NCBI RefSeq assembly: GCF_000969905.1
Contig: NZ_CP009520.1
Span: 2,604,001-2,668,000, forward strand
From: Methanosarcina vacuolata Z-761
GTDB lineage: Archaea > Halobacteriota > Methanosarcinia > Methanosarcinales > Methanosarcinaceae
Length of the DNA stretch: 64,000 bases
Reading direction: 5' to 3'
Shown here: positions 1 to 64,000 of the stretch, one piece after another
How positions within the stretch are numbered: position 1 is the first letter of the stretch
How the letters are laid out: every line of letters starts with the position of its first letter
Position numbers and translations under genes: made by a program
The notes under the pieces: generated by a model
Database searches by the model: none
The model's input: only the letters and a program-made list of their open reading frames with translations
Told to the model about the DNA's origin: nothing

Positions 1-170
1 CCTGCTTCCTCACAGGCATCAAGGGCATTGTCAACAGCTTCTTTTACGGTTGTTATGAGGCTTCGAGGAGCCGAATCAAAACCCAGGATCTGTCGGTTTT
101 TTTCAAAAAATTCTGCAACGCTTATTGACTTTTGATTTTTGGCAAGTTCTTCTGCAATGGTGAATTCCAT
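1..170 (-). CDS. top6B: DNA topoisomerase VI subunit B, N-terminal part (runs off the left edge)
   Basis: The reverse strand reads from an ATG at 170 to the window edge, giving 56 residues. [17 protein letters not shown] followed by [16 protein letters not shown] matches the start of archaeal topoisomerase VI B subunits. The second stretch is the N-box of the GHKL ATPase fold, where the E and DN residues bind ATP-Mg. The B subunit is the ATP-driven clamp of the type IIB topoisomerase that works with the Spo11-like A subunit. A GAGGT Shine-Dalgarno lies about 8 bases before the ATG, which supports this start. Only the extreme N-terminus is visible, so the rest of the protein and the A-subunit gene cannot be judged. 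Confidence 0.93.
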
Positions 171-851
171 GAAAATTTACCTCAGGTTGAAAAATCAATG
201 TAACTTTATACTACTTTAAATATTCTTTTGCACATATATCTAAAGTAGGAATTTTTGCCTTAAAAGTAATGCGATTGTTAAGATTTTAGGGTTTTAGCGC
301 CTTACTGTTCTAGTGCTTTACTATTTTTGCATTTTACTTTTCTAGTGATTCGATTCCAAAATCAATTCCTTATTTCCTGAAAAAAATATGTGATCGTCGT
401 AGCTATTCAAAGGTCACGTTTTATGAATCTACTTCGGAATCACAGTACTATTGTTTGCGATTTTAGTATTTTACTTTTCCAGTGTTTTATGATTTTAGCG
501 TTTACTGTTATCTAATGCTAATTGTTTTAGTATCAAGAAATTCAAAGTTTTGATTCATCTGTTTTGTAAAATCCCGATTCTCAAAGAGCATTGACTTATC
601 ATATTTCATTGTTTAAGATTTACGCACTTGAAATATAAAATCAACCACAATAAACAGTGTAGTCAGAGATTCTTTTTAGACCGTTAAAGGTTTAACGCTA
701 TCGATTTCTCGTTTCAACCGCGTAAGTCCTAATTGTTATAAGAACAAGAATGAGGGCAGATCTAGGAACAAGAATGAGGGCAGATCTAGGAACAAGAATG
801 AGGGCAGATCTGCAATTATGCACCATTATTCCATTGGCTACATAGCTCTCA
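171..851. other. AT-rich spacer
   Basis: No supportable gene. It contains the divergent upstream region of top6B (TATA-like AT tracts near 200-230), degenerate copies of a TTTTAG...TTACTTTTC(T/C)AGTG phrase around 285-350 and 465-510, and the tandem repeat listed separately. Confidence 0.6.
741..811. repeat. 24-bp tandem repeat, 3 copies
   Basis: Three nearly exact head-to-tail copies of a unit containing GAACAAGAATGAGGGCAGAT (741-763, 764-787, 788-811). Confidence 0.9.
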
Positions 852-1262
852 TTAATTTATCTGCATAAGGCTCTGTGTTTTAACCTCCCTCTTTTCCATG
901 TAAAGAGTGATCAAAAGTATTGTAATGTAACCTCCTGATATAATCGCAGTCTTATTAATTTCTATTTTCAACAAGGTTGCAATTATTATTACAATAAGCC
1001 ATAGGAAAAAACCCAGTAAATTACTTTTAAGCCCTATTATGTCTTCAATTCTCTTTTTTTCGTCAATTACTTTTCTGGAGACTATATAATGCCCCAGTAT
1101 TATGAAGAAAATGGTAAGACCTATATTAACCCAAATAACTATTTGATTAGAAAAATGTAATACATCGCTCGTCTTAAAAGACAACCTGAACATAATAAAA
1201 CTAAATACAGCGCCTAACACTAAACCAAAAATCTCTTCAGATTTGAATTTTTGTACTTTCAC
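852..1262 (-). CDS. small four-helix membrane protein, unknown function
   Basis: A 136-residue protein with four hydrophobic segments, at about residues 11-28, 42-61, 83-101 and 106-121. The helix 2-3 connector is charged (VSRKVIDEKKRIED). No family is recognised and no catalytic motif is visible. The start is an ATG at 1262. Spacers on both sides are long, so it is probably transcribed alone. It is likely an integral membrane protein of the cytoplasmic membrane, but any more specific role would be a guess. Confidence 0.6.
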   Translation of the reverse strand: MKVQKFKSEEIFGLVLGAVFSFIMFRLSFKTSDVLHFSNQIVIWVNIGLTIFFIILGHYIVSRKVIDEKKRIEDIIGLKSNLLGFFLWLIVIIIATLLKIEINKTAIISGGYITILLITLYMEKREVKTQSLMQIN

Positions 1263-1793
1263 AAAATATCACATTTTAAATTAAATTTTTGTAATCATCT
1301 TACCTCAAATTAATTAAGAATTACATATTTATGATACAAAATAAAGTACAATAGATATCATAGTTGAAATTTAAGTTTTGAAAGTTACGAGTTTAAGGCT
1401 GTTGGTTTTGTAGTTTAAATCGTGAATCCTATTATCTTATATTTGAAGAGCGAGAGAAAACAATTCTAAATATAAAAAGGCAAACTTCTATAAAGTTCGT
1501 CCTGGTATTGCATCATTGATGATGTACGTTTATGGATTTGATATACTTAAGACATTCCATAAAGTATAAGAAGTAATTCTAAAGTATCGAAGCACTGTTA
1601 TTTTTCTACATCACTAATTGTTTCAAGCACGTGGATGTGTTTAAGTATTTTTTAAAAGAAAAATACCCAACAGTTTCGATCTCAATAAAAGGTTAAGGTA
1701 GAAAGCCATGACATGCTAAAAAATATGTTGCTTTCGTTTTGTCGTTCCTTCTGTTTTATTCTGGCAGAATGCACTAATATTTAAGCCGGAGAA
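1263..1793. other. AT-rich spacer without a recognisable gene
   Basis: About 530 bases, strongly AT-rich and full of stops in all frames. Nothing beyond possible promoter TATA tracts for the 852-1262 gene (around 1290-1330) can be supported. Confidence 0.5.
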
Positions 1794-2024
1794 TTAAAGT
1801 TCTGCTCCGATAATTGTCTTGGTGGTTATTACAGTTTCGCTTTCCCTGACTCTGTCTACCACGTCGTTCAGGAGAGTCATGTCTTCAACATCTATTATTA
1901 TTACAAAGTCATACTCCCCAAAGACATGGTAAACATCCTTAATCCCCTCGATGTTCTTCAATTCTCGGTATGCTGCCTTTTCATAACCTGGCAGCACATT
2001 TACCATTGTGATCCCTATTACCAT
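1794..2024 (-). CDS. stand-alone Lrp/AsnC ligand-binding (RAM) domain protein
   Basis: This 76-residue protein consists only of the C-terminal effector-binding RAM domain of the Lrp/AsnC family. It starts with a hydrophobic beta strand (MVIGITMVNVLPG), has the EYDFVIIIDVED strand typical of the fold, and ends with TKTIIGAEL. No DNA-binding helix-turn-helix is present. Family members of this size form dimers or higher oligomers that bind amino acids or modulate full-length Lrp proteins. The promoter and first seven codons lie inside an 81-bp sequence that is repeated at 4478-4558, so the upstream neighbourhood has been rearranged. The fold assignment is firm, but the ligand is unknown. Confidence 0.85.
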   Translation of the reverse strand: MVIGITMVNVLPGYEKAAYRELKNIEGIKDVYHVFGEYDFVIIIDVEDMTLLNDVVDRVRESETVITTKTIIGAEL

Positions 2025-2084
2025 GTATATAAGGTAACGGCTGCAAGTTATTTATCTTTTTTCCGGAAACCGAAAAAAACTGAT
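2004..2084. repeat. 81-bp direct repeat, copy 1 (5' end and promoter of the RAM gene)
   Basis: The sequence is identical to 4478-4558 except for one base (A at 2027, C at 4501). It spans the first seven codons of the RAM gene plus its upstream region. Similarity stops abruptly after ACTGAT at 2084. The two copies bracket the accessory block 2085-4477. Confidence 0.95.
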
Positions 2085-2160
2085 ATAACTGATTTTGGTC
2101 CTCTACTCTTTAATTTATTACATTGGGATGCGGAGGATCACGAATATCCCTTTCTCTAGA

Positions 2161-2274
2161 GGCTGTCCGACAATTCAATTTCAGAACAAAAACATGTGAA
2201 ATATAAGGCATGTAAAACTCTTATCTCGAAAAAGAAGGAATTTGATTATTACTTACAGCAATTGTCGGACAGCC
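2161..2274. mobile_element. MITE-like element, 114 bp with 15-bp terminal inverted repeats
   Basis: GGCTGTCCGACAATT at 2161-2175 is perfectly inverted at 2260-2274. The interior is non-coding. Size and perfect termini are typical of a non-autonomous IS derivative. No convincing target duplication is visible, and the parent IS is not in this window. Confidence 0.75.
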
Positions 2275-2552
2275 AGTTTAGGATGCGCGGTCACCCGTAA
2301 TACTATTTTTATATACCAACCTACATAATTATATTATTTATTTCGAAAGAAATGCTTTACTTTAATAGATCAATATTATTTGCACTATCCATCAATCTTC
2401 AAAAATGACTTCATAGGTTGTGAGACTTGTTTTTTGTATATAGAAATAATAATTGCTTAATGATACTTTATACATTATGCTGGAAAGTCAGAAAGTATTA
2501 AATATATGCACGTTACTATATATTATTACTGAAACAAATATCTCAATATAAG

Positions 2553-2735
2553 GTGATTTATATAGCAAAAAATAATCCAACTGGCGACAATCGAAGAATT
2601 GGAGCTGTCAAAGACAGATCACAGACGTATAATCCAACAACTGATCAATGGGTAAAGCGTGACACTACAACGGGGCAATTTATAGACGTAAAAGCTGATG
2701 GGAAACCATTCAAAGGAGTCAGAAAAGAAAAATAA
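2553..2735 (+). CDS. small basic hypothetical protein (GDNRR...GVRKE type)
   Basis: A 60-residue, highly charged protein with no hydrophobic segment. It carries NPTGDNRRIGAVKDRSQTYN near the N-terminus, a WVKRDTTTGQF core, and ends in KADGKPFKGVRKEK. The pattern resembles small, widely distributed conserved proteins of unknown function. The start is a GTG directly behind an AAGG. The spacing is unusually tight, so the true start could be slightly different. It lies in the accessory block between the 81-bp repeats and just before a MITE-like inverted-repeat element. No function is claimed. Confidence 0.55.
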   Translation: MIYIAKNNPTGDNRRIGAVKDRSQTYNPTTDQWVKRDTTTGQFIDVKADGKPFKGVRKEK

Positions 2736-2738
2736 TAA

Positions 2739-2935
2739 TTTTCATTGTTCATCGGTTAAGGAATTTCTTGCCTGAAAGCTATCGATTTTGCATTAGAAGC
2801 CGACCTTAAATTGTAGCCTATTTACATGAAATCGACACCAAGTTCCAGATCATAATTTATTAAAATATTTAATTAATGTTGAGATAATTGACGCAATTTG
2901 TCTCGATTCATCACTTAACCGATGAACAATGAAAA
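2739..2935. mobile_element. MITE-like inverted-repeat element, 197 bp
   Basis: A 22-bp perfect inverted repeat (core CATTGTTCATCGGTTAAG) sits at 2739-2760 and 2914-2935 with a 153-bp non-coding interior. A partial match to its outer end (ATGAACAATGAA) occurs at the 5' end of the next gene near 3765. This is probably a non-autonomous transposon, and its family is not identified. Confidence 0.6.
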
Positions 2936-2989
2936 AAGTAACAAAGCTGTTAAGATTCTGAGTATGCTGTAAGCTTCTACTCACATATA

Positions 2990-3772
2990 TTATTTTTTTA
3001 GCTTCAATAACTCGTTTTTGTAATCTTCTATGTCTTTTGCTATTTTCTCTTTTAAGTTTATATAATATTTACATTTAGTATTGTCTTGTATAATACCTGA
3101 TTGGTCTTTTGGTGAGCATTCATTGTAATGCTTGCAGTAGTCTAAATTATGTGGACATTTATCATATTGGTGATGGCAACCACTCTTGTAATCTTCGCAT
3201 ACCGTAAAACCTTTGGGTTTATTGCTATATTTATCTTGACATGTGATTTCTTTTGTCTCTTGACAATTTGATTCTATATATGTCTCGTATGCCTTGTATG
3301 TTTCTTTATCTGCTAGATAACTGTATTTTCTAAGGTCTTTAAGTCCAATATAATTAGTTGGTAGCCATCCGTTTATTGTTTGTTCACGATTTTTTTTCAA
3401 TTTACCATTTATTATGTCTTCTACTGGTATGTAGAACTTCTCAAGTCGGTTTTCTATGTCTTTTATTTTTTGTTCTTTTTTTGATTGTCTTAACGCATCC
3501 TGTGAAGATGATAAGCTAAGTGCTGAGAAAATGACAAGCCCTAAAGTAAGTATTGTGTTAGCGAATATGCTTACAAATTGTGATGAATTTTGGTTAACAA
3601 AAGAAGGTAGATCTACGAACGTACAATTCTGACCTGAGCAAGAGAAAACAAGAAAAGAAAAGTAAGACAAAAAAGTTGCAAGCATTATTATTACTGTCAA
3701 CATCGCAAATAGAATAACTGCCAACTGTATATACTGAAACTTCCTGCTCTGAAATATCTCAAGAATGAACAA
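2990..3772 (-). CDS. membrane-anchored cysteine-rich hypothetical protein
   Basis: A 260-residue protein with two N-terminal transmembrane segments (about residues 14-42 and 66-86). A basic linker (RQSKKEQKIKDIENRLEKFY) follows, then a cytosolic or exposed domain. Residues 169-222 hold some eight cysteines and several histidines in spaced pairs (for example CHHQYDKCPHNLDYCKHYNE), suggesting a metal site or disulfides. The C-terminus is a charged helix. No family is recognised. It lies inside the 81-bp-repeat-bounded block and is AT-rich like its neighbours there, consistent with acquired DNA. Confidence 0.55.
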   Translation of the reverse strand: MFILEIFQSRKFQYIQLAVILFAMLTVIIMLATFLSYFSFLVFSCSGQNCTFVDLPSFVNQNSSQFVSIFANTILTLGLVIFSALSLSSSQDALRQSKKEQKIKDIENRLEKFYIPVEDIINGKLKKNREQTINGWLPTNYIGLKDLRKYSYLADKETYKAYETYIESNCQETKEITCQDKYSNKPKGFTVCEDYKSGCHHQYDKCPHNLDYCKHYNECSPKDQSGIIQDNTKCKYYINLKEKIAKDIEDYKNELLKLKK

Positions 3773-3932
3773 TGAAGATCCCTTTTTTTATAGTGAACAT
3801 CTAAGCGTAATTTACAAAATCTGTTTCGTTTGAAATTAGATACCTAACTTCCGCCTTTTTAGGCGCATATATTCTTATCCATATTTATGTGAGGTCAGAT
3901 AATTGCAATTTAATAATTTTACCTTGCATATG

Positions 3933-3954
3933 ATGTGCTTAAGTTTAAGCACAT
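3933..3954. other. palindromic hairpin in the spacer upstream of the 2990-3772 gene
   Basis: ATGTGCTTAA and TTAAGCACAT (3933-3942 and 3945-3954) form a 10-bp stem with a two-base spacer. The site lies about 160 bp upstream of a gene on the reverse strand. It could be an operator or repeat remnant. The remaining spacer, 3773-4014, shows nothing else. Confidence 0.4.
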
Positions 3955-4014
3955 GTATCGATATCAGACGACAGTTATGTGCTTAAAAATGCGGAACTAA
4001 GGTAGATATCTTGC

Positions 4015-4465
4015 TTACAAATCCAATATTTCTTTTTTCTTTGCTTGGAATTCTTCGTGGGTAATTATTCCATCATCAAAAAGCTATTTATATTTTCGAA
4101 TTAAATTGAAACCATTATATTTAGGTTGATCAAACAAAGTCTGGTATATTTTTTTCAGATAACATGCCATTGATTTTTTTGTCAACGTCAGATGCCTTTC
4201 TTTCATATGGGATATTTAAGAATAAGCTGTTTTAGCTGTTTTCAAATTTAATATAAAGATTCGTATTTATAGGTTTATCCCGATACATTCTTATAAACTG
4301 ACAAATTGTAGCTAATCCAGCTAATGTTGAAATTGCAATATTTCTGGCAAAACAATTTCCATTTTGAATATTATCATAGTCTAAATATCCATTTAAGGAT
4401 ACATTTTTATATTTATTATTATTTATTTCTTAGTAATATCTGACTAGTTGTGATTCCTTATTCAT
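4015..4465 (-). pseudogene. decayed SHOCT-domain protein gene
   Basis: Reading the reverse strand from an ATG at 4465 gives MNKESQLVRYY, an in-frame TAA, and then a long protein-like stretch that includes NGYLDYDNIQNGNCFARNIA and MYRDKPINTNLYIKFENS. A second stop follows, then NIPYERKASDVDKKINGMLS, a frame change, and finally a typical SHOCT tail (LFDDGIITHEEFQAKKKEIL) preceded by a TAG where the family has Glu. At least three stops and one frameshift interrupt it. The SHOCT module is a short C-terminal oligomerisation helix pair. The 81-bp repeat lies immediately upstream, and its ATG would be in frame with this reading. Confidence 0.7.
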
Positions 4466-4477
4466 TTTCACTATTAT

Positions 4478-4558
4478 CATTGTGATCCCTATTACCATGT
4501 CTATAAGGTAACGGCTGCAAGTTATTTATCTTTTTTCCGGAAACCGAAAAAAACTGAT
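4478..4558. repeat. 81-bp direct repeat, copy 2
   Basis: This is the second copy of 2004-2084 with a single mismatch. It carries a truncated start of the RAM-domain gene (ATG plus six codons on the reverse strand) that here runs into the decayed SHOCT gene. Confidence 0.95.
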
Positions 4559-4688
4559 CGAGCTGGTTAGCATCCCACATCGACTTATTTATTATCCAGT
4601 CCTATGAGCCTAAAGGTAGAAAATTTTTTGACAGACTTTTTTAAGAGTTAGCGATTATTTTAATATTATCAGCGTGTAATACAAGCGC

Positions 4689-5315
4689 ATGCCCTCAGAG
4701 TCTCACAGGGACGAAGACCTTTTCGAGTCCCAGTATATTGAAAAATACCTGAGCGAGTACGCGAGTGTTTCATCAATAGTACGTGAGGCGTTGCCCTTTG
4801 AACTTATTGCTACTGTTGGGGGAGTAGTTGCAGGAATTATACTTTCGGGAATGACAGATGAACTTGGAATGATCCCAGGACTGCTTGTGATTTATCCCGG
4901 AGTGCTCGGGCTCAGGGGAAATATTTCCTCGACCCTTGGTTCAAGGCTTGGCAGTGCAATTCATCTGGGGCTGATTACAGATCTCGACAGGCATAATCCC
5001 GAACTAATGAATAATATCTCCGGTTCCCTGATCCTGAGTGTTATTACCGCTTTTATTCTCGGAATCCTCGGTCACTTTGTAACTCTTGCTCTGGGCTTTG
5101 AAAGTGCCGGAGTCTTAAAACTTACCCTTATCTGTGTGATTTCAGCCTTTACATCCGGGGTAATTCTCTCTTTTGTTGCAGCTCTACTGGCTGTAGGAAT
5201 GTTCAGATTTGGTTTTGATCCTGATAATGTTGTTACGCCTTCGATTGCAACTATCGGGGATATTGTCTCTATGCTCATGCTTTTCCTCTCTGCCAAATTG
5301 GTGGTGATGTTTTGA
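4689..5315 (+). CDS. MgtE/SLC41-type divalent cation transporter, half-size subunit 1
   Basis: This 208-residue protein is the MgtE integral-membrane domain without the bacterial N-terminal and CBS regulatory domains. After a hydrophilic head, about five membrane segments follow (near 37-56, 62-76, 110-136, 142-172 and 185-207). The conserved first-half motif PGLLVIYPGVLGLRGN and the later GFDPDNVVTPSIATIGDIV resemble the pore region of MgtE, which moves Mg2+ or related ions. The next gene encodes a second copy of the same domain and overlaps by 4 bases, so the pair probably forms a heterodimer equivalent to the double-domain SLC41. No clear Shine-Dalgarno precedes the ATG. Confidence 0.88.
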   Translation: MPSESHRDEDLFESQYIEKYLSEYASVSSIVREALPFELIATVGGVVAGIILSGMTDELGMIPGLLVIYPGVLGLRGNISSTLGSRLGSAIHLGLITDLDRHNPELMNNISGSLILSVITAFILGILGHFVTLALGFESAGVLKLTLICVISAFTSGVILSFVAALLAVGMFRFGFDPDNVVTPSIATIGDIVSMLMLFLSAKLVVMF

Positions 5316-5890
5316 GGAAAAGAGGGCATCATACTCCTTACTACACAATCAATGGTATCATTCAGCGAGGGCTACCAGTACTTATAATCACATGTGTAAT
5401 GGGAATCCTTGTAGGGCAGCTTCTTAACTCAAGAGAAAAAAGCCTTATATCTATGCCAGCGATACTGATTCTAATTCCTTCCCTTATCAAAATCGGAGGG
5501 GATACCGGCAGCATGCTTGGAGCCCGGCTTTCATCGGCTTTCCACATGGGGCTCGGAGATAATCTCAGGAGTAACCCGGTCGTACACAATAGTGTTATTG
5601 CAGCTGCAATCGTAGGATTTGTTTCTTCAATTTCTGTTAGTATACTGGTCTATCTGGCAAGCAGTTTCCTGGGGTTCGGGATGCCTTATCTCACCCTTCT
5701 GGAAATCAGCCTCATAGCCGTTATCATAGAGCTTGTCGTTGTGTATTCTGCAACTGTCGCCATAGCTTTTATTTCCCACAGGTTCGGGATAGACCCTGAT
5801 GATACGGTCATTCCTTTCATAGCAAGCCTTGGAGACCTCGTTGGGGTTACAGGAATTTTTATAGCTCTTTACTTTTTAAAAATATTATAA
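5312..5890 (+). CDS. MgtE/SLC41-type divalent cation transporter, half-size subunit 2
   Basis: A 192-residue paralogue of the preceding gene, with the same order of elements. PAILILIPSLIKIGGDTGSM replaces the YPGVLGLRGN region, followed by about four more membrane segments and GIDPDDTVIPFIASLGDLVG near the C-terminus, where acidic residues in MgtE line the ion path. It begins at a TTG whose bases overlap the TGA stop of subunit 1, suggesting translational coupling. No other suitable start is available before the first helix. The following PhoU/RCK_C gene is probably its regulator. Substrate (Mg2+, or possibly another divalent metal) is inferred from family. Confidence 0.87.
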   Translation: MRKRGHHTPYYTINGIIQRGLPVLIITCVMGILVGQLLNSREKSLISMPAILILIPSLIKIGGDTGSMLGARLSSAFHMGLGDNLRSNPVVHNSVIAAAIVGFVSSISVSILVYLASSFLGFGMPYLTLLEISLIAVIIELVVVYSATVAIAFISHRFGIDPDDTVIPFIASLGDLVGVTGIFIALYFLKIL

Positions 5891-5901
5891 AAACATTTGA
5901 A

Positions 5902-5953
5902 TACTTCAATAAAATACTTCAATAAAATACTTCAATAAAATACTTCAATAAAA
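5902..5953. repeat. 13-bp tandem repeat, 4 exact copies
   Basis: TACTTCAATAAAA is repeated four times directly downstream of the second mgtE-like gene. Confidence 0.92.
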
Positions 5954-6096
5954 TATCAGTTGTAATATTATTAATATATTATATTTTAATCAGGTTCTTA
6001 AAGCCTGAATAATCAAAAAGTAATAATTAATAATTAATAATTACTATTAGTATATACTCATACACACCAGCACAAGGTAGAGTTGATCTAGAGACC

Positions 6097-7296
6097 ATGT
6101 TCCCTAAAGAATTCAGATACAGTCCAAAGAATCTTAAGGATCTTTTGACTGAGATGAAGGACACTTCCGAACTCATGGTAGACCTTGCATACTCTGCAAT
6201 GATTTACGATGATGAGGACGTTGCTGAAGAGGTACTTAATCTTGAAGATAAGATGGATACCCTCGATTATCACATTAAAATGGCCGCGATGTTAAGCACA
6301 CGCAGGGTTGACGAGGCCGAAGGCCTCCTGGGAGTTTTACAGGTTGCTGCGTGTTCGGAAAATATCGCTAATGCCGCAGGCGATATTGCCAAGATAGTTC
6401 TCATGAATATGGGAATTCCGATGGAACTGAAAATAGCCCTCAGGGATGCGGAAGAGACCATAGTCAGGGCAACAGTCGCCGCAGAATCTTCAATGGCAGG
6501 ACGCACTCTTGGCGACCTCGAGCTTGATATCGAGACAGGCATGTGGATTATTGCCATCAGGAGAAACGAAGACTGGATTTATGACCCTGACAAGGAAACT
6601 CGTCTTCGGCAAGGCGATGTTTTGATTGCCAGAGGGCATGATGAAGGAGTCACGCTATTTTTCGAGATGGCCACAACAAAAAAATTCGTACCTAAGGAGA
6701 TCGAGCACAATAAGCTTTTAAAAGACCTTGAGCATGCAGTGGATATTATAGTAGATATGAAGAACATGTCCGAACTCTCAGTAGGGCTTGCATACTCTGC
6801 TATTCTTTTTGACAACGAGGATATTGCATATGAGGTTAGTGCCCTGGAGTCCGAAATGGACTCTATGAAATATGAACTTCAGCACTGGGTGCTTGAAACC
6901 GCAAAGCATTTTGAGGATGTGAACATGCTACGGGGAATCCTCCACCTTGCAAGTGCCTCTGAAGCAATTTCCGATGCCGCCTACGGAATTGCGGATACTG
7001 TGCTCAGGGACATAGAACTCCACCCCATTATAACCCTCGCAGTCAGGAATTCCGAAGAAGTCATAACCAGGCTCCAGGTAGAGAAATGCTCTCCTATAGT
7101 CGGAAAGACTTTTTTTGAATTGAAGCTTGAAACTGAGACCGGGCTGCACGTAATGGCAATAAAAAGGGCTGACCGCTGGGTCTATGCTCCGAAAGGCAAT
7201 ACGGTTGTTCAGGCAGGAGATATGCTTATTGCACGCGGGTCAAGGATTGGAGAAGGGGCGCTTATAGAGATGTGTGAGTGTAAACTGAACCAGTAA
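6097..7296 (+). CDS. tandem PhoU-RCK_C regulatory protein, partner of the MgtE-like transporter
   Basis: This 399-residue soluble protein is a head-to-tail duplication. Residues about 5-115 and 200-312 are PhoU-like helical bundles, each opening with MKDTSELMVDLAYSA or MKNMSELSVGLAYSA. Residues about 122-190 and 320-392 are RCK_C (TrkA-C) domains, with GMWIIAIRRNEDWIYDP and GLHVMAIKRADRWVYAP and the ending GD(V/M)LIARG. RCK_C domains bind ions or nucleotides in K+ and other cation transport systems. With no membrane segment, it probably sits on the cytosolic face of the two MgtE-like proteins just upstream. A 200-base repeat-bearing gap separates it from them, so it may have its own promoter. 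Confidence 0.88.
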   Translation: MFPKEFRYSPKNLKDLLTEMKDTSELMVDLAYSAMIYDDEDVAEEVLNLEDKMDTLDYHIKMAAMLSTRRVDEAEGLLGVLQVAACSENIANAAGDIAKIVLMNMGIPMELKIALRDAEETIVRATVAAESSMAGRTLGDLELDIETGMWIIAIRRNEDWIYDPDKETRLRQGDVLIARGHDEGVTLFFEMATTKKFVPKEIEHNKLLKDLEHAVDIIVDMKNMSELSVGLAYSAILFDNEDIAYEVSALESEMDSMKYELQHWVLETAKHFEDVNMLRGILHLASASEAISDAAYGIADTVLRDIELHPIITLAVRNSEEVITRLQVEKCSPIVGKTFFELKLETETGLHVMAIKRADRWVYAPKGNTVVQAGDMLIARGSRIGEGALIEMCECKLNQ

Positions 7297-7413
7297 TCCC
7301 CTTTGGTAATTTTCACTTTTTCCTGCTGCTGAACAGGCTCATTCACAGGAAATATAACCTGAAATGAAAGTTTCGGAATAATTTTACAAATTTTTTATTT
7401 TATCATTTTTGAT

Positions 7414-7490
7414 TTGTAACTTTTTTGTAACTTTTTTGTAACTTTTTTGTAACTTTTTGTAACTTTTTTGTAACTTTTTTGTAACTTCTT
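7414..7490. repeat. 11-12-bp tandem repeat, about 7 copies
   Basis: TTGTAACTTTTT-type units run head to tail in the spacer before the DUF362 gene. Confidence 0.85.
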
Positions 7491-7574
7491 GGAAGCTTAC
7501 TAGCTCCCTGTTTTTATATATCTGGCTATATTTTTATATTTCTGGCTACATATTACTATGTGGGAGTTTTGAGT

Positions 7575-8453
7575 ATGGCAGTTATTGGGCTTTCAAGAAA
7601 CAAAGATACTCTGGAATCCGTAAGAGTGGCAGTAGAACTTGCAGGAGGGCTTGGGATTAAAAAAGGATCTACTGTACTGATCAGGCCAAATGCAAACACC
7701 GCAGATCCGTCTCCGGGTTCGACAAATCCCGAGGTCCTGAAGGGAGCTATACGGGAAGCAAGAAAATGCAATCCTAAAAAAATTATTGTTGCTGAGAAAT
7801 CAATGACCACGCTGGATACTGAAATGGTGCTAAGGAAGCTTGGGCTCTGGCAGGCTGCGGAAGCAGAAGGAGCAGACGAAATCCTTACTTTTGACCACAT
7901 GAAGCGCTATCATATGAAGCCTGATGGTGCTTCTTCCTGGCCTGTAGGTTTTTATGTTCCCGAATTTCTTGATTCGGTGGATTATGTGATTGCGCTTCCT
8001 GTAATCAAAACTCACTGGACTGCAACCTTTACCATGGGCTTGAAATCACAGATTAGCATAACTGCAGACACGGACAGGAGACAGCTTCCTCACGGCCTGC
8101 ACATGGACGCGCTTTTCGGGAATATGATTGCCGAATCAAATCTCATTTATAAGCCTGATTTCTATATTTCGGATGCAACAAAATGCTTTGTGACCGGAGG
8201 CCCTGATCTTGGAACTCTTAGAGAGCCTGGTATTGTGCTGGCAAGCTCGGATGTGGTCGCAAACGATGTTACGGGTCTTGCTCTCCTGAAAACCCTTGGT
8301 ACGGTTCCGAAAATCCAGGATCATTCAGTCTGGTCCCAGCCCCAGATCAAAAGGGCGGTAGAACTTGGGCTAGGAGTACGCGGCAGGGAAGAAATAACTG
8401 TAAAAAGCTCAGGGGTTAAGGAAATCGAAGAGATTCTTTCCAATCTTGCTTGA
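7575..8453 (+). CDS. DUF362 domain protein
   Basis: This 292-residue protein matches the DUF362 family from end to end. It begins MAVIGLSRNKD, has GSTVLIRPNANTADPSPGST near residue 32, NPKKIIVAEKS, then YVIALPVIKTHWTATFTMGL with the conserved KTH, and a C-terminal VANDVTGLALLKTLG. Many family members are fused to ferredoxin domains, but this one is not and lacks a CxxCxxC cluster. The biochemical role is unknown. The ATG at 7575 is preferred over the GTG at 7560 because a GGAG sits 8 bases upstream of it. It has no operon partner and is followed by a MITE and a tandem repeat. Confidence 0.85.
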   Translation: MAVIGLSRNKDTLESVRVAVELAGGLGIKKGSTVLIRPNANTADPSPGSTNPEVLKGAIREARKCNPKKIIVAEKSMTTLDTEMVLRKLGLWQAAEAEGADEILTFDHMKRYHMKPDGASSWPVGFYVPEFLDSVDYVIALPVIKTHWTATFTMGLKSQISITADTDRRQLPHGLHMDALFGNMIAESNLIYKPDFYISDATKCFVTGGPDLGTLREPGIVLASSDVVANDVTGLALLKTLGTVPKIQDHSVWSQPQIKRAVELGLGVRGREEITVKSSGVKEIEEILSNLA

Positions 8454-8576
8454 TTGCGTCCTGGAATCATTTGGTGGAGATAGCAAAGGGCAGGAAAATA
8501 AGGCATGTATGCCTCTATGTAGGCTTCAATAAATCGAATAATCGAATTTCCTGCCACTTGAATTTAAAAATAAGGC

Positions 8577-8678
8577 GGCTCTTCGCTATTCCGTATGGAT
8601 AAGATGATTTTCAACTCAAGCCCGCATTGGTTTTTATGAGAAAATTATGAGGATATCCACACAAAACAACGAAGAGCC
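8577..8678. mobile_element. MITE family A, copy 1 (102 bp)
   Basis: The ends are GGCTCTTCGCTATTCC and ACAAAACAACGAAGAGCC, an imperfect terminal inverted repeat. The whole body is shared with 10042-10144 and, inverted, with 39807-39906. It is non-coding. No clean target duplication is seen for this copy. Confidence 0.85.
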
Positions 8679-8686
8679 AAAATCAT

Positions 8687-8791
8687 TTAACAGCCTTATA
8701 GTTAACAGCCTTATAGTTAACAGCCTTATAGTTAACAGCCTTATAGTTAACAGCCTTATAGTTAACAGCCTTATAGTTAACAGCCTTGTGG
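8687..8791. repeat. 15-bp tandem repeat, 7 copies
   Basis: TTAACAGCCTTATAG is repeated seven times, with only the last copy diverged, immediately after MITE copy 1. Confidence 0.95.
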
Positions 8792-8941
8792 TAATTTTGA
8801 AGTAACTCTAAAGTAATTTTATTTTATCTTGATTCCGATTTCCCTTTTTTGCCTCTGATTTATCCTGACTGTACAAATATGCTCACACGTTACCATAATT
8901 TATTTATTTTCTACGTTCCCATAGATTATGGAGGAATTTTT

Positions 8942-9148
8942 ATGAAATGCGAAAGCTGTGGAGCAGAGAGTGAAGGAAGATACTGCAAGAAATGTGGCGA
9001 AATAATGGATGAAGTTGTAAGGCGGGTAGGAGAAGCACGCTGGGCTGCAATGGACGATTGCTCATTTATCTATCCACTTGTCCAGCGCGTAGCTAAAGGA
9101 GAACTTACGGTCCACGATATTATTCAATCCCTTGATGTGGAAGACTAA
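8942..9148 (+). CDS. small zinc-ribbon protein
   Basis: A 68-residue protein that opens with a zinc ribbon, MKCESCGAESEGRYCKKCGE (two CxxC pairs at residues 3-6 and 15-18). A helical region (VVRRVGEARWAAMDDCSFIY) and the end TVHDIIQSLDVED follow. GGAGG eight bases upstream fixes the start at 8942. An upstream in-frame extension with no ribosome site is disregarded. The zinc knuckle suggests a nucleic-acid- or protein-binding adaptor. No specific family is recognised. Confidence 0.78.
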   Translation: MKCESCGAESEGRYCKKCGEIMDEVVRRVGEARWAAMDDCSFIYPLVQRVAKGELTVHDIIQSLDVED

Positions 9149-9222
9149 ACTGCTTATCTCAGGGTTTTATCATTAGTTCCTGAAGACGACTTGCAGGGCT
9201 TTTCTTCTGAGATTTAATGTAA

Positions 9223-9369
9223 GGCTTTACGACGAGGTTAGCGGAGGAACTAACCTTGTGCCTGCCAGATCTCTTGCTTGAAATAATTACTGAAGGAGTA
9301 TACGCTTCAAATCAGGTATCTAACTATGCTGAAACCGATATTTTGAGATTGCTTATAGCCCAGCCTTAG
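9223..9369 (+). pseudogene. possible gene remnant or small ORF of about 48 codons
   Basis: After a TAA at 9220 the frame stays open to a TAG at 9367-9369. It reads protein-like text (for example EIITEGVYASNQVSNYAETD and ILRLLIAQP) but has no start codon or ribosome site. It is probably the tail of a lost gene, possibly a transposase. Identity is not established, and nothing else is seen between 9149 and 9452. Confidence 0.25.
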
Positions 9370-9452
9370 CTTTAAGCCTTAAAGTTATATCTCTTTAGCT
9401 TTAATATTTCAGTGTTGAGCAGTTTTCCTGCTGTCAGGAGCTGGTGCCATCT

Positions 9453-10037
9453 ATGAACAGAAAGACCGGTACAGTTGTTCTGATATTCTTGTTTGCAGCA
9501 ATGGTTTTCATTTCGGGGTGTGTCCAGAATGAGAAAACCCAGACACCTGTAAATAAGGAGTCTCCCGAAACCGGTAAAGGGGATGAGAGCATGAACATTC
9601 AAAGTATAAAGGTTTCTAGCAGCGCATTTGTATCTAACGGCAGTATTCCAGAAAAATACACATGTGATGGGCAAAACATAAATCCACCACTGGAATTCGA
9701 AGGAATTCCTGAAAAGGCTGAGAGTTTGGTACTCATAGTAGACGATCCTGATGCTCCCGAAAAGACATTTACACACTGGATTGTCTGGAACATAGAGCCT
9801 GTGGCGAAAATAGAAGAAGATAGTATACCTGGGGTTGAGGGTTTAAACGATTTCAAGGAAATTGGATACGGAGGGCCACGTCCACCCTCAGGTACTCACA
9901 GGTATTTCTTCCGGGTCTATGCTCTGGACAAGAATCTGGACCTTAAAGCAGGAGCAGTAAGAAAAAGCCTTGAAAATGAAATGATAGGGCATATTATTGC
10001 TGAAGGGGAGTTGATGGGAAAATACAGAAAAAAATAA
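9453..10037 (+). CDS. YbhB/YbcL-family (PEBP/RKIP-like) lipoprotein
   Basis: A 194-residue protein. The N-terminus is a lipoprotein signal (basic MNRKTG, hydrophobic VVLIFLFAAMVFI, lipobox SGC), so it is probably anchored outside the cell. The rest is the phosphatidylethanolamine-binding-like fold of the YbhB/YbcL group. GSIPEKYTCDGQNINPPLEF, LIVDDPDAPEKTFTHWIVWN (the DPDAP ligand-pocket motif) and GYGGPRPPSGTHRYFFRVYA are diagnostic. Family ligands are not settled. The ATG at 9453 follows AGGAG by 12 bases. A GTG at 9444 would be too close to it. MITE copy 2 has inserted just after the stop codon. Confidence 0.9.
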   Translation: MNRKTGTVVLIFLFAAMVFISGCVQNEKTQTPVNKESPETGKGDESMNIQSIKVSSSAFVSNGSIPEKYTCDGQNINPPLEFEGIPEKAESLVLIVDDPDAPEKTFTHWIVWNIEPVAKIEEDSIPGVEGLNDFKEIGYGGPRPPSGTHRYFFRVYALDKNLDLKAGAVRKSLENEMIGHIIAEGELMGKYRKK

Positions 10038-10152
10038 TTTTGGCTCTTCGCTATTCCCTATGGATAAGTTGATTTTCAATTCAAGACTGTCCTTGGTTTT
10101 TATGAGTACATTATGAGGATAGCCGCACAAAACAACAAAGAGCCATAATTTT
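10034..10152. mobile_element. MITE family A, copy 2, with 8-bp target duplication
   Basis: The element body is 10042-10144 (GGCTCTTCGCTATTCCC ... AACAACAAAGAGCC). It is flanked by ATAATTTT at 10034-10041 and 10145-10152, an exact 8-bp direct repeat indicating transposition. It sits between the PEBP and msrA genes. Confidence 0.9.
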
Positions 10153-10169
10153 CTTACGGGGGAAACAGA

Positions 10170-10715
10170 GTGGAAGAAAAGCAAAAAGCTGAATTGAATC
10201 CTGATTATTTCGAAAATCCCGGAAGCGGCCTGGAAAAAGCAACCTTTGCTGCAGGCTGTTTCTGGGGCATTGAAGAGGCTTTCAGGCAGGTTAAAGGTGT
10301 AGTTGCAACTGCGGTTGGCTTCAGCGGCGGCCATTTTGAACGCCCTACTTATGAACAGGTCTGCACCCTCGATACCGGGCATGCCGAAGCAGTTCGTGTG
10401 ATTTTCGACCCGAAAGTGGTGTCTTATGAAACCTTACTTGATGTCTTCTGGAAAATCCATGACCCCACTACAAAGGACAGGCAGGGCCCTGATGTCGGAA
10501 AGCAATACCGCTCAGTTATCTTTTACCATGACGAAAAGCAAAAAGCTGCGGCGTTAGCTTCAAAAGAAAAGCTCGAAAAATCAGGGGTTTTCAAAAATTC
10601 GATAGTCACTGAGATTGTGCCGATTTCCGAGTTTTATATGGCTGAAGATTATCATCAGCAGTATTTTGAAAAAAAGGGTTTTCTGCAGAATGTACTCCGA
10701 GGTTTGAAGAAATAA
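10170..10715 (+). CDS. msrA: peptide methionine-S-sulfoxide reductase
   Basis: This 181-residue cytosolic enzyme reduces methionine-S-sulfoxide in proteins and free methionine. The catalytic motif [12 protein letters not shown] is at about residues 28-39, with the nucleophilic Cys in GCFWG. It is followed by [37 protein letters not shown] and [12 protein letters not shown], all standard for MsrA. The start is a GTG behind a GGGGGAA. The C-terminus lacks an obvious second cysteine pair, so the recycling step may use a different partner. The gene is probably monocistronic, with MITE copy 2 just upstream and possibly supplying or disturbing promoter sequence. Confidence 0.96.
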
Positions 10716-10904
10716 ACCCCAAAAAGAAAAACGCCACTTAACAATTTAAATCAAAAAAATAACCTTTAAAATAGCCATTTAGCTGAATAGCGCTTAACTT
10801 GTGTTCCTGTTACTTCATAGAATATTTTTTGTTTTTCTAACTCTTTTTGTGTTGTTACATAATTTGATAAACATTCTAGCAAATACATATAGTAACTCAT
10901 TAAT

Positions 10905-10968
10905 TTTTAAGTCAATGTTATTTTAAGTCAATGTTATTTTGAGGCAATGTTATTTTGAGGCAATGTTA
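10905..10968. repeat. 16-bp tandem repeat, 4 copies, reaching the start codon of the next gene
   Basis: The units are TTTTAAGTCAATGTTA twice and TTTTGAGGCAATGTTA twice. The last base is the A of the ATG at 10968, so the array forms the immediate 5' region and supplies the only GAGG-like ribosome-site candidates. Confidence 0.93.
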
Positions 10969-11792
10969 TGCGTTTTAAAATTCTAGCCGCTGCAATGTTA
11001 ATTTTGTTGGGGATTGTCGTTTTTTCTGTTTATTCTGGCTCTAGCAATGAAGACATCTCGGACGACAATGATATCATTCAAAAAATAGAGGTTAACAACA
11101 GCAGTTTTCTTGAGTTCTCGAAAGATTTGGATGATTTTGAAACAGTAACCCTAGATATTGATAAACTCAGGAAGGCCGCAGACAGTGGACATGTATTTCT
11201 TAGATTAATGGAAGAAGAATATGAAATTCGAATCCAGGAGGCGTCCAGATACACTGAAGATGAATACTTTTATGCGGGGCCTGTTGTAGGGTATAATGAG
11301 AGTAGAGCTGACTTATATTTACAAAAAAACAGTTTTTGTGGGTCTGTTGGGCTGGGTAAACCCAGGAATGTGACATATAACATTAGACCTGCCGATGAGA
11401 AATATAATGGCAAAACAGTTTACATTGTATTTATGCAAGATTGGGAAAAAGAAAAGGAAAAGATGGAAAAGATGGAAATTGATCCTTTACAATTTTTCCT
11501 CATAAACAGTGATTTCAAAAAGCATGTAATGTCTATTGAGATTTTTGATTTTAATAATAAGTCCGTGTTCAAAGAAAACTACACAATAGACCCTGAGGAA
11601 AAGATTTCCTCACCGAAAATAAATGCCGAGCTGGGACAATACAGGTATGAAATTATTCTGGACAATAAATTTACTTTTGAACAGAAAATACAGGCAGATT
11701 ACGCCGCTGATGTTAGTTCTTCAGAAACACTATACATCTACATTTCTGATGATCCAGAAAACCCTGTTACGTTCGGAATTACAGTTGCCTGA
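10968..11792 (+). CDS. exported hypothetical protein, paralogue 1
   Basis: A 274-residue protein with one N-terminal hydrophobic helix (LAAAMLILLGIVVFSVYSG) that serves as signal or anchor. The remainder is acidic and beta-rich, with no cysteine pair or catalytic motif. Shared landmarks with the gene at 12056 are NNSSFLE, DEKYNGK, an FKENYT(I/M)(D/N)PE(E/D) segment, ILDNKFTFEQ and a final (S/R)DDPENP/DDPDNP. It lacks about 50 residues present in the second copy near residue 60-110. No named family is recognised, and an extracellular surface protein seems likely. The start codon directly abuts a tandem-repeat array. Confidence 0.65.
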   Translation: MRFKILAAAMLILLGIVVFSVYSGSSNEDISDDNDIIQKIEVNNSSFLEFSKDLDDFETVTLDIDKLRKAADSGHVFLRLMEEEYEIRIQEASRYTEDEYFYAGPVVGYNESRADLYLQKNSFCGSVGLGKPRNVTYNIRPADEKYNGKTVYIVFMQDWEKEKEKMEKMEIDPLQFFLINSDFKKHVMSIEIFDFNNKSVFKENYTIDPEEKISSPKINAELGQYRYEIILDNKFTFEQKIQADYAADVSSSETLYIYISDDPENPVTFGITVA

Positions 11793-11805
11793 GTAAATTT
11801 TTGTA

Positions 11806-11875
11806 ACTCGTATGAGGGGTAATATGAAGCTCGTATAAAGGGTAATATGAAGCTCGTATAAAGGATAATATGAAG
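11806..11875. repeat. 23-bp tandem repeat, 3 copies
   Basis: The unit contains GTATAAAGGGTAATATGAAG. It lies between the two paralogous exported-protein genes. Confidence 0.88.
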
Positions 11876-12055
11876 CTATAAAAGTAAAGCTGCATATTAT
11901 CTTTATATATATTACTTTATATAAGCTAAAGTATTAATTCATTTTCTAAGTTTTTTTATTTTATAGGTTATAAAGTCAAGATTTCAGTTATTTTTATACT
12001 TTATAGACTAAGTTTAATATATCTCGTAATGATACTTACTTTTTGAGGAAAAGTT

Positions 12056-13030
12056 ATGCGTGTTATAATTATAATTACTGCAGCTCTAATCTTGTTGGGA
12101 ATTGTAATTTTTTCGGTTCCTTCTGATTCAAACAGCGGGGTCATTTCTGATAATAAAAATCTGATTCTAAAAATAGAGAATAATAGCAGTTTTCTTGAGT
12201 CTCCTATAGAGTGGGGCGGTTTTAAAATAGCAACAGCAGATATCGACAAAATCAGGGAAACCTCTGTTAGTGAAAATTCAAAGAAGAATTTGTCGGAAAC
12301 TGATGAGAACGCTATATTTAAAGAAATAAAATTTGACAGGAATTCAATTGTGGCTCCTGAATCATGTGATAGTTTTGAAACTGTAATAGTGAACCCTGCG
12401 AAGTTCAGGGAGTTAGCCTCGAACGGAACTGTAAACCTGGACCTCATGGGAGAGGACTATGAACTTAAACTTCAAGAAAGAGAGATTCAAAAGCCAAATG
12501 TAAATTCTTATATGGGATACATTGCAGGAAAGCCGCAAAGTAGTGTTTTTTTCACAGTAAAAGACGAGTCAATTGACGGTTGTATCAATGTGGATTTTTT
12601 CAATCAATCATATGGGATTGCTTCAACTGACGAGAAGTATGATGGGAAAATTGTCCATCTTCTGTGGAAGTATTATAATGAAGGAGGAGAGGAAGAAATT
12701 AAGAAAAATCACTCTTTAGATCCATTAGAATTTTCTCTGAAAAATAATGATAAGAAGAGCCATGAAATCCATATCGAGCTTTTGGATTTCTATAATAACT
12801 CTGCATTCAAAGAAAACTACACAATGAATCCTGAGGATGAAATCTTTTCGCCTGAAATAACTGTCGAACCGGGATACTACAGGTATAAAATTATTTTAGA
12901 TAATAAATTTACTTTTGAACAAAGAGTAACGGCAAGTTACGCTGCTAATTTAGGTGGTTCAGAAAAAATTTATCTCAATATCCGTGACGATCCGGATAAC
13001 CCTATTGAATTCGTAAGTGAAATTTCCTGA
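12056..13030 (+). CDS. exported hypothetical protein, paralogue 2
   Basis: A 324-residue relative of the preceding gene with the same N-terminal anchor (VIIIITAALILLGIVIFSVP) and the same C-terminal half. Its first half contains a FETVIVNPAKFRELASNGTV stretch that corresponds to FETVTLDIDKLRKAADSGHV in paralogue 1. The pair therefore arose by duplication with a later insertion or deletion. TTTGAGGAAAAG immediately precedes the ATG and gives a good ribosome site. Function is unknown; the C-terminal half looks like a beta-sandwich that could bind a ligand or neighbouring surface protein. Confidence 0.65.
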   Translation: MRVIIIITAALILLGIVIFSVPSDSNSGVISDNKNLILKIENNSSFLESPIEWGGFKIATADIDKIRETSVSENSKKNLSETDENAIFKEIKFDRNSIVAPESCDSFETVIVNPAKFRELASNGTVNLDLMGEDYELKLQEREIQKPNVNSYMGYIAGKPQSSVFFTVKDESIDGCINVDFFNQSYGIASTDEKYDGKIVHLLWKYYNEGGEEEIKKNHSLDPLEFSLKNNDKKSHEIHIELLDFYNNSAFKENYTMNPEDEIFSPEITVEPGYYRYKIILDNKFTFEQRVTASYAANLGGSEKIYLNIRDDPDNPIEFVSEIS

Positions 13031-13169
13031 GTAAATTCTTTTTCTTTTTCTTTTTCTTTTCTTGCTGCAGTTGAAAAGAACTTTATTCCTAATGCAAGAT
13101 TTCCTTTATTCAAGTCCTTTATTCAAGGGTCGAGATAATTATTTACCTTCCCTTATCCTATTTTTCCTC

Positions 13170-14267
13170 ATGATTTTTGACCCTATCACTATCTGCAACC
13201 TGGAACTTCAGAACCGATTTGTAAGGTCCGCAACTCACGAATTTCTGGCTGAAGAAGACGGAACGCCCACTTCCCGGCTCGGAGACCTTTATGAAGAGCT
13301 TGCAAAAAATGAGGTCGGGCTGATCATAACCGGCTATTCCTATGTCCTTCCGGGCGGGCAGAGTGATATCTACCAGCAGGGCATCTATAATGACCGTTTT
13401 ATCGAACCCTATCGGAAGATAACCGAAAGGGTGCACAGGTACAAAAGCAAAATTGCGCTCCAGATCGTTCACGGAGGGCGGCAGGCAAGTGTTTCGGATG
13501 AATATCCGGTCCCAATGGCTCCTTCGGAAGTAAAAGACAGCCATTCGGCAGTCGTGCCGAGAGAAATGACCGAACAGGAAATCCTGGAAGTAATCGAAGC
13601 TTTTACAAAAGCGGCGGTCAGGGCGAAAAAAGCGGGTTTTGATGGAGTACAGCTTCACTGTGCCCACGGCTTTCTCTTAAGTAATTTCATATCTCCCTAT
13701 ACGAACAGGCGGACTGACCGCTGGGGAGGCTCGGTAGAAAACCGGTCAAGGATAGTCACGGAAATTGTCAGGCGCATAAAAGAAGAGGCTGGAGATTCTT
13801 TTCCCATTCTGGTCAAACTGAATGCAACCGATGGCTTCCAGCCCTGTTGTTCAAAGGCTGAACTGGGACTTGATATTTACCAGGCAGTAGAAATTGCAAT
13901 GCTTCTGGAAAAGGCTGAAGTCTGCGCAATTGAGGTAAGCGGAGGAATCGGTGAAGCTGGTGGGGTAACTATAAGGACTGCAATCAATAACCCTGCAAAA
14001 GAAGCATATTTCAAGGATTGCTCTAAAGCAATAAAAAGTGCAGTAAACATTCCGGTTATTCTTGTTGGCGGCATCAGGTCGCTTTCGGTTATTAATGACC
14101 TGCTTGAAAACGGGTCTGCAGACCTGATTTCAATGAGCAGAGCCTTTATCAGTGAACCTGACATTGTTCCGAAATTCAAATCAGGGAAGGTTAAAAAAGC
14201 AAGGTGCGTATCATGCAACCTTTGTTTTGATCCTGAGGGCATAAGCTGCAATTTCCAGTTTGAGTAA
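13170..14267 (+). CDS. Old Yellow Enzyme-like NADH:flavin oxidoreductase
   Basis: This 365-residue TIM-barrel flavoprotein is of the OYE/NADH oxidase family. Typical landmarks are the N-terminal PITICNLELQNRFVRSATHE, ALQIVHGGRQAS, GFDGVQLHCAHGFLLSNFIS, SPYTNRRTDRWGGSVENRSR and VILVGGIRS. The H-x-x-H/C and RWGGS segments bind FMN phosphate and substrate. The C-terminus ends with RCVSCNLCFD and stops, so the Fe-S and FAD/NADH domains of the long 2,4-dienoyl-CoA-reductase type are absent. I start at the ATG at 13170 because homology begins at MIFDPITI. Upstream in-frame sequence is low-complexity. The substrate is unknown. Confidence 0.9.
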   Translation: MIFDPITICNLELQNRFVRSATHEFLAEEDGTPTSRLGDLYEELAKNEVGLIITGYSYVLPGGQSDIYQQGIYNDRFIEPYRKITERVHRYKSKIALQIVHGGRQASVSDEYPVPMAPSEVKDSHSAVVPREMTEQEILEVIEAFTKAAVRAKKAGFDGVQLHCAHGFLLSNFISPYTNRRTDRWGGSVENRSRIVTEIVRRIKEEAGDSFPILVKLNATDGFQPCCSKAELGLDIYQAVEIAMLLEKAEVCAIEVSGGIGEAGGVTIRTAINNPAKEAYFKDCSKAIKSAVNIPVILVGGIRSLSVINDLLENGSADLISMSRAFISEPDIVPKFKSGKVKKARCVSCNLCFDPEGISCNFQFE

Positions 14268-14280
14268 AGATTGGAGTGAA

Positions 14281-14813
14281 CTACTCCTCCCGGAGTCCTT
14301 CACCTAATGGCTTAGGTTCCAGGGAAGAGTGTTCATCAAGAACTGGAATCCAATTCTCCAGGTTTAACTGAAGAAACAATCTGTCACGCCCTTGTCCATA
14401 TTCATTCTTTCGATATTCTGCACATTTAAATCCAAATTTGTCACAATAAATATGCCGGGCTCGTAAATTGTTTGGATCAACAGTTAAGAAAACAATAGAT
14501 AATCCGTTCTTTTTCAGGTGAATTAGAGATTGTAGTAAGAGATAACATCCATATCCTTTTTCCTGGCTTTCTTTCTCTACTGCTATCTCTAATAGATAAG
14601 CAAATCTGGGATTATCCCATTCTTTCATAAATATAGCAAAACCTTTCAAGGAGTTACACGCAAAGAGACCGAAAGCGTGTCCATATCTTAGATAAGGTAC
14701 CAAAGACCAGTTACTAAGTATATTCTCATCAAAAGCATCATAATCAATTTCAAGCATTCTCGCGATATTTTCTTCATCTTTCTTAATTGATCGAACATTA
14801 ATTTTTTGCTCAT
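14281..14813 (-). pseudogene. GNAT-family N-acetyltransferase, probable frameshift near the start
   Basis: The intact frame (14757 to 14281, 158 residues) holds a GNAT core with AYLLEIAVEKESQEKGYGCY as acetyl-CoA-binding motif A, LTVDPNNLRARHIYCDKFGF as motif B and an FLQLNLENW end. It begins at MLEIDYD, short of the usual first strand. Upstream in the same frame are KINVRSIKKDEENIAR residues with no start codon. An ATG at 14813 with an AAGG site enters this frame only if the six-A run at 14802-14807 had one more A. Thus either one base has been lost or a truncated product is made from 14757. The acyl acceptor is unknown. Confidence 0.7.
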
Positions 14814-14927
14814 TTACCTTATTAATAAGTTCAACTCCTCAAAAATACTATTTATGTACAGTTCGTTTTTGGTCTTTGCCTATTTTAAATCATGTTCTAG
14901 AATTTTTGTTGTTATTCTTCATATCAT

Positions 14928-15046
14928 GTTTTGCTCTTTACATCTTATTTTGCTCTTTACATCTTGTTTTGCTCTTTACATCTTGTTTTGCTCTTTACAT
15001 CTTGTTTTGCTCTTTACATCTTGTTTTACTCTTTACATCTTGTTTC
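14928..15046. repeat. 19-bp tandem repeat, about 6 copies
   Basis: CTTTACATCTTGTTTTGCT units run head to tail upstream of the GNAT gene. An apparent hydrophobic ORF across them is only the repeat translated. Confidence 0.93.
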
Positions 15047-15734
15047 AGACAGTGTATAGTTAATCTGGACGTCATACTTTCTATGCACACTTATGTTTCA
15101 TTATAAATATTTAAGACAAATTTTTTAAGTTTTCTGGATTAGAGCAACTTGCCTTGAATAATAAAAGTTGCGGTGGCGCACTCCACAGCAAGCTAGCTGG
15201 GTATTCAACTGAAATAAATATCTCTTACTCTCAATTACCCTTACAACCAATGTTTCATTTGCTCACATTAGAGCTTCAGAGATACAAAACTTTTAAACAT
15301 TAGTTTTATGACGATGTCCAGAATTAGTTCTCATAACACCTTCACACAATTTAATAAATCATATTTGGACCTCGATAATATATCTTTGTTTATATAAATA
15401 GCATTAGAGAGCTATTATGTTATATTCGATATATGAAAGCAAAAACATATTCAGGATATATAAAGCAAAAATAGATATCATTCAAAAAATTACTCGGTTT
15501 TCAAGAGTTACTTTTGATCAGTCCGGTTTACTTTTCCTTTATTATAGTTCCAGGCCGAACTTAATAGTTTAGCGTGATCTTTATCATCGCGATTTTATAA
15601 TAAGGGCAGCCATTAAAGATATTTTTTTATAATAGATGGATACAAAAGAGATAAGCCTTCCAGGCAATTAACAGGACTCTGGTTTATATTTTTGCCGGGT
15701 CTGCTACCTTAAAATATTTGTGAGGAAAGTAAGA
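15047..15734. other. long AT-rich spacer before the XRE-cupin operon
   Basis: No gene is supported. A GC-richer patch near 15170-15200 (GTTGCGGTGGCGCACTCCAC) may be a remnant. The last 100 bases presumably hold the operon promoter. Confidence 0.5.
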
Positions 15735-16313
15735 ATGTCAGAAGAGAACCGTGTCGGTAGTAAGATACGCCAGCTTAGAGAAGCCAGGGAAATGACCGTT
15801 GAAGAATTGGCTGAAGCCAGTCAGAGCAGCGAGGAGTTAATCCAGCAGCTAGAAAACGGAGCCCTGGTCCCTTCCTTAACACCTCTTTTAAAGATTGCCC
15901 GGGCTTTAGGCGTCCGCCTCGGTACTTTTCTGGACGATATGCCCCAGAGCGGACCTGTAATTGTCAGGGCAGGGCTGTCAGAGAATGTAGTCCGTTTTTC
16001 GGGGAAGACTGAGAAACCCAGGAAAAGTGCTCTTGAGTTTTATTCCCTTGCCTCCGATAAAGCAGACCGCAATATGGAGCCCTTCATCATTGATATTCAT
16101 CCGTCTCCCGAGGAAAGTCACCAGCCCTCTTCTCACGAAGGAGAGGAGTTTATTTATATCCTTTCCGGGGAAATCGAGATCTTCTACGGAAAGGACGTCC
16201 ACAGGCTAAGCGCCGGAGACAGTATTTATTATGACTCAATTATCCCGCATGATGTCCACGCAGCAGGGAAAGAGGACGCAAAAATTCTAGCTGTGATCTA
16301 TGCTCCTCTGTAA
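15735..16313 (+). CDS. XRE-family HTH regulator with C-terminal cupin domain
   Basis: A 192-residue protein. Residues about 8-66 form a lambda-repressor-like HTH ([40 protein letters not shown]). Residues about 115-190 form a cupin barrel with [19 protein letters not shown] and an H near [10 protein letters not shown], the likely metal or ligand pocket. This architecture occurs in regulators that sense small ligands next to catabolic genes. The ATG at 15735 is chosen because GAGGA lies nine bases before it. It heads a same-strand set with a thioesterase and an acyl-CoA ligase and probably regulates them in response to an acyl or organic-acid ligand, which is an inference. Confidence 0.9.
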
Positions 16314-16416
16314 AGCCGCAGTCAGGTAGATGAGAAAGTGGGCACTTACTTTTAACTGGCTGGAAACTCCAGATTTGAGAAATTAAACGCAAGTATTTAG
16401 AGTTAAGGAATCAAAA

Positions 16417-16860
16417 ATGTTCAGTACAATTGTTAGTCCGCGCTTTGGGGACATAGACGGGCTTGGGCATGTGAATAACACTGTCCTCCCGGTCTGGTTC
16501 GAAATTGGAAGAAACTCAGTATTCCGGCTTTTTTCACCGGACCTTGATCTTAGCCCTGATGTATGGCACCTGATTCTTGTCAGGACCGAGTTTGATTTTC
16601 TGCACCAGATGTATTTCAGGTCGGACGTGGAGATAAGAACTTTCATTACAAAGATAGGAAACAGCTCATTTACTGTCGGGCATGAGGCGTGGCAGGAGGG
16701 CGAGCTCAAGGTGAAAGGTCAGGCAGTCCTGGTTTATTATGACTTCAAGCTCCAGAAAGCAATGCCCCTTCCTGATCCAATCCGCGAAATTCTGACCACG
16801 CATATGTTTCCTGCGATGGATAATGCTGAAACGGACACGGATTCCCCTTGCTCAATTTGA
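16417..16860 (+). CDS. acyl-CoA thioesterase of the 4HBT hotdog family
   Basis: A 147-residue single-hotdog protein. RFGDIDGLGHVNNTVLPVWF near the N-terminus is the 4-hydroxybenzoyl-CoA thioesterase signature, with the catalytic Asp in GDIDGLGHVNN. Further landmarks are FEIGRNSVF and the strand VRTEFDFLHQMYFRSDVEI. Such enzymes hydrolyse acyl-CoA thioesters as tetramers in the cytosol. It sits between the XRE-cupin regulator and an AMP-forming acyl-CoA ligase on the same strand with gaps of about 100 bases. Ligase and hydrolase may therefore act on the same acyl group in opposite directions. Chain length is unknown. Confidence 0.88.
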   Translation: MFSTIVSPRFGDIDGLGHVNNTVLPVWFEIGRNSVFRLFSPDLDLSPDVWHLILVRTEFDFLHQMYFRSDVEIRTFITKIGNSSFTVGHEAWQEGELKVKGQAVLVYYDFKLQKAMPLPDPIREILTTHMFPAMDNAETDTDSPCSI

Positions 16861-16968
16861 ATTTATTTAACTGACTGCCTGCAAACCGAACTTTAGAGCA
16901 CATGAGACTTCTCTGTTCGCAAATCAACGTCTCTAAAAAGTTGATAATTCAAGTGAGAGGCTAATACA

Positions 16969-18621
16969 ATGAATCTTATAGAAGAGTCCCTCGGTAATTA
17001 CTTTGAAAAACAGGTGGCTGTAGACCCTGACCACGAGTTTATAATTTATCCTGACCGCAACCTTCGTTTTACTTATGGGCAGTTCAATGAAAGGGTTAAT
17101 AACCTTGCAAAAGGGCTGTTAGCTATAGGGATAACAAAAGGGGATCATGTAGGAATCTGGGCAAAAAATGTTCCTGATTGGCTTACCTTCATGTTTGCCA
17201 CGTCAAAGATCGGAGCAGTACTTGTTACTGTAAATACTGCCTACAAGAGCCATGAGGTCGAATATGTGTTAAAACAGTCCGACATGAAGGCCCTGGCTAT
17301 GATTGATAGCTATAGAGACGTTGATTATCTAGAAATAATTAATGAACTGGTCCCTGAGCTAAAAACCTCTGAGAGAGGGAGATTAAAAAGCAAAAACTTT
17401 CCCTATCTTAAGAGTATAATCTACGTAGGACAGGAAAAACACCGTGGTATGTATAACACAAGTGAGCTTCTGCTTCTTGGCAGCCATTATCCCGATGACA
17501 ATCTCCGCGAGATTATGGCCAGTGTTGACTGTGACGATGTTGTCAATATGCAGTATACATCAGGTACGACAGGTTTTCCTAAAGGAGTCATGCTGACCCA
17601 TAAAAATATCCTGAATAATGGGCTTTCTATCGGAGACCGCCAGAGGTTCACCTATGTAGACAAACTCTGTTTTCCGGTACCACTTTTCCATTGTTTTGGG
17701 ATAGTACTCGGAGTTATGGCGGTTCTGACTCACAGAGCAACGCTTGTTATGCTTGAGATTTTTGACCCTCTATTAGTGCTTGCTGCGGTACACAAAGAGA
17801 AATGTACAGCTCTTTATGGCGTGCCTACAATGTTTATTGCCGAATATACGCATCCAATGTTTGACATGTTCGACCTATCTTCTCTCAGGACAGGGATTAT
17901 GGCAGGTTCGACCTGTCCCGTGGAAGCCATGAAAAAGGTCGTAAATGATATGCACTGCTATCAGATTACCAGTGTTTACGGGCTTACGGAAGCTTCTCCC
18001 GGTATGACTCAAACTGCTGTGGATGATCCTCTAGAACTCAGGGTCGAAACTGTTGGTAAGCATTTCCCGGGCGTAGAGGTCAGGGTTGTCGACCCCGATA
18101 CCAATGAGCCTGTGCCTTCAAACACTGTAGGAGAAATATGCTGTCGCGGGTATAATATAATGAAAGGTTACTATAAGATGCCTGAAGAAACGAAAAAAGT
18201 TATCGATAAAGGCGGCTGGCTTCATAGTGGAGACCTTGGAACCTGTGACGAAAATGGTTATTACAGGATTACAGGCAGGATTAAGGATATGATTATCCGG
18301 GGAGGAGAAAATATCTATCCCAGGGAGATTGAGGAACTCCTGCTTACCATGCCAGGAATTACAGATGTCCAGGTTGTTGGCATCCCCGACAAAAAATACG
18401 GGGAAATTGTAGGCGCCTTTGTGATTCTCAAGAAAGGGGCAGACCTTACAGAAGCCGATATAAGGGATTATGCCTTAAGCAAAATCGCTCGCTATAAGGT
18501 TCCAAAGCATGTATTCATTGTAGACGAATTCCCATTGACAGCAAGCGGTAAGATTCAAAAGTATAGGCTAAGGGAACTGGCTGCAGAACTTATTAATAAA
18601 CAGGGGAAAGATAGCAATTGA
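16969..18621 (+). CDS. AMP-forming acyl-CoA ligase
   Basis: A 550-residue member of the ANL superfamily that adenylates a carboxylate and transfers it to CoA. The P-loop-like motif [16 protein letters not shown] is at about residue 194, the adenylate-binding [11 protein letters not shown] at about 342, and the hinge/sugar-binding [20 protein letters not shown] at about 420. The catalytic lysine is near the C-terminus in [14 protein letters not shown]. Overall layout is that of medium/long-chain acyl-CoA synthetases rather than acetyl-CoA synthetase (no N-terminal ACS extension). It is the last gene of the regulator-thioesterase-ligase cluster. The physiological acid is unknown; methanogens lack a full beta-oxidation route, so a biosynthetic or salvage role is possible. 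Confidence 0.92.
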
Positions 18622-18748
18622 TTAAAGGCAGTAGCCATTGACAGTTATTGACAACTCTTGAACTCATATCATAAAAAGTTAATCAGTTGTCATTAACCAC
18701 ACAGGTTGTTTTATCGGCCATTCAGGTCAATTTTCTTTTTTAATTTTA

Positions 18749-18847
18749 TTTCAATTCGTTAATTCTTTTTTCAATTCGTTAATTCTTTTTTCAATTCGTC
18801 AATTCTTTTTTCAACTCGTTATTCTTTTTTCAATCCATTGATTCTTT
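18749..18847. repeat. 19-bp tandem repeat, about 5 copies
   Basis: TTTTCAATTCGTTAATTCTT-type units occur after the ligase gene, diverging towards the right. Confidence 0.88.
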
Positions 18848-18991
18848 TGCTCTAAAATTTCAAAGCCATTAAAAAATAAGATGTTATCAAATTTTAAATA
18901 TTGATTACATTTTTGAAGGGCATTTTAATTTGTTCTCATATCAAAAAGTGTATGATAATACAAAAACGATAGGCAATTGAATATTTGACGT

Positions 18992-19006
18992 AATTTATTA
19001 TATATA
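18992..19006 (+). promoter_or_regulatory. TATA box for the RNA candidate
   Basis: ATTTATTATATATAC is centred near 19000. The usual archaeal spacing of about 25 bases puts transcription start at about 19026, exactly where the long-range stem of the RNA candidate begins. There is no ORF downstream within 1 kb. Confidence 0.5.
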
Positions 19007-19027
19007 CGATTTCAGCATTAGAAGGTG

Positions 19028-19262
19028 TAGTTGTAAGAGAAGCGCAATAGTGCACCTTTGTGCATAGCGTATGGGGAATTTTTCTGTAGGGGTTTCATCG
19101 ATTGAGAGCTCAGGGATCAAAAGGAGCTCTCAATCAATCACCACAACCAATTAATGTCTGCACTGTGTTCTCTTGCAACTAGATGAAGAATATGAGGGAG
19201 TATTCTTCAAGGGGGTTTCACCGATTGAGAGCCCAGGGGTCATCAAAAGAGGGCTCTCAATC
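19028..19262 (+). ncRNA. candidate structured non-coding RNA with duplicated, covarying hairpins
   Basis: The region encodes no protein but folds strongly. TAGTTGTAAGAGAA (19028-19041) pairs with TTCTCTTGCAACTA (19168-19181), enclosing a TGCAC/GTGCA hairpin (19051-19064) and a 12-bp hairpin GATTGAGAGCTC/GAGCTCTCAATC (19100-19111/19124-19135). Next come GAAGAATA/TATTCTTC (19185-19192/19201-19208) and a second 12-bp hairpin GATTGAGAGCCC/GGGCTCTCAATC (19223-19234/19251-19262). The two 12-bp hairpins share flanks (GGGGTTTCA before, AATCA/AATGACC after), so they are duplicates. One T-A pair in the first is C-G in the second, a compensatory change. A TATA box lies at the right distance upstream. 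I do not recognise a known RNA family. Confidence 0.6.
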
Positions 19263-19293
19263 AATGACCAACTTTTAACTTAATTTGAAGTAC

Positions 19294-19358
19294 TTAAACT
19301 ATTTTTGATTAATAAACTATTTTGATTAATAAACTATTTTGACTAATAAACTATTTTT
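19294..19358. repeat. 17-18-bp tandem repeat, about 4 copies
   Basis: TAAACTATTTTGATTAA-type units follow closely after the RNA candidate. Confidence 0.85.
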
Positions 19359-19680
19359 AACTAAACTCTTCGCACAATTTATTAATTTTCATAAATCGTA
19401 CAAATAGTTTAATTTTTCTCCCAGTTTCCCCCGGTTGAAGTTCAGCTTTTGAATTTTTACTATTTCCCAACCCTCACCTTTTCAAATCTTTCAAACAATC
19501 AATAACTGTCCTATTCTATTTAAGTCCTTTGATGAGTCACTTTTATTTGTGTCTACACTAACAAATATTGGTCATTTTGTGATCATACTTTTTATTTGAA
19601 AATATTTTATAATAATATTAGCAATATAGGGCAATTAGAAAACTCCTAACTAAAATATAAATTTTAACTAAAGTTCTTAA

Positions 19681-19860
19681 TTAAGATTCTTAACTTTTCC
19701 AAAAATCGATGTACTGAGAAACATTGCAGGAATTAAACGAAACATTTCGACTAGAGGATCAGTTTTTTTAAAATTTGGCAAAGGCACCAAATCAGATTTT
19801 GATTCAACAGTAGAACAAATACTCAGTCTCAACCCTCAAAGTCGGAAACCTGGTCTCTAG
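19681..19860 (+). pseudogene. possible gene remnant (open frame without a start codon)
   Basis: Between a TAA at 19678 and a TAG at 19858 one frame is open for 59 codons. It reads protein-like text, for example VLRNIAGIKRNISTRGSVFL, KFGKGTKSDFDSTVEQILSL and NPQSRKPGL. There is no ATG, GTG or TTG with a ribosome site. It may be the tail of a lost gene. The rest of 19359-20253 shows nothing recognisable. Confidence 0.25.
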
Positions 19861-20253
19861 AAAGTTCAAAGATATTAAATGCCTCTAATGAGAATAAAAG
19901 TCCGATATTTAACTTATAACCGCTGATGGGACTTGAAAAAACAGCTAGCCCACGATACATCAAGTGAGTTTTTTCCTTTTTTTCTTGGGGTAAAAGTTGA
20001 ATAGCCTTCTTATCTGATAGAGCCGGTTTATATTACGAAGCATAAAATCCCTCCTGAATCTTGAAATCAGGAAATATAAGCTTCAACTTTTTCTGTGACT
20101 TATCAGGTCTTAAAATCAGGCAAATAAGCCACATACATGGGATATTTTCAAAAAAGTGGCAGACTCTGTATAAAAGCGGCGAATCCAGAAAGAAAAGTGA
20201 GAATTTTTGAGAAGGACTGGATATTTCGACTTCCCCCATTTTTGGAGGATAAT

Positions 20254-21036
20254 TTATATCAGTCCTGTAAGCACTACGCCGATTCCCATAAGCGCCACAC
20301 AGCCCACGGCCGCAAAGTCCACCTTATTCCAGGCAAGCCTGTTGTCCACACTGTGTCTGTCCCTGTATCCCCTCATATCCATCGTCAGGCCGAGGACCTG
20401 GGTCCTTCCAAGAGAATTTGCCACCAGGGGCACAAGAAGCGGCTTTATACTCCTTACCTTTCCACGAAGCCCTTTTCCTGGGTTATAGCCCCTTGCAAGC
20501 TGGGCTTCATGAATACGCTGACCTTCGACCTGCAGGCTCGGGATGAAGCGAAGGGCAATTACGAACATAAGCACATAATCCACAGGGATGTGGATTTCCA
20601 GAAGGGCTTTCATGAGGTCACTGGGCCTTGTTGTGACCACAAGAAGCTGAAAGGCGAAGAGCATTGCAAAGAATCGGAGGGAAAGGACCACTCCAAAATC
20701 CAGAGCTCCGGTAGTGACTGGAAAAATCCCGTTGGTAGTAAGAGTTCCTGCCGGGATAAGAAAACCCAGGGTTACTCCGCTTTTCATGGTAAAGACCGTT
20801 AGCAGAATCAGGCTTACACTCAGAAAAACAAGGAGCTTGAGCTGTCTGAGAAGTTCATGATGGAGTCGGGCTTTGATGGACACCAGAAAGATTCCCAGTA
20901 CTATAAGGGCCAGGCACATGGAATTCGTTGTAAAAACACTCAGAACTATAATTCCTGCGACAGCCGTAATTTTGGAGAGTGGATTCATTCTATGTAAAAA
21001 GCTGTCACTGTTAATGTACTGCATAATCTCCTTCAT
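20254..21036 (-). CDS. ecfT: energy-coupling factor transporter T component
   Basis: A 260-residue membrane protein of the EcfT/CbiQ family. It has hydrophobic segments near 20-50, 60-80, 100-125 and 235-258. The C-terminal cytosolic coupling helices include RFIPSLQVEGQRIHEAQLAR and a second ARG-type signature region (LGRTQVLGLTMDMRGYRDR). These Ala-Arg-Gly-like motifs dock into the ATPases. The ATG at 21036 overlaps the TGA of the ATPase gene as ATGA and has GGAGG upstream, so it is translationally coupled. It is the last gene of an S-A-T operon that imports a vitamin, amino-acid or metal-type substrate across the cytoplasmic membrane. Confidence 0.92.
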   Translation of the reverse strand: MKEIMQYINSDSFLHRMNPLSKITAVAGIIVLSVFTTNSMCLALIVLGIFLVSIKARLHHELLRQLKLLVFLSVSLILLTVFTMKSGVTLGFLIPAGTLTTNGIFPVTTGALDFGVVLSLRFFAMLFAFQLLVVTTRPSDLMKALLEIHIPVDYVLMFVIALRFIPSLQVEGQRIHEAQLARGYNPGKGLRGKVRSIKPLLVPLVANSLGRTQVLGLTMDMRGYRDRHSVDNRLAWNKVDFAAVGCVALMGIGVVLTGLI

Positions 21037-22610
21037 GCACAAATGCCTCCATGCTCTCTGCTCACCTGTTCACTGTTCATCTGTTCTCTACCTGCAGTTC
21101 CCCTGCGAGTATCTTCAACGATTTTTCCGGCCTCCATGCGAATAATCCTCTCAGCGTGGTCTTTTACTATCTGCATGTTATGGGTCACCATGACTATTGT
21201 GTGCCCTTCCTGCTGAAGTTTTCTCATGAGCTGCATCATACTGTCCGATTCTTCGGCGTCCAGGCCTGTTGTAGGTTCATCGAGCACGATCAGTTCGGGC
21301 TTCATGGCAATTACGCAGGCAACCGCCAGCCTCTGCCTTTCTCCCCTGCTCAGGTTACGGGGAAAAACCTTTAGTTTTTCGCCAAGATTTACAAGTTCAA
21401 GGGAATCGGATATTGCTTTTTCAGCCTCAAGCCCTTTTATATTAATGTTATTTAATCCGAAAGCAATTTCTGCTTCGACGGTATCCTCAAAAAGCATATT
21501 GTCCGGGTTCTGAAAAACCAGCCCGGTGTGTTTGACAAGCTCGTTTACAGGAGTTTTTGAAGTTTCAAGGCCTTTTATTATTACACTTCCGGAATAAGGA
21601 TGTAATAGACCATTAAAATGCTTGACAAGGGTTGTTTTGCCTGAACCGTTCTCACCCAGCACAGCAACGAGCTCACCGGGATAAATTTCCAGGTCTATGC
21701 TATCGAGCGCCAGGACTTCCCCGTAACGCTGTGTGAGATTTCTTACAGAAATAATGGGCTGCATTTCCTTTCCCTTATTCTGAGAAATATAATGGGCCTG
21801 TCGATCAGTTTCAGAAATTTCCTGTTCAGAAGCAAGAGAAGACTCCGTAAGAGAAGATGCTGTAAGAGAAGATGCTGTAAGAGAAGATGCTGTAAGAGAA
21901 GATGCTGTAAGAGAAGATGCTGAAAAATCAGCCGGACTTTTTATAGCTTTTATTCTGCCTTTTTCAAGCAGCACGACCCGATCCCCAATTTCAAGGAAAT
22001 CGTCTATGTTGTGGTCTATGATTATGATAGTCTTCCCGGCTTCTTTCAGCCGTTTCAGTATTGAAAAGATTCTTCTTACGGCCTTTGTATCCAGTTCGGC
22101 TGTAGCTTCGTCAAGGATAAGGACTTCGGTATCGAGGGCAAGGGTTGCTGCAAGTGCGGCTTTTTGCTTCTGCCCACCAGAAAGAGTATGTGGTGCTCGG
22201 GTTTTCAGGTGGCTGATTTCGCATAATTCCATTACTTCTTCCAGTCTGTTCATCAATTCCTTTTTGGAATATCCTCGATTTTCAAGTCCCGAACGGATTT
22301 CCTCTTCGACACTTGTGAAGATCAACTGTGATTCCGCATCGTCAAAAACCATCCCGATATGCCGGCTCAGTTCCTTCATGCCGTTAAAACTTTTCACGTT
22401 CCGGTTTTTAAAAATGATTTCTCCTTCGGTCTTGCCCCCGATTTCATGGTGCAGGATGCCTGCCATAGCAAGGGCAAGCGTTGTCTTTCCGGCTGCACTG
22501 TGCCCGGTAACCAGAAGCAGTTCTCCCTGTCTAACCTCAAGGTTAATTTTATTCAGGACAGGGGTTTCAGCTGTTCTGTAGGTATATGAAAAATCTTTCA
22601 GTACTATCAT
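21033..22610 (-). CDS. energy-coupling factor transporter ATPase, fused A1-A2
   Basis: This 525-residue protein carries two ABC ATPase domains. Domain 1 has Walker A GHSAAGKTT (residues 36-44), signature LSGGQKQKAALAA and Walker B LILDEATAELD. Domain 2 has Walker A GENGSGKTT (about 312), signature LSRGERQRLAVA (Arg in place of the usual Gly) and Walker [12 protein letters not shown]. It therefore replaces the EcfA-EcfA' heterodimer with one chain. The linker at about residues 232-258 is a run of SSLTA units encoded by a 15-bp tandem repeat at 21840-21922, probably length-variable. Its start overlaps the stop of the S gene as ATGA, and its stop overlaps the T gene. Confidence 0.94.
   Translation of the reverse strand: MIVLKDFSYTYRTAETPVLNKINLEVRQGELLLVTGHSAAGKTTLALAMAGILHHEIGGKTEGEIIFKNRNVKSFNGMKELSRHIGMVFDDAESQLIFTSVEEEIRSGLENRGYSKKELMNRLEEVMELCEISHLKTRAPHTLSGGQKQKAALAATLALDTEVLILDEATAELDTKAVRRIFSILKRLKEAGKTIIIIDHNIDDFLEIGDRVVLLEKGRIKAIKSPADFSASSLTASSLTASSLTASSLTASSLTESSLASEQEISETDRQAHYISQNKGKEMQPIISVRNLTQRYGEVLALDSIDLEIYPGELVAVLGENGSGKTTLVKHFNGLLHPYSGSVIIKGLETSKTPVNELVKHTGLVFQNPDNMLFEDTVEAEIAFGLNNINIKGLEAEKAISDSLELVNLGEKLKVFPRNLSRGERQRLAVACVIAMKPELIVLDEPTTGLDAEESDSMMQLMRKLQQEGHTIVMVTHNMQIVKDHAERIIRMEAGKIVEDTRRGTAGREQMNSEQVSREHGGICA
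21840..21922. repeat. 15-bp in-frame tandem repeat inside the ecfA linker
   Basis: GAAGATGCTGTAAGA is repeated about five times (reverse strand codes for SSLTA). The unit length is a multiple of three, so changes in copy number keep the reading frame. Confidence 0.93.
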
Positions 22611-23131
22611 GCTCTCCCCCGGGCAAGCACCCTTGAGGCAGGCAGGTAAAGTATCTGCACAATGATGGCATTGGCGACCGCAGTTAATCCCACAATCGGG
22701 ATTATAGCAGCTACAAAAGCTCCCATGGTTGCGAACTTGGACAGGATCGCAGGAGCGACCAGAATCATCGCAACGACTACAAATGTTGAGCCGCTAATCA
22801 AAGTTCCTACCAGCGTTGAAGGGGCAGGAGAAAGTGAAAACTTATTCCTGAGACTTTTGTACGTGACCAGGCAGGCAACGGCCCCCACAGGCTCACTGAT
22901 AAGGTTTGCAGGTGGAAATATTGAGTGACTGAGAAGTGCGCAAACTATGCCTGCTACAATCCCAATACCTATGACTTCTGTGAATGTGGGCATCACAAGG
23001 ATAATAGCAAGGCAGTAAAACGCTATTACAAGATTTGAAACGATAGGGCCCGGAATTACAAGGGATAAATAGCGCACTATTGCGCCGACTGCAAGCAAGA
23101 TTCCAACAATGGCAATATCCTGAGATTTCAT
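22607..23131 (-). CDS. ECF transporter S component (substrate unknown)
   Basis: A 174-residue integral membrane protein with about six hydrophobic segments, nearly all of its length (MKSQDIAIVGILLAVGAIVR at the start, then IVSNLVIAFYCLAIILVMP, EVIGIGIVAGIVCALLSHS). Size, helix number and the first position in an S-A-A-T operon identify it as the substrate-binding S protein. The sequence has some resemblance to the tryptophan-type (TrpP) group, but I cannot assign a ligand. I place the start at the ATG at 23131. A GTG at 23143 is possible but sits almost on its AGGA. The upstream tandem-repeat array replaces any obvious riboswitch. Confidence 0.82.
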   Translation of the reverse strand: MKSQDIAIVGILLAVGAIVRYLSLVIPGPIVSNLVIAFYCLAIILVMPTFTEVIGIGIVAGIVCALLSHSIFPPANLISEPVGAVACLVTYKSLRNKFSLSPAPSTLVGTLISGSTFVVVAMILVAPAILSKFATMGAFVAAIIPIVGLTAVANAIIVQILYLPASRVLARGRA

Positions 23132-23198
23132 AAAAAACCACACATCCTGTGAATCCTCTTCGGGAAATTCTCCTGTAAGCTGAATTACTGTGATTATA

Positions 23199-23303
23199 AA
23201 CTCGATAATTTGATTAAACTCGACAATTCGATTAAACTCAACAATTCGATTAAACTCGACAATTCAATTAAACTCGATAATTCAATTAAACTCGATAATT
23301 CAA
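23199..23303. repeat. 19-bp tandem repeat, about 6 copies, upstream of the ECF operon
   Basis: Units of the type AATTCGATTAAACTCGACA occur between the ECF operon start and the divergent gene at 23723. Confidence 0.93.
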
Positions 23304-23722
23304 TGCCACAACTTAGTACTACAGAGCATAATAATGTACATTAATATATAAACTTTATGCTTTAGTAGCCTACGTTATACTTTTTAGTAGCCTATAGTAT
23401 ACTTAGATCTGTATCCTCTTCAAATTCAAGGGAGAATTTTCCAATCCGAAAAATATGTGATAATTTTTCCATGTGGCCGTTTTATTATACAGTTTTGAAG
23501 TTGAATGTGTCTTCTGAGCGTGTTTTTAGACCTGGTTTAAGTTTTAACTTTACCATAAATATGTGAAATTTACTTTTATACATGCAATTTGAAGAAAATA
23601 CTTATATTCCATTTTCACCGAATCCTTACCCTGAAGATTGTAGGGTTGAAGAGCAAGTCGGAAGCCGCTTTCGATAGGAAAACTAATCAGGAGTAAGAAC
23701 AATAGGATTAACAAGGACTATT
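23304..23722. other. divergent promoter spacer
   Basis: AT-rich. It holds a short repeated phrase (TTTAGTAGCCTA at about 23362 and 23384) and, nearest the right gene, GAGGAGTAAGAACA and AAGGACTATT motifs before the GTG at 23723. No riboswitch fold was recognised by eye. Confidence 0.45.
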
Positions 23723-24646
23723 GTGGGGTTTGATACATCGCCGGTAGATGTAAACGAGCTGGATGAAGTCCGGGCTATTGAAGAAGGATTCAAAAAAGCG
23801 TATAGTGGGGACTTGAAAGGAACAGTAGAAGCTGTCGACAAACTCAAGGGCTTCGCACTCCAGTTGATTCCCCTGGATGCCGATGCTGAAAACGAACTGG
23901 ATATAAAAGCACTGGTAATCTCTATAGGGGACATAGCAAGGGTATCTGCCGAAATGAAAATGGAGCAAGCATGCTCAGTTTCAGGTCGTGTTCTTGGAGA
24001 TATATCACTTGAGGCTGCCGGCCAAAAAAGGGAGACGATTGCTATAAAGGCTCTATCTATTGTAGGGAGCCTTGCCCTGGAGTTTGCTGGAAAAGGCCTG
24101 GATGCAGCAGCCATAAGTGCAGCCGAATCACTCGGAACTTGCGGAAAGGGCTACTCAATAATGAAAATGGAAACGCTGATAAGCCTTGCTGAGGCATACC
24201 TTCTGCAGATATCACTGCTATCCATAGAAAAAAGCCTTAATAAGACCGGAATTGCCGCTATAAGCTACCTTGGGGAGATAGGAGTCGCTTCGGCCAAACA
24301 GGCAATAGAAACCAGCACTCTGGAAGCTTCGGTCATTCTTGAAGATCTGGGTAATGCCGCTGTAAGAGAAAATAACGAGTCCTGCACAAAAGCAGTAATT
24401 GAGGCACTCGAAAACCTGGGCACCGAAGTATCTCAGGGAGGAATGAAAAATATACTTGTCCAGATCGCATGGTCTCTGGAAATGATCCGGTTACTCGCTC
24501 TGGAGCAAGGTATGAAAGGAGCTTGCTTTGCCGCAAAAGCTGCGCTTGAATCCATCAACACGGCAGGCCTGCTTGACGCAGAACAGAACCTGGAAAAAAT
24601 CAGGGAAATAAAGGAATTCCATTCTTTTATCCTGAAAAAGAGTTAA
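23723..24646 (+). CDS. alpha-helical repeat (HEAT-like) protein, unknown function
   Basis: A 307-residue soluble protein made almost entirely of Ala/Leu/Glu-rich helices in pairs of about 35-40 residues. Examples are AIKALSIVGSLALEFAGKGL, AAISAAESLGTCGKGYSIMK and AVIEALENLGTEVSQGGMKN, a pattern like HEAT or adaptin-type solenoids. No catalytic motif is visible, so a scaffold or regulatory role is likely. The only start in frame is the GTG at 23723, with AAGGA seven bases upstream. An earlier AGGAG would serve only an ATA codon. It is divergent from the ECF operon and has no operon partner. Confidence 0.65.
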   Translation: MGFDTSPVDVNELDEVRAIEEGFKKAYSGDLKGTVEAVDKLKGFALQLIPLDADAENELDIKALVISIGDIARVSAEMKMEQACSVSGRVLGDISLEAAGQKRETIAIKALSIVGSLALEFAGKGLDAAAISAAESLGTCGKGYSIMKMETLISLAEAYLLQISLLSIEKSLNKTGIAAISYLGEIGVASAKQAIETSTLEASVILEDLGNAAVRENNESCTKAVIEALENLGTEVSQGGMKNILVQIAWSLEMIRLLALEQGMKGACFAAKAALESINTAGLLDAEQNLEKIREIKEFHSFILKKS

Positions 24647-24808
24647 AGAAGCAGTTGGGGAAAGTTAGAGTTAGGGAAGCAAAATAGGGAGTTAAAATAG
24701 GGGAGTTAAACAATAAAGAAACTTAAAACGCCGGAAGTAGAGCTTGAAAAATTTATTTTTCCGCATTTGAGTATAAAATAATTTAGAAAGAATACAAATA
24801 GTTATAGG

Positions 24809-24907
24809 AAAATCATAAATCACTGTAGAAAAATCACTGTACAAAAATCATAAATCACTGTAGAAAAATCACTGTACAAAAATCATAAATCACTGTAGAA
24901 AAATCAC
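24809..24907. repeat. 34-bp tandem repeat, about 3 copies
   Basis: Each unit joins AATCATAAATCACTGTAGAA to AAATCACTGTAC. It lies between the solenoid gene and the tRNA. Confidence 0.9.
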
Positions 24908-24941
24908 CCTAAAAAAGAAATTCGATGTAAGAAATTAAATA

Positions 24942-25019
24942 TGGTGCTCCGGCCGGGATTCGAACCCGAGTCTTCGGCTCGAAAGGCCGGAATGATTGGC
25001 CGGACTACACTACCGGAGC
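24942..25019 (-). tRNA. tRNA-Glu (UUC), copy 1, CCA encoded
   Basis: The reverse strand gives a full cloverleaf: acceptor GCTCCGG/CCGGAGC, anticodon loop CTTTCGA (anticodon TTC), T-loop TTCGAAT, discriminator A, and CCA in the DNA. The 27-43 position of the anticodon stem is C with A, a mismatch. A TATA tract (TATATATTAC, reverse strand) sits about 35 bases upstream. The copy at 26829-26906 is identical in sequence. Confidence 0.96.
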
Positions 25020-25208
25020 ACATTGCATCTCACAGCGAAACCTTCAATAGACTTAAGTAATATATAAATCTGTCCCTTGATGGCCCTTTCTGGTGTAATC
25101 TATTAACAAGATAACCTTTTATGTGATGACTGTTAAAATTAATTTTTGTTACGTTATATAGGTAAGACGCAACTCTTCGAAAAAGATCCTCTAAAATTCT
25201 GAAATCTC

Positions 25209-26748
25209 AAAATATTGTAACTATTCAGGTAGCCTTGTTAAGGCTACACAATTTTTCCTCGTTCCGAGGAAAAATTGGATATAAAATGAACCATTTTCTT
25301 CCTTGATGAAACGTGAAGAGATTCTTGCTTTGTGTGCTTCAAACCCTGAAGTTATTGCTTATATTATAAGTCTTGAATCTCAAATTAAAGACCTCACTGA
25401 AAGATTGCAAGTTTTAGAATTTCGCTTAAATCAAAACAGCCGAAACAGCAGTAAACCTCCTTCTAGTGACTATATTTCCAAAGGAAAACCTAATCCAAAA
25501 AGTCTCCGTAAACAGAGTGGCAAGAAACCTGGAGGTCAAGAAGGTCATCCAGGAACAACTCTCGAAATGGTAGATAATCCTGATTAGGTAATAGAGCATT
25601 CTTTGAACTGTTGCGAAGAATGCGGCCAGAATCTTGAGGATGTTGAAGTTGAAGCTTATGAGGTAAGACAGGTTTTTGATATTCCGCCTGTAAATCTTAT
25701 TGTTACAGAACATCAAAGTCAGATTAAGATCTGTCCTTGCTGTGGAAGGTTAAATAAAGCTGAATTTCCAGAATCAGTAAATTCCCCAGTTCAATATGGT
25801 CCTAATATCGTAGCTTCAGCAATTTACTTTAAAAATCACCATTTCATTCCTTATAAAAGGATTTCTGAATTGTTTCATGATGTAATGGGGATAAAAATCA
25901 GTTCTGCTACCATTATTGAAGCAGAAAGAGAATGTTTCCAGAACTTGAAGAATTTGAAAACGTAATTCGAGAAAAGTACTCTCTTCTCTGTATCCATTGT
26001 GATGAAACTGGAATGAAAGTTCACGGAAAAAGACATTGGCTTCATGTAGCTTCTACTGACAAATACACTTGTTATTTTGCTCATCCGAAAAGAGGATCAG
26101 AAGCTATTGATGCTATGGGAATTCTTCCAGAGTTTAAATGGGTAGCAGTTCATGATGGATGGAAACCTTACAACGGTTATAATTGTGATCATGCTCTTTG
26201 CAATGCCCATCTCCAAAGAGAACTTATTGGAATTGAGGAGAGTTATAAACAGCAATGGGCTAAAGATATGAATGAGCTGTTATCTGAAATGAAAAAGTAT
26301 ACTGATGAGTGCAAAGAGCAGGGCAAATATCTGGATTTTGAACAAGTTAAGGCATTAGAAAAAAGGTTCGATACTGTAGTCGCGAAAGGAATTGAAGAAA
26401 ATCCACCTTCTCTAAATCCTGAAAGACAAGGAAAACGTGGTATGTATCCAAAAACCAAAGCAAGGAATCTGCTTGATAGGTTTATAGAACATAAAGAAAA
26501 GATTCTGAGATTCCTGAAAGACTTGAAAGTTCCGTTTGAGAATAATCAAGCAGAAAGAGATGTCAGGATGATGAAACTACAGCAGAAAATATCAGGAACT
26601 TTCAGAACTACACGGGGAGCGGAAGCTTTCTGCAGAATTAGAGCATATATTTCCACAATAAGAAAGAATGGTTTACCTGTTTTAGAGGGTATTCTCGCGG
26701 CGCTCAAAGGAGCGCCGCTAGCTATACCCTGAATAGTTACAAAATATT
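25209..26748 (+). mobile_element. IS66-family insertion sequence (decayed) with target duplication
   Basis: The element spans 25217-26740 and ends in GTAACTATTCAGG / CCTGAATAGTTAC inverted repeats, starting with the GTAA typical of IS66. Exact 8-bp target duplications AAAATATT lie at 25209-25216 and 26741-26748. Strong hairpins lie just inside both ends (25249-25277, 13-bp stem; 26697-26718, 9-bp stem). It is inserted between the two tRNA-Glu genes. Confidence 0.93.
25303..26732 (+). pseudogene. IS66-family transposase, interrupted
   Basis: The reading starts MKREEILALCASNPEVIAYI and contains the leucine-rich N-region. NSRNSSKPPSSD and KKPGGQEGHPG follow, then the IS66 zinc finger (CCEECGQNL and ICPCCGRLN) and the DDE domain (CDETGMKVHG, VHDGWKPYNG, NNQAERDVRMMKLQ). 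A TAG at 25585-25587 stops frame one; the same frame resumes and is read to 25965. The catalytic domain continues in another frame from about 25932 to 26732. One nonsense change and one frameshift therefore separate an otherwise complete protein. It is probably inactive, with the ends still recognisable. Confidence 0.93.
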
Positions 26749-26828
26749 TTTAAAATAGTGTATAATTTGGATCTGGACAAACCGATCAAACGTCGTGAAC
26801 TTTCACGCAATGCTTATAAAAAAGAATA

Positions 26829-26906
26829 TGGTGCTCCGGCCGGGATTCGAACCCGAGTCTTCGGCTCGAAAGGCCGGAATGATTGGCCGGACTACACTAC
26901 CGGAGC
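26829..26906 (-). tRNA. tRNA-Glu (UUC), copy 2, CCA encoded
   Basis: Identical over its whole length, including CCA and the C27-A43 mismatch, to 24942-25019. The flanks are unrelated. A 12-bp hairpin (26928-26957) lies directly upstream, where a TATA box would be expected, so its expression is uncertain. Confidence 0.95.
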
Positions 26907-26927
26907 TTTTATTGTATCTTATTTTTC

Positions 26928-26963
26928 CCCTTATTGAAGGGGGTTCTTCAATAAGGGTTTTTT
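26928..26963 (+). terminator. hairpin plus T-run
   Basis: CCCTTATTGAAG (26928-26939) and CTTCAATAAGGG (26946-26957) form a perfect 12-bp stem with six T after it on the plus strand. It is shaped like an intrinsic terminator for rightward transcripts, facing the leftward wHTH-Lsm side. Confidence 0.6.
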
Positions 26964-27106
26964 CTATAAATAGTTAGCGGCTGCCGATACCTTTCAAAAT
27001 GTTATTAGCTGTTGAATTAGGCGATATCACAAGCCTTTTTAAAAAAAGCTTGACCGAAAACTGTCTTTAAGAATGATATTGGCTGTTGAGTCCAAAAATT
27101 CTTTTT

Positions 27107-27523
27107 TCACATTTCTTCTTCAGCTTTGTCCTCTTCAGCTTCGTCCTCATCTTCGACATCGGCTTTTATTTCATCTGTCTCTTCCGATTTTTTATCCTCT
27201 TGCACGAGGTTGCCAATCCATTCGCTGAGTCTCCCACAGTATTCTGGTTGACAGTCGCCAGTGCAGCCTGTACAGGACGAAAACAATTCTCCTGCAAGCA
27301 GAAGGTCATATTTTTCCTTAACCTCTTCCTTCGCTTTCAGTAGGTATGTTCTTGCTCCGTTTGAGACTCCAACCTCTCGTATAATAAGGTCTTTATCCAG
27401 AAGTTTTTTTATGATTCTGGAGCATTTTCTGCTGTCGATATTCAACTCTTTCCAGATGACGTTCTGGAAAACGCCTTCTTTATGTCTTTTTATTATATTA
27501 TAGGCTTCTTCTTCAAGATCCAT
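27107..27523 (-). CDS. winged-helix protein with CxxCxxxC-type cysteine cluster and acidic tail
   Basis: A 138-residue protein. Residues 1-70 are a winged HTH of the TFIIIC B-block/MarR-like kind (FQNVIWKELNIDSRKCSRII, then LLDKDLIIREV). Residues 83-97 contain CTGCTGDCQPEYC, four cysteines in a tight cluster suited to an Fe-S centre or zinc. The last 30 residues are almost all Glu, Asp and Lys. It is read leftward directly after the Lsm gene with a gap of about 30 bases, so the two may be co-transcribed. A redox- or metal-sensing regulator or an RNA-polymerase-associated factor is plausible but not shown. Confidence 0.75.
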   Translation of the reverse strand: MDLEEEAYNIIKRHKEGVFQNVIWKELNIDSRKCSRIIKKLLDKDLIIREVGVSNGARTYLLKAKEEVKEKYDLLLAGELFSSCTGCTGDCQPEYCGRLSEWIGNLVQEDKKSEETDEIKADVEDEDEAEEDKAEEEM

Positions 27524-27555
27524 GATTTCACACTAATAGAGTTCCTTATGAAGTT

Positions 27556-27780
27556 TTATTCTTCTACAGGAGTGATCAGTATAATGTTATTACCGCGAAG
27601 TACTACTGAACCAAGGGAACGAACTTTTTCTCCTTTTACGATCTCCATGGTGTCCACGAGATGGAGGTTCATATAGTCGTCCACGCTCTTAAGAGTGCCT
27701 TCGAGCAGATTAAGATCGCCTTTCATTTCTACCTGGATTCTTGATCCAACAATTTTCTGAACTTTTTTATTTGGGAACAA
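27556..27780 (-). CDS. archaeal Sm-like (Lsm) protein
   Basis: A 74-residue protein with both Sm motifs. Sm1 is GDLNLLEGTLKSVDDYMNLH, with the conserved D-x-x-M-N-L, and Sm2 is VRSLGSVVLRGNNIILI, with the RGNNI signature that binds uridine. Archaeal Lsm proteins form heptameric rings that bind U-rich RNA, and in Methanosarcina relatives contact small RNAs. The start is a TTG with GAGGG five bases upstream. The window also holds a candidate structured RNA at 19028-19262, whose link to this protein is only speculative. Confidence 0.94.
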   Translation of the reverse strand: MFPNKKVQKIVGSRIQVEMKGDLNLLEGTLKSVDDYMNLHLVDTMEIVKGEKVRSLGSVVLRGNNIILITPVEE

Positions 27781-28277
27781 ATTTAAACCCTCGCTGATTT
27801 ATTCTGAATTCTCCCCGTACTCACTTATGTTTTTTACGTCCCAAGCCAGTGAGGAGCAAGTCGCATCAGAACCGCATCCACACCTGCGGTTTACTTGTTG
27901 CCTGTATCAGACGCCTCATGCCAGCGACTGAGAAATTTCTTTATATTGTCACTCCACCGGCTTTTAAGAAAACTGAAAACTACATACCCTTTACAGAGAT
28001 ATATAACCATCGATCTCCAAGAGCTCTCAAATGCCCCCTGGATCAAATAGCTCCTTCCATAAACTGCAGTTCAAATTTTTCTGTTTACCAGCAACCGTTG
28101 CGCCGGTTGATCACGCCGATAGGGTTTGGGGATAAGGTTATCAGACTCAAACGGTTCTTGGGGTTTTCGGTCAAGCCTTTTTTGAAAAGGGTTGCGTTCA
28201 AGCCTTTTTTTCAAAAGGCTTGTGATCACGCTGATGGGGTTTGGGGCTAGGGATCTCTAAAACTTAAACATAATGGG
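27781..28277. other. spacer with dispersed palindromic repeats
   Basis: An ORF across this stretch is judged spurious. The region has two copies of a GATCACGC(C/T)GAT(A/G)GGGTTTGGGG phrase (about 28109 and 28225). It also contains TTTTCGGTCAAGCC with a perfect 10-bp hairpin CAAGCCTTTT/AAAAGGCTTG (28199-28222). A related inverted copy lies at about 27020-27062, so the wHTH-Lsm pair is bracketed by these elements. Confidence 0.55.
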
Positions 28278-28679
28278 TCAGATGTAACCCTGGAGGTCCG
28301 TACTTTCGTCAACAAGCTTTGCAGATGACTCCTTTTTTGGTCTCGGGATTGCTCTTGCAATGGGCCCAAAAACGGATTCATATTCATTTATATGCTGGGT
28401 CAGCCAGCGGGAAAGCTCAAGTGCAGCTACCGGAGAAAGTATCACTTCGGTTTCTACACGCCTCTGGATAACTCTTGATTCCGAGGAATCCCCAAACAGT
28501 TTTGGAGTGTCATTATAAAAACCGATCCTGAAATCATAGGGGCTGTGCCCACCTGCAGCTCCTATAGCATATATCTGCCTGAAGTTCTCAGGCTTCATAA
28601 ATTCGATTGTAATACCTTTCTTAATCTTTTTAGAAGCTGCGCTTTCAATATTTTCCCTGGATTCAACATCCTCGGTCAT
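28278..28679 (-). CDS. DUF3467-like conserved protein
   Basis: A 133-residue soluble protein. Its core runs from FMKPENFRQIYAIGAAGGHS through PYDFRIGFYND to the strand RRVETEVILSPVAALELSRW and the helix LTQHINEYESVFGPI. This matches the layout of DUF3467 proteins, where an SP(x)nD-F-R-(L/I) strand and a V(V/I)(M/L)SP-A motif recur. No catalytic residues are evident. The start is the ATG at 28679 with GAGGT upstream. It faces the long spacer before the helicase gene. Function is unknown. Confidence 0.72.
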   Translation of the reverse strand: MTEDVESRENIESAASKKIKKGITIEFMKPENFRQIYAIGAAGGHSPYDFRIGFYNDTPKLFGDSSESRVIQRRVETEVILSPVAALELSRWLTQHINEYESVFGPIARAIPRPKKESSAKLVDESTDLQGYI

Positions 28680-28859
28680 GAAATTACCTCAATTTTTACT
28701 CTCACGTATCTTATAAGATTTTTATCTCATATCTCATTATACTGATGACCGACCCTTAAAAAACCGGCCAATCTTCTCAATATAAACAAAGCATTCCCAC
28801 ACAAGCAGGAACATTTTAACTCATTATACAATGTTATCTGCAAAAACGTTTTTGATCTT

Positions 28860-31334
28860 TTAACCCTGGACTTTCTTTTTAAGTTTTTTTGCTTCCTCTG
28901 CAACTCCCTTTTTAGAGTGTACTTTTGCTATAAGTTCCACGGCGTCAAGGTTCCTGACTGCGTTGTCCAGGTACCCGAAAACATCACCCTGATAGGCTGA
29001 GATGCCGTATTTATTTTCAAGTTTATTTACTATCTGTGCAGGCTCAAGCGCTTCTGTACGTAGCTTGATTATTTTTTCCGAAAACTTCTGTTCTGCGCAT
29101 CCGCAGTAAGGCGAATCTTTGCATTTACAGGTTAAAAAGTCCGAAGCAAAGTTTAACAGGAGTTCCTGGAGTTTTGCATCAAGCTGGGAAAGAGACTCCC
29201 CGTCAAAAATTATATCAAGGGTAGCTCCCTGAAAAATCCTTGAAGGCATATTCACATGCAGGGAGCTTCCTATCTGGTTTGCATACTTGAAATATGCTGC
29301 ATCAAAAAACTCCAGGTTCGTTGCGATCTTCAGGGGTTCATTATCTCCAAGCACTGCATCTCGAATCAGAAAAGCTTTCGATACCGGAAGGAAATGTGCT
29401 GCAGTAATTTTTCCAAACCGCGTAAGCGTTATTCGGTTTCCTTTTTTTTCCACAAAACGGTAGCTCTGAAGACGCAGAACCAACTTATCCAGGTCATAGT
29501 CTCCAAACATCTGGTTGTGGATCATTCTGAGGTCCTGCACCGAGGAGGTAACTGCAACCGATGCAAGCACTTCCTCGAGCTGTTCGGCTTCTCCATAATG
29601 TACGCCTGCTGAGATCATTTCTCCCTGGAGCAGTTTAATTGCAACCTCTTCTTCGGTATCGGACTGTGAACCGGAATACGATTTTCCAGGCACGGGCATA
29701 AGCACAACAACTCCCCTATCATGATAGTCAGGTCTCCCTGCCCTTCCGCTCATCTGCAGAAAATCCTGGACTGATATCCAGTCAATTCCCATTGCCAGGG
29801 ATTCAAAGATCACCTGGGAAGCCGGAAAATCCACCCCAGCCGCAAGAGCAGCCGTGGTCACAATTACCGGAATCTCTCCTTTTGCAAAACGAGTTTCAAC
29901 TTTCTTTCTCTCGTACTGTGAAAGCCCGGCATGATAGGGAGCCGCCTGAATAGAAAGAGCTCCTGCAAGCTTGTGACAGTTTCGACGGGAATTTGTAAAG
30001 ACAATTGTCTGTCCCCTGTGCTTTTTGGAAGATAACATTGAATATTCTTCTTTCGCGAGCTGGGAAATCAACTTTGCTTTTTCGTTTTCCTGGCAGAAAA
30101 GAAGATGCCTGTCAATAGGAACCGGCCTGTGCTCGTAACGGACAAGCTGAGCTCCAAGTTTCTTCGCATAGCCTGCGGGATTTGCAACAGTTGCAGAGAG
30201 ATAGATGAACTGAGCTTCGGGTGCCACATATCTCAACCTTCCGATAAGCCCATCCAGCCTGTGGCCCCTCTCCTGGTCTTCGAGAGTATGGACTTCATCC
30301 ACTACCACAGTTCCGATTTTGCCCAGAAAATCGGCATTTCCCGACCGAAGCATGTGGTCTATACCCTCGTAGGTCCCTACAATAATATCCGCACCCGGAC
30401 TGGTCTGCATCTTCACGCGCTGAGAAGTTTTTATAAGAATTGCTCCGATCTTTATGGAGGTTGTGAACCCGAGTTTTGAATATCGTTCTTTGAACTGTTC
30501 ATACTTCTGGTTTGCAAGTGCAACCAGGGGGACGAGGTAGAGCATTTTTCCTTTTTTGTTGAAGAGGTTCTGGATTCCTGCCATCTCCCCTATGAGGGTC
30601 TTTCCAGTTGCTGTTGCCGAGACTACAAACTGGTTTTTCCCTTCCAGAAGCCCGGCTTCTATCGATAATGTCTGGACAGGCAGCAGGGTCTCGGATTTTT
30701 CGAGCAGCATTTCCTTAAATTTCTTTTGCAGAGGCAGGCTTTTTACCCTAACTGTAGCACTGGCAGGATTTGTTCTTATAGTGTCATAGCGTGTGAATTC
30801 AGGGTCAAGCCTTTCAGGGCTCAGCATCCGGATAGTCCTGTCAAGGTCTCGGGTTTTTGAAAGCACCTGCTCCAGGAAATCTATGGATTTTTCCCCATAC
30901 TGCACACCAGCCGAACGGACTGCACGCAATAGTTCTTCTTTTGCACATTCCAGGCAGATGAGTTCATTATTGTACTTGATGGATTTACTGTTTACAAAGT
31001 TGAAACGTTTATTAATCCAGCAATGTTTACAGATTTTTACTTTGTCCGCATCAAGTTGAAAACCTTTAAGCATTTCCAGAAAAGCAGCCTCATTTGAAGG
31101 ATCTCCTCCTTCTGCGAACATTATTCGGTTTGCACTGCGCAGGAGCTCTATAAACTGCTGAGGAGGAATGAATTCTTCTTTTTTGCCGGTGAGGAGCCTG
31201 ATTTTGAGAGGGCGAGGCCCTTTGTAACTATCTTTTATAACGAGCTCGGCCATATAAAGCGGCTGTTTCATCCGGTCCTTTATAGCCATAACTCTTATCT
31301 TCGATTTTTCAGCATAACCTAGGACCCAGAGCAT
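28860..31334 (-). CDS. Ski2-type DEAD/DEAH helicase with zinc finger
   Basis: This 824-residue protein has an N-terminal module ending in a four-cysteine finger (CKHC at 102-105 and CLEC at 127-130), then a superfamily-2 helicase core. Walker A is SATATGKTLIGEM at about 239, DEVH at 346-349 and SAT at 380-382. Motif VI, QMSGRAGRPD, is at about 530. A second cysteine cluster (CKCKDSPYCGC) lies near residue 740. The layout fits archaeal Ski2-like helicases, perhaps the ASH-Ski2 group that works with the RNA-processing nuclease aCPSF1. That sub-assignment is tentative. It probably unwinds RNA or DNA with ATP in the cytosol. Confidence 0.88.
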   Translation of the reverse strand: MLWVLGYAEKSKIRVMAIKDRMKQPLYMAELVIKDSYKGPRPLKIRLLTGKKEEFIPPQQFIELLRSANRIMFAEGGDPSNEAAFLEMLKGFQLDADKVKICKHCWINKRFNFVNSKSIKYNNELICLECAKEELLRAVRSAGVQYGEKSIDFLEQVLSKTRDLDRTIRMLSPERLDPEFTRYDTIRTNPASATVRVKSLPLQKKFKEMLLEKSETLLPVQTLSIEAGLLEGKNQFVVSATATGKTLIGEMAGIQNLFNKKGKMLYLVPLVALANQKYEQFKERYSKLGFTTSIKIGAILIKTSQRVKMQTSPGADIIVGTYEGIDHMLRSGNADFLGKIGTVVVDEVHTLEDQERGHRLDGLIGRLRYVAPEAQFIYLSATVANPAGYAKKLGAQLVRYEHRPVPIDRHLLFCQENEKAKLISQLAKEEYSMLSSKKHRGQTIVFTNSRRNCHKLAGALSIQAAPYHAGLSQYERKKVETRFAKGEIPVIVTTAALAAGVDFPASQVIFESLAMGIDWISVQDFLQMSGRAGRPDYHDRGVVVLMPVPGKSYSGSQSDTEEEVAIKLLQGEMISAGVHYGEAEQLEEVLASVAVTSSVQDLRMIHNQMFGDYDLDKLVLRLQSYRFVEKKGNRITLTRFGKITAAHFLPVSKAFLIRDAVLGDNEPLKIATNLEFFDAAYFKYANQIGSSLHVNMPSRIFQGATLDIIFDGESLSQLDAKLQELLLNFASDFLTCKCKDSPYCGCAEQKFSEKIIKLRTEALEPAQIVNKLENKYGISAYQGDVFGYLDNAVRNLDAVELIAKVHSKKGVAEEAKKLKKKVQG

Positions 31335-31850
31335 GATTTTTTATCCTGATATATAAGTGGTATAAGTAAGATTTCCTTAAAACCTGTAAATTTCCCTTCA
31401 AAGTTTAAATTTTGAAGTTTGAGAAAACCAACATTCTGCTGTCTTCTTAATTTCTGGCAGCATAATTTGCGTTTACAGGTGAAAATCTATTTAAATATTG
31501 TTTATACTTTCAGCGTTGTTTGGGGAGTACTATATATTCTCCCTTAGCACACCTTTCGGACTTCTACTTTTCCATCTCACTTGCAACCTCACTTTATAGG
31601 TAACTATTATATAAATATTTTATTACTCAATAATTATATTATTAAATTTACTGGAAAATTTCCTAGAATAGCAATAGTATTGAATTCATCAATTAAAAAA
31701 TTGTTTTAAGGAATTAGTTGGAGGAAGATCTAAAATAATTATTTAAAGAAATTGTTTGGGAGAAGCAATTAGAGAAACTACCTCTCGAAAATGCTAGAAT
31801 AAAACTCTCTACATAGAAGCTACTTACCTATTGCTCCTTAAAGTACTGTT
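31335..31850. other. promoter spacer of the helicase gene
   Basis: AT-rich with a TATA candidate (TTTAAATATTG, near 31490) and an imperfect GGGGAGT...TTCTCCC hairpin (31519-31542). No gene is supported. Confidence 0.45.
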
Positions 31851-32627
31851 TTATAAACAGGCTCCTTCCTTAGCAAATCTGCACCTGCAGTTTCGAGTTT
31901 CCGGAATCTTTTTTATTGTATCCGAAATAATCTCAAAGATTGCATCCTGAGCTTTTCCCACAACTTCGGTAACTTCGTCAGCAGTTAGTTTCTGTGTGGT
32001 CATTCCGCAGGCCTGATTTGTGATAATGGCAAGAGAAGCATAACAGAGGCTGAGTTCTTTTGCAAGGCCCACTTCAGGTACACCCGTCATGCCCACAACA
32101 TCGGCAAATTGGCTCATCATGCGGATTTCGGCCCTGGTCTCAAAACGTGGGCCCTCCGTGCAGGCATAAATTCCTTCGGTATAAGGTAGTCCCTGTTTTT
32201 CCAGAGCGTCTCTAAGGGCTACCCTGATCTCAGGGCAGTAAGGTTCAGATACATCGACGTGTACGGTTTTGTCATCATAAAAGGTAGAAGGCCGGTTCCG
32301 GGTAAAATCTATAAAATCGTTAAGTACTACAAAACTACCCACCGGATGCCCTCGCATTGACCCAACGGAATTTGTGGAGATTACACGTTTTGCCCCGATA
32401 CAATCTACAGCCCAGATATTGGCCCTGTAGTTAATCCTGTGAGGAGGAATATGGTTTTCTCCTGCATGCCTGGGGATTACTGCAACTTTTTTCCCTCTTA
32501 TGGTAGTAAGATAAACTGTAACTTCTCCATATGGAGTGTTTACTAACTTGCTTTCAAATTCCTGGTAAGAGTTAAAACCGACACCACCGAGCACTGCAAT
32601 TTCAACGTTTTCAGGTATTTTTTCCAT
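31851..32627 (-). CDS. 5'-methylthioadenosine/methylthioinosine phosphorylase
   Basis: A 258-residue cytosolic PNP-family enzyme that cleaves MTA or MTI with phosphate in methionine salvage. Landmarks are IAVLGGVGF at the N-terminus, VAVIPRHAGENHIPPHRINY with the phosphate-binding RH, ISTNSVGSM, and CTEGPRFETRAEIRMMSQF. The base pocket is near VGMTGVPEVGLAKEL, followed by YASLAIITNQACG. Archaeal methanogen relatives include enzymes specific for methylthioinosine, so substrate choice needs testing. The ATG at 32627 is chosen because AGGAAG precedes it and homology starts there; a longer in-frame start at 32666 has no ribosome site. Confidence 0.92.
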   Translation of the reverse strand: MEKIPENVEIAVLGGVGFNSYQEFESKLVNTPYGEVTVYLTTIRGKKVAVIPRHAGENHIPPHRINYRANIWAVDCIGAKRVISTNSVGSMRGHPVGSFVVLNDFIDFTRNRPSTFYDDKTVHVDVSEPYCPEIRVALRDALEKQGLPYTEGIYACTEGPRFETRAEIRMMSQFADVVGMTGVPEVGLAKELSLCYASLAIITNQACGMTTQKLTADEVTEVVGKAQDAIFEIISDTIKKIPETRNCRCRFAKEGACL

Positions 32628-32718
32628 TTTATGATCTTCCTGACGGTTTTTACTATTACCCCCCATTTTCGATTTTTAACCCCGTCGAGCTTCAAAATTT
32701 ATGACAGGTCGCCTGCAG

Positions 32719-33660
32719 TCAGGCGAGTTTTTTTCTTCTTTTATCTCTTCCTCTATCTTCATTTTCGGAGGCCTGATTCGATACGCTGTATTTTATTCCT
32801 GCAAGGGCAATGAGAACCGCAACTGCGACCGAATACACAAAGTACTGGAGGGCAAGGGACGCATCACTGGTAATGCCTTCCGAAAGGGACGCCGTCGCTA
32901 AAATGTATGTACTTGCACCCCAGAATAGCAGCCCTGTTGCGATCACGAATAAAGAGATTGCGACGTTTTTATAAATGGGCTTATTTTCCATCCTTAAATC
33001 GAAGATTTTTCCAAGGTCGGCAAGCAGCATCGCTCCTGCATACCACCAGACTGAAGCATTGATGAATACTGAGACAAGCGTAAGGATCCCCTGATACCAG
33101 ACCCCATCTGCCGAGTAAAGCTTCCATACTTCCATAGCTCCGTATGCAGTTGCTACAAGCATTGTAAGCAGGGAAGCCGTATAGCTGATAAAAACCATCC
33201 TCTGTTCCAGAAAAGCATCCCAGAGCTTTTCTTTTTCAAGAGCGACAAGATCGTCCAGCCCAAAACCCCTGTACAACATGTAAAGCCCCACAGCTGCAAG
33301 AATTCCCACAATTGCACCTTCGGGATAGCGGGCAAGCAAAAATATTGCATAAATGAGAAAAGCAAGCCCTAAAGGTACAAAGAAAGTCTGGGAGATTTTC
33401 GGGTCGCTAAAGACGTGTTTCAGGATATAGTAAGTACTTTCAAGATTCTGGCTCTGCATTATTACAATTCTTTTCACGGAGTCAATTCTCATACGGGACT
33501 GGACAATAGGCACAAGCGTTTCGTCCTCTGCCCCATCCGAGACGAATATCGCCCTCTGCACGTCGTACATATTGAGAAATGTTTCAAGCTGCTCGGAAAT
33601 TTTCTGGTCTGAGATCACTCCAACGTTTTTGTCTCCTGCAAAAGAAACTATCTCAGCATC
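32719..33660 (-). pseudogene. DUF373 membrane protein, C-terminal part cut off by an IS
   Basis: This stretch codes from DAEIVSFAGDKNVGVISDQK to KRRKKLA. It includes FLNMYDVQRAIFVSDGAEDE and six or so membrane segments (near residues 80-115, 141-160, 180-200, 225-240 and 262-282 of the visible frame). It is the downstream part of the gene whose N-terminus lies at 35164-35363, on the other side of the insertion. Removing the IS and one copy of the GCATC duplication restores a single 378-residue frame. Translation from the internal GTG at 33618 is possible but would lack the N-terminal domain. Confidence 0.93.
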
Positions 33661-35168
33661 CAGTAGTTCCGATCAGACTGACTTCCGAATGGTAAAAACA
33701 AATTGAACTTACATTTTATCCATTAATTTTCAAAGTAGACTATATTATTGATCAGATATTAAAATTCTTAAGCTATAACTTTCACTTACATTTTTCAAAA
33801 AATCAGATCACATTGAGTAATTTTATAGCATACGCTATTAGGTTCTTAAATTTTAATTTGAGATGAGTTATATTATAGTTAATCGAGTGCGTAGCACTCG
33901 ATTTCTTTCTTCATTGACCCATCTCAAACAATCCAGTAACACACTAACAGGAATAAAATTCAGCGACCTTAGTCCATATCTTACAACTTTTTTTATGTCT
34001 TCATTTATTAATGATTTTAGCTCATAAGCTGTAATTTCTAGAACTGACTTTAGCATATTTAGCACATTGTACATGATGCATTGAATAATAAAGAACAATA
34101 CTCTTGCTACTGGAGATTTTGTACATGATCGTATCTTGAACTCGTTTTTCACTCTATACCCAGTTTCTATATTCCATCGTTTTCTATATTCTTCAGGAAT
34201 CATCTTTTCAAATTTCTCAATTGATTCTGCTTTTTTGTTTGTAGCAAACAGAAGATACTTTTTCTTTTTATTATTATATATTGCCACAACATTGAAAGAA
34301 GGTCCTCCTTTCTGGAATCGATATTCAAAAATAGTCGAAGTATTTCCATACTCTTTTTGATGATTTTTAAGTTCTCTATTGATAACCTGAGTCGATTTAG
34401 CTGCTATAACAAAATTGACTTTAAGTTCATCCAACTTTGAAATTACATCTGTGTTAAAAAATTCTTTATCAAGGTATGTTGTTCCTGTTTTTACACCTAT
34501 CGTTTTAAGTCTTTTGAATAAAGATTCGATTAAAAGAGAATAATTCTTGTTCAAACTATTGATGTCTATTACGTCAAGTGTTAAGTGAGAAGTTCCAATT
34601 ATATCAAGAGTACAGAACGATTTACCCCATGAACTACCATTCTTTAGTTTTATTCCTCTAATACCAGGAGTATTTTTGTCTCCATAATACGAAATGTCAT
34701 GAAAATCAATAGCTATATCATGAATATTGTTTTCAAGTTTCATCATCTTGAAAAGCTCAAGATTCATTTTTCTAAAAGAGGAAAGAATATCTTCAATTTT
34801 ATTTTCTTTGATGTAATTGAAAATAGTATCTGCTGAAGGTATTCTTAAGTCAGGATTTTTTCTTTGCAAATCATTACTTGCAGATTCAAGAGAGTCTGTA
34901 GAGGATGTTGCGGCATGCAGCAATATGTTTAAAGTGTCCTGACATTCATAATTTGCAGATTCTGGCAAAGTTATTATATTATATTTGCTAATCAATTCAG
35001 ATGATACAGCCAGCAAGCTGGCTGTATCTGTGGTCATGGAATCGTTTTTTGTTGGCATTAAAAATAAATTCCATGATCTAATAAAACTTTTTTTCGGCTA
35101 ATTCTAATTAGTTACTAATGTTCTAAATTCAGCATTCGGAACTTGGGTTATTCGGAACTACTGGCATC
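33656..35168 (-). mobile_element. ISH3-family insertion sequence, 1503 bp, intact, with 5-bp target duplication
   Basis: The element spans 33661-35163. Both ends read inwards CAGTAGTTCCGA, and a second shared block, TTCCGAATG, starts 23 bases from each end. The target duplication GCATC lies at 33656-33660 and 35164-35168. A perfect duplication and an uninterrupted transposase suggest a recent insertion. Confidence 0.95.
33868..35058 (-). CDS. ISH3-family (IS4-like DDE) transposase
   Basis: A 396-residue uninterrupted transposase. The first catalytic Asp is in IAIDFHDISYYGDKNTPGIR, the second in GTTYLDKEFFNTDVI, and the Glu in the YREK-like block EEYRKRWNIETGYRVKNEFK. This is the IS4/ISH3 arrangement common in haloarchaea and Methanosarcina. 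The basic C-terminus ends LRTRLTII. The protein would bind the inverted repeats and catalyse cut-and-paste transposition. It is the only complete transposase in the window and interrupts a DUF373 gene in the same orientation. Confidence 0.95.
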   Translation of the reverse strand: MPTKNDSMTTDTASLLAVSSELISKYNIITLPESANYECQDTLNILLHAATSSTDSLESASNDLQRKNPDLRIPSADTIFNYIKENKIEDILSSFRKMNLELFKMMKLENNIHDIAIDFHDISYYGDKNTPGIRGIKLKNGSSWGKSFCTLDIIGTSHLTLDVIDINSLNKNYSLLIESLFKRLKTIGVKTGTTYLDKEFFNTDVISKLDELKVNFVIAAKSTQVINRELKNHQKEYGNTSTIFEYRFQKGGPSFNVVAIYNNKKKKYLLFATNKKAESIEKFEKMIPEEYRKRWNIETGYRVKNEFKIRSCTKSPVARVLFFIIQCIMYNVLNMLKSVLEITAYELKSLINEDIKKVVRYGLRSLNFIPVSVLLDCLRWVNEERNRVLRTRLTII

Positions 35169-35363
35169 AGTTCCTTTTGCTCGTAATTCATCAAGAATCC
35201 TGATTCCACCGAAGATAGTGTTGGTATCAGAATCCTCCGGGTCTGCGATCCCAAGTGCAACGGCAGCCTGAACATTTGCCTCCCGCCCTACTATTGGGGT
35301 TTCGAGTTTTGCTTTTTCGCCCAGATCGTTATCTCTGTCTATGCATATAACTAAGGTCTGCAT
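35164..35363 (-). pseudogene. DUF373 membrane protein, N-terminal part
   Basis: It begins with the DUF373 signature MQTLVICIDRDNDLGEKAKL, then TPIVGREANVQAAVALGIAD and DPEDSDTNTIFGGIRILDEL, and reaches KGTDA, where the ISH3 element enters. The frame then runs 5 codons into the IS (SSSE) before a stop. DUF373 proteins are archaeal membrane proteins of unknown role with a soluble N-terminal domain. The ATG at 35363 has AGGAT upstream. Confidence 0.95.
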
Positions 35364-35688
35364 ATATCCTCTATAGCTTTCAATGGCTTACTCTATCGCA
35401 GAGAGTTTTTTTATGAATACGATATCCTGATTTGGCTCTTATATATTTCCTGCCGGAGTTTTGCATAAACTCTTTTAATCAGTTAAATCGCTTTACTTTT
35501 TACAAGCATACTATTTTAATTTATACTTTATTAAGCTTGTAGCGCAACAGAATTTACTTTCAAAAATAAATTTTCACTTCTAAAGATACTCTTATAATTT
35601 CGGAAACCAATAAGTAAATGTCTATAAAAACAGGCTCTCTTTCTGAGAGAAATTAATTATCTTTTATCAAAAATAAAAAGGGGTTTAT
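35364..35688. other. spacer between DUF373 and the amphipathic-protein gene
   Basis: AT-rich divergent promoter region. AAAGGGGTTT (35675-35684) is the ribosome site of the right gene. Nothing else is supported. Confidence 0.45.
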
Positions 35689-36030
35689 ATGGCACAACCA
35701 ATGGAAAGCGAAAGTAAAGAAGCCGAAGCTGGAAAAAAGAGCAGAATACAGGAGAAAGTTGGAAAGCTTGGGAGCGACATTGATACTCTTGCAAAGAAAA
35801 CAGGAGACGAAGCCTCAAAACTTGCAAAGAATATAAATACCGAAATAAAGTCTATCTCAGGGGAAATAAAATCAATTGATGTGAAGGATGAGGTAAAGAG
35901 CATCACTGCAAGGGTTGAAAAACTGGTTGATACAACCGGCGACAGCGCAAAAAAACTTGCCTCCGATATCAAGAACGATGTAAAGAAACTGGTGGATAAG
36001 ATCGAAATCCCTATTTCAAAGAAAAAATAA
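35689..36030 (+). CDS. small amphipathic coiled-coil protein
   Basis: A 113-residue hydrophilic, lysine-rich protein with no membrane segment. Beyond residue 20 it is one long heptad-like helix in repeating steps (KVGKLGSDIDTLAKKTGDEA, then KLAKNINTEIKSISGEIKSI and KLASDIKNDVKKLVDKIEI). The pattern resembles apolipoprotein-like or stress-type (LEA-like, YtxH-like) amphipathic proteins that coat membranes or other proteins. That likeness is compositional only. A good AAAGGGG site precedes the ATG. It is a single gene with no recognised family. Confidence 0.65.
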   Translation: MAQPMESESKEAEAGKKSRIQEKVGKLGSDIDTLAKKTGDEASKLAKNINTEIKSISGEIKSIDVKDEVKSITARVEKLVDTTGDSAKKLASDIKNDVKKLVDKIEIPISKKK

Positions 36031-36257
36031 TAACGGTAAAGTAATAAAAGTGACAAAGTAACAGACAAGAAGGTAAGAATCTCCCCTGAGGGGAGAAAAT
36101 ACCTTCTTAACCTTCTCTTTATTATCGGCTCTGCTTTTCAATGCATATTCATTGAATCGGTTTGGATTCAACATTCCAATGCTTTCAACATTTTTCTCTT
36201 TTATATTTTAATTATAGAGTTAACTTTATTATTCAACACCGCATCTGTATAAATAAG

Positions 36258-36665
36258 ATGAGAAAGATTTTGATGCAACCATACTCTGGCATTTCCAGGA
36301 GGCTTATAGCTTCAATAATCGACATTTTCGTAATTATTTCCCTTTTTATGTTTTTAGAACTAATCACAGAAACCATAGATGAGGCCCTCTTCTATATTCT
36401 GTTCTTTCTCGCAATGTGGGCTTATTTTGTCTTTCAGGAGAGTTCTACCCTGAAGTCAACAGTGGGCAAGCAAGCTGTGAACATCATTGTTACTGACCTC
36501 AACGGAAACAGAATCTCCTTTATACAGGCAACAAAGCGATTTATTCTGAAAATTTTCGCTGTAATTCCCTTTTTTGCAGGGTTTCTGCTGATCCTTTTTA
36601 CTTCAAAAAAGCAGGCTTTTCACGATATTATTGCAAAGACGTTGGTATTTATTCAGGAGGACTGA
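36258..36665 (+). CDS. RDD-family membrane protein
   Basis: A 135-residue protein of the RDD family. It has SGISRRLIASIIDIFVIIS at the first helix (the R-x-x-A-x-x-I-D pattern gives the family its name). A second hydrophobic pair, EALFYILFFLAMWAYFVFQ, follows, then the loop STLKSTVGKQAVNIIVTDLN and a last helix AVIPFFAGFLLILFTSKKQ, ending with HDIIAKTLVF. Family members are small cytoplasmic-membrane proteins, some implicated in ion exchange; the substrate is unknown. ATGs at 36258 and 36273 are both possible. The longer frame from 36162 is a chance extension. Confidence 0.82.
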   Translation: MRKILMQPYSGISRRLIASIIDIFVIISLFMFLELITETIDEALFYILFFLAMWAYFVFQESSTLKSTVGKQAVNIIVTDLNGNRISFIQATKRFILKIFAVIPFFAGFLLILFTSKKQAFHDIIAKTLVFIQED

Positions 36666-36818
36666 TCTTAATACTATTCTTCTCTTCTAAACTTCATAGG
36701 TCATATCAAACTTCATAGGTCATATCAATTTTTTTACTATGAGTACTTTTTTTTATTATGGTGTCTTAATGATTAATGGGAAGTCATTTGCTACTAGAGC
36801 AATCAAGGGAAGTTTATT

Positions 36819-37439
36819 ATGTCTATTTCCTTCAATAATCACAATTTTATCCAGAACAGACCTGTAAGCTTTCAGAGCTCTCTCTCAAGCCACTTACATG
36901 ATACCTCTTTTTCTTCCGGGACCGTGGAAGGAATAAAACTCTTCCTTGATATGGATGGAGTCCTTACGGATTTCACCTCAGCCTGTGAGAGGCTCAGTGG
37001 CAATATGATGTTCTGGTACAGTAACGACAGAGAACTCTTCTGGAAAAAGATTACATCTGCAGGAATTGAGTTCTGGTCCGAAATGTCCTGGATGCCAGGC
37101 GGGCAGGAATTGCATGTTTTCCTTAGAAGCTCGGGCCTTTGTCCGACAATCCTTTCTGCGCTTCCCGGACCTGAGAGGAAAAAAGCCTTAACCAATGCGA
37201 GAGAGGGAAAAATCAAATGGCTCAGGAAAGAACTCGGGCCCTCTTATGCAGAGGCTGCAATTCTCTGTTACCGCCCGGAAAAAGCCTTACAATCAGGGTT
37301 TGCAAGGGTTCTTATTGATGATAACTCCGATAATATCCGCGAATGGGAAGAAGCAGGAGGTATCGGAATCCTGCATAAGAATACCAATCGGACGATCCGG
37401 TGTTTCACCAGGGTTCTTAAAGTTGAGCATAAGTTCTGA
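36819..37439 (+). CDS. HAD-superfamily 5'(3')-nucleotidase-like protein
   Basis: A 206-residue protein whose C-terminal 165 residues form a HAD phosphatase of the NT5C (deoxyribonucleotidase) type. Motif I is LFLDMDGVLTDF (nucleophile D-x-D), with a cap containing FWKKITSAGIEFWSEMSWMP. Motif II is near CPTILSALPG, and motif IV is VLIDDNSDNIREWEEAGG. The first 35 residues are Ser/Phe-rich, not conserved in the family, and could be a false extension, although no better start is seen before the catalytic strand. Likely role is dephosphorylation of a nucleotide or another small phosphate ester in the cytosol. Confidence 0.8.
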   Translation: MSISFNNHNFIQNRPVSFQSSLSSHLHDTSFSSGTVEGIKLFLDMDGVLTDFTSACERLSGNMMFWYSNDRELFWKKITSAGIEFWSEMSWMPGGQELHVFLRSSGLCPTILSALPGPERKKALTNAREGKIKWLRKELGPSYAEAAILCYRPEKALQSGFARVLIDDNSDNIREWEEAGGIGILHKNTNRTIRCFTRVLKVEHKF

Positions 37440-37499
37440 TATGCTAACCTTTACAGGCTAACTTTTACAGGCTAAACTTTACAGGGAGACCGAAAAGGC

Positions 37500-38351
37500 T
37501 TATGCTTCTTGATTACAGGCTACGATAAGAGCCACAAAGTTTTGCCTGTGGTTTTTGACATATTCTCCTTCCACATCTTTTAACCACTTTTTTCCTCCGT
37601 GAATTGCGTGATCCCCGCAGATAAAGAAAATCGTTCCTTTTTCCGCATTTCTGTAAATCTCACCCAGGTTTTTATCCACAGCCATTGCAGCCTTTTTCAG
37701 TTCTTCCCAGCTTTCAGCCCTGTGGGAAAAACGGTCAAGGGTCCTGAGGTGAACTGCCAGGATATCGGGCTTTTCTTTGAGGGCATGTAATGCATAATTC
37801 GTAATTTGGAGGTCATAATCCAGGATATCCTCGGAATTCGGGACTCCATAAAAGTCTTTTATCCTTCCCCTGAAACTTTCCGCACCTTCGGACTCTATGA
37901 CTGCTGACGCTTTCATGCCCGCCCTGCAAGCCCATTCCATAATGCTTTTTAGTTTCGGGTTTTCCGAGTCTTTTGTCCTTTCAGTATAAATGTCTGCGGT
38001 AGAGTAGATATTATGCTCTTCTGGCAGATATCCTGTAAAGATTGATGCAATAGCAGGAGAGGTTATTGTTGCTGGGGATTTGCACCTGAAGAGGAGCCCT
38101 TTTTCGGCGATTTCGCTCAAGTACTTCATTATCGGAGAAAAATATTTATAAAGAGAATAACCCAGACTGTCAACCACAATAATTACTGCTCTTTTGCAGC
38201 CTCTTTCCTTTGCGTAGCTCTCTACTTCCTGAATTGGCCTGCCAGTTGGCGGAACCATAGGGATTTTCAGTAATCTCGAGATCGTAGGGGCAATATCAAT
38301 GGTGTTGCATTCTAAAATTTTCATATGCTCTCTAATTACATTATCTAACAA
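37500..38351 (-). CDS. alkaline-phosphatase-superfamily (phosphodiesterase/phosphomutase-type) protein
   Basis: A 283-residue soluble protein. KRAVIIVVDSLGYSLYKYFS carries the first metal-binding Asp and the conserved hydroxyl-nucleophile region is SPATITSPAIASIFTGYLPE, with Thr or Ser as nucleophile. Later metal ligands are in DILAVHLRTLDRFSHRAESW and FFICGDHAIHGGKKW (D-H...H). Unusually, the segment TIDIAPTISRLLKIPMVPPT, normally near the C-terminus of such enzymes, lies at the N-terminus. The arrangement may be circularly permuted or reflect a conserved archaeal subgroup. No signal peptide is present. The substrate is unknown. It is convergent with the HAD gene. Confidence 0.75.
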   Translation of the reverse strand: MLDNVIREHMKILECNTIDIAPTISRLLKIPMVPPTGRPIQEVESYAKERGCKRAVIIVVDSLGYSLYKYFSPIMKYLSEIAEKGLLFRCKSPATITSPAIASIFTGYLPEEHNIYSTADIYTERTKDSENPKLKSIMEWACRAGMKASAVIESEGAESFRGRIKDFYGVPNSEDILDYDLQITNYALHALKEKPDILAVHLRTLDRFSHRAESWEELKKAAMAVDKNLGEIYRNAEKGTIFFICGDHAIHGGKKWLKDVEGEYVKNHRQNFVALIVACNQEA

Positions 38352-38392
38352 GCCGGCTTATATGTGTTCCTGTATTGCTATTGTGGACTTAG

Positions 38393-38590
38393 ATAACTGT
38401 AAATGATTATGTCGGATCAGGTACGAATGTCCAATGGACAGAATATGAGTATCCGGGGTAGAATAACGCAAAAAATGAAGAGTTACCTGAAATAGAGTTA
38501 CCTGAAGTAGAGTTACCTGAAGTAGAGTTACCTGAAATAGAGTTACCTGAAGTAGAATCCCTTGAAGAAGGGAAGGGTTTTCAGAATTAA
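38393..38590 (+). pseudogene. remnant of a protein with an LPEVE repeat tail
   Basis: One frame reads VNDYVGSGTNVQWTEYEYPG, a TAG at 38459 in place of a likely Glu codon, NNAKNEELPE, then six 6-residue repeats (IELPEV/VELPEV type) and ends SLEEGKGFQN. The repeats come from an 18-bp tandem array. No start codon or upstream domain is left. It is probably the decayed C-terminus of an exported repeat protein. Confidence 0.4.
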
Positions 38591-38651
38591 TTAGGTATCC
38601 CGGATGTCACCTCTTAGGGCTTCTGTCAGGCATTTTTCGGGACTCTCATAA

Positions 38652-38861
38652 TTGCCGCGAAACCCTTTGAGATGGTGGTTTGTTCTAACGCTCATGCTGG
38701 CAAGCCTCTTTGTAATCAAACTTGTTCCTTTCGAACTGCCCGGAGCCCGAACTCCCGGGTTTAGCCCCATAACCCAGATTTTTACAGCCCTTGAAACCAC
38801 TGCTGAAAACCTTTGCCGGGTATCGCCGCTTGTTGAGTGGGTAAATGAAAAGTACCGCTGA
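38652..38861 (+). CDS. possible small one-helix membrane protein
   Basis: A 69-residue frame with one clear helix (WWFVLTLMLASLFVIKLVPF) and a soluble tail (SPITQIFTALETTAENLCRV). It begins at a TTG directly after a stop and has no convincing ribosome site. The opposite strand also carries a longer open frame with less protein-like composition. It could be a real small protein or the tail of a lost gene. Confidence 0.3.
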   Translation: MPRNPLRWWFVLTLMLASLFVIKLVPFELPGARTPGFSPITQIFTALETTAENLCRVSPLVEWVNEKYR

Positions 38862-39013
38862 CTTTTCATGAAATTAAGCAGTACATGACAATAATTATAT
38901 ATCTTTATGCCAAAGTACATATGTAGCCTAAACACTACATATGATGTGATAACAGGAATTTACAGCTAATTACAGGTTACAAATAAAAGAAAAATATGCG
39001 TAAAGGTGTAAAA

Positions 39014-39478
39014 ATGAGAAAAGCAATTATAGCAATTCTTCTGGGAATACTGTTTATAGGGGTTTCCGGAGCAGCGGTAGTCAGTGCAGTTGCTTCGGAT
39101 AATGCAGGGACAAACTATGGCTCTGGATTAATGCACAGGTGGGCTGCAAGGAACATGGATTCTGGCTCACGTTACGGAAACTTTTCCGACTGTCCTTATT
39201 TCAACTCAAATAATACTTCGGAACTTGAGGTCAAGACCATAGATGAAGCACTCGAAATCGCAAAAACAAAAATAGACAGCAACGTTTCCAAAGAGGACAT
39301 TTCTCAGATGCGTCGCTGGTGGATTGTTTCCTACAAGGACGAGGACGGAGTTTACAAACAGGCAAGAATTGATGTCGTCAGCGGTGAAGTGTTTACCGAT
39401 TATCCTGTTTGTACAGGAGCACAGACAGGCAGCAGATACGGCAGGGGCCAGGGCTACTGCAAGGCATCTGCCTTTTGA
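39014..39478 (+). CDS. exported PepSY-like protein
   Basis: A 154-residue protein with a cleavable-type signal (MRKAIIAILLGILFIGVSG, then AAVVSAVA). A Gly/Asn/Arg-rich stretch with NYGSGLMHRWAARNMDSGSR follows. Residues about 75-130 form a PepSY-type domain: TIDEALEIAKTKIDSNVSK, RRWWIVSYKDEDGVYKQARI and DVVSGEVFTDY. The tail contains two cysteines and more Gly/Arg. PepSY proteins often modulate peptidases or membrane enzymes at the cell surface. AAGGTG eight bases ahead favours the ATG at 39014 over 38996. A TATA box (TTATATATC) lies near 38893. Confidence 0.78.
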   Translation: MRKAIIAILLGILFIGVSGAAVVSAVASDNAGTNYGSGLMHRWAARNMDSGSRYGNFSDCPYFNSNNTSELEVKTIDEALEIAKTKIDSNVSKEDISQMRRWWIVSYKDEDGVYKQARIDVVSGEVFTDYPVCTGAQTGSRYGRGQGYCKASAF

Positions 39479-39560
39479 GCAACAGTACTTCAATATTAAT
39501 TGAGTATTGAAGCCATCACCTAACACTATCCTTTTTATTTATTTTCTCAGATTAATTTTT

Positions 39561-39780
39561 CAAGTTACTGGTTAATTCTTCAAGTTACTGGTTAATTCTT
39601 CAAGTTGCGGGTTAATTCTTCAAGTTACTGGTTAATTCTTCAAGTTACTGGTTAATTCTTCAAGTTACTGGTTAATTCTTCAAGTTACTGGTTAATTCTT
39701 CAAGTTACTGGTTAATTCTTCAAGTTACTGGTTAATTCTTCAAGTTGCGGGTTAATTCTTAAAGTTACAGGTTAATTCTT
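39561..39780. repeat. 20-bp tandem repeat, 11 copies
   Basis: CAAGTTACTGGTTAATTCTT is repeated eleven times in exact 20-base register. Two copies read CAAGTTGCGG and the last is diverged. It is the largest regular array in the window and has no spacers, so it is not CRISPR. Confidence 0.97.
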
Positions 39781-39806
39781 CAATTCATTGCCCTTTTATC
39801 TATCTC

Positions 39807-39906
39807 GGCTCTTCGTTGTTTTGTGTGGATATCCTCAAATATCCCCATAAAAACCAATGCGATCTTGAATTGAAAATCATCTTAACATAATGGATGGCAA
39901 AAAGCC
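39807..39906. mobile_element. MITE family A, copy 3, inverted orientation
   Basis: It starts GGCTCTTCGTTGTTTTGTG and matches the reverse complement of 8577-8678 almost throughout (shared CATAAAAACCAATGCG and TTGAAAATCATCTTA). The far end has decayed to AAAAAGCC. It is inserted between a tandem array and a small-membrane-protein gene. Confidence 0.85.
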
Positions 39907-40049
39907 AAAATCTCTAATGGATTTTTATATTTGCATACCTTTTTCCGGATATTCTTTTATATTTATGGTAGCAATATCTGAGAAAAAAGTCGGTGGAATA
40001 AGAAAAACCGATGATCTTAAGAATATCTGTTATTTTCGAGGTGGAAAGC

Positions 40050-40265
40050 TTGAATGGCATGGGATATGGCATAACTAGTTCCTTTTGGGGATTTCTCCTG
40101 AATCTTTTAATCATTCTCCTTATAGTAGGTGCAACGGTAGTGCTGCTGAATAGGTCCGGGTACACAGCTCCAAGGGATAACGAGCGAATCATCAAAATGG
40201 AAAAAGATATCGAAGAAATCAAAAAAACAGTAGAAGATATAAAATCCAAGCTAGAAGAAATCTAA
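40050..40265 (+). CDS. small membrane protein with coiled-coil tail
   Basis: A 71-residue protein with one helix (SFWGFLLNLLIILLIVGATV), then a charged segment (RSGYTAPRDNERI) and a heptad-type helix (KMEKDIEEIKKTVEDIKSKL). The start is a TTG with GAGGTG five bases upstream. An ATG at 40059 is the alternative. It lies 73 bases before an ArsR-type regulator, and the nicotianamine-synthase-like gene follows that, so the three may form a unit. Similar one-helix proteins paired with ArsR genes are known in Methanosarcina-type genomes. Role unknown. Confidence 0.65.
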   Translation: MNGMGYGITSSFWGFLLNLLIILLIVGATVVLLNRSGYTAPRDNERIIKMEKDIEEIKKTVEDIKSKLEEI

Positions 40266-40338
40266 AGCTTTATATCTGCTGCAGGCTCTGGAACTCTTCC
40301 AGTCCAGGTGCAACCAAAAGTATGCGAGGACATTCCGA

Positions 40339-40632
40339 ATGGTAAAATCACTTCAACAAATAGTAGATATTGGTGAGGCGCTCTCTCATCCCATAAGGCT
40401 TAAACTGCTTTACCTGCTGGCCGAAAGGGAAAGATATGTATACGAACTCGCCAAGGACCTGAATCTCTCAAGACAGGTAGTAAACCTGCATTTAAAACGC
40501 CTGGAGAAAGCCGGATTTGTTGAAAGTGATCTCAGACTTGAAGATGATGACCTCAGGGCCAAGAAGTTTTATCGGTTAAAGGAATTTGATGTTTCTCTCG
40601 GGATGGAAGATCTAAAACGGATTTTCGAGTGA
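40339..40632 (+). CDS. ArsR-family transcriptional regulator
   Basis: A 97-residue winged helix: ALSHPIRLKLLYLLAERERY, VYELAKDLNLSRQVVNLHLK as recognition helix, and RLEKAGFVESDLRLED as wing. It has no CxC or CxxC metal site in the alpha-3 helix, so it is not a classical metal-thiol sensor. The C-terminal FYRLKEFDVSLGMEDL may bind another effector or mediate dimerisation. It sits between the small membrane protein and the nicotianamine-synthase-like gene and could regulate either. Confidence 0.88.
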   Translation: MVKSLQQIVDIGEALSHPIRLKLLYLLAERERYVYELAKDLNLSRQVVNLHLKRLEKAGFVESDLRLEDDDLRAKKFYRLKEFDVSLGMEDLKRIFE

Positions 40633-40786
40633 AGTCTGGATTCTACCAGATTTCTATATTTTTCATGTTATTCAGTTTTTTTACTGCCAGAATAATTATA
40701 TAAGCCTCAGCCTTCTGAGTTTCAGGACCTGATAATTCTCAACAGGAATATATTCAGGCGCACCATAATACTCTTTGGGGATTAGT

Positions 40787-41659
40787 ATGGTTGGTGCGAT
40801 TGGTAAGAGTCTGGAGCTTTCAGAGTTTGTTCTCAAAGAAATACTTGATCTGTATAAGGATATAAGAGAACTCTCTGATGAAGTGATCTTATCCGGCTCT
40901 TCGGACAAGCCCGAAAAATTGTTTATGAAGCTGGATGCTTTAATTACCCGGGACCTGGGAAATGAAGTAGTTTCTATTCTACTGAATAAACAGGAGCTAG
41001 AACCAATTTTATTTCACCTGAACCGATTCAGGAATTTGTATACGGTAAGGCTGGAAACCGGATATGCAAAAGAAATTCTTGCGGGTCATTCCCCCTGGGA
41101 CATCCTTAAGAAATTCCCCTTTTACAAAAATTACCTCCGGCTGGTACGAACAGAATACGAGGGTTTCGGACTAAAAGCCGGGGACAGAATTTTTTTTCTC
41201 GGGAGTGGACCTCTTCCCCTTACGCTCATTGTTTTCTTCAAATATTATGGGGTAAAAGGCACAGGGATAGAACAGAACTCTGAAAGGGCAAGGCTTTCAA
41301 TGGAAGTACTTGATAAGCTTGGGCTTTCTAAAGACATCACCATAGTTAACGGGAGCCATTTCTCCATGAACCCGATTGATTTTCTAGATACTGATACAGG
41401 GGTAAAGGCTCTCATGATAGCTGCCCAGGCTGAACCTAAAAAAGAAATTCTTGAATATTTACTAAAAGTAATACCGGCAGGCTGCAGGATTTCTTACAGA
41501 ATTTATGAAAAAGGCTTAATGAAACTGCTAAACCGGGACTTTCTGCTTGATTTGCCAAACGGTTACAGGGAATATAAGAGAATCCGGCCCGACCCTCCTG
41601 CATATAACACGGTTGTATTTCTGGAAAAAAAGAGTAATTGCTCCGGAATTATAGAGTAG
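40787..41659 (+). CDS. nicotianamine-synthase-like protein
   Basis: This 290-residue protein resembles archaeal nicotianamine-synthase relatives. The N-terminal half is helical (FVLKEILDLYKDIRELSDE, HLNRFRNLYTVRLETGYAKE). The C-terminal half is a SAM-dependent Rossmann fold, with RIFFLGSGPLPLTLIVFFKY at the SAM loop and GVKGTGIEQNSERARLSMEV as acidic strand 2. Family enzymes transfer aminobutyryl groups from SAM to build metal-chelating peptides; the Methanothermobacter relative makes thermonicotianamine. GGGGA just before the ATG at 40787 supports the start. With an ArsR regulator directly upstream, a metallophore role in nickel or iron handling is plausible but inferred. Confidence 0.85.
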   Translation: MVGAIGKSLELSEFVLKEILDLYKDIRELSDEVILSGSSDKPEKLFMKLDALITRDLGNEVVSILLNKQELEPILFHLNRFRNLYTVRLETGYAKEILAGHSPWDILKKFPFYKNYLRLVRTEYEGFGLKAGDRIFFLGSGPLPLTLIVFFKYYGVKGTGIEQNSERARLSMEVLDKLGLSKDITIVNGSHFSMNPIDFLDTDTGVKALMIAAQAEPKKEILEYLLKVIPAGCRISYRIYEKGLMKLLNRDFLLDLPNGYREYKRIRPDPPAYNTVVFLEKKSNCSGIIE

Positions 41660-41753
41660 TAATAGATCATTTTTAACGGATTACCTATAAGGTATTTCTC
41701 CATGACCTTTGATACACGCCATAAGTGACATATATCAAAACCTAATCAATGGG

Positions 41754-43388
41754 TTAAGAACTCTGCTTTAAATACATTTCCAAATCACAAAGAGGAAGGA
41801 TGTCAATATCTTTATAAGATTCAATATCTTCTTTTATCAACGTTACTATCAAGCCTTTAACTTTTCTATGATTTTTAAATCCGAATTCATTTTGTTTTTC
41901 TTGGAAGTATGCCACTCTATCTATGTGTTTATTGTCAATTTCATCTATAATTCCATCATTTTTAGATATTCTTTCCTGTCGTTCATATTTAAAAATATAT
42001 CCTGGCTTGAATGAATTCCTTTTACATTCGACTACAAATAATAATTTATCGTTATATGGTATTAAATCTATTTCTCTTGATTCTCCTTCTTTTTCGAACT
42101 TAATTTTTTTTCTAACCAATTCTTGATCTTTATGTACGGGATGCCTCAAACTAAAACCATTTGATTCAAAAATTGCTTTAACTTCATTTTCAAAATCATC
42201 GCCTAATAAATATGAAGATGATTTGTAACCTTCTCTGTCTGTATCAAATTTTATTAAACTTACGATAAAAAGAAGAGTTTTAGGACAAACCAATATTTTA
42301 TTTTCGTATTCTACGAGTAAGGGGAATTCTTTACAATCATCCTCAGAAGAAATTAAAATTCTCCGTACTTCAGTGAAATCTAAGCCTTTCGAATCACACA
42401 AAGTTTTAAATTTGCGAATTTCTATTTCGTAAAGGAACTGTTCCTCTCCTAGTCTTTCGGATAAACTTTTAATTTCACAAACACTGTCTTCGATAATCAA
42501 ATCAATAAAGTCGATAATCTTCGCATTTTTGCCTATTTCTTCAAAAGAAAAAAAATCTTTATTATAATAAACACTATGAAATGAATTATAAGTTATTTCA
42601 TATATTTCTGCTCTGGACGATTTTTCTATATTTGATAGCTCTGTTTCCAATCTTTTTTTAGCCTTTTTTCCGGCACGTTGAATTTTTAAAATAATACCTT
42701 TCTTCTTTTTAAGATACTCCTTTACTTTAACGTTTACATAATTTTTAGTTTGGTCAAATCTTTCGTCAGGGCACATTTGAACTGTTTTCATCATTTCTAA
42801 ATAATATCGCCATTGTTGAGCAGGAAAAGCCAAATAAGTTTTACCTTCAGTTTCTATGGTCTCACGAAAATAGTCAAATGTTGTCGTTGAATTCACTTCA
42901 AAAAGACTAAAGTGTCCTTCTTTTACTTTAACTAAAAGGTTCTCGGATTGAATTATACATGCATAATATCGAAATAATTCAGAAAGGTTTTGTGCCGTGA
43001 ATTGTTTTGACGATCTATTGTTATAATTGCCTTTAATGCAATCTCTTATGATAAGACTAGACCATAAGATAGCTTGGACGTGGTTATTTTCCATCTTACT
43101 TATGTTTCTTGATTCCATCTCTCTTGAATTAAGAGCTGCAAAGAGCAAAGCACTTTTGGAAAAGGTTCGTGCAACTGCTAGTGCGTTTTCTCGAGTTTCT
43201 GTTATGTAGTTTTCACATACATTTATTGCTTCGTTTATTTCAAGAAGGTTTAAACCTGAACAAAAAGGACACCAATATTCATATGAATTTTCTAAAACTT
43301 TGCCGATAAATAACTCTCTTCCACAAGTTTTGCAATTAACTTCATACATATTTATCATAATACCAGAAGATATCATTAAGTTTTTCAT
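41754..43388 (-). CDS. zinc-ribbon plus PD-(D/E)XK nuclease-like protein
   Basis: A large protein, about 544 residues from the ATG at 43388 (ATGs at 43358 and 43349 are alternatives; upstream extension to 43466 needs a TTG). The N-terminus has a zinc ribbon (CKTCGREL and CPFCSGLN). The middle is helical and basic (LKKKKGILKIQRAGKKAKK type). The C-terminal 120 residues hold LGDDFENEVKAIFESNGFSL, then REIDLIPYNDKLLFVVECKR, the D...(E)xK pattern of restriction-endonuclease-like folds. It is AT-rich against its neighbours and has no operon partner. It may be a nuclease, perhaps a defence protein, but this is an inference. Confidence 0.68.
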   Translation of the reverse strand: MKNLMISSGIMINMYEVNCKTCGRELFIGKVLENSYEYWCPFCSGLNLLEINEAINVCENYITETRENALAVARTFSKSALLFAALNSREMESRNISKMENNHVQAILWSSLIIRDCIKGNYNNRSSKQFTAQNLSELFRYYACIIQSENLLVKVKEGHFSLFEVNSTTTFDYFRETIETEGKTYLAFPAQQWRYYLEMMKTVQMCPDERFDQTKNYVNVKVKEYLKKKKGIILKIQRAGKKAKKRLETELSNIEKSSRAEIYEITYNSFHSVYYNKDFFSFEEIGKNAKIIDFIDLIIEDSVCEIKSLSERLGEEQFLYEIEIRKFKTLCDSKGLDFTEVRRILISSEDDCKEFPLLVEYENKILVCPKTLLFIVSLIKFDTDREGYKSSSYLLGDDFENEVKAIFESNGFSLRHPVHKDQELVRKKIKFEKEGESREIDLIPYNDKLLFVVECKRNSFKPGYIFKYERQERISKNDGIIDEIDNKHIDRVAYFQEKQNEFGFKNHRKVKGLIVTLIKEDIESYKDIDILPLCDLEMYLKQSS

Positions 43389-43574
43389 GAAATTGTTCTG
43401 ATAATAAGCCACAACATTATACAATAAAGTCTTGGCTTTAAATCCAGATATTAATTTGTAAATCAAAGGGCAATTATTGTATAGAAACAGACAAACATTT
43501 TCATGAAAGATCTGAGAATAGATTTAGATACACTCAAGAAATATGTAGAAGCTAAAATGTGTCAAGAAAAGAAC

Positions 43575-43594
43575 TGCTCCAGAGAACTGGAGCA
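43575..43594 (-). terminator. hairpin downstream of the MerR-type gene
   Basis: TGCTCCAG and CTGGAGCA form an 8-bp stem with an AGAA loop. On the reverse strand a T-rich GTTCTTTTC follows. It lies 10 bases past the stop of the 43604-44458 gene. Confidence 0.5.
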
Positions 43595-43603
43595 AGGAAT
43601 AAA

Positions 43604-44458
43604 TTATTTCTCCCTTATCGGGACCTGAATTTCAGTCATAAGCTCTTCTTCAGGAACTTCTGCAGGGTCATTGAAATACAATTCCCTGCTTGGGCTCAGA
43701 GTCTCCAGGTTATTTTCCCTGGCATACGAGAAAATCAGGTTGTAACCGGCTTCAACTCCGGGATACGGCCCCCGGTAGACTACTGAGACAACTTTTATGG
43801 CAGGTAGGGCTTTTACTTCCATTTTCGGGTCTTCGACTGAAATCCTGCCCGATACCGGCAGGGCAATCTCGATATCAGCTCCGGTTTCTTTGTATTCATC
43901 GTCATGACAGAGGAACATAACAGGACCTGTAACTTTTACACGGTTTCGCTGGTTTTCAGGGCTGCCGACGCTTGTGCAGATTTCACCTATAAGTTTTCCA
44001 ATAGTTGCCACGAAGTCTCCTTTTTCGCGCTTGCTTATTACTCGCATTTCGGGTATTTCCTTTATAACTGGTTCTGTAACAGACATTTTGAATAACTCCA
44101 TAACTTTTCCATTGTGTTTGCAGGCGCCCTGCAAGATCCCTTCGATCCTTTGCAGCTGTCCGATTTCCAGCCGGGTTTGATCAAGTTTCTTCCTGAAGCC
44201 TGTTCCTATGTACTCAAAGTCTCCTTTGCTTTCCGCATCCAGAAACAGGGAGATTTCTTCCAGGGAGAATCCGAGGAAGCACAGGGTTTTAATTTTCATC
44301 CCCTGCTCCAGCTGGGAAACGGTATAGTACCTGTATCCCGTAAAAGGGTCCTTTGCTTCCGGAACAAGCAACCCTTTCCGGTCATAGAGCCTGAGTGCTT
44401 TTTGCGAGAGGCGGGTCATGAAAGAAAACTTACCGATTGGAATCTGATCGACTGACAT
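43604..44458 (-). CDS. MerR-family regulator with GyrI-like effector domain
   Basis: A 284-residue protein. Residues about 5-75 form the MerR winged HTH (IGKFSFMTRLSQKALRLYDR, then GYRYYTVSQLEQGMKIKTLC). A linker helix (ESKGDFEYIGTGFRKKLDQT) follows. Residues about 130-284 are a GyrI-like/BmrR effector domain with EIPEMRVISKREKGDFVAT, AIKVVSVVYRGPYPGVEAGY and EVPEEELMTEIQVPI. Such regulators bind bulky or cationic drug-like ligands and control transporters. No transporter is adjacent. I choose the ATG at 44458 over the TTG at 44467. A fragment of a second copy lies upstream at 44548-44625. Confidence 0.9.
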   Translation of the reverse strand: MSVDQIPIGKFSFMTRLSQKALRLYDRKGLLVPEAKDPFTGYRYYTVSQLEQGMKIKTLCFLGFSLEEISLFLDAESKGDFEYIGTGFRKKLDQTRLEIGQLQRIEGILQGACKHNGKVMELFKMSVTEPVIKEIPEMRVISKREKGDFVATIGKLIGEICTSVGSPENQRNRVKVTGPVMFLCHDDEYKETGADIEIALPVSGRISVEDPKMEVKALPAIKVVSVVYRGPYPGVEAGYNLIFSYARENNLETLSPSRELYFNDPAEVPEEELMTEIQVPIREK

Positions 44459-44547
44459 CTTGCTCAATCCAGTAATTGTCCTGAAATTAGATAAACAACC
44501 TTACTTTTCCCCGGGGGAGACTTCCGCGTTAAGGTGGTAGAAGGTAT

Positions 44548-44625
44548 ATGTATTTCCTCCTGGGAAAATCCAAGGAAGCACAGGGTTTTGATTTTCATTA
44601 CCTGTTCCACCGTCATGAGTTTATT
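44548..44625 (-). pseudogene. fragment of a second MerR-type regulator
   Basis: The reverse strand reads TVEQVMKIKTLCFLGFSQEE, almost identical to LEQGMKIKTLCFLGFSLEE in the intact gene just downstream. Similarity is also visible in DNA (AGGAAGCACAGGGTTTTGA against AGGAAGCACAGGGTTTTAA). No start, stop context or remaining domain is preserved, so this is a relic of a paralogue or of a partial duplication. Confidence 0.7.
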
Positions 44626-45107
44626 CCAAAAATTGTTTTACTAGAAATCATAGGAGTTTTCAGGATCATTTTCCATGATCAGATACTCGATTTACTGTTC
44701 CAAATACGAGATTTATGTATCCTCTTCAAATTAAATGGACCTATGACAGAATAAAAATATAATAATTTTTCATATGTGTTCTGTTAAGTGAGAAATCGTG
44801 ACAAATTGCGTCCATTTTTTAAAATCACCATCAACAAAAATTATCAAAAAGGAAATGTCGACCTGCAGAATTAAGATTAAATACATCGAAGATATTTTTC
44901 CAAACTTTAGATACAGATTAACCTTATAGTCAAATACAACATCTCAATTGTAAAATCAAGTTTACTCTTGAGGCGGCCTGTAAAGTGGGTATCAAATTAG
45001 ATTAGAGATTTTAAAAGCTAATTTGAGATCCCCTCAAGAATCGGCTTTGTTGTTAAGATAGTTTATATATGTCCACTTTATAAACTACGCATATGGAAGA
45101 GGGTAAA
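44626..45107. other. AT-rich spacer
   Basis: It contains remnants after the MerR fragment and the promoter of the next gene, with a TATA box GTTTATATATG at 45061-45071. No gene is supported. TCAAATTAGATTAGAGATTT and GCTAATTTGAGATCCCCTC (44993-45040) are partly complementary. Confidence 0.45.
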
Positions 45108-45464
45108 ATGAAGAATACAATCACGAGAAGTTTTGAGCTTCAGGACTACAGGATAGAAGGAACCGAACTTTCCGGCTTCTGGGCAGACTTAACGAGCAAA
45201 GAAGAACTGATAGTTGAGGTAAATTACGTCCCTGAAAAGAAAAAAGTCTTCAGTACCGCAGAAATCGAAAAGCTTGTCATAGAAATCCGTAATAAATGTG
45301 GCAGCTTTGAGGCTCAACTTCCCGAAAATATAAAATGCGAAGTAACTTTCAAAAACTTTGGAGAAAAAACTTACAAAACCAGCCAGCCTGATTTTGAACT
45401 GGAACCCATGGAGCTGGAAGAAGTTCAGGTTGCTTACCGTTTCTACGTTGAGTACTACATATAA
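45108..45464 (+). CDS. small soluble protein of unknown function
   Basis: A 118-residue acidic protein with no membrane segment and two cysteines (NKCGSFEAQLPENIKCEVTF). It reads as alternating strands (SFELQDYRIEGTELSGFWAD, ELIVEVNYVPEKKKVFSTAE) and ends in VQVAYRFYVEYYI. No family is recognised. The ATG at 45108 follows a GAGGG by only four bases. The ATG at 45093 would be almost leaderless, because the TATA box at 45062-45070 predicts transcription start near 45092. Either start is possible. Confidence 0.6.
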   Translation: MKNTITRSFELQDYRIEGTELSGFWADLTSKEELIVEVNYVPEKKKVFSTAEIEKLVIEIRNKCGSFEAQLPENIKCEVTFKNFGEKTYKTSQPDFELEPMELEEVQVAYRFYVEYYI

Positions 45465-45478
45465 CCCGTATTACGCTT

Positions 45479-45568
45479 AATGCAGCAGTTTAAAGTCTGC
45501 AGTTTAAAGTCTGCAGTTTAAAGTCTGCAGTTTAAAGTCTGCAGTTTAAAATCCATAGTTTAAAATCC
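45479..45568. repeat. 14-bp tandem repeat, about 6 copies
   Basis: Units of GCAGTTTAAAGTCT follow the preceding gene directly and decay to ATAGTTTAAAATCC. Confidence 0.92.
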
Positions 45569-45717
45569 AGATTTAAGGAAGAGTTGATCGGTTCGCGGAT
45601 AAATAATAAAGTTCAGATTCGTGAATACTTTGGAATCGAAGAACTAAAACCCGTGGGCTTAAAGCTTCTTATAATTTATTAGGTTCAGGTTAAACAGCAT
45701 TAAAAAATATGGGTAAG

Positions 45718-45805
45718 GTTCCGGTTTAGAAACTGGTTTAGAAACTGGTTTAGAAACTGGTTAGAAACTGGTTTAGAAACTGTTAGAAACTGTTTAGAAA
45801 CTATA
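45718..45805. repeat. 11-13-bp tandem repeat, about 7 copies
   Basis: GGTTTAGAAACT units with small length changes. The rest of 45569-46199 is AT-rich spacer; the last bases hold the AAGAAGGGATG ribosome site of the next gene. Confidence 0.85.
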
Positions 45806-46199
45806 ACTATGGATGTCATTTCATTTGTGTGAATTAATATGAAGAAGAGATCTTCTCGATTATTGCTTCTCATTTTCTTTTTAATTTTTTTCATTCCTAT
45901 GATATTATTATCGAGAGAACTTGATTTCTGAATTATTCAATGTCATTTTTTGGATCATTAATAGGATCTCTGATTTTGTATTTCGTTATAACCCTGATTA
46001 TAAATATATACAATAGATTACAGTCTTTGATTTTTCCTGGTTATTCTTCAGTTCAAAAACTATAGAAGTCTACCAAAGTTAATTAATCAGTTTACTCAGA
46101 TTGGAAAGTCCTGGACATATTAATAAGTTGAAACGTTCAAATGAGTAAACAAAACTATCTCCCTGTAGCAATAATGACTCATAAAGAAGGGATGAATCT

Positions 46200-47009
46200 A
46201 TGACTGAAGATCTGAAAAAAGCCCTCCTGCAGAAATGTAAAAGTATGGACATACCCATGGTTGGAGTTGCCAGTGTTGAGAGATGGAATAAACCTCCTTT
46301 TTTGCCGTGGATGCCTGAAGAATTCTATCCTCAATCCATATATCCTGAAGCAAAATCAGTGATAGTTATCGGACTTCCGGTACCTTTACCAGTACTGGAA
46401 ACAGCCCCTTCTTTATATTACCACGAACTGTACAATACGATAAACACCTTATTGGACCAATACACATATAGGCTTGCCAACTTCCTGACCGAGAGAGGAT
46501 ACCCATCTATTTTCGTACCTAGAGACGGGTATGGAAGCGTTCAGGTACTCATTGAAAATCCTACTGCATTCTTTTCTCACAGGCATGCTGCTTTACTCGC
46601 TGGATTAGGAACTTTTGGAGTAAATAATACGCTCCTTACACCAGAATATGGCCCCAGGGTCCGTTTCGGTTCAATTCTGTCCACAGCCGAGCTTCCTCCA
46701 GATCCGATGCTAGAAACTGAACTTTGCACCCGCTGTATGCGTTGTGTAAAAATGTGCCCATCGAATGCTCTTAATAAGGAAGATTACCCCAGCGGACTTA
46801 CAGATAAGAAAACCTGTTCCTCTTATAGTGCTGAATTAAACAAGCGTCACATTTCTCCATGTGGTATATGTATCAAGGTCTGTCCAGTAGGAAAGGATAG
46901 AGTGGTATATAATAGGGATAATGATGCGATATATGTAGATAAGGACCTTTTTGCCAATCACCATAAAGCCTGGAAGCACGTTAGATCTTATGGCGGAAAA
47001 AATCCGTAA
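46200..47009 (+). CDS. epoxyqueuosine-reductase-like double [4Fe-4S] protein
   Basis: A 269-residue protein related to the cobalamin-dependent QueG/reductive-dehalogenase group. The N-terminal part (VIVIGLPVPLPVLETAPSLY, RDGYGSVQVLIENPTAFFSH, HAALLAGLGTFGVNNTLLTP) matches the corrinoid-binding fold with its AGLGxxGxNxLLxxPxxGP block. Two ferredoxin clusters follow, CTRCMRCVKMCPSNAL and CGICIKVCP. It is shorter than bacterial QueG (no HEAT tail), and archaea make archaeosine rather than epoxyqueuosine. A different corrinoid- or Fe-S-dependent reduction is therefore likely. AAGGGATGA gives the ribosome site. Confidence 0.82.
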   Translation: MTEDLKKALLQKCKSMDIPMVGVASVERWNKPPFLPWMPEEFYPQSIYPEAKSVIVIGLPVPLPVLETAPSLYYHELYNTINTLLDQYTYRLANFLTERGYPSIFVPRDGYGSVQVLIENPTAFFSHRHAALLAGLGTFGVNNTLLTPEYGPRVRFGSILSTAELPPDPMLETELCTRCMRCVKMCPSNALNKEDYPSGLTDKKTCSSYSAELNKRHISPCGICIKVCPVGKDRVVYNRDNDAIYVDKDLFANHHKAWKHVRSYGGKNP

Positions 47010-47171
47010 TTATCTGACCTTCTCCGGTGAAGTGTTTCGAATTCTGTAAATCCGAAGCCAAAATTTAAAGGATTATTGTAACGAATTCAAAGTGGAAATA
47101 GGAACTAATAACAGCGATTGAAAACTTTTGTGTTAACATACAGATAGTGAACCGACACCTTCACTAGCAAA

Positions 47172-47312
47172 ATTGCCTGTGGAAAATTCATGTGGAAAAT
47201 TCGTGTGAAAAATTTCTGTGAAAAATTCATTTTAATCGTTGAGATGAGCTAGTATATCGACTCCATTTTCAAGTTAGTGTATTGATTTCATCTCAAGTTA
47301 GTGTATTGATTC
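47172..47312. repeat. two short tandem arrays before the permease gene
   Basis: GTGGAAAATTC(A/G)T-type units occur at 47172-47234. A two-copy 24-25-bp unit with TCAAGTTAGTGTATTGAT lies at 47266-47312. No gene is seen in 47010-47374. Confidence 0.8.
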
Positions 47313-47374
47313 CATTAGATATCATAGAATGTTTTACTAGATGACTTTAAGATAAACATAGGCTTAACGATAAA

Positions 47375-48721
47375 ATGACAGATCTAGAAAAAACAATTAC
47401 CTTAAAGAGAGGTATAGGGCTTGCAATCTGCATGCTCATAGGCACAGGAATCCTCGCACTGCCCGGCCTGGCTCTCAGCGTGGGAAATGTCCATGAAGCA
47501 ATCCTTGGATGGCTCCTTATTACCTTCGTTACCATTCCGAGAGTCCAGATCTGTTCCAGGCTTGGCCTGAGATTCCCTTCGACAGCCGGGCTTGCCGGCT
47601 ACGCAGAAAAAGCAGTAGGCCCCTGGGGAAGATATTCGGTTTCTTATCTTGTAAGCGGTTCTTATCTTTTTGGGCTTCCTGCTATTGCTTTTATTGGCAG
47701 TGAATATATGCGGCAGTTTTTTAATCTCTCCGAGTTGGGAGGAACCTTTTGTGCAATCCTTCTTGTAAGCCTGATGTTTATTTCAAACCTGTTCGGGATA
47801 AGAGCTATCACTCTAATCAACTACTTAGCCCTGACTGTACTTTTTCTGCTCATAGGGCTGATTATTGTCTTTAACTTCGATTTTGTCGGTTCCGGGCTGG
47901 GGATTGCTGGAGAAGCTCTGAGCGGCCACGGAAACGTGGATCCAAACATAGTGTGGAATGTTACAGCTTTGCTTTTCTGGGCCTTTTTGGGCTGGGAAAA
48001 TCTTTCTTTTTCCCTTGGAGAGATGAAAGACCCCGAAAAAAACGTTCCCCGCCTGTACTGGTTAAGCTTTGTTCTGGTCGCTGCCATCTATGTTTTACTT
48101 GCCCTGATAAGTGTAGGAGCCAGTGCTACAGGAGTTTCCCTCAAGGGAGCTGCCGGTCTCTCCAGCCTGGCTCTTTTCATTCCAGGCGGAAATTTTCTGA
48201 TATGGCTTATAATTGTAGTGCTTGCAGCAAACGCATGTTCCTGGAACTTTACTGCGAGCCGTCTAATCTATGCAGCTGGCAAAACAGGTGTTTTTCCTGC
48301 AGTATTCGGAAAGCTCTCAAAAAGAAATATTCCCCTAGCCAGCCTTGTGACTCTATATGCAATGTCGGTTTCTCTGATTACAGGGTGCTATCTTCTCAAA
48401 GTTCCTATTACGGCTATGATGATGCTCGTAAACCAGAACTTTATTTTCCTCTGCGGCTTCATCATAATTGCTTACTGGAAAACAGAAATCGGCTGGCAGA
48501 AATGGATCTTTTCGGTTCTTTCACTTCTGTCTTTGAGCTTTCTGGCATCAGGGTTTACCTGGAAGATCATATATCCGCTCTTTCTGATAGGGATTGGCTA
48601 CTTCAGGTTTACCGTAAAAAAGAAAGATAGATTATTTTCGCAGGCAGTAGACTCGCAGTCCAGACAGGAACTCGTAATGCTTGAAGACTCCCAGGAACTC
48701 TCTCAGTCTATGAAACAATAA
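47375..48721 (+). CDS. APC-superfamily amino-acid permease (YjeH-like)
   Basis: A 448-residue transporter with about twelve membrane helices. Helix 1 has the APC signature GIGLAICMLIGTGILALPGL, an unwound glycine stretch for substrate backbone. VTALLFWAFLGWENLSFSLG with the following EMKDPEKNVPRL is the conserved helix 6-7 region. Such carriers move amino acids or related amines with H+ or Na+; YjeH exports methionine and branched-chain amino acids. The C-terminal tail is hydrophilic (QSRQELVMLEDSQELSQ). It stands alone with repeats on both sides. The substrate is unknown. Confidence 0.88.
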   Translation: MTDLEKTITLKRGIGLAICMLIGTGILALPGLALSVGNVHEAILGWLLITFVTIPRVQICSRLGLRFPSTAGLAGYAEKAVGPWGRYSVSYLVSGSYLFGLPAIAFIGSEYMRQFFNLSELGGTFCAILLVSLMFISNLFGIRAITLINYLALTVLFLLIGLIIVFNFDFVGSGLGIAGEALSGHGNVDPNIVWNVTALLFWAFLGWENLSFSLGEMKDPEKNVPRLYWLSFVLVAAIYVLLALISVGASATGVSLKGAAGLSSLALFIPGGNFLIWLIIVVLAANACSWNFTASRLIYAAGKTGVFPAVFGKLSKRNIPLASLVTLYAMSVSLITGCYLLKVPITAMMMLVNQNFIFLCGFIIIAYWKTEIGWQKWIFSVLSLLSLSFLASGFTWKIIYPLFLIGIGYFRFTVKKKDRLFSQAVDSQSRQELVMLEDSQELSQSMKQ

Positions 48722-48962
48722 GAACAGTTTAATCTGACCTGATTAAGAACCGTCTACCCGTAGAAACATTATTACAATATTTACTTTAGTAAATCTCATA
48801 TTCCGATTTCTGAGATTTTTGTACAATTAAAAATCATAAAATAATAATTATGATAGTCACCTATTAACAAAATAGCCAACGTCAAGTGATTGTTATCCCA
48901 AATTGGCAGGGGTTTGTAATGTGCATATAATTACGCTTACCTGCCAATCCAGGATATAATTA

Positions 48963-49028
48963 ATTACTAATTGAGTTACAGTCTATTACTAATTGAGTTA
49001 CAGACTATTTCTAATTGAGTTACAGACT
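48963..49028. repeat. 21-bp tandem repeat, 3 copies, reaching the end of the propeller gene
   Basis: CTAATTGAGTTACAGACTAT-type units occur at the 3' side of the gene that ends at 49020. Confidence 0.88.
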
Positions 49029-49949
49029 ATACCACTTGTGCTCCATAGTTTTATTTTCACCTATAGCGAAAACATCGATACGCTGTGAATCCCATGAGAC
49101 TGCTGCAGGTGCAGAGTACAATGCCCCGCCTCTACACATCCATTCATGCCAGGAACCGTCATACCATTTATGCTTCAGTGTATTATAATCACTTCCAACT
49201 GCGAAACAATCCAACCGATAGGATGCCCAGGAGGAGGCAGCTACACCGTCATTAAATTCTCCACCTAGACTTTCCCAGTCATACCAGGTGTCATTAAACG
49301 ACTTATGCTGCATAGATTTGTCTTTGCCTAAAGCGAAAACGTCGATACGACGTGAATCAGACGAGACGGCTGCAGGTGCAGAGTACAGTTCACCGCCCAG
49401 GTCTTCCCAGCCATGCCAGGAGCCATCAAACACCTGATGCTGCAGTGTCCGATCAGCTCCAACTGCGAAACAGTCCAACCGACCGGGTGCCCAGGAGGAA
49501 ACAGCTACACCTTCAGTAAGGTCGCCACCCAGATCTTCCCAGTCATGCCAGGAGCCATCAAACACCTTATGCTGCAGAGTTTTATTTTTACCTATCGCGA
49601 AAACATCAATACGATTTGAATCCCATGAGACGGCTGCAGGTGCAGAATACAGTTCACCGCCCAGATCTTCCCAGTCATGCCAGGAACCATCATACCACTT
49701 GTGCTGCAGTGTCCGATTAGGTCCAACTGAGAAACAATCCAACCGACCGGGTGCCCAGGAGGAGACAGCTACACCTTCAGTAAGGTCGCCGCCCAGATCT
49801 TCCCACTTGCTCCAAACTGGAGAAATGTTTTGTGACGCAACGTTGTCGGTAGTTGAAACGGAGTCGGCACCTGCTACTGCACCTGATAGTGTCAATGCAA
49901 ATAAGATTGCAAGCAAAATAGCCAGTGTATTTTTGATTTTTCTTTTCAT
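49020..49949 (-). CDS. exported PLL-type beta-propeller lectin-like protein
   Basis: A 309-residue secreted protein. The signal peptide is KIKNTLAILLAILFALTLSG AVAGA. Mature residues form six units of 45-47 residues, alternately ending LDCFAVGADRTLQHQVFDG and IDVFAIGKNKTLQHKVFDG, each opening with SWHDWEDLGG(D/E)L. This is the repeat of bacterial PLL/PHL propeller lectins, where each blade binds a sugar. Repeats 1, 3 and 5 differ from 2, 4 and 6, giving a duplicated pair. GGGA before the ATG at 49949 supports this start rather than 49958. Likely cell-surface carbohydrate binding. The ligand is unknown. Confidence 0.87.
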   Translation of the reverse strand: MKRKIKNTLAILLAILFALTLSGAVAGADSVSTTDNVASQNISPVWSKWEDLGGDLTEGVAVSSWAPGRLDCFSVGPNRTLQHKWYDGSWHDWEDLGGELYSAPAAVSWDSNRIDVFAIGKNKTLQHKVFDGSWHDWEDLGGDLTEGVAVSSWAPGRLDCFAVGADRTLQHQVFDGSWHGWEDLGGELYSAPAAVSSDSRRIDVFALGKDKSMQHKSFNDTWYDWESLGGEFNDGVAASSWASYRLDCFAVGSDYNTLKHKWYDGSWHEWMCRGGALYSAPAAVSWDSQRIDVFAIGENKTMEHKWYSL

Positions 49950-50516
49950 TCTATGCATTCCCGAATTTATGGTTCAATCTTACAAAATTTGACAGTATCA
50001 CGAATTCGCTGTAAATTTTGAATTAAGTTTTCGTACACGGACGACGGAATTAACTTTAAGATATAGAATTTTGACTCCTTACCTTTTTAAATGTATGATT
50101 TTACAGAAAAATCTGCACACTGCCAAAATTCCAGGGTATATATTCAGTATTTTTTAGAAGTAACTTCGTATATTGTATTAAAACATGAATATTAATAATT
50201 TGTTATATATCTTTCTAAATTTATGCCAATATGTATTCCTGAAGGTTATGGTGCAAAAAATCTGGCCTTGTTTCAAAATCAGTGTAAACCTTTACAATTA
50301 GGAAATTTAATTCTTCTCATAACCGGGAAACTGGCACACAAAGACAAAAATACTAGTATCAAACTGCGAAAATATCATTTTTGCACTAAAGCCCTTCATC
50401 TAGCCGTCTCCTAAATGTTCAATAGAGAGCCGGAGAATATCCCATTTTTTGATATAAGATTGCGAAACGAAAAGGCAAAAGTTCTCCAGAAATTCTATGG
50501 AAAATATACAAAAAAA

Positions 50517-50709
50517 GTGTTAGAGATAAAGAGTGTTAGAGTGAAAGGGTGTTAGAGAGAAAGAGTGTTAGAGAGAAAGAGTGTTGGAGATAAAGAGTGT
50601 TAGAGAGAAAGGATGTTAGAGAGAAAGGATGTTAGAGAGAAAGGATGTTAGAGAGAAAGGATGTTAGAGTGAAAGGGTGTTAGAGAGAAAAGATGTTAGA
50701 GAGAAAGGT
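50517..50709. repeat. 16-bp tandem repeat, about 12 copies
   Basis: GTGTTAGAGAGAAAGA units with scattered substitutions end 58 bases before the uvrB stop. The rest of 49950-50767 contains no supportable gene. Confidence 0.95.
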
Positions 50710-50767
50710 CTTATACACTCAAGCTACTTTCCTCTCAGGATATTTTCCTCCTCAAGTCACTTTCTTT

Positions 50768-52780
50768 TCAGACTACTTTTATCTCTTTCTCCAGCTTCTT
50801 TATCAATTCCCTTACCTGAATTGCCCTTTCGAAGTCCAGCCTGTCAGCAGCTTCCCTCATTTCGGTATCCAGTTCGATAATCATATTGGGAATATCGGTT
50901 TTCGGGATGTGTTTGGTGTCAGTGATATCCACGACCTTTTCCCTGATGGGTTTCCTGATAGTTTCCGGGACGATGCCGTGTTCCTTATTATAGGCAATCT
51001 GCATGGAGCGGCGGCGTTCTGTCTCTGTAACGGCACTTTTGATAGAATCCGTCATATTGTCGGCATACAGGACAACCTTCGAGCTGGCGTTCCGGGCTGC
51101 GCGGCCTATGATCTGGATAAGGCTTTTTGAGTTTCTAAGGAAGCCTTCTTTGTCTGCATCCAGGATGCCAATGAAACCCACTTCCGGAATATCAAGTCCC
51201 TCCCTGAGCAGGTTGATCCCGACAAGGACATCGAATTTGCCAAGGCGGAGCTCGCGGATAATCTCAGTTCTTTCCATTGTTTTAATGTCCGAGTGCAGGT
51301 AACGAGCTTTGATTTCATTCCTGGCAAGGTACTCAGTCAGTTCTTCTGCAAGCTTCTTTGTCAGGGTAGTTACAAGAGCACGGTCTCCCCTTTCCACAAT
51401 CTTCCGTACTTCCTGCATAACGTCCCTTACCTGACCTTCAAGAGGACGAATTTCCACTTCAGGGTCGAGAAGTCCTGTAGGACGGATAATCTGCTCCACG
51501 ATCTGAGCTGAATGCTCATGTTCATAGTCTGAAGGAGTCGCCGAGACAAAAATCACGTTTTTCATGTACTCCTCAAATTCATCGAACTTCAGAGGCCTGT
51601 TATCGTAGGCACTCGGAAGCCTGAACCCATAGTCAACAAGGTTCTTCTTCCTTGAGCGGTCTCCGTTGTACATCCCGTGAAGCTGAGGGATGGTCTGGTG
51701 ACTCTCATCGATGACCATCAGGAAATCCTCAGGGAAATAGTCAAGCAGGCAGAAAGGCTGTTCTCCCGGCTGTCTGTGGTCAAAATGTCTTGAGTAGTTT
51801 TCAATACCCTTGCAACTGCCGGTTTCCTGAATCATTTCCATATCATAAATCGTGCGCTGCTTCAACCTGTGCGACTCAAGAAGACCAAGCTCAGGAAGAT
51901 GTTCTTCAAGCTCTTCGAGGATGGACTGAATTGCACTTTTCTGCTCTTCCTCAGGAATTACATAGTGCCTTGCAGGATAAACAAAGAAATAGTCCATTTC
52001 TTCCGTTCGCTGACCGGTCTGCTTGTCCACTTCAGAAATCCGGTCGACCTCATCTCCGAAGAGCTCAATCCGGATAATATTGTCAAAGTATCCGGGAATA
52101 ATATCAATGGTATCTCCTTTTACCCTGAAGCGCCCTGGCATAAGTTCAAGGTCGTTTCGCTCAAACTGTATTTCAACGAGCTTTTGCAGGATTTCTTTTC
52201 TGGGAACCTTATCTCCAACCTTTAATTCAAACCCCATTTTCTGGAAATTCTCAGGATTGCCAAGCCCGTAGATACAGGATACTGATGCAACTACAATAAC
52301 ATCCTGGCGTGACATCAGGGAAGCAGTAGCAGCAAGCCGCATTTGCTCGATCTTCGGGTTAATCTGAGCATCCTTTTCAATATATTGGTCCCTGGCAGGA
52401 AGATAGGACTCAGGCTGATAATAGTCGTAATAGGAAACAAAATACTCCACCCGGTTCTCAGGGAAGAACTCCCTGAACTCATTATAAAGCTGGGCGGCAA
52501 GGGTTTTATTGTGAGCAATAACAATGGTCGGTTTCCTGACCTGGTTTATAACGTTTGCAATGGTATAGGTCTTCCCTGACCCTGTTACTCCTAGCAGGGT
52601 CTGGTATCGCTCTCCTTCTGTCAGCCCTTCCACAAGTTTTTCGATTGCCTGCGGCTGGGAACCCTTCGGCTCAAAATCGGAAACCAGCTTGAACTGCGGG
52701 CTGTCCCAATATCGGGCATCTCGTAGTGTTTCGGATATTTTATTAGATACAGCTTGGGATGTCTTATCAGAAGATTTCAT
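50768..52780 (-). CDS. uvrB: UvrABC system protein B
   Basis: This 670-residue protein is a full-length UvrB, the damage-verifying helicase of bacterial nucleotide excision repair. Walker A is GVTGSGKTYTIANV near the N-terminus. The beta-hairpin that clamps DNA is FVSYYDYYQPESYLPARDQY. Helicase motifs II and VI are MVIDESHQTIPQ and QIIGRAARN. The C-terminal UVR domain, about 635-670 (LDTEMREAADRLDFERAIQV), contacts UvrC. It lies in order uvrB-uvrC-uvrA along the map, all reverse-strand. The presence of this bacterial system in an archaeon indicates ancient transfer. Confidence 0.97.
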   Translation of the reverse strand: MKSSDKTSQAVSNKISETLRDARYWDSPQFKLVSDFEPKGSQPQAIEKLVEGLTEGERYQTLLGVTGSGKTYTIANVINQVRKPTIVIAHNKTLAAQLYNEFREFFPENRVEYFVSYYDYYQPESYLPARDQYIEKDAQINPKIEQMRLAATASLMSRQDVIVVASVSCIYGLGNPENFQKMGFELKVGDKVPRKEILQKLVEIQFERNDLELMPGRFRVKGDTIDIIPGYFDNIIRIELFGDEVDRISEVDKQTGQRTEEMDYFFVYPARHYVIPEEEQKSAIQSILEELEEHLPELGLLESHRLKQRTIYDMEMIQETGSCKGIENYSRHFDHRQPGEQPFCLLDYFPEDFLMVIDESHQTIPQLHGMYNGDRSRKKNLVDYGFRLPSAYDNRPLKFDEFEEYMKNVIFVSATPSDYEHEHSAQIVEQIIRPTGLLDPEVEIRPLEGQVRDVMQEVRKIVERGDRALVTTLTKKLAEELTEYLARNEIKARYLHSDIKTMERTEIIRELRLGKFDVLVGINLLREGLDIPEVGFIGILDADKEGFLRNSKSLIQIIGRAARNASSKVVLYADNMTDSIKSAVTETERRRSMQIAYNKEHGIVPETIRKPIREKVVDITDTKHIPKTDIPNMIIELDTEMREAADRLDFERAIQVRELIKKLEKEIKVV

Positions 52781-52856
52781 AGAACCAAAACCTTAAAATT
52801 CCGGAGATTTAAATGACGGACATATATACCAACAGTAGCAGTAACTAATTAATGAT

Positions 52857-52973
52857 TTTTAGGAATCAATCATTTTCAGGAATCAATCATTTTCAGGAAT
52901 CAATCATTTTCAGGAATCAATCATTTTCAGGAATCAATCATTTTCAGGAATCAATCATTTTTAGGAATCATAG
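52857..52973. repeat. 17-bp tandem repeat, about 7 copies, overlapping the end of uvrC
   Basis: AGGAATCAATCATTTTC units occur between uvrB and uvrC. The last copies supply the final codons of uvrC (MIPKND). Confidence 0.95.
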
Positions 52974-54510
52974 ATTTTTGTCTCAGCAAGCGGTTGTAGG
53001 TAATTGCAAACCTGTGGGCTTCGTCCCGGATCTCCTGGACAAAAAGGGAGGCTTTCTCGTCTTTTTTGATGGGAAGAGGAGACTTGATTCCGGGCACATA
53101 GATTTCTTCTTCCCGCTTAGCTATCGAGATAAGAGGAACCCTGACTTTGAGCTTTCTAAGTTCCTGAAAAGCTGAAGAGAGCTGTCCTTTTCCCCCATCT
53201 ATAATAATAAGATCAGGCAGGTCATGCTTGTCCTCAAGCAGGCGGGAATAACGCCTTCGTACGACCTCGGCAATAGAAGCGAAATCATCAATTCCTTCAA
53301 CACTCTCGATCTTGAAGCGGCGATAATTGTGTTTATCAGGTCTGCCTCCCCGGAACTGGACCATTGAACCGACCGTAGCCGTGCCTGAGAGATGGGAGAT
53401 GTCGAAACATTCTATGACATTCGGAAGTTTCGGAAGGGATAACTTACTTTGCAAGGCTTCGAGCTTTTTCCGGTCTCCAAAGAAACCGATCTCAACGTTT
53501 TTCAGGGCAAGGTCGAGAAGTTCCTTTTTCTCTCCCTGCTTCGGAACCGTAACTTTCACTTTTGTTCCTTTTACATGAGAGAAGAAATCGACAAGCGACT
53601 CTTCTAGAGGTTCGGGCAGGATCAGTTCTTCAGGCGGCTCGTTCTCGGAATAATACTGCACCAGGAATTCTTCCAGGAAATTTTCCCCGAAGGCAAAAAC
53701 AAAGTCCTGCTTGTCCTCAAGCGTACCTTTGTAGACCTTGAAGAGCATGAGATAAACAGTATCATCCCTGACAATATAGTTCAGGATATCCTCGTTGTGC
53801 TTTTTCTGCCTCTCCATGTTTTGTTTTTCGTGAAGGTACTCAAGGGCTGCAATCTCATCCCTGAGAGCTATGGCTTGCTCGAATTGCTGCCTCGATGCCA
53901 ATTCCCGCATTTCTGTTTCCATGGATTCTATAAGCTCTTTGATATTGCCTTTAAGAACAGAAGCAGCTTTCTTTACTTTCTCGGCATAGTTTTCCGCAGA
54001 AATTGCACCTATGCAGGGACCGCTACATGCCGCTATATGGCATCTGAGGCAGGCCCGTTTAGGCATCTGTTTGCAGGTTCTGAGCTGGAAGGTCTTTCTT
54101 ACAACCTCAAAAATATAATCTCTTTCCTTCGCCGAGACAAAGGGCCCAAAAAAACTTCCACTATCAGCCCTTTTCCGGGCAAGCCTGATCCTTGGAAACT
54201 TTTCATCAGTTAAATGAATGCAGGCATACCGTTTTGAGTCCTTAAGAGCAATATTATACCTTGGCCAGTGTTTTTTGATCAGGGTGTTTTCCAGAAGAAA
54301 AGCCTCTACTTCAGTGTTCGTGACAATAAAATCAAGGCTCATTACAGCCTCTATAAGGCTCGCGGTTTTTGGGTCGTGGTCTCGTTTCTGGAAATAGCTG
54401 CTCACCCGCTTTTTAAGGTCCTTTGCCTTGCCTACGTAAATCACAGTCCCTTCTTCGTTCTTGAAAAGATAACAGCCAGGCAGGTGAGGAAGAGCTTCCA
54501 GGTCAATCAT
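52951..54510 (-). CDS. uvrC: UvrABC system protein C
   Basis: A 519-residue UvrC, the dual-incision nuclease. The N-terminal GIY-YIG domain has LPGCYLFKNEEGTVIYVGKA, with Tyr and Arg in VSSYFQKRDHDPKTASL. The cysteine box CKQMPKRACLRCHIAACSGP follows at about residue 150. The UVR domain is ASRQQFEQAIALRDEIAALE, and the C-terminal RNase-H-like domain has VIECFDISHLSGTATVGSM and LIIIDGGKGQLSSA. It is somewhat shorter than bacterial UvrC, lacking the terminal helix-hairpin-helix pair; the last codons come from a tandem repeat. This may reflect truncation by repeat expansion. AGAGG precedes the ATG. Confidence 0.96.
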   Translation of the reverse strand: MIDLEALPHLPGCYLFKNEEGTVIYVGKAKDLKKRVSSYFQKRDHDPKTASLIEAVMSLDFIVTNTEVEAFLLENTLIKKHWPRYNIALKDSKRYACIHLTDEKFPRIRLARKRADSGSFFGPFVSAKERDYIFEVVRKTFQLRTCKQMPKRACLRCHIAACSGPCIGAISAENYAEKVKKAASVLKGNIKELIESMETEMRELASRQQFEQAIALRDEIAALEYLHEKQNMERQKKHNEDILNYIVRDDTVYLMLFKVYKGTLEDKQDFVFAFGENFLEEFLVQYYSENEPPEELILPEPLEESLVDFFSHVKGTKVKVTVPKQGEKKELLDLALKNVEIGFFGDRKKLEALQSKLSLPKLPNVIECFDISHLSGTATVGSMVQFRGGRPDKHNYRRFKIESVEGIDDFASIAEVVRRRYSRLLEDKHDLPDLIIIDGGKGQLSSAFQELRKLKVRVPLISIAKREEEIYVPGIKSPLPIKKDEKASLFVQEIRDEAHRFAITYNRLLRQKSMIPKND

Positions 54511-54569
54511 TTTTAAACCTCTTATTCAAGTTATGAAATCTTTGCAGAGAGCTTAAATCAGCTTAAATT

Positions 54570-54662
54570 ACCCAGATCAACTTTAAGCAGTTTAAATCAA
54601 CTTTAAGCAGTTTAAATCAACTTTAAGCCGGTTAAAATCAACTTTAAGCCAGTTTAAATCAA
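54570..54662. repeat. 20-21-bp tandem repeat, about 5 copies, reaching the uvrA stop
   Basis: TTTAAATCAACTTTAAGCAG-type units occur between uvrC and uvrA. Confidence 0.92.
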
Positions 54663-57600
54663 CTGCTCCTGAAATGCGTTATTGTCCTTATGTTTACTGT
54701 GCTTGAAACCTCTGGAGCCTTTGGAATCTTCCTCCGAGCCTTCTTCAAAGTCTTCGGAATCTTCCTCATTCTGATCGTCATTAAGATCTTCACAATCGAC
54801 CTCAAACTCTCCTCCTTCTTCAAAAACGGCCTCAAATTCGCCTCCTTCTTCGAAAACGGCCTCATAAGGTTCTTCTCCCGACATATCAAGATAGGACTGT
54901 GACAGTTTAGGAGCAAGGAAGCGTGCAGTATAGCTTCCCTGAACTGTGGACACTTCTTCCGGGGTTCCTTCGGCAACAATTTCTCCGCCTGCGTTCCCGC
55001 CTTCGGGACCCAGGTCGATTATATAGTCTGCTGATTTGATTACATCCAGGTTATGCTCTATTACAACTACTGTGTTTCCTTTTTCCACAAGCCTGTTGAG
55101 AACTGTAATGAGTTTTTTGACGTCATGGAAGTGAAGCCCGGTTGTAGGTTCATCAAGTAGGTAAATCGTTTTTCCGGTACACATTTTAGAGAGTTCTTTT
55201 GTCAGCTTGATCCTCTGGGCTTCCCCTCCGGAAAGCGTTGTTGAGCTCTGGCCGAGTTTGATGTAGCCCAGTCCAACTCTTATTAAAGTATCGAGTTTGC
55301 GTTTAATTGCAGGGATGTTTGCAAAGTGTTCGGCAGCCTCTTCGACAGTCATATCAAGGACTTCTGCAATCGATTTTCCCCTGTACTTTACTTCGAGAGT
55401 TTCCTGGTTGTAGCGTGTACCCTTGCATTCCTCACATTCTATATATACATCGGGCAGGAAGTTCATTTCGATTTTTATCAGCCCGTCTCCCTGGCAGGCT
55501 TCACAGCGTCCTCCTTTTACGTTGAAAGAAAAACGCCCACTTTTATAACCCCGGATTTTTGCTTCCTTGGTTTCGGCAAAGGTCTGTCTTATGGTATCAA
55601 AGACCTTGATATAGGTGGCAGGGTTTGAGCGAGGAGTCCTGCCAATAGGGCTCTGATCAATAACAATTACCTTATCTATCTCGGAATCAAAAACCAGCTC
55701 ATTATAGTCTCCTGGCGTTACATTTGATTTATTAATCTTCTTCGTCAAGGCCTTGTACAGGGTATCGTAAATTAACGTAGACTTTCCGGAGCCAGAAACA
55801 CCTGTAACCACGGTCAGGACCCCTATGGGAATATTTACATCTATGCCCTTGAGGTTGTTTGCCCTGCATCCTTTAAGCCTGATGAATGCATCGCTGTGCC
55901 GGCGAAGAGCAGGCGGTTTTATCTGTTTTTCTCCTGAGAGGTACTGGCCTGTCAGAGATTCCGGGTTCTGTTCAATTTCTTCAGGTGTGCCTTCGGCTAC
56001 TACATAACCTCCATGAACGCCTGCACCTGGCCCGATGTCAAACACATAGTCTGCAGCCCGAATAGTATCTTCATCATGTTCAACGACTATCAGAGTATTT
56101 CCCAAATCTCGCAAGGTCTGGAGGGTCTGGATTAGTCGCTCGTTATCTCTTTGATGTAACCCTATTGAAGGCTCGTCGAGCACATAGAGCACGCCCATGA
56201 GGTTTGAGCCAATCTGAGTAGCTAGCCGGATTCGCTGTGCTTCTCCGCCTGAGAGAGTGCCTGCACCTCTCGAAAGGGTAAGATAGCCGAGCCCCACATG
56301 CTCTAAAAAACCGAGTCTGGAACGGATTTCCTTTAAGACTTGCTTTGCGATTTCTTTTTCCTTTTCCGAGAGCTCCACGTTTTCGAAAAACCTGATACAC
56401 TCCAGGATCGAGAGGTTGGCTATATCTACAATAGATTTCCCGCCGAATTTCACTGCAAGCACTTTTTCCTTCAGTCGCTTGCCTTCACATTTTGGGCAGG
56501 GCTTAACCTGCATGAATTTCTCAAGTTCCTTCCTACGGTACTCGGATTTTGTCTGTCTGTAAAGCCTCTCTGCCTGTGGGAGCAGCCCTTCCCAGGTGCC
56601 TTTGTGAGACCAGTAGGCATCACCATTTTTCATGCTCATGCTGAACTGCATGAGCTCGTCCGAACCGTACATGAGAACATTATACTGTTCATCTGTGAGA
56701 TCTTCAATAGGAGTAAATATGTCAAAACCAAAGTGTTTTGCCACGGCTGTCAGATACTGACTTCGGTAACCATCCAGGAAATTCCTGTATATGGCAACCG
56801 CACCGTCTGCAATACAGAGAGTTTTATTCGGAATAATGAGGTCAGGGTCAAACTCCATCTTAAACCCTAGCCCATTGCAGGCTTCACAGGCCCCAAAAGG
56901 ACTGTTGAAGGAAAACATCCTGGGCTGGAGTTCTTCAAAAGCCATGCCGCAGACCGGACAGGCCATATTAGAGGAATAAAGGTGGTCTTTTCCTTCAGAA
57001 TCAACTGCAATTAAGAGTCCTTCGGCTTTCTTGAGAGCGATTTCGCAGGCTTCGACAAGCCTTGAGCGGTCTTCTGAAGGGTCCAGCCGGTCAACCACGA
57101 CTTCAATATCATGTTTTTTGTATCGGTCAAGAGTAATCTCGTCGTCAGTCCTGTGAATCTCGCCGTTTACCCTCATCCGCGCAAAGCCTTCACTGTTCAG
57201 TTCTCTGAAGAGCTGCTGGTATGTCCCTTTTTTCTGGCGGACTATAGGAGCAAGAATGGTAACCATTCCCTCACATTCCTTGCGAAGGTTGTCCGCAATT
57301 TTTTCAGGCGACTGGGCCTCAATTTTTATGTTGTGGGTCGGGCAGTGAGGTGTACCGACTCTTGCAAAAAGAAGCCTCAAGTAATCGTAAATTTCAGTGA
57401 CTGTCCCTACCGTACTTCGGGGGTTTTTCGAGGTCGTTTTCTGTTCAATGGATATTGCCGGAGATAAACCTTCGATGCTGTCCACATCCGGCTTGTTCAT
57501 AAGCCCGAGGAACTGCCGCGCATAAGCCGAGAGAGACTCCACATAGCGCCGCTGCCCTTCGGCATAAACCGTGTCAAAAGCCAGGGTGGATTTCCCTGAG

Positions 57601-57701
57601 CCTGATACCCCTGTAATAACAATTAATTTGTCCCGCGGGAGTTCCAACGTGATGTTTTTCAGGTTGTGTTCCCGTGCCCCTTTAATAATAATATTTTTCA
57701 T
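54654..57701 (-). CDS. uvrA: UvrABC system protein A with acidic C-terminal extension
   Basis: This 1015-residue damage-sensor ATPase has two ABC modules. Walker A sites are [20 protein letters not shown] (near residue 31) and [20 protein letters not shown]. Signatures are [17 protein letters not shown] and [18 protein letters not shown]. Zinc modules are [14 protein letters not shown] with CEACNGLG, and CEACQGDG with CEECKGTR. The last ~75 residues are an added acidic tail with an [10 protein letters not shown] duplication and many D/E residues, not seen in typical bacterial UvrA. The ATG follows GAAGGA. UvrA loads UvrB onto damaged DNA; with uvrB and uvrC this completes the bacterial-type excision system. 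Confidence 0.97.
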
Positions 57702-58720
57702 TTTCCTTCTCTCGGGTTTTTGTCCAGTTGAATCGGTTAGATGAGAATTTAAGGTTAGAGTAAATTCCGGATTCTTACATTAGAGTAAATTCCGGATTTT
57801 TACATCAGAGTAAATTCTGGATTTTATTAGAGCAAAGCCTGGATTTTTAAGTTAGATATCTAAAAATCCAGAAATGATATGAATTTATGAATTTTAAGAA
57901 ACTTTTTTGAAAAACCTGAAGTTTATATTCACTTATCAAGCAGTTTTTTTCAGGCAGATAATTCCATGTATTATTATAAATAAGTAGTGATAATTACATG
58001 AAGTTGATTTCACTCCTCATATATATGACAATTTTCGGATTCATGCTACCCCGTTTTTCGATACATACAGCAGAATGCAGACTTTTTATTAATAGAGTAA
58101 TATAGCGGAGTGAAAGTATTCCGCGGTAAACAACCGGTTTTTTGAATTTAGACTTGGTAGATTGCATTCATCGATATGGAATTGTATAGTGTTCTTATCT
58201 TCAATTTTTAATCTGTTTGCCTTCAATACTTTCAGTCCAGAATGATCATTTTCTCTACAAACCAGCGTGAATAACCTTGTCAAGCTAGGAACTGATTTCC
58301 AAAAAAGAAGGAGAAAAACATCGGTAGACTGTAAAAAGAGCGAGTTTGAACTTTTAATTATATAACAGATGGCTAGACTACGCCGATTACAAATAATTAT
58401 CTACTTTAGAATATTTTAGTAGATTTATATTAAATTTACACAAGAGTACTAATATGAGAAGTACCCTGGTGATAGTACTTTAATATTTTCTGTCTTCAAA
58501 AAGGGAAGGGTATTTATCTTTAAGTAAGTTAGGAAATTCTTTGCCTATTTTTGTATTTTGAGAATATTTTAACTCTCAAGAAGTGATAGTAGTTAATTAG
58601 TTAACTTTGTTTTTCCTGAGAGTAAGTCTTATAAACAGATTAAAACAGTTCATTAAAATCAGAAAACGAAGGTTCAGAATTAAAAACGTATTCATAGCTT
58701 CACATAGTAACTTGCCAAAC
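57702..58720. other. long spacer upstream of uvrA with a 26-bp tandem repeat
   Basis: Three units containing AGAGTAAATTCCGGATT lie at 57755-57825. Beyond them the DNA is AT-rich. Two short ORFs (a 35-codon frame at 57999 and a reverse 64-codon frame at 58089-58283) lack ribosome sites or family features and are not accepted. Confidence 0.55.
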
Positions 58721-58747
58721 ATTTAACTATTATTAAATGAGTTAAAT
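58721..58747. promoter_or_regulatory. dyad-symmetric site upstream of the small secreted-peptide gene
   Basis: ATTTAACT (58721-58728) and AGTTAAAT (58740-58747) are a perfect 8-bp inverted repeat. CATTTAA/TTAAATG forms a second, nested dyad between them. It lies 40-65 bp upstream of the 58786 start and fits an operator, but this is inferred from symmetry alone. Confidence 0.4.
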
Positions 58748-58785
58748 GAAATAAAAAAGTAACGATAATAAAAGGAGGTGAAGAA

Positions 58786-58926
58786 ATGCTTGAGGACAGA
58801 GAAAAATTGATACTAGCTATTTTGCTGGCAATAGGCATTGTATTAATAATAACAAATACGGCATCAGCTTATTATAGCCTTCCTGGTCCACCAGTTACTT
58901 GGAACGACAGTGTATGTATGATCTAA
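58786..58926 (+). CDS. 46-residue putative secreted peptide precursor
   Basis: The ORF has the strongest ribosome site in the neighbourhood, AAAGGAGGTGAAGAA, directly before its ATG. The peptide begins with a charged head (MLEDREK), a hydrophobic core (LILAILLAIGIVLIITNT) and an A-x-A cleavage site (ASA). A short mature part of 18 residues follows, starting YYSLPGPPV, with one Trp and one Cys. A T-rich run follows the stop (58962-58975). It is too short for routine gene calling. It could be a signalling or surface peptide, or a small membrane protein if not cleaved. No family is recognised. Confidence 0.6.
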   Translation: MLEDREKLILAILLAIGIVLIITNTASAYYSLPGPPVTWNDSVCMI

Positions 58927-59183
58927 TAATGTAAAACATGAAAACAGTTCTAAAAACGGTTTTTTTTCTTTTTAGGAATCTTAACTTATTTTCTCAGGGC
59001 AAATATCATTTAATAACCCACATTTTATATATTAGATTTTCAAAGATCAAACATGATAGCAATTTTTTGCCTTAAAAAGTTTATTGAGGCATAGTGCACA
59101 GGATTTTTTCGGCTAAACAAAAAGCGTGAAACAAAAAACTAAGCACATCGGAAGGTCAAATTTTCCGGAATTTTTTATAAGTT

Positions 59184-59330
59184 TCACGTGAAATCCTGCT
59201 CGGCTTCAAGGAAAACTTGAATCGCCTCTTTTATTCTCTCCATGGCTTGCTCAACATTTTTTCTCTGAGTGTAACAACTCTATATGTCAGGAATTTTGCA
59301 GTATATAACCCCCATCCTGATATTTGAAAA
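59184..59330 (-). pseudogene. HicB-like antitoxin remnant
   Basis: The reverse strand ends in a clear HicB-type C-terminus: SCYTQRKNVEQAMERIKEAI, then QVFLEAEQDFT and a TGA. Upstream in the same frame is KIPDI with a TAG where HicB proteins have the DLPGC loop. Upstream again in another frame is KYQDGGYI, corresponding to the first strands. The gene therefore has at least one nonsense change and one frameshift. No HicA toxin gene was found nearby. Confidence 0.6.
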
Positions 59331-59480
59331 GTAGAAAAAATGACAAAACAAGTCTTTGAAAATTCATAATTTTTTAGTTTTTAAAATATTATTTCTCTAA
59401 ACTATCACTTTTTACAATAAAAAGACACCCATATTTAAAACACATAACTTTTTGAAAATTTTGAAAACCGTTGACTATAG

Positions 59481-59490
59481 TTATATATAA
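59481..59490 (+). promoter_or_regulatory. TATA box of the DUF457-like gene (probably leaderless)
   Basis: TTATATATAA is centred about 26 bases before the ATG at 59511, so transcription would start at or within a base or two of the start codon. No Shine-Dalgarno is present. 58927-59480 is otherwise spacer with the HicB relic. Confidence 0.5.
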
Positions 59491-59510
59491 CTGAAGTCTT
59501 GTTAATTTCG

Positions 59511-60041
59511 ATGCTTCTTTTTGGACATATTGGGGTTACATTGGGAATATTCTTCGGACTTGGGTTTTTCATACCTCGGCTAAAGACCATTATAGATCCA
59601 AGATACTTAGCCATTGGAGCTCTCTTGCCCGACTTAATAGACAAACCTTTAGGAATGATTATCTTTGCTTCTACCTTTGAAAACGGACGCATTATAAGTC
59701 ATACTCTATTATTCGTTCTTTCATTATTCCTGGTGGCTCTATATCTATACGAAAAGAAAAAAGATATCAAGGTTCTTAGCCTTGCTTCAGGTTCTTTCTT
59801 CCACCTTATGGAAGATCAGATGTGGGCAACTCCTAAAACTCTACTCTGGCCACTCCTGGGATGGAATTTCCCAAAAAGTCAGACGGATTTCAATGGGATT
59901 GAATACTTAACAAAACTGTTTGAAAAGTCGTTTACATTTCACATCTCGTTTTCTTCCGTTCCTGAAATTCTGGGGATGGGAATAATAGTTATTTTGGCTT
60001 TACACTGGTTAATAAAAGAATTTGGACAAAACAAATTTTAA
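59511..60041 (+). CDS. DUF457-like (YdjM family) membrane protein
   Basis: A 176-residue protein with about four membrane segments. The first has LLFGHIGVTLGIFFGLGFF, with the early His. After this comes YLAIGALLPDLIDKPLGMII with the conserved LPDxxD, then RIISHTLLFVLSLFLVALYL with the S-H-T. ASGSFFHLMEDQMW and TLLWPLLGWNFP complete the family pattern. His and Asp residues in these positions suggest a metal site facing the membrane, hence the family name inner-membrane metal-dependent hydrolase; activity is unproven. The ATG at 59511 probably starts a leaderless transcript. Confidence 0.8.
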   Translation: MLLFGHIGVTLGIFFGLGFFIPRLKTIIDPRYLAIGALLPDLIDKPLGMIIFASTFENGRIISHTLLFVLSLFLVALYLYEKKKDIKVLSLASGSFFHLMEDQMWATPKTLLWPLLGWNFPKSQTDFNGIEYLTKLFEKSFTFHISFSSVPEILGMGIIVILALHWLIKEFGQNKF

Positions 60042-60365
60042 CAACAAAAACAGGCTCTTAAATTGAAAACAGAAAGGAATCTTCAACTCATATCGGATTA
60101 AGGTGTACGGGATGAAGAAGATTCAGAAATACATTAAAATTTAATTATTTAATTTTTTTAGAAACTCGCCAGGATAGCCATCATTTTCCATAAAATGCTG
60201 CTTTTCTAACTTTCAGGTTTGGTTCTTGAATCTTTTAAGATCTGGAAATTGATTATAGCAACCTTTCGGGAAGTCCTTGTACAAAATACCCTCTAAATTA
60301 CTGTCCCCAGTGAATTGCTTTTTTTACAGAAATCCAAAAATGGAGAAAATTTATTGAAAATTTGA

Positions 60366-60510
60366 ACAATATAACATATAAACAGTATAACATATAAACG
60401 ATTTAAAATATAAATAATTTAACATATAAACGGGTTAATATATAAACTATTTAATATACAAACGAGTTAATATAGAAATAATTTAACATATAAACAATTT
60501 AACATATACA
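60366..60510. repeat. degenerate 16-18-bp tandem repeat, about 8 copies
   Basis: AACATATAAACGATTTAA-type units occur upstream of the nucleotidase gene. The rest of 60042-60700 shows no gene. Confidence 0.85.
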
Positions 60511-60700
60511 TGTTTTAAAATACTAAGATATCTAAAAATTTGTACTTTCAGAATTTGACACTTTTGGTACAAATTAAAAATTATGAAATTGTAGTTAAGC
60601 GGTTCAGTCACTCAAGTCCTAATTATATAAAAGCTGTAGCAAGGAAATATAAGAACCGGTTTTTAGACTCAAATTTTAACGCTTAAAGAGGGGATAGATA

Positions 60701-62464
60701 TTGTTAAAAAAGTACAATTGTTTGACAAATAAGCCCAATAGGCACCTTGCCCTTTATTTATGCCTGATGATACTTGTCTCTCTGGCCTCACTTGGCTGCC
60801 TGGAGGCTTCAGGGCCTGAAAAGGGTACATTAGAGGATACGCAGGAAAATACGTCAGAAAATACACTAAAAGTCCAGATCCTGGCCATTAATGACCTCCA
60901 CGGTCAGATTGAACCGTCCACCAGCAAAGTGGTTACGGGTTATAATGAGACCGGAGCTCCCATATGCGTTGATTCCGGAGGCATGGAGTATCTGGCCACT
61001 CACATAAAGGAACTCAGCTCTGAGAACCCCAATACATTTGTGGTATCGGCAGGCGATTCTATGGGTGCCAGCCCGCTTTTCTCAGCCCTGTTCCAGGATG
61101 AACCGACAATAAAAGCTCTCAATATGATGGGGATCGACTTTTCAGCCGTAGGCAACCATGATCTGGACGAAGGACTGGGCGAGCTCATGCGTATTCAGAA
61201 TGGCAGCTGCCAGCCGACAGATGGCAACCTGAGTAACTCCTCCTTTGAAGGAGCACATTTCCAGTTTCTGGCTGCAAATATAGTCAATGAGAGCACCAAC
61301 GCCACAATATTCCCTGCCTATAACATTACCTACGTCCAGGGAGTTCCAATAGGGTTCATTGGAATTGCCCTAAAAGACACACCGTACATAGTGACTGCCT
61401 CCAAAGTGAAAGGGCTCAGGTTCCTGGACGAAGCCACGACCATTAATGAACAGGTCAAAAAGCTGAAGAGTATGGGCGTAAAAACCATAGTGGTGATCAT
61501 CCATGATGGCGGTTCCCAGGAGGGACTATATAACGAGAGCCTGAACATGAGCGGCCCTATTTTAGATGTCATTAATGCCACCGACGATGAAGTAGATGTT
61601 TTCATCACTGGCCATACCCATCAAGCTTACAATGCCGTTATTGACGGCCGTCTGGTAACAGAAGCCGGTTCAGCAGGTAATTTACTCACGGATATCGATC
61701 TGGTGATAAGCAACGAGACCTGTGATGTAATCGAGGAAAGGTCCAGAAATGTCATAGTTTCCAGAGACGTTCCTGAAGACTCCGAAATAAGCGAGCTGAT
61801 AGAGGAATATGAATCTCAGGTTGCACCCCTTGCGGATCGGGTGATCTGTAACATCACAGAGAATATTACAAGTACAGCCAGTGATTCAGGTGAATCTGCT
61901 CTGGGCGACGTCATAGCCGATGCTCAGTTATATGCTACTTCTAACTCAAGCAATGGCGGTGCTGTTATAGCTTTCACGAACCCAGGCGGTATTCGTACAG
62001 ACCTGGTATATGATCAAATTAGCGGTGAGGAACTTCCCGGTCAGGTTACTTATGGAGAGGCCTTCAGTGTCCAGCCTTTTGGAAACGACCTGGTCACAAT
62101 GACCTTAAACGGCACTCAGATCGACGCCTTGCTGGAACAGCAGTTTGACAACCCATCCCCTGGCAGTAAGCGAATATTGCAGGTCTCAAAAGGCTTTAGT
62201 TATACCTGGAACGAAAGCGCCCCCACGGGCGAGAAGGTCGATATATCCAGTATAAAAATCAATGGAACTTCTATCGATCCGAGCAGTACTTACCGCGTAA
62301 CAATGAATGGATTCCTGGCTGATGGAGGAGATAATTTCTCTGTAATGAAAGAAGGGACCGATAGGATGGTAGGATCTCCAGACTTAGATGCCTTTGTCAA
62401 TTACCTGGAGACCTTTTCTCCTCTGGCTCCCGGATCTGAGAACCGCATAGTTATGGAAAAATAA
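60701..62464 (+). CDS. UshA-type 5'-nucleotidase / 2',3'-cyclic phosphodiesterase lipoprotein
   Basis: A 587-residue exported enzyme. The signal ends in a lipobox (LASLGC), giving a cell-surface lipoprotein. The metallophosphatase domain has QILAINDLHGQIEPS, SAGDSMGASPLFSALFQDEP, AVGNHDLDEG and FITGHTHQAYN, all dinuclear-metal ligands. The C-terminal nucleotide-binding domain has NPGGIRTDLVYDQISGEELP, GEAFSVQPFGNDL and GFLADGGDNFSVM. It would hydrolyse external nucleotides for phosphate or nucleoside uptake. The start is a TTG with GAGGGG seven bases upstream. Confidence 0.93.
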   Translation: MLKKYNCLTNKPNRHLALYLCLMILVSLASLGCLEASGPEKGTLEDTQENTSENTLKVQILAINDLHGQIEPSTSKVVTGYNETGAPICVDSGGMEYLATHIKELSSENPNTFVVSAGDSMGASPLFSALFQDEPTIKALNMMGIDFSAVGNHDLDEGLGELMRIQNGSCQPTDGNLSNSSFEGAHFQFLAANIVNESTNATIFPAYNITYVQGVPIGFIGIALKDTPYIVTASKVKGLRFLDEATTINEQVKKLKSMGVKTIVVIIHDGGSQEGLYNESLNMSGPILDVINATDDEVDVFITGHTHQAYNAVIDGRLVTEAGSAGNLLTDIDLVISNETCDVIEERSRNVIVSRDVPEDSEISELIEEYESQVAPLADRVICNITENITSTASDSGESALGDVIADAQLYATSNSSNGGAVIAFTNPGGIRTDLVYDQISGEELPGQVTYGEAFSVQPFGNDLVTMTLNGTQIDALLEQQFDNPSPGSKRILQVSKGFSYTWNESAPTGEKVDISSIKINGTSIDPSSTYRVTMNGFLADGGDNFSVMKEGTDRMVGSPDLDAFVNYLETFSPLAPGSENRIVMEK

Positions 62465-62580
62465 GAATATAGAAGAATATCGGGAAGAACATAGGAAAGA
62501 ATACAGGGAAGAATCTATAAAAATATATAAAAATATATAAAAATGTAGAAAAATATAGAGAAGAAGATAGGGAAGAATAT
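62465..62580. repeat. degenerate AT-rich tandem repeat after the nucleotidase gene
   Basis: AAGAATATAG(A/G)GAAGAATAT and AAAAATATATAAAAATATAT blocks follow one another. Confidence 0.75.
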
Positions 62581-62599
62581 AGAGAAGTGAGTTACCAAT

Positions 62600-62629
62600 C
62601 CGGCAGTTTTCCCTGCCGGGATATTTTTT
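62600..62629 (+). terminator. terminator-like hairpin with T-run
   Basis: CCGGCAG (62600-62606) and CTGCCGG (62613-62619) form a 7-bp GC stem followed by six T at 62624-62629, 136 bases after the nucleotidase stop. Confidence 0.6.
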
Positions 62630-63233
62630 ACTGACAACTTCCTTCCCACCATGAATAGGCTGTTCGACAACAACTGGCAATCAAAGTTGGGGTGGTGCAT
62701 CCAGATGCCAGGCAAGGAAGTATTAGACTGAAATAGATCTAGCAACGGAACTGAACTGGGTAACCTATCTTTTGCCTGATTTTCAAAGGTTCACCGCATA
62801 ACCCAAAGCAGTGTGAGCTGCTAACAGGTACTGTCTTGTAGAATCAAATGTAGTTTTGAGACAGGTTGTTGTAACAGCTTTTTGCATTTTTTTCTCTATG
62901 AAACCACGTTTCTTCAAAAGTTACTTTACAACACATGGTGCTATATTCATACCCTTTGATTCCTTATGCACTCTTTTCCACCATGCCCTAATTTATTGCT
63001 TCTATACATGCGTATTTTCTTACATCGTTCTCGTTCAAAGTTTCAAAAATTCTCTCATTTTTGTTCGATTTCTTCTGGATACTTTTGACCATTTTCAGGT
63101 AAATGGAAACATTGTACGTTTTATATAGCTGGAGAGTATATTTTGTTCGAATAATTTAAGGTTCAATAGCCTTTGTGCTGTGAAGCTTTAGGTAGCGGAT
63201 TCCTTGATTTTCAAAGTGTGGAGGAGTGTGGCA
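62630..63233. other. spacer before the shikimate-kinase-like gene
   Basis: No gene is supported. It contains a GC-richer stretch near 62660-62710 and ends in the GAGGAG ribosome site of the next gene. Confidence 0.5.
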
Positions 63234-63743
63234 ATGAATATCACATTAATTGGCATGGCCGGAGCGGGGAAAAGTACTATTGGGAGAGCCCTTGCGAAGC
63301 GCCTTGGCTATACTTTTATCGATGTGGATCACCTGATAAGGGAAAGCACCGGAATGCCCCTCCAGAATCTGATTGATAAAGAGGGAGATTCGGCTTTTAT
63401 CAGATTTGAAGAAGAAGCCATTCTAAAGCTTGGGCAGGTGGACAGGAGCGTTATTTCTCCTGGCGGGAGTGTAATTTATTCCGAAAAAGCCATGACTCAT
63501 TTAAAAAAAATCTCAAAAATAATCTTCCTGGACGCTGCCTTTAGAAGCATTGCCAGAAGGCTTCCCAATGCACGAAAAAGAGGTATAGTAGGACTCAGGG
63601 ATAGGAGCCTGAAAGAGCTTTTTGAAGAAAGGAAGGTCTTTTATCAGAAATATGCTGATTTTTCAATAAAGCTCAAAGGGAGAGAAAATATTCAGGAAAT
63701 TGCTGAAAAGATTGTTGAGTTATGTTTTGAAGAGAGTACCTGA
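63234..63743 (+). CDS. shikimate-kinase-like P-loop kinase (AroK type)
   Basis: A 169-residue P-loop kinase with the bacterial shikimate-kinase layout. The Walker A is LIGMAGAGKSTIGRALAKRL. YTFIDVDHLIRESTGM carries the DxD-type substrate/Mg region, and GDSAFIRFEEEAI the substrate Arg. The usual GGG triplet is GGS in SPGGSVIYS. The lid Arg region is RDRSLKELFEERKVFYQKYA. Archaea normally use a GHMP-type shikimate kinase, so this copy may be horizontally acquired or act on another alcohol. GAGGAG seven bases ahead fixes the ATG at 63234. Confidence 0.85.
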   Translation: MNITLIGMAGAGKSTIGRALAKRLGYTFIDVDHLIRESTGMPLQNLIDKEGDSAFIRFEEEAILKLGQVDRSVISPGGSVIYSEKAMTHLKKISKIIFLDAAFRSIARRLPNARKRGIVGLRDRSLKELFEERKVFYQKYADFSIKLKGRENIQEIAEKIVELCFEEST

Positions 63744-64000
63744 AATTGTGGCTTAAACTGGTTTATTAAGGTTTACAGTTGTGTTTTAATATAATTGCTT
63801 TTTCGAGGTAGAGATTTTTAGATTTATCCATTTTAAATTTTCTATCAGAGTCTCTAACTTTAAGAATAGCTTCTTTTAAGGACATTTTCATTCAGGAACG
63901 GTTTTATTTAAGAACAATCGGCTTTATGGATGACATACTTTAAGGACAGTTTACTTTAAAGCAGTTCAGATATATGGTTTACCTCATTAATAGCCTGTTA
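63744..64000. other. spacer to the right edge
   Basis: AT-rich, with loosely repeated TTTAAGGACA / TTTAAGAACA phrases (63876-63955). No gene is supported. Confidence 0.4.

Follow-up and report, generated by a model that had tools for sequence, protein, structure and literature searches.

We identified in Methanosarcina vacuolata Z-761 what, judging from comparative sequence analysis, is almost certainly a stand-alone gene that encodes a structured non-coding RNA ~250 nt long and has a dedicated promoter and a genus-wide distribution. The predicted transcript covers 19027..19276 on the forward strand of the window (the whole 64,000-nt stretch of DNA that was analyzed, to whose forward strand plain coordinates refer). 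This call is supported by the fold stability (z score), the presence of the element in 26 of 31 Methanosarcina genomes, covariation and the lack of a conserved open reading frame. The RNA is built from two copies of one hairpin module and very probably acts in trans. The explanation that we favor as a whole, an RNA gene acting in trans through a protein-binding mechanism of the dosage type, is put forward tentatively.

The sequence-only reading of the window had proposed a transcript with two perfect 12-bp hairpins that differ by a single base pair, and direct reading of the sequence confirms both, at 19100-19135 and 19223-19262. The first (B1) pairs the arms GATTGAGAGCTC (19100-19111) and GAGCTCTCAATC (19124-19135), the second (B2) the arms GATTGAGAGCCC (19223-19234) and GGGCTCTCAATC (19251-19262), and the one pair that differs is U-A in B1 and C-G in B2. 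The long-range 14-bp stem that had been described alongside them and a smaller hairpin are also present. The closing stem P1 joins the 5' strand TAGTTGTAAGAGAA (19028..19041) to the 3' strand TTCTCTTGCAACTA (19168..19181), and hairpin A2 (GAAGAAUA...UAUUCUUC, loop UGAGGGAG, 19185..19208) has the arms GAAGAATA (19185-19192) and TATTCTTC (19201-19208). Hairpins of the form GATTGAG..CTCAATC occur in only one other place in the 4.56-Mb genome. The minimum free energy of 19025-19276 is -95 kcal/mol, as compared with -65 +/- 5 for dinucleotide shuffles (z = -6.0; none of 200 shuffles was as low), and in a distant species, represented by a M. mazei-like genome, the homologue has a fold z of -6.1 (L017).

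Both modules follow the same plan: a hairpin A, a GGGG(G)UU tract, a UCAUC(C) bulge, the 12-bp hairpin B with GAUUGAGAG and an AAUCACC strand. Hairpin A has the general form GAAUAU-GUGGGA-GUAUUC, and hairpin B combines a nearly invariant GAUUGAG/CUCAAUC base with a freely drifting loop. The AAUCACC strand is able to pair back with GGGGUU in a predicted outer helix (86.6% of cells over 56 modules). In the Methanosarcina RNA, module 1 lies inside P1 and module 2 follows it. Based on conservation and covariation, module 1 (19089..19142) consists of a GGGGUU/AAUCACC outer helix, the 5' bulge UCAUC and B1 (GAUUGAGAGCUC/GAGCUCUCAAUC), and module 2 (19211..19269) of a GGGGGUU/AAUGACC outer helix, a 5' bulge and B2 (GAUUGAGAGCCC/GGGCUCUCAAUC). 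The hairpin A1 position (19071..19083) is 82.5% paired where letters exist and has no compensatory change; in the window its stem is broken and the GUAUGGGGA core alone is left, whereas the M. mazei/acetivorans group has a genuine hairpin there, GAAUAC-UUGGGGA-GUAUUC.

In a blastn search of 112 Methanosarcinaceae genomes, the element occurs once or as one cluster in each of the 26 Methanosarcina genomes that carry it, at 71-94% identity, and two further genera have partial or multiple copies. The sequence-only reading had named stem changes without compensation in homologues as evidence that would count against it, and the RNA passed this check. In the 26-genome alignment, 97.3% of the cells that the proposed structure covers form standard pairs and both sides changed at 11 of 52 pairs (40 cells), values that none of 500 shuffles reached. 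Pairing falls to 37-48% when one strand is slid by one to three columns, and covariation is also seen over the 56 modules. Compensatory changes are found in P1, A2, B1 and B2 alike. P1 is paired in 98.1% of cells and changed on both sides at two pairs (for instance, from G-C to A-U in 10 genomes). A2 is 98.6% paired with two compensatory pairs (G-C to A-U in 11 genomes and A-U to G-C in three), B1 is 99.0% paired with four and B2 99.4% paired with three. The promoter and the RNA are ~75-99% identical to the window, and adjacent intergenic DNA is mostly less so. Because pairing is kept, changes are compensated and conservation exceeds that of the flanking DNA, the constraint on the stems acts on an RNA.

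Upstream of the RNA, a TATA box (TTATTATATATA, 18996-19007) forms part of a promoter conserved across the 26 genomes (18978..19007), with an upstream element TTGAATATTTGACG and a BRE/TATA region TAATTTATTATATATA. The center of the box lies ~26 nt ahead of the first stem, as had been noted from the sequence, and the promoter, start and length proposed there agree with the conserved spacing. This spacing places the predicted 5' end near 19027, 22-24 nt past the TATATATA box. Runs of four to seven T follow the second module in every genome compared, and from them we place the predicted 3' end, whose exact position is not fixed, in the T-rich tract that begins at ~19271. The promoter is specific to the locus: with up to three mismatches allowed, the string TTGAAWATTTNNCNNAATTYATTATATATA has a single occurrence in each of six Methanosarcina genomes, invariably at the RNA locus, and it also precedes all three tandem RNA genes of a genome of the sister genus g5. 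A weaker match to the promoter precedes a possible gene in genome G006 of the same genus (L194, G006:C1:1661103-1661132, minus strand), the leader of which contains several G-tract repeats of the GUGGGGAUUAUUUAAG type, similar to hairpin A and the module G tract.

The RNA gene lies between the end of an acyl-CoA synthetase gene (18621) and that of a transporter gene on the opposite strand (20254). Upstream neighbors in the window are HTH-cupin, thioesterase and acyl-CoA synthetase genes, and a M. mazei-like genome shares the upstream genes. AT-rich tandem repeats flank the RNA gene at 18740-18848 (20-bp unit, 5.6 copies) and 19295-19357 (17-bp unit, 3.6 copies). M. acetivorans and G006 have the gene order of the window plus a downstream DUF2769 gene, which is absent from the window. 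It encodes a small cysteine-rich protein and lies just 3' of the RNA gene (L067:5234-5647 and L069:6848-7141, both on the minus strand). Farther along the window there are two identical 82-bp copies of tRNA-Glu(TTC), at 24938-25019 and 26825-26906 (1,887 bp apart), with a match to PYLIS_5, the pyrrolysine insertion element of a transposase, between them (25585-25684), an arrangement suggestive of an element having inserted at a tRNA gene.

The number of modules varies between lineages. Methanosarcina has two modules in one RNA. In two genomes of genus g5 there are instead three tandem single-module genes, each with its own promoter and 5' region, located downstream of the acyl-CoA synthetase gene; a third g5 genome has two intact copies and the end of another beside masked sequence. 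In strain KYL-1 (G097), the usual RNA with two modules is accompanied ~900 nt further on by another gene that also has two, giving four modules in total. Genus g4 carries a single module, which lies elsewhere in the genome, and in one genome (G085) the RNA is on a different contig. These changes in copy number (one, two, three or four modules per genome) strengthen the earlier suggestion that one functional hairpin is present twice. In a module tree, first modules mostly cluster with first and second with second, apart from some likeness within the M. mazei group, although the alignment is short and the resolution low. The loops of hairpin B differ by 0.30 within a genome as compared with 0.38 between genomes in a comparison that ignores phylogeny, and the likeness within M. 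mazei-group genomes could reflect a shared RNA target or gene conversion.

The covariance-model search that had been proposed as a check was run with a module model (R1) across 186 genomes of the order; it found nothing else strong and no module in other genera. An exact motif scan of 84,980 genomes yielded scattered matches in unrelated organisms, at about the number expected by chance and without the module where checked. One real module was found downstream of a methanosarcinal acyl-CoA synthetase gene on a contig labeled Bacteroidales bacterium UBA1797 (L121, DCFT01000224.1), which is probably mis-binned. A single match on a viral contig reached only 19.9 bits.

Several readings of the locus other than a trans-acting RNA can be weighed against these observations. 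Inverted repeats, tandem in some genomes, could belong to a DNA element such as a mobile repeat, a CRISPR remnant or a terminator pair, yet the single locus per genome, the compensatory changes and the conserved promoter make this hardly credible. Since many M. mazei sRNAs carry translated sORFs, we also considered that the RNA might be a small mRNA or have a dual function. Single species do have short ORFs, for example ATG-initiated frames in hairpin A, but no ORF of at least 60 aa overlaps the interval, in agreement with the earlier claim that no ORF is near. Across the 26 genomes there is no conserved reading frame, no start codon has a constant frame or length, and the loops vary by one or two bases, so that a coding role is highly improbable. 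In g5 genomes and several of Methanosarcina, the RNA sits between the acyl-CoA synthetase gene and the DUF2769 gene, a position that would suit a cis element, either the 3' UTR of the acyl-CoA synthetase mRNA or the leader of the DUF2769 gene. This too we regard as very unlikely, because the RNA has its own conserved promoter, is kept where DUF2769 has been lost, as in the window, and is located elsewhere in other genomes. Action in trans is supported by two observations: the RNA changes place without its neighbors, and the acyl-CoA synthetase gene occurs widely where the RNA is absent. Together, a promoter for each gene, a series of module numbers across genera and a different locus in another genus point to a stand-alone RNA that probably acts in trans and whose module dosage varies.

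How such an RNA would act depends on what the module binds. Hardly any variation is seen in the lower stem GAUUGAG/CUCAAUC or in the UUUCA bulge, in contrast to the apical loops, which have drifted in both length and sequence. Because the stem and bulge are conserved beyond what pairing needs, sequence-specific recognition of a structured element is suggested, most simply by a protein. Each module would offer one composite surface, a nearly invariant bulged hairpin flanked by a G-tract strand, and a single RNA-binding protein most likely binds there. The RNA would then titrate or scaffold that protein in proportion to the number of modules (a single module per RNA in sister genera, two in Methanosarcina, and a total of four in the KYL-1 genome). 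We favor titration or scaffolding since module dosage varies between lineages, as expected of a binding-site RNA. However, the invariant sequence could equally well be an antisense seed and its mask. If the RNA were an antisense sRNA acting in trans, pairing with the translation-initiation regions of several mRNAs would involve its G-rich linker GGGGUUUCA, its loops (AGGGRUCA) or its AUCACC strands, and the duplication would provide two pairing sites. We consider this possible and, ranked just behind protein titration, nearly as likely. All three characterized M. mazei trans sRNAs (sRNA154, sRNA162 and sRNA41) act by pairing. The linker is nearly invariant, and AUCACC corresponds to the anti-Shine-Dalgarno tail. 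AAUCACC is similar to the end (3') of archaeal 16S rRNA, and opening of the outer helix could allow it to base-pair with GGUGAUU ribosome-binding sites. The loops of the two modules in one genome are alike, in the M. mazei group more so than expected, which also speaks against titration. On the other hand, AAUCACC is paired in the predicted outer helix and the invariant bases of hairpin B are in the stem rather than in the loop. Perfect complements of the linker and of the 3' strand of the hairpin occur at about chance frequency, with none at recurrent start sites. Perfect complements of GGGGUUUCAYC and near-complements of CAAUCAAUCACCAA gave only scattered sites, mostly within coding sequence or an apparent repeated element, and for the two strands that are most conserved the search yielded no mRNA site that was both perfectly complementary and recurrent.

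Weak R1 matches in six genomes (E ~3e-4 to 4e-3) led to a second, highly conserved structured RNA outside the window (G000:C2:3986332-3986480; L078 ~1501-1649, homologues L070-L099). It is intergenic with its own TATA box, sits between a FilR1/ArsR-type regulator and an FmdE gene, has no match in Rfam and is present in 30 of 31 Methanosarcina and all four g5 genomes. Its layout is a hairpin, GGGGUUGAAUCACNC and a GAUUGGGAGCC hairpin with a nearly invariant AUCAGAGGUGGCAAA loop, and it shares the plan of GGGGUU followed by a GAUUGGGAGCC hairpin with the two-module RNA. It may be a distant relative of the module RNA or an analogue with the same partner; homology is not established because the R1 match is weak. 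If protein titration is the right explanation, these RNAs could form a modular archaeal titration system in which the number of transcribed bulged G-tract hairpins sets the activity of an RNA-binding regulator and the second RNA is another sponge for the same protein. We regard this extension as unlikely.

Archaeal sRNAs for which the structure is defined, the evolutionary history is traced and the modules can be counted are rare. Here, 26 genomes of a single genus provide homologues, and there are a natural series of one, two, three and four modules and one dedicated promoter, so that repeated-hairpin binding in archaea becomes directly addressable in the genetically tractable Methanosarcina, and the alignment would make a new Rfam family.

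In order to relate the RNA to known families, we searched Rfam 15, as had also been proposed, and found no match above the gathering threshold; the best was RgsA, on the other strand, with 19.8 bits against a threshold of 88.4. In the literature collection that was searched, no paper gives the module sequence together with the genus name. The RNA has about an even chance of being a functionally undescribed sRNA candidate in the 2009 M. mazei dRNA-seq list, which would fit either protein titration or antisense pairing. Its conserved promoter in M. mazei-like genomes makes detection plausible, while the lack of any match in Rfam or in the literature search, and the comparisons with described sRNAs that follow, count against it.

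Like sRNA154 of M. mazei, the RNA is intergenic, Methanosarcina-wide and structured with its own promoter, and sRNA154 has two functional stem-loops. The published sRNA154, however, is ~130 nt long, maps to the interval from MM3337 to MM3338, where there is a potential NrpRI operator, and has no described repeated module. We reject identity because the architecture differs and the present RNA neighbors acyl-CoA synthetase and DUF2769/CARDB genes. The published cloning primer for sRNA154 had no match in the M. mazei-like genome G084, so it is by its published locus and architecture that sRNA154 is set apart. sRNA162 and sRNA171 of M. mazei are also homologous duplicated RNAs with compensatory changes, reported only in Methanosarcina. 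Unlike the modules described here, their copies are separate genes, 191 nt long with stem-loops SL1-SL3 and a 39-nt single-stranded linker, beside an ArsR regulator (MM2441 or MM2448); since architecture and neighbors differ, identity was again rejected. sRNA41 of M. mazei is a trans-acting Methanosarcina sRNA that masks the ribosome sites of ACDS operons, and the trans action that we infer for the present RNA would be a point of likeness. Duplex energies between this RNA and the ACDS start regions (AGGAGG sites) were within background in genomes G000 and G084, and this indirect test thus gives no support for identity with sRNA41.

Bacterial titrating RNAs of the CsrB/RsmZ type consist of repeated hairpins with G-rich motifs in loops and linkers, and the number of their sites varies. 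We know of no CsrA partner in these archaea and of no archaeal CsrA-like titration system, which counts against protein titration. There is no sequence relation, and the G tracts of the present RNA are partly paired in the outer helix, unlike those of CsrB/RsmZ. The likeness in repeated hairpins, G-rich motifs and variable number of sites is one of analogy.
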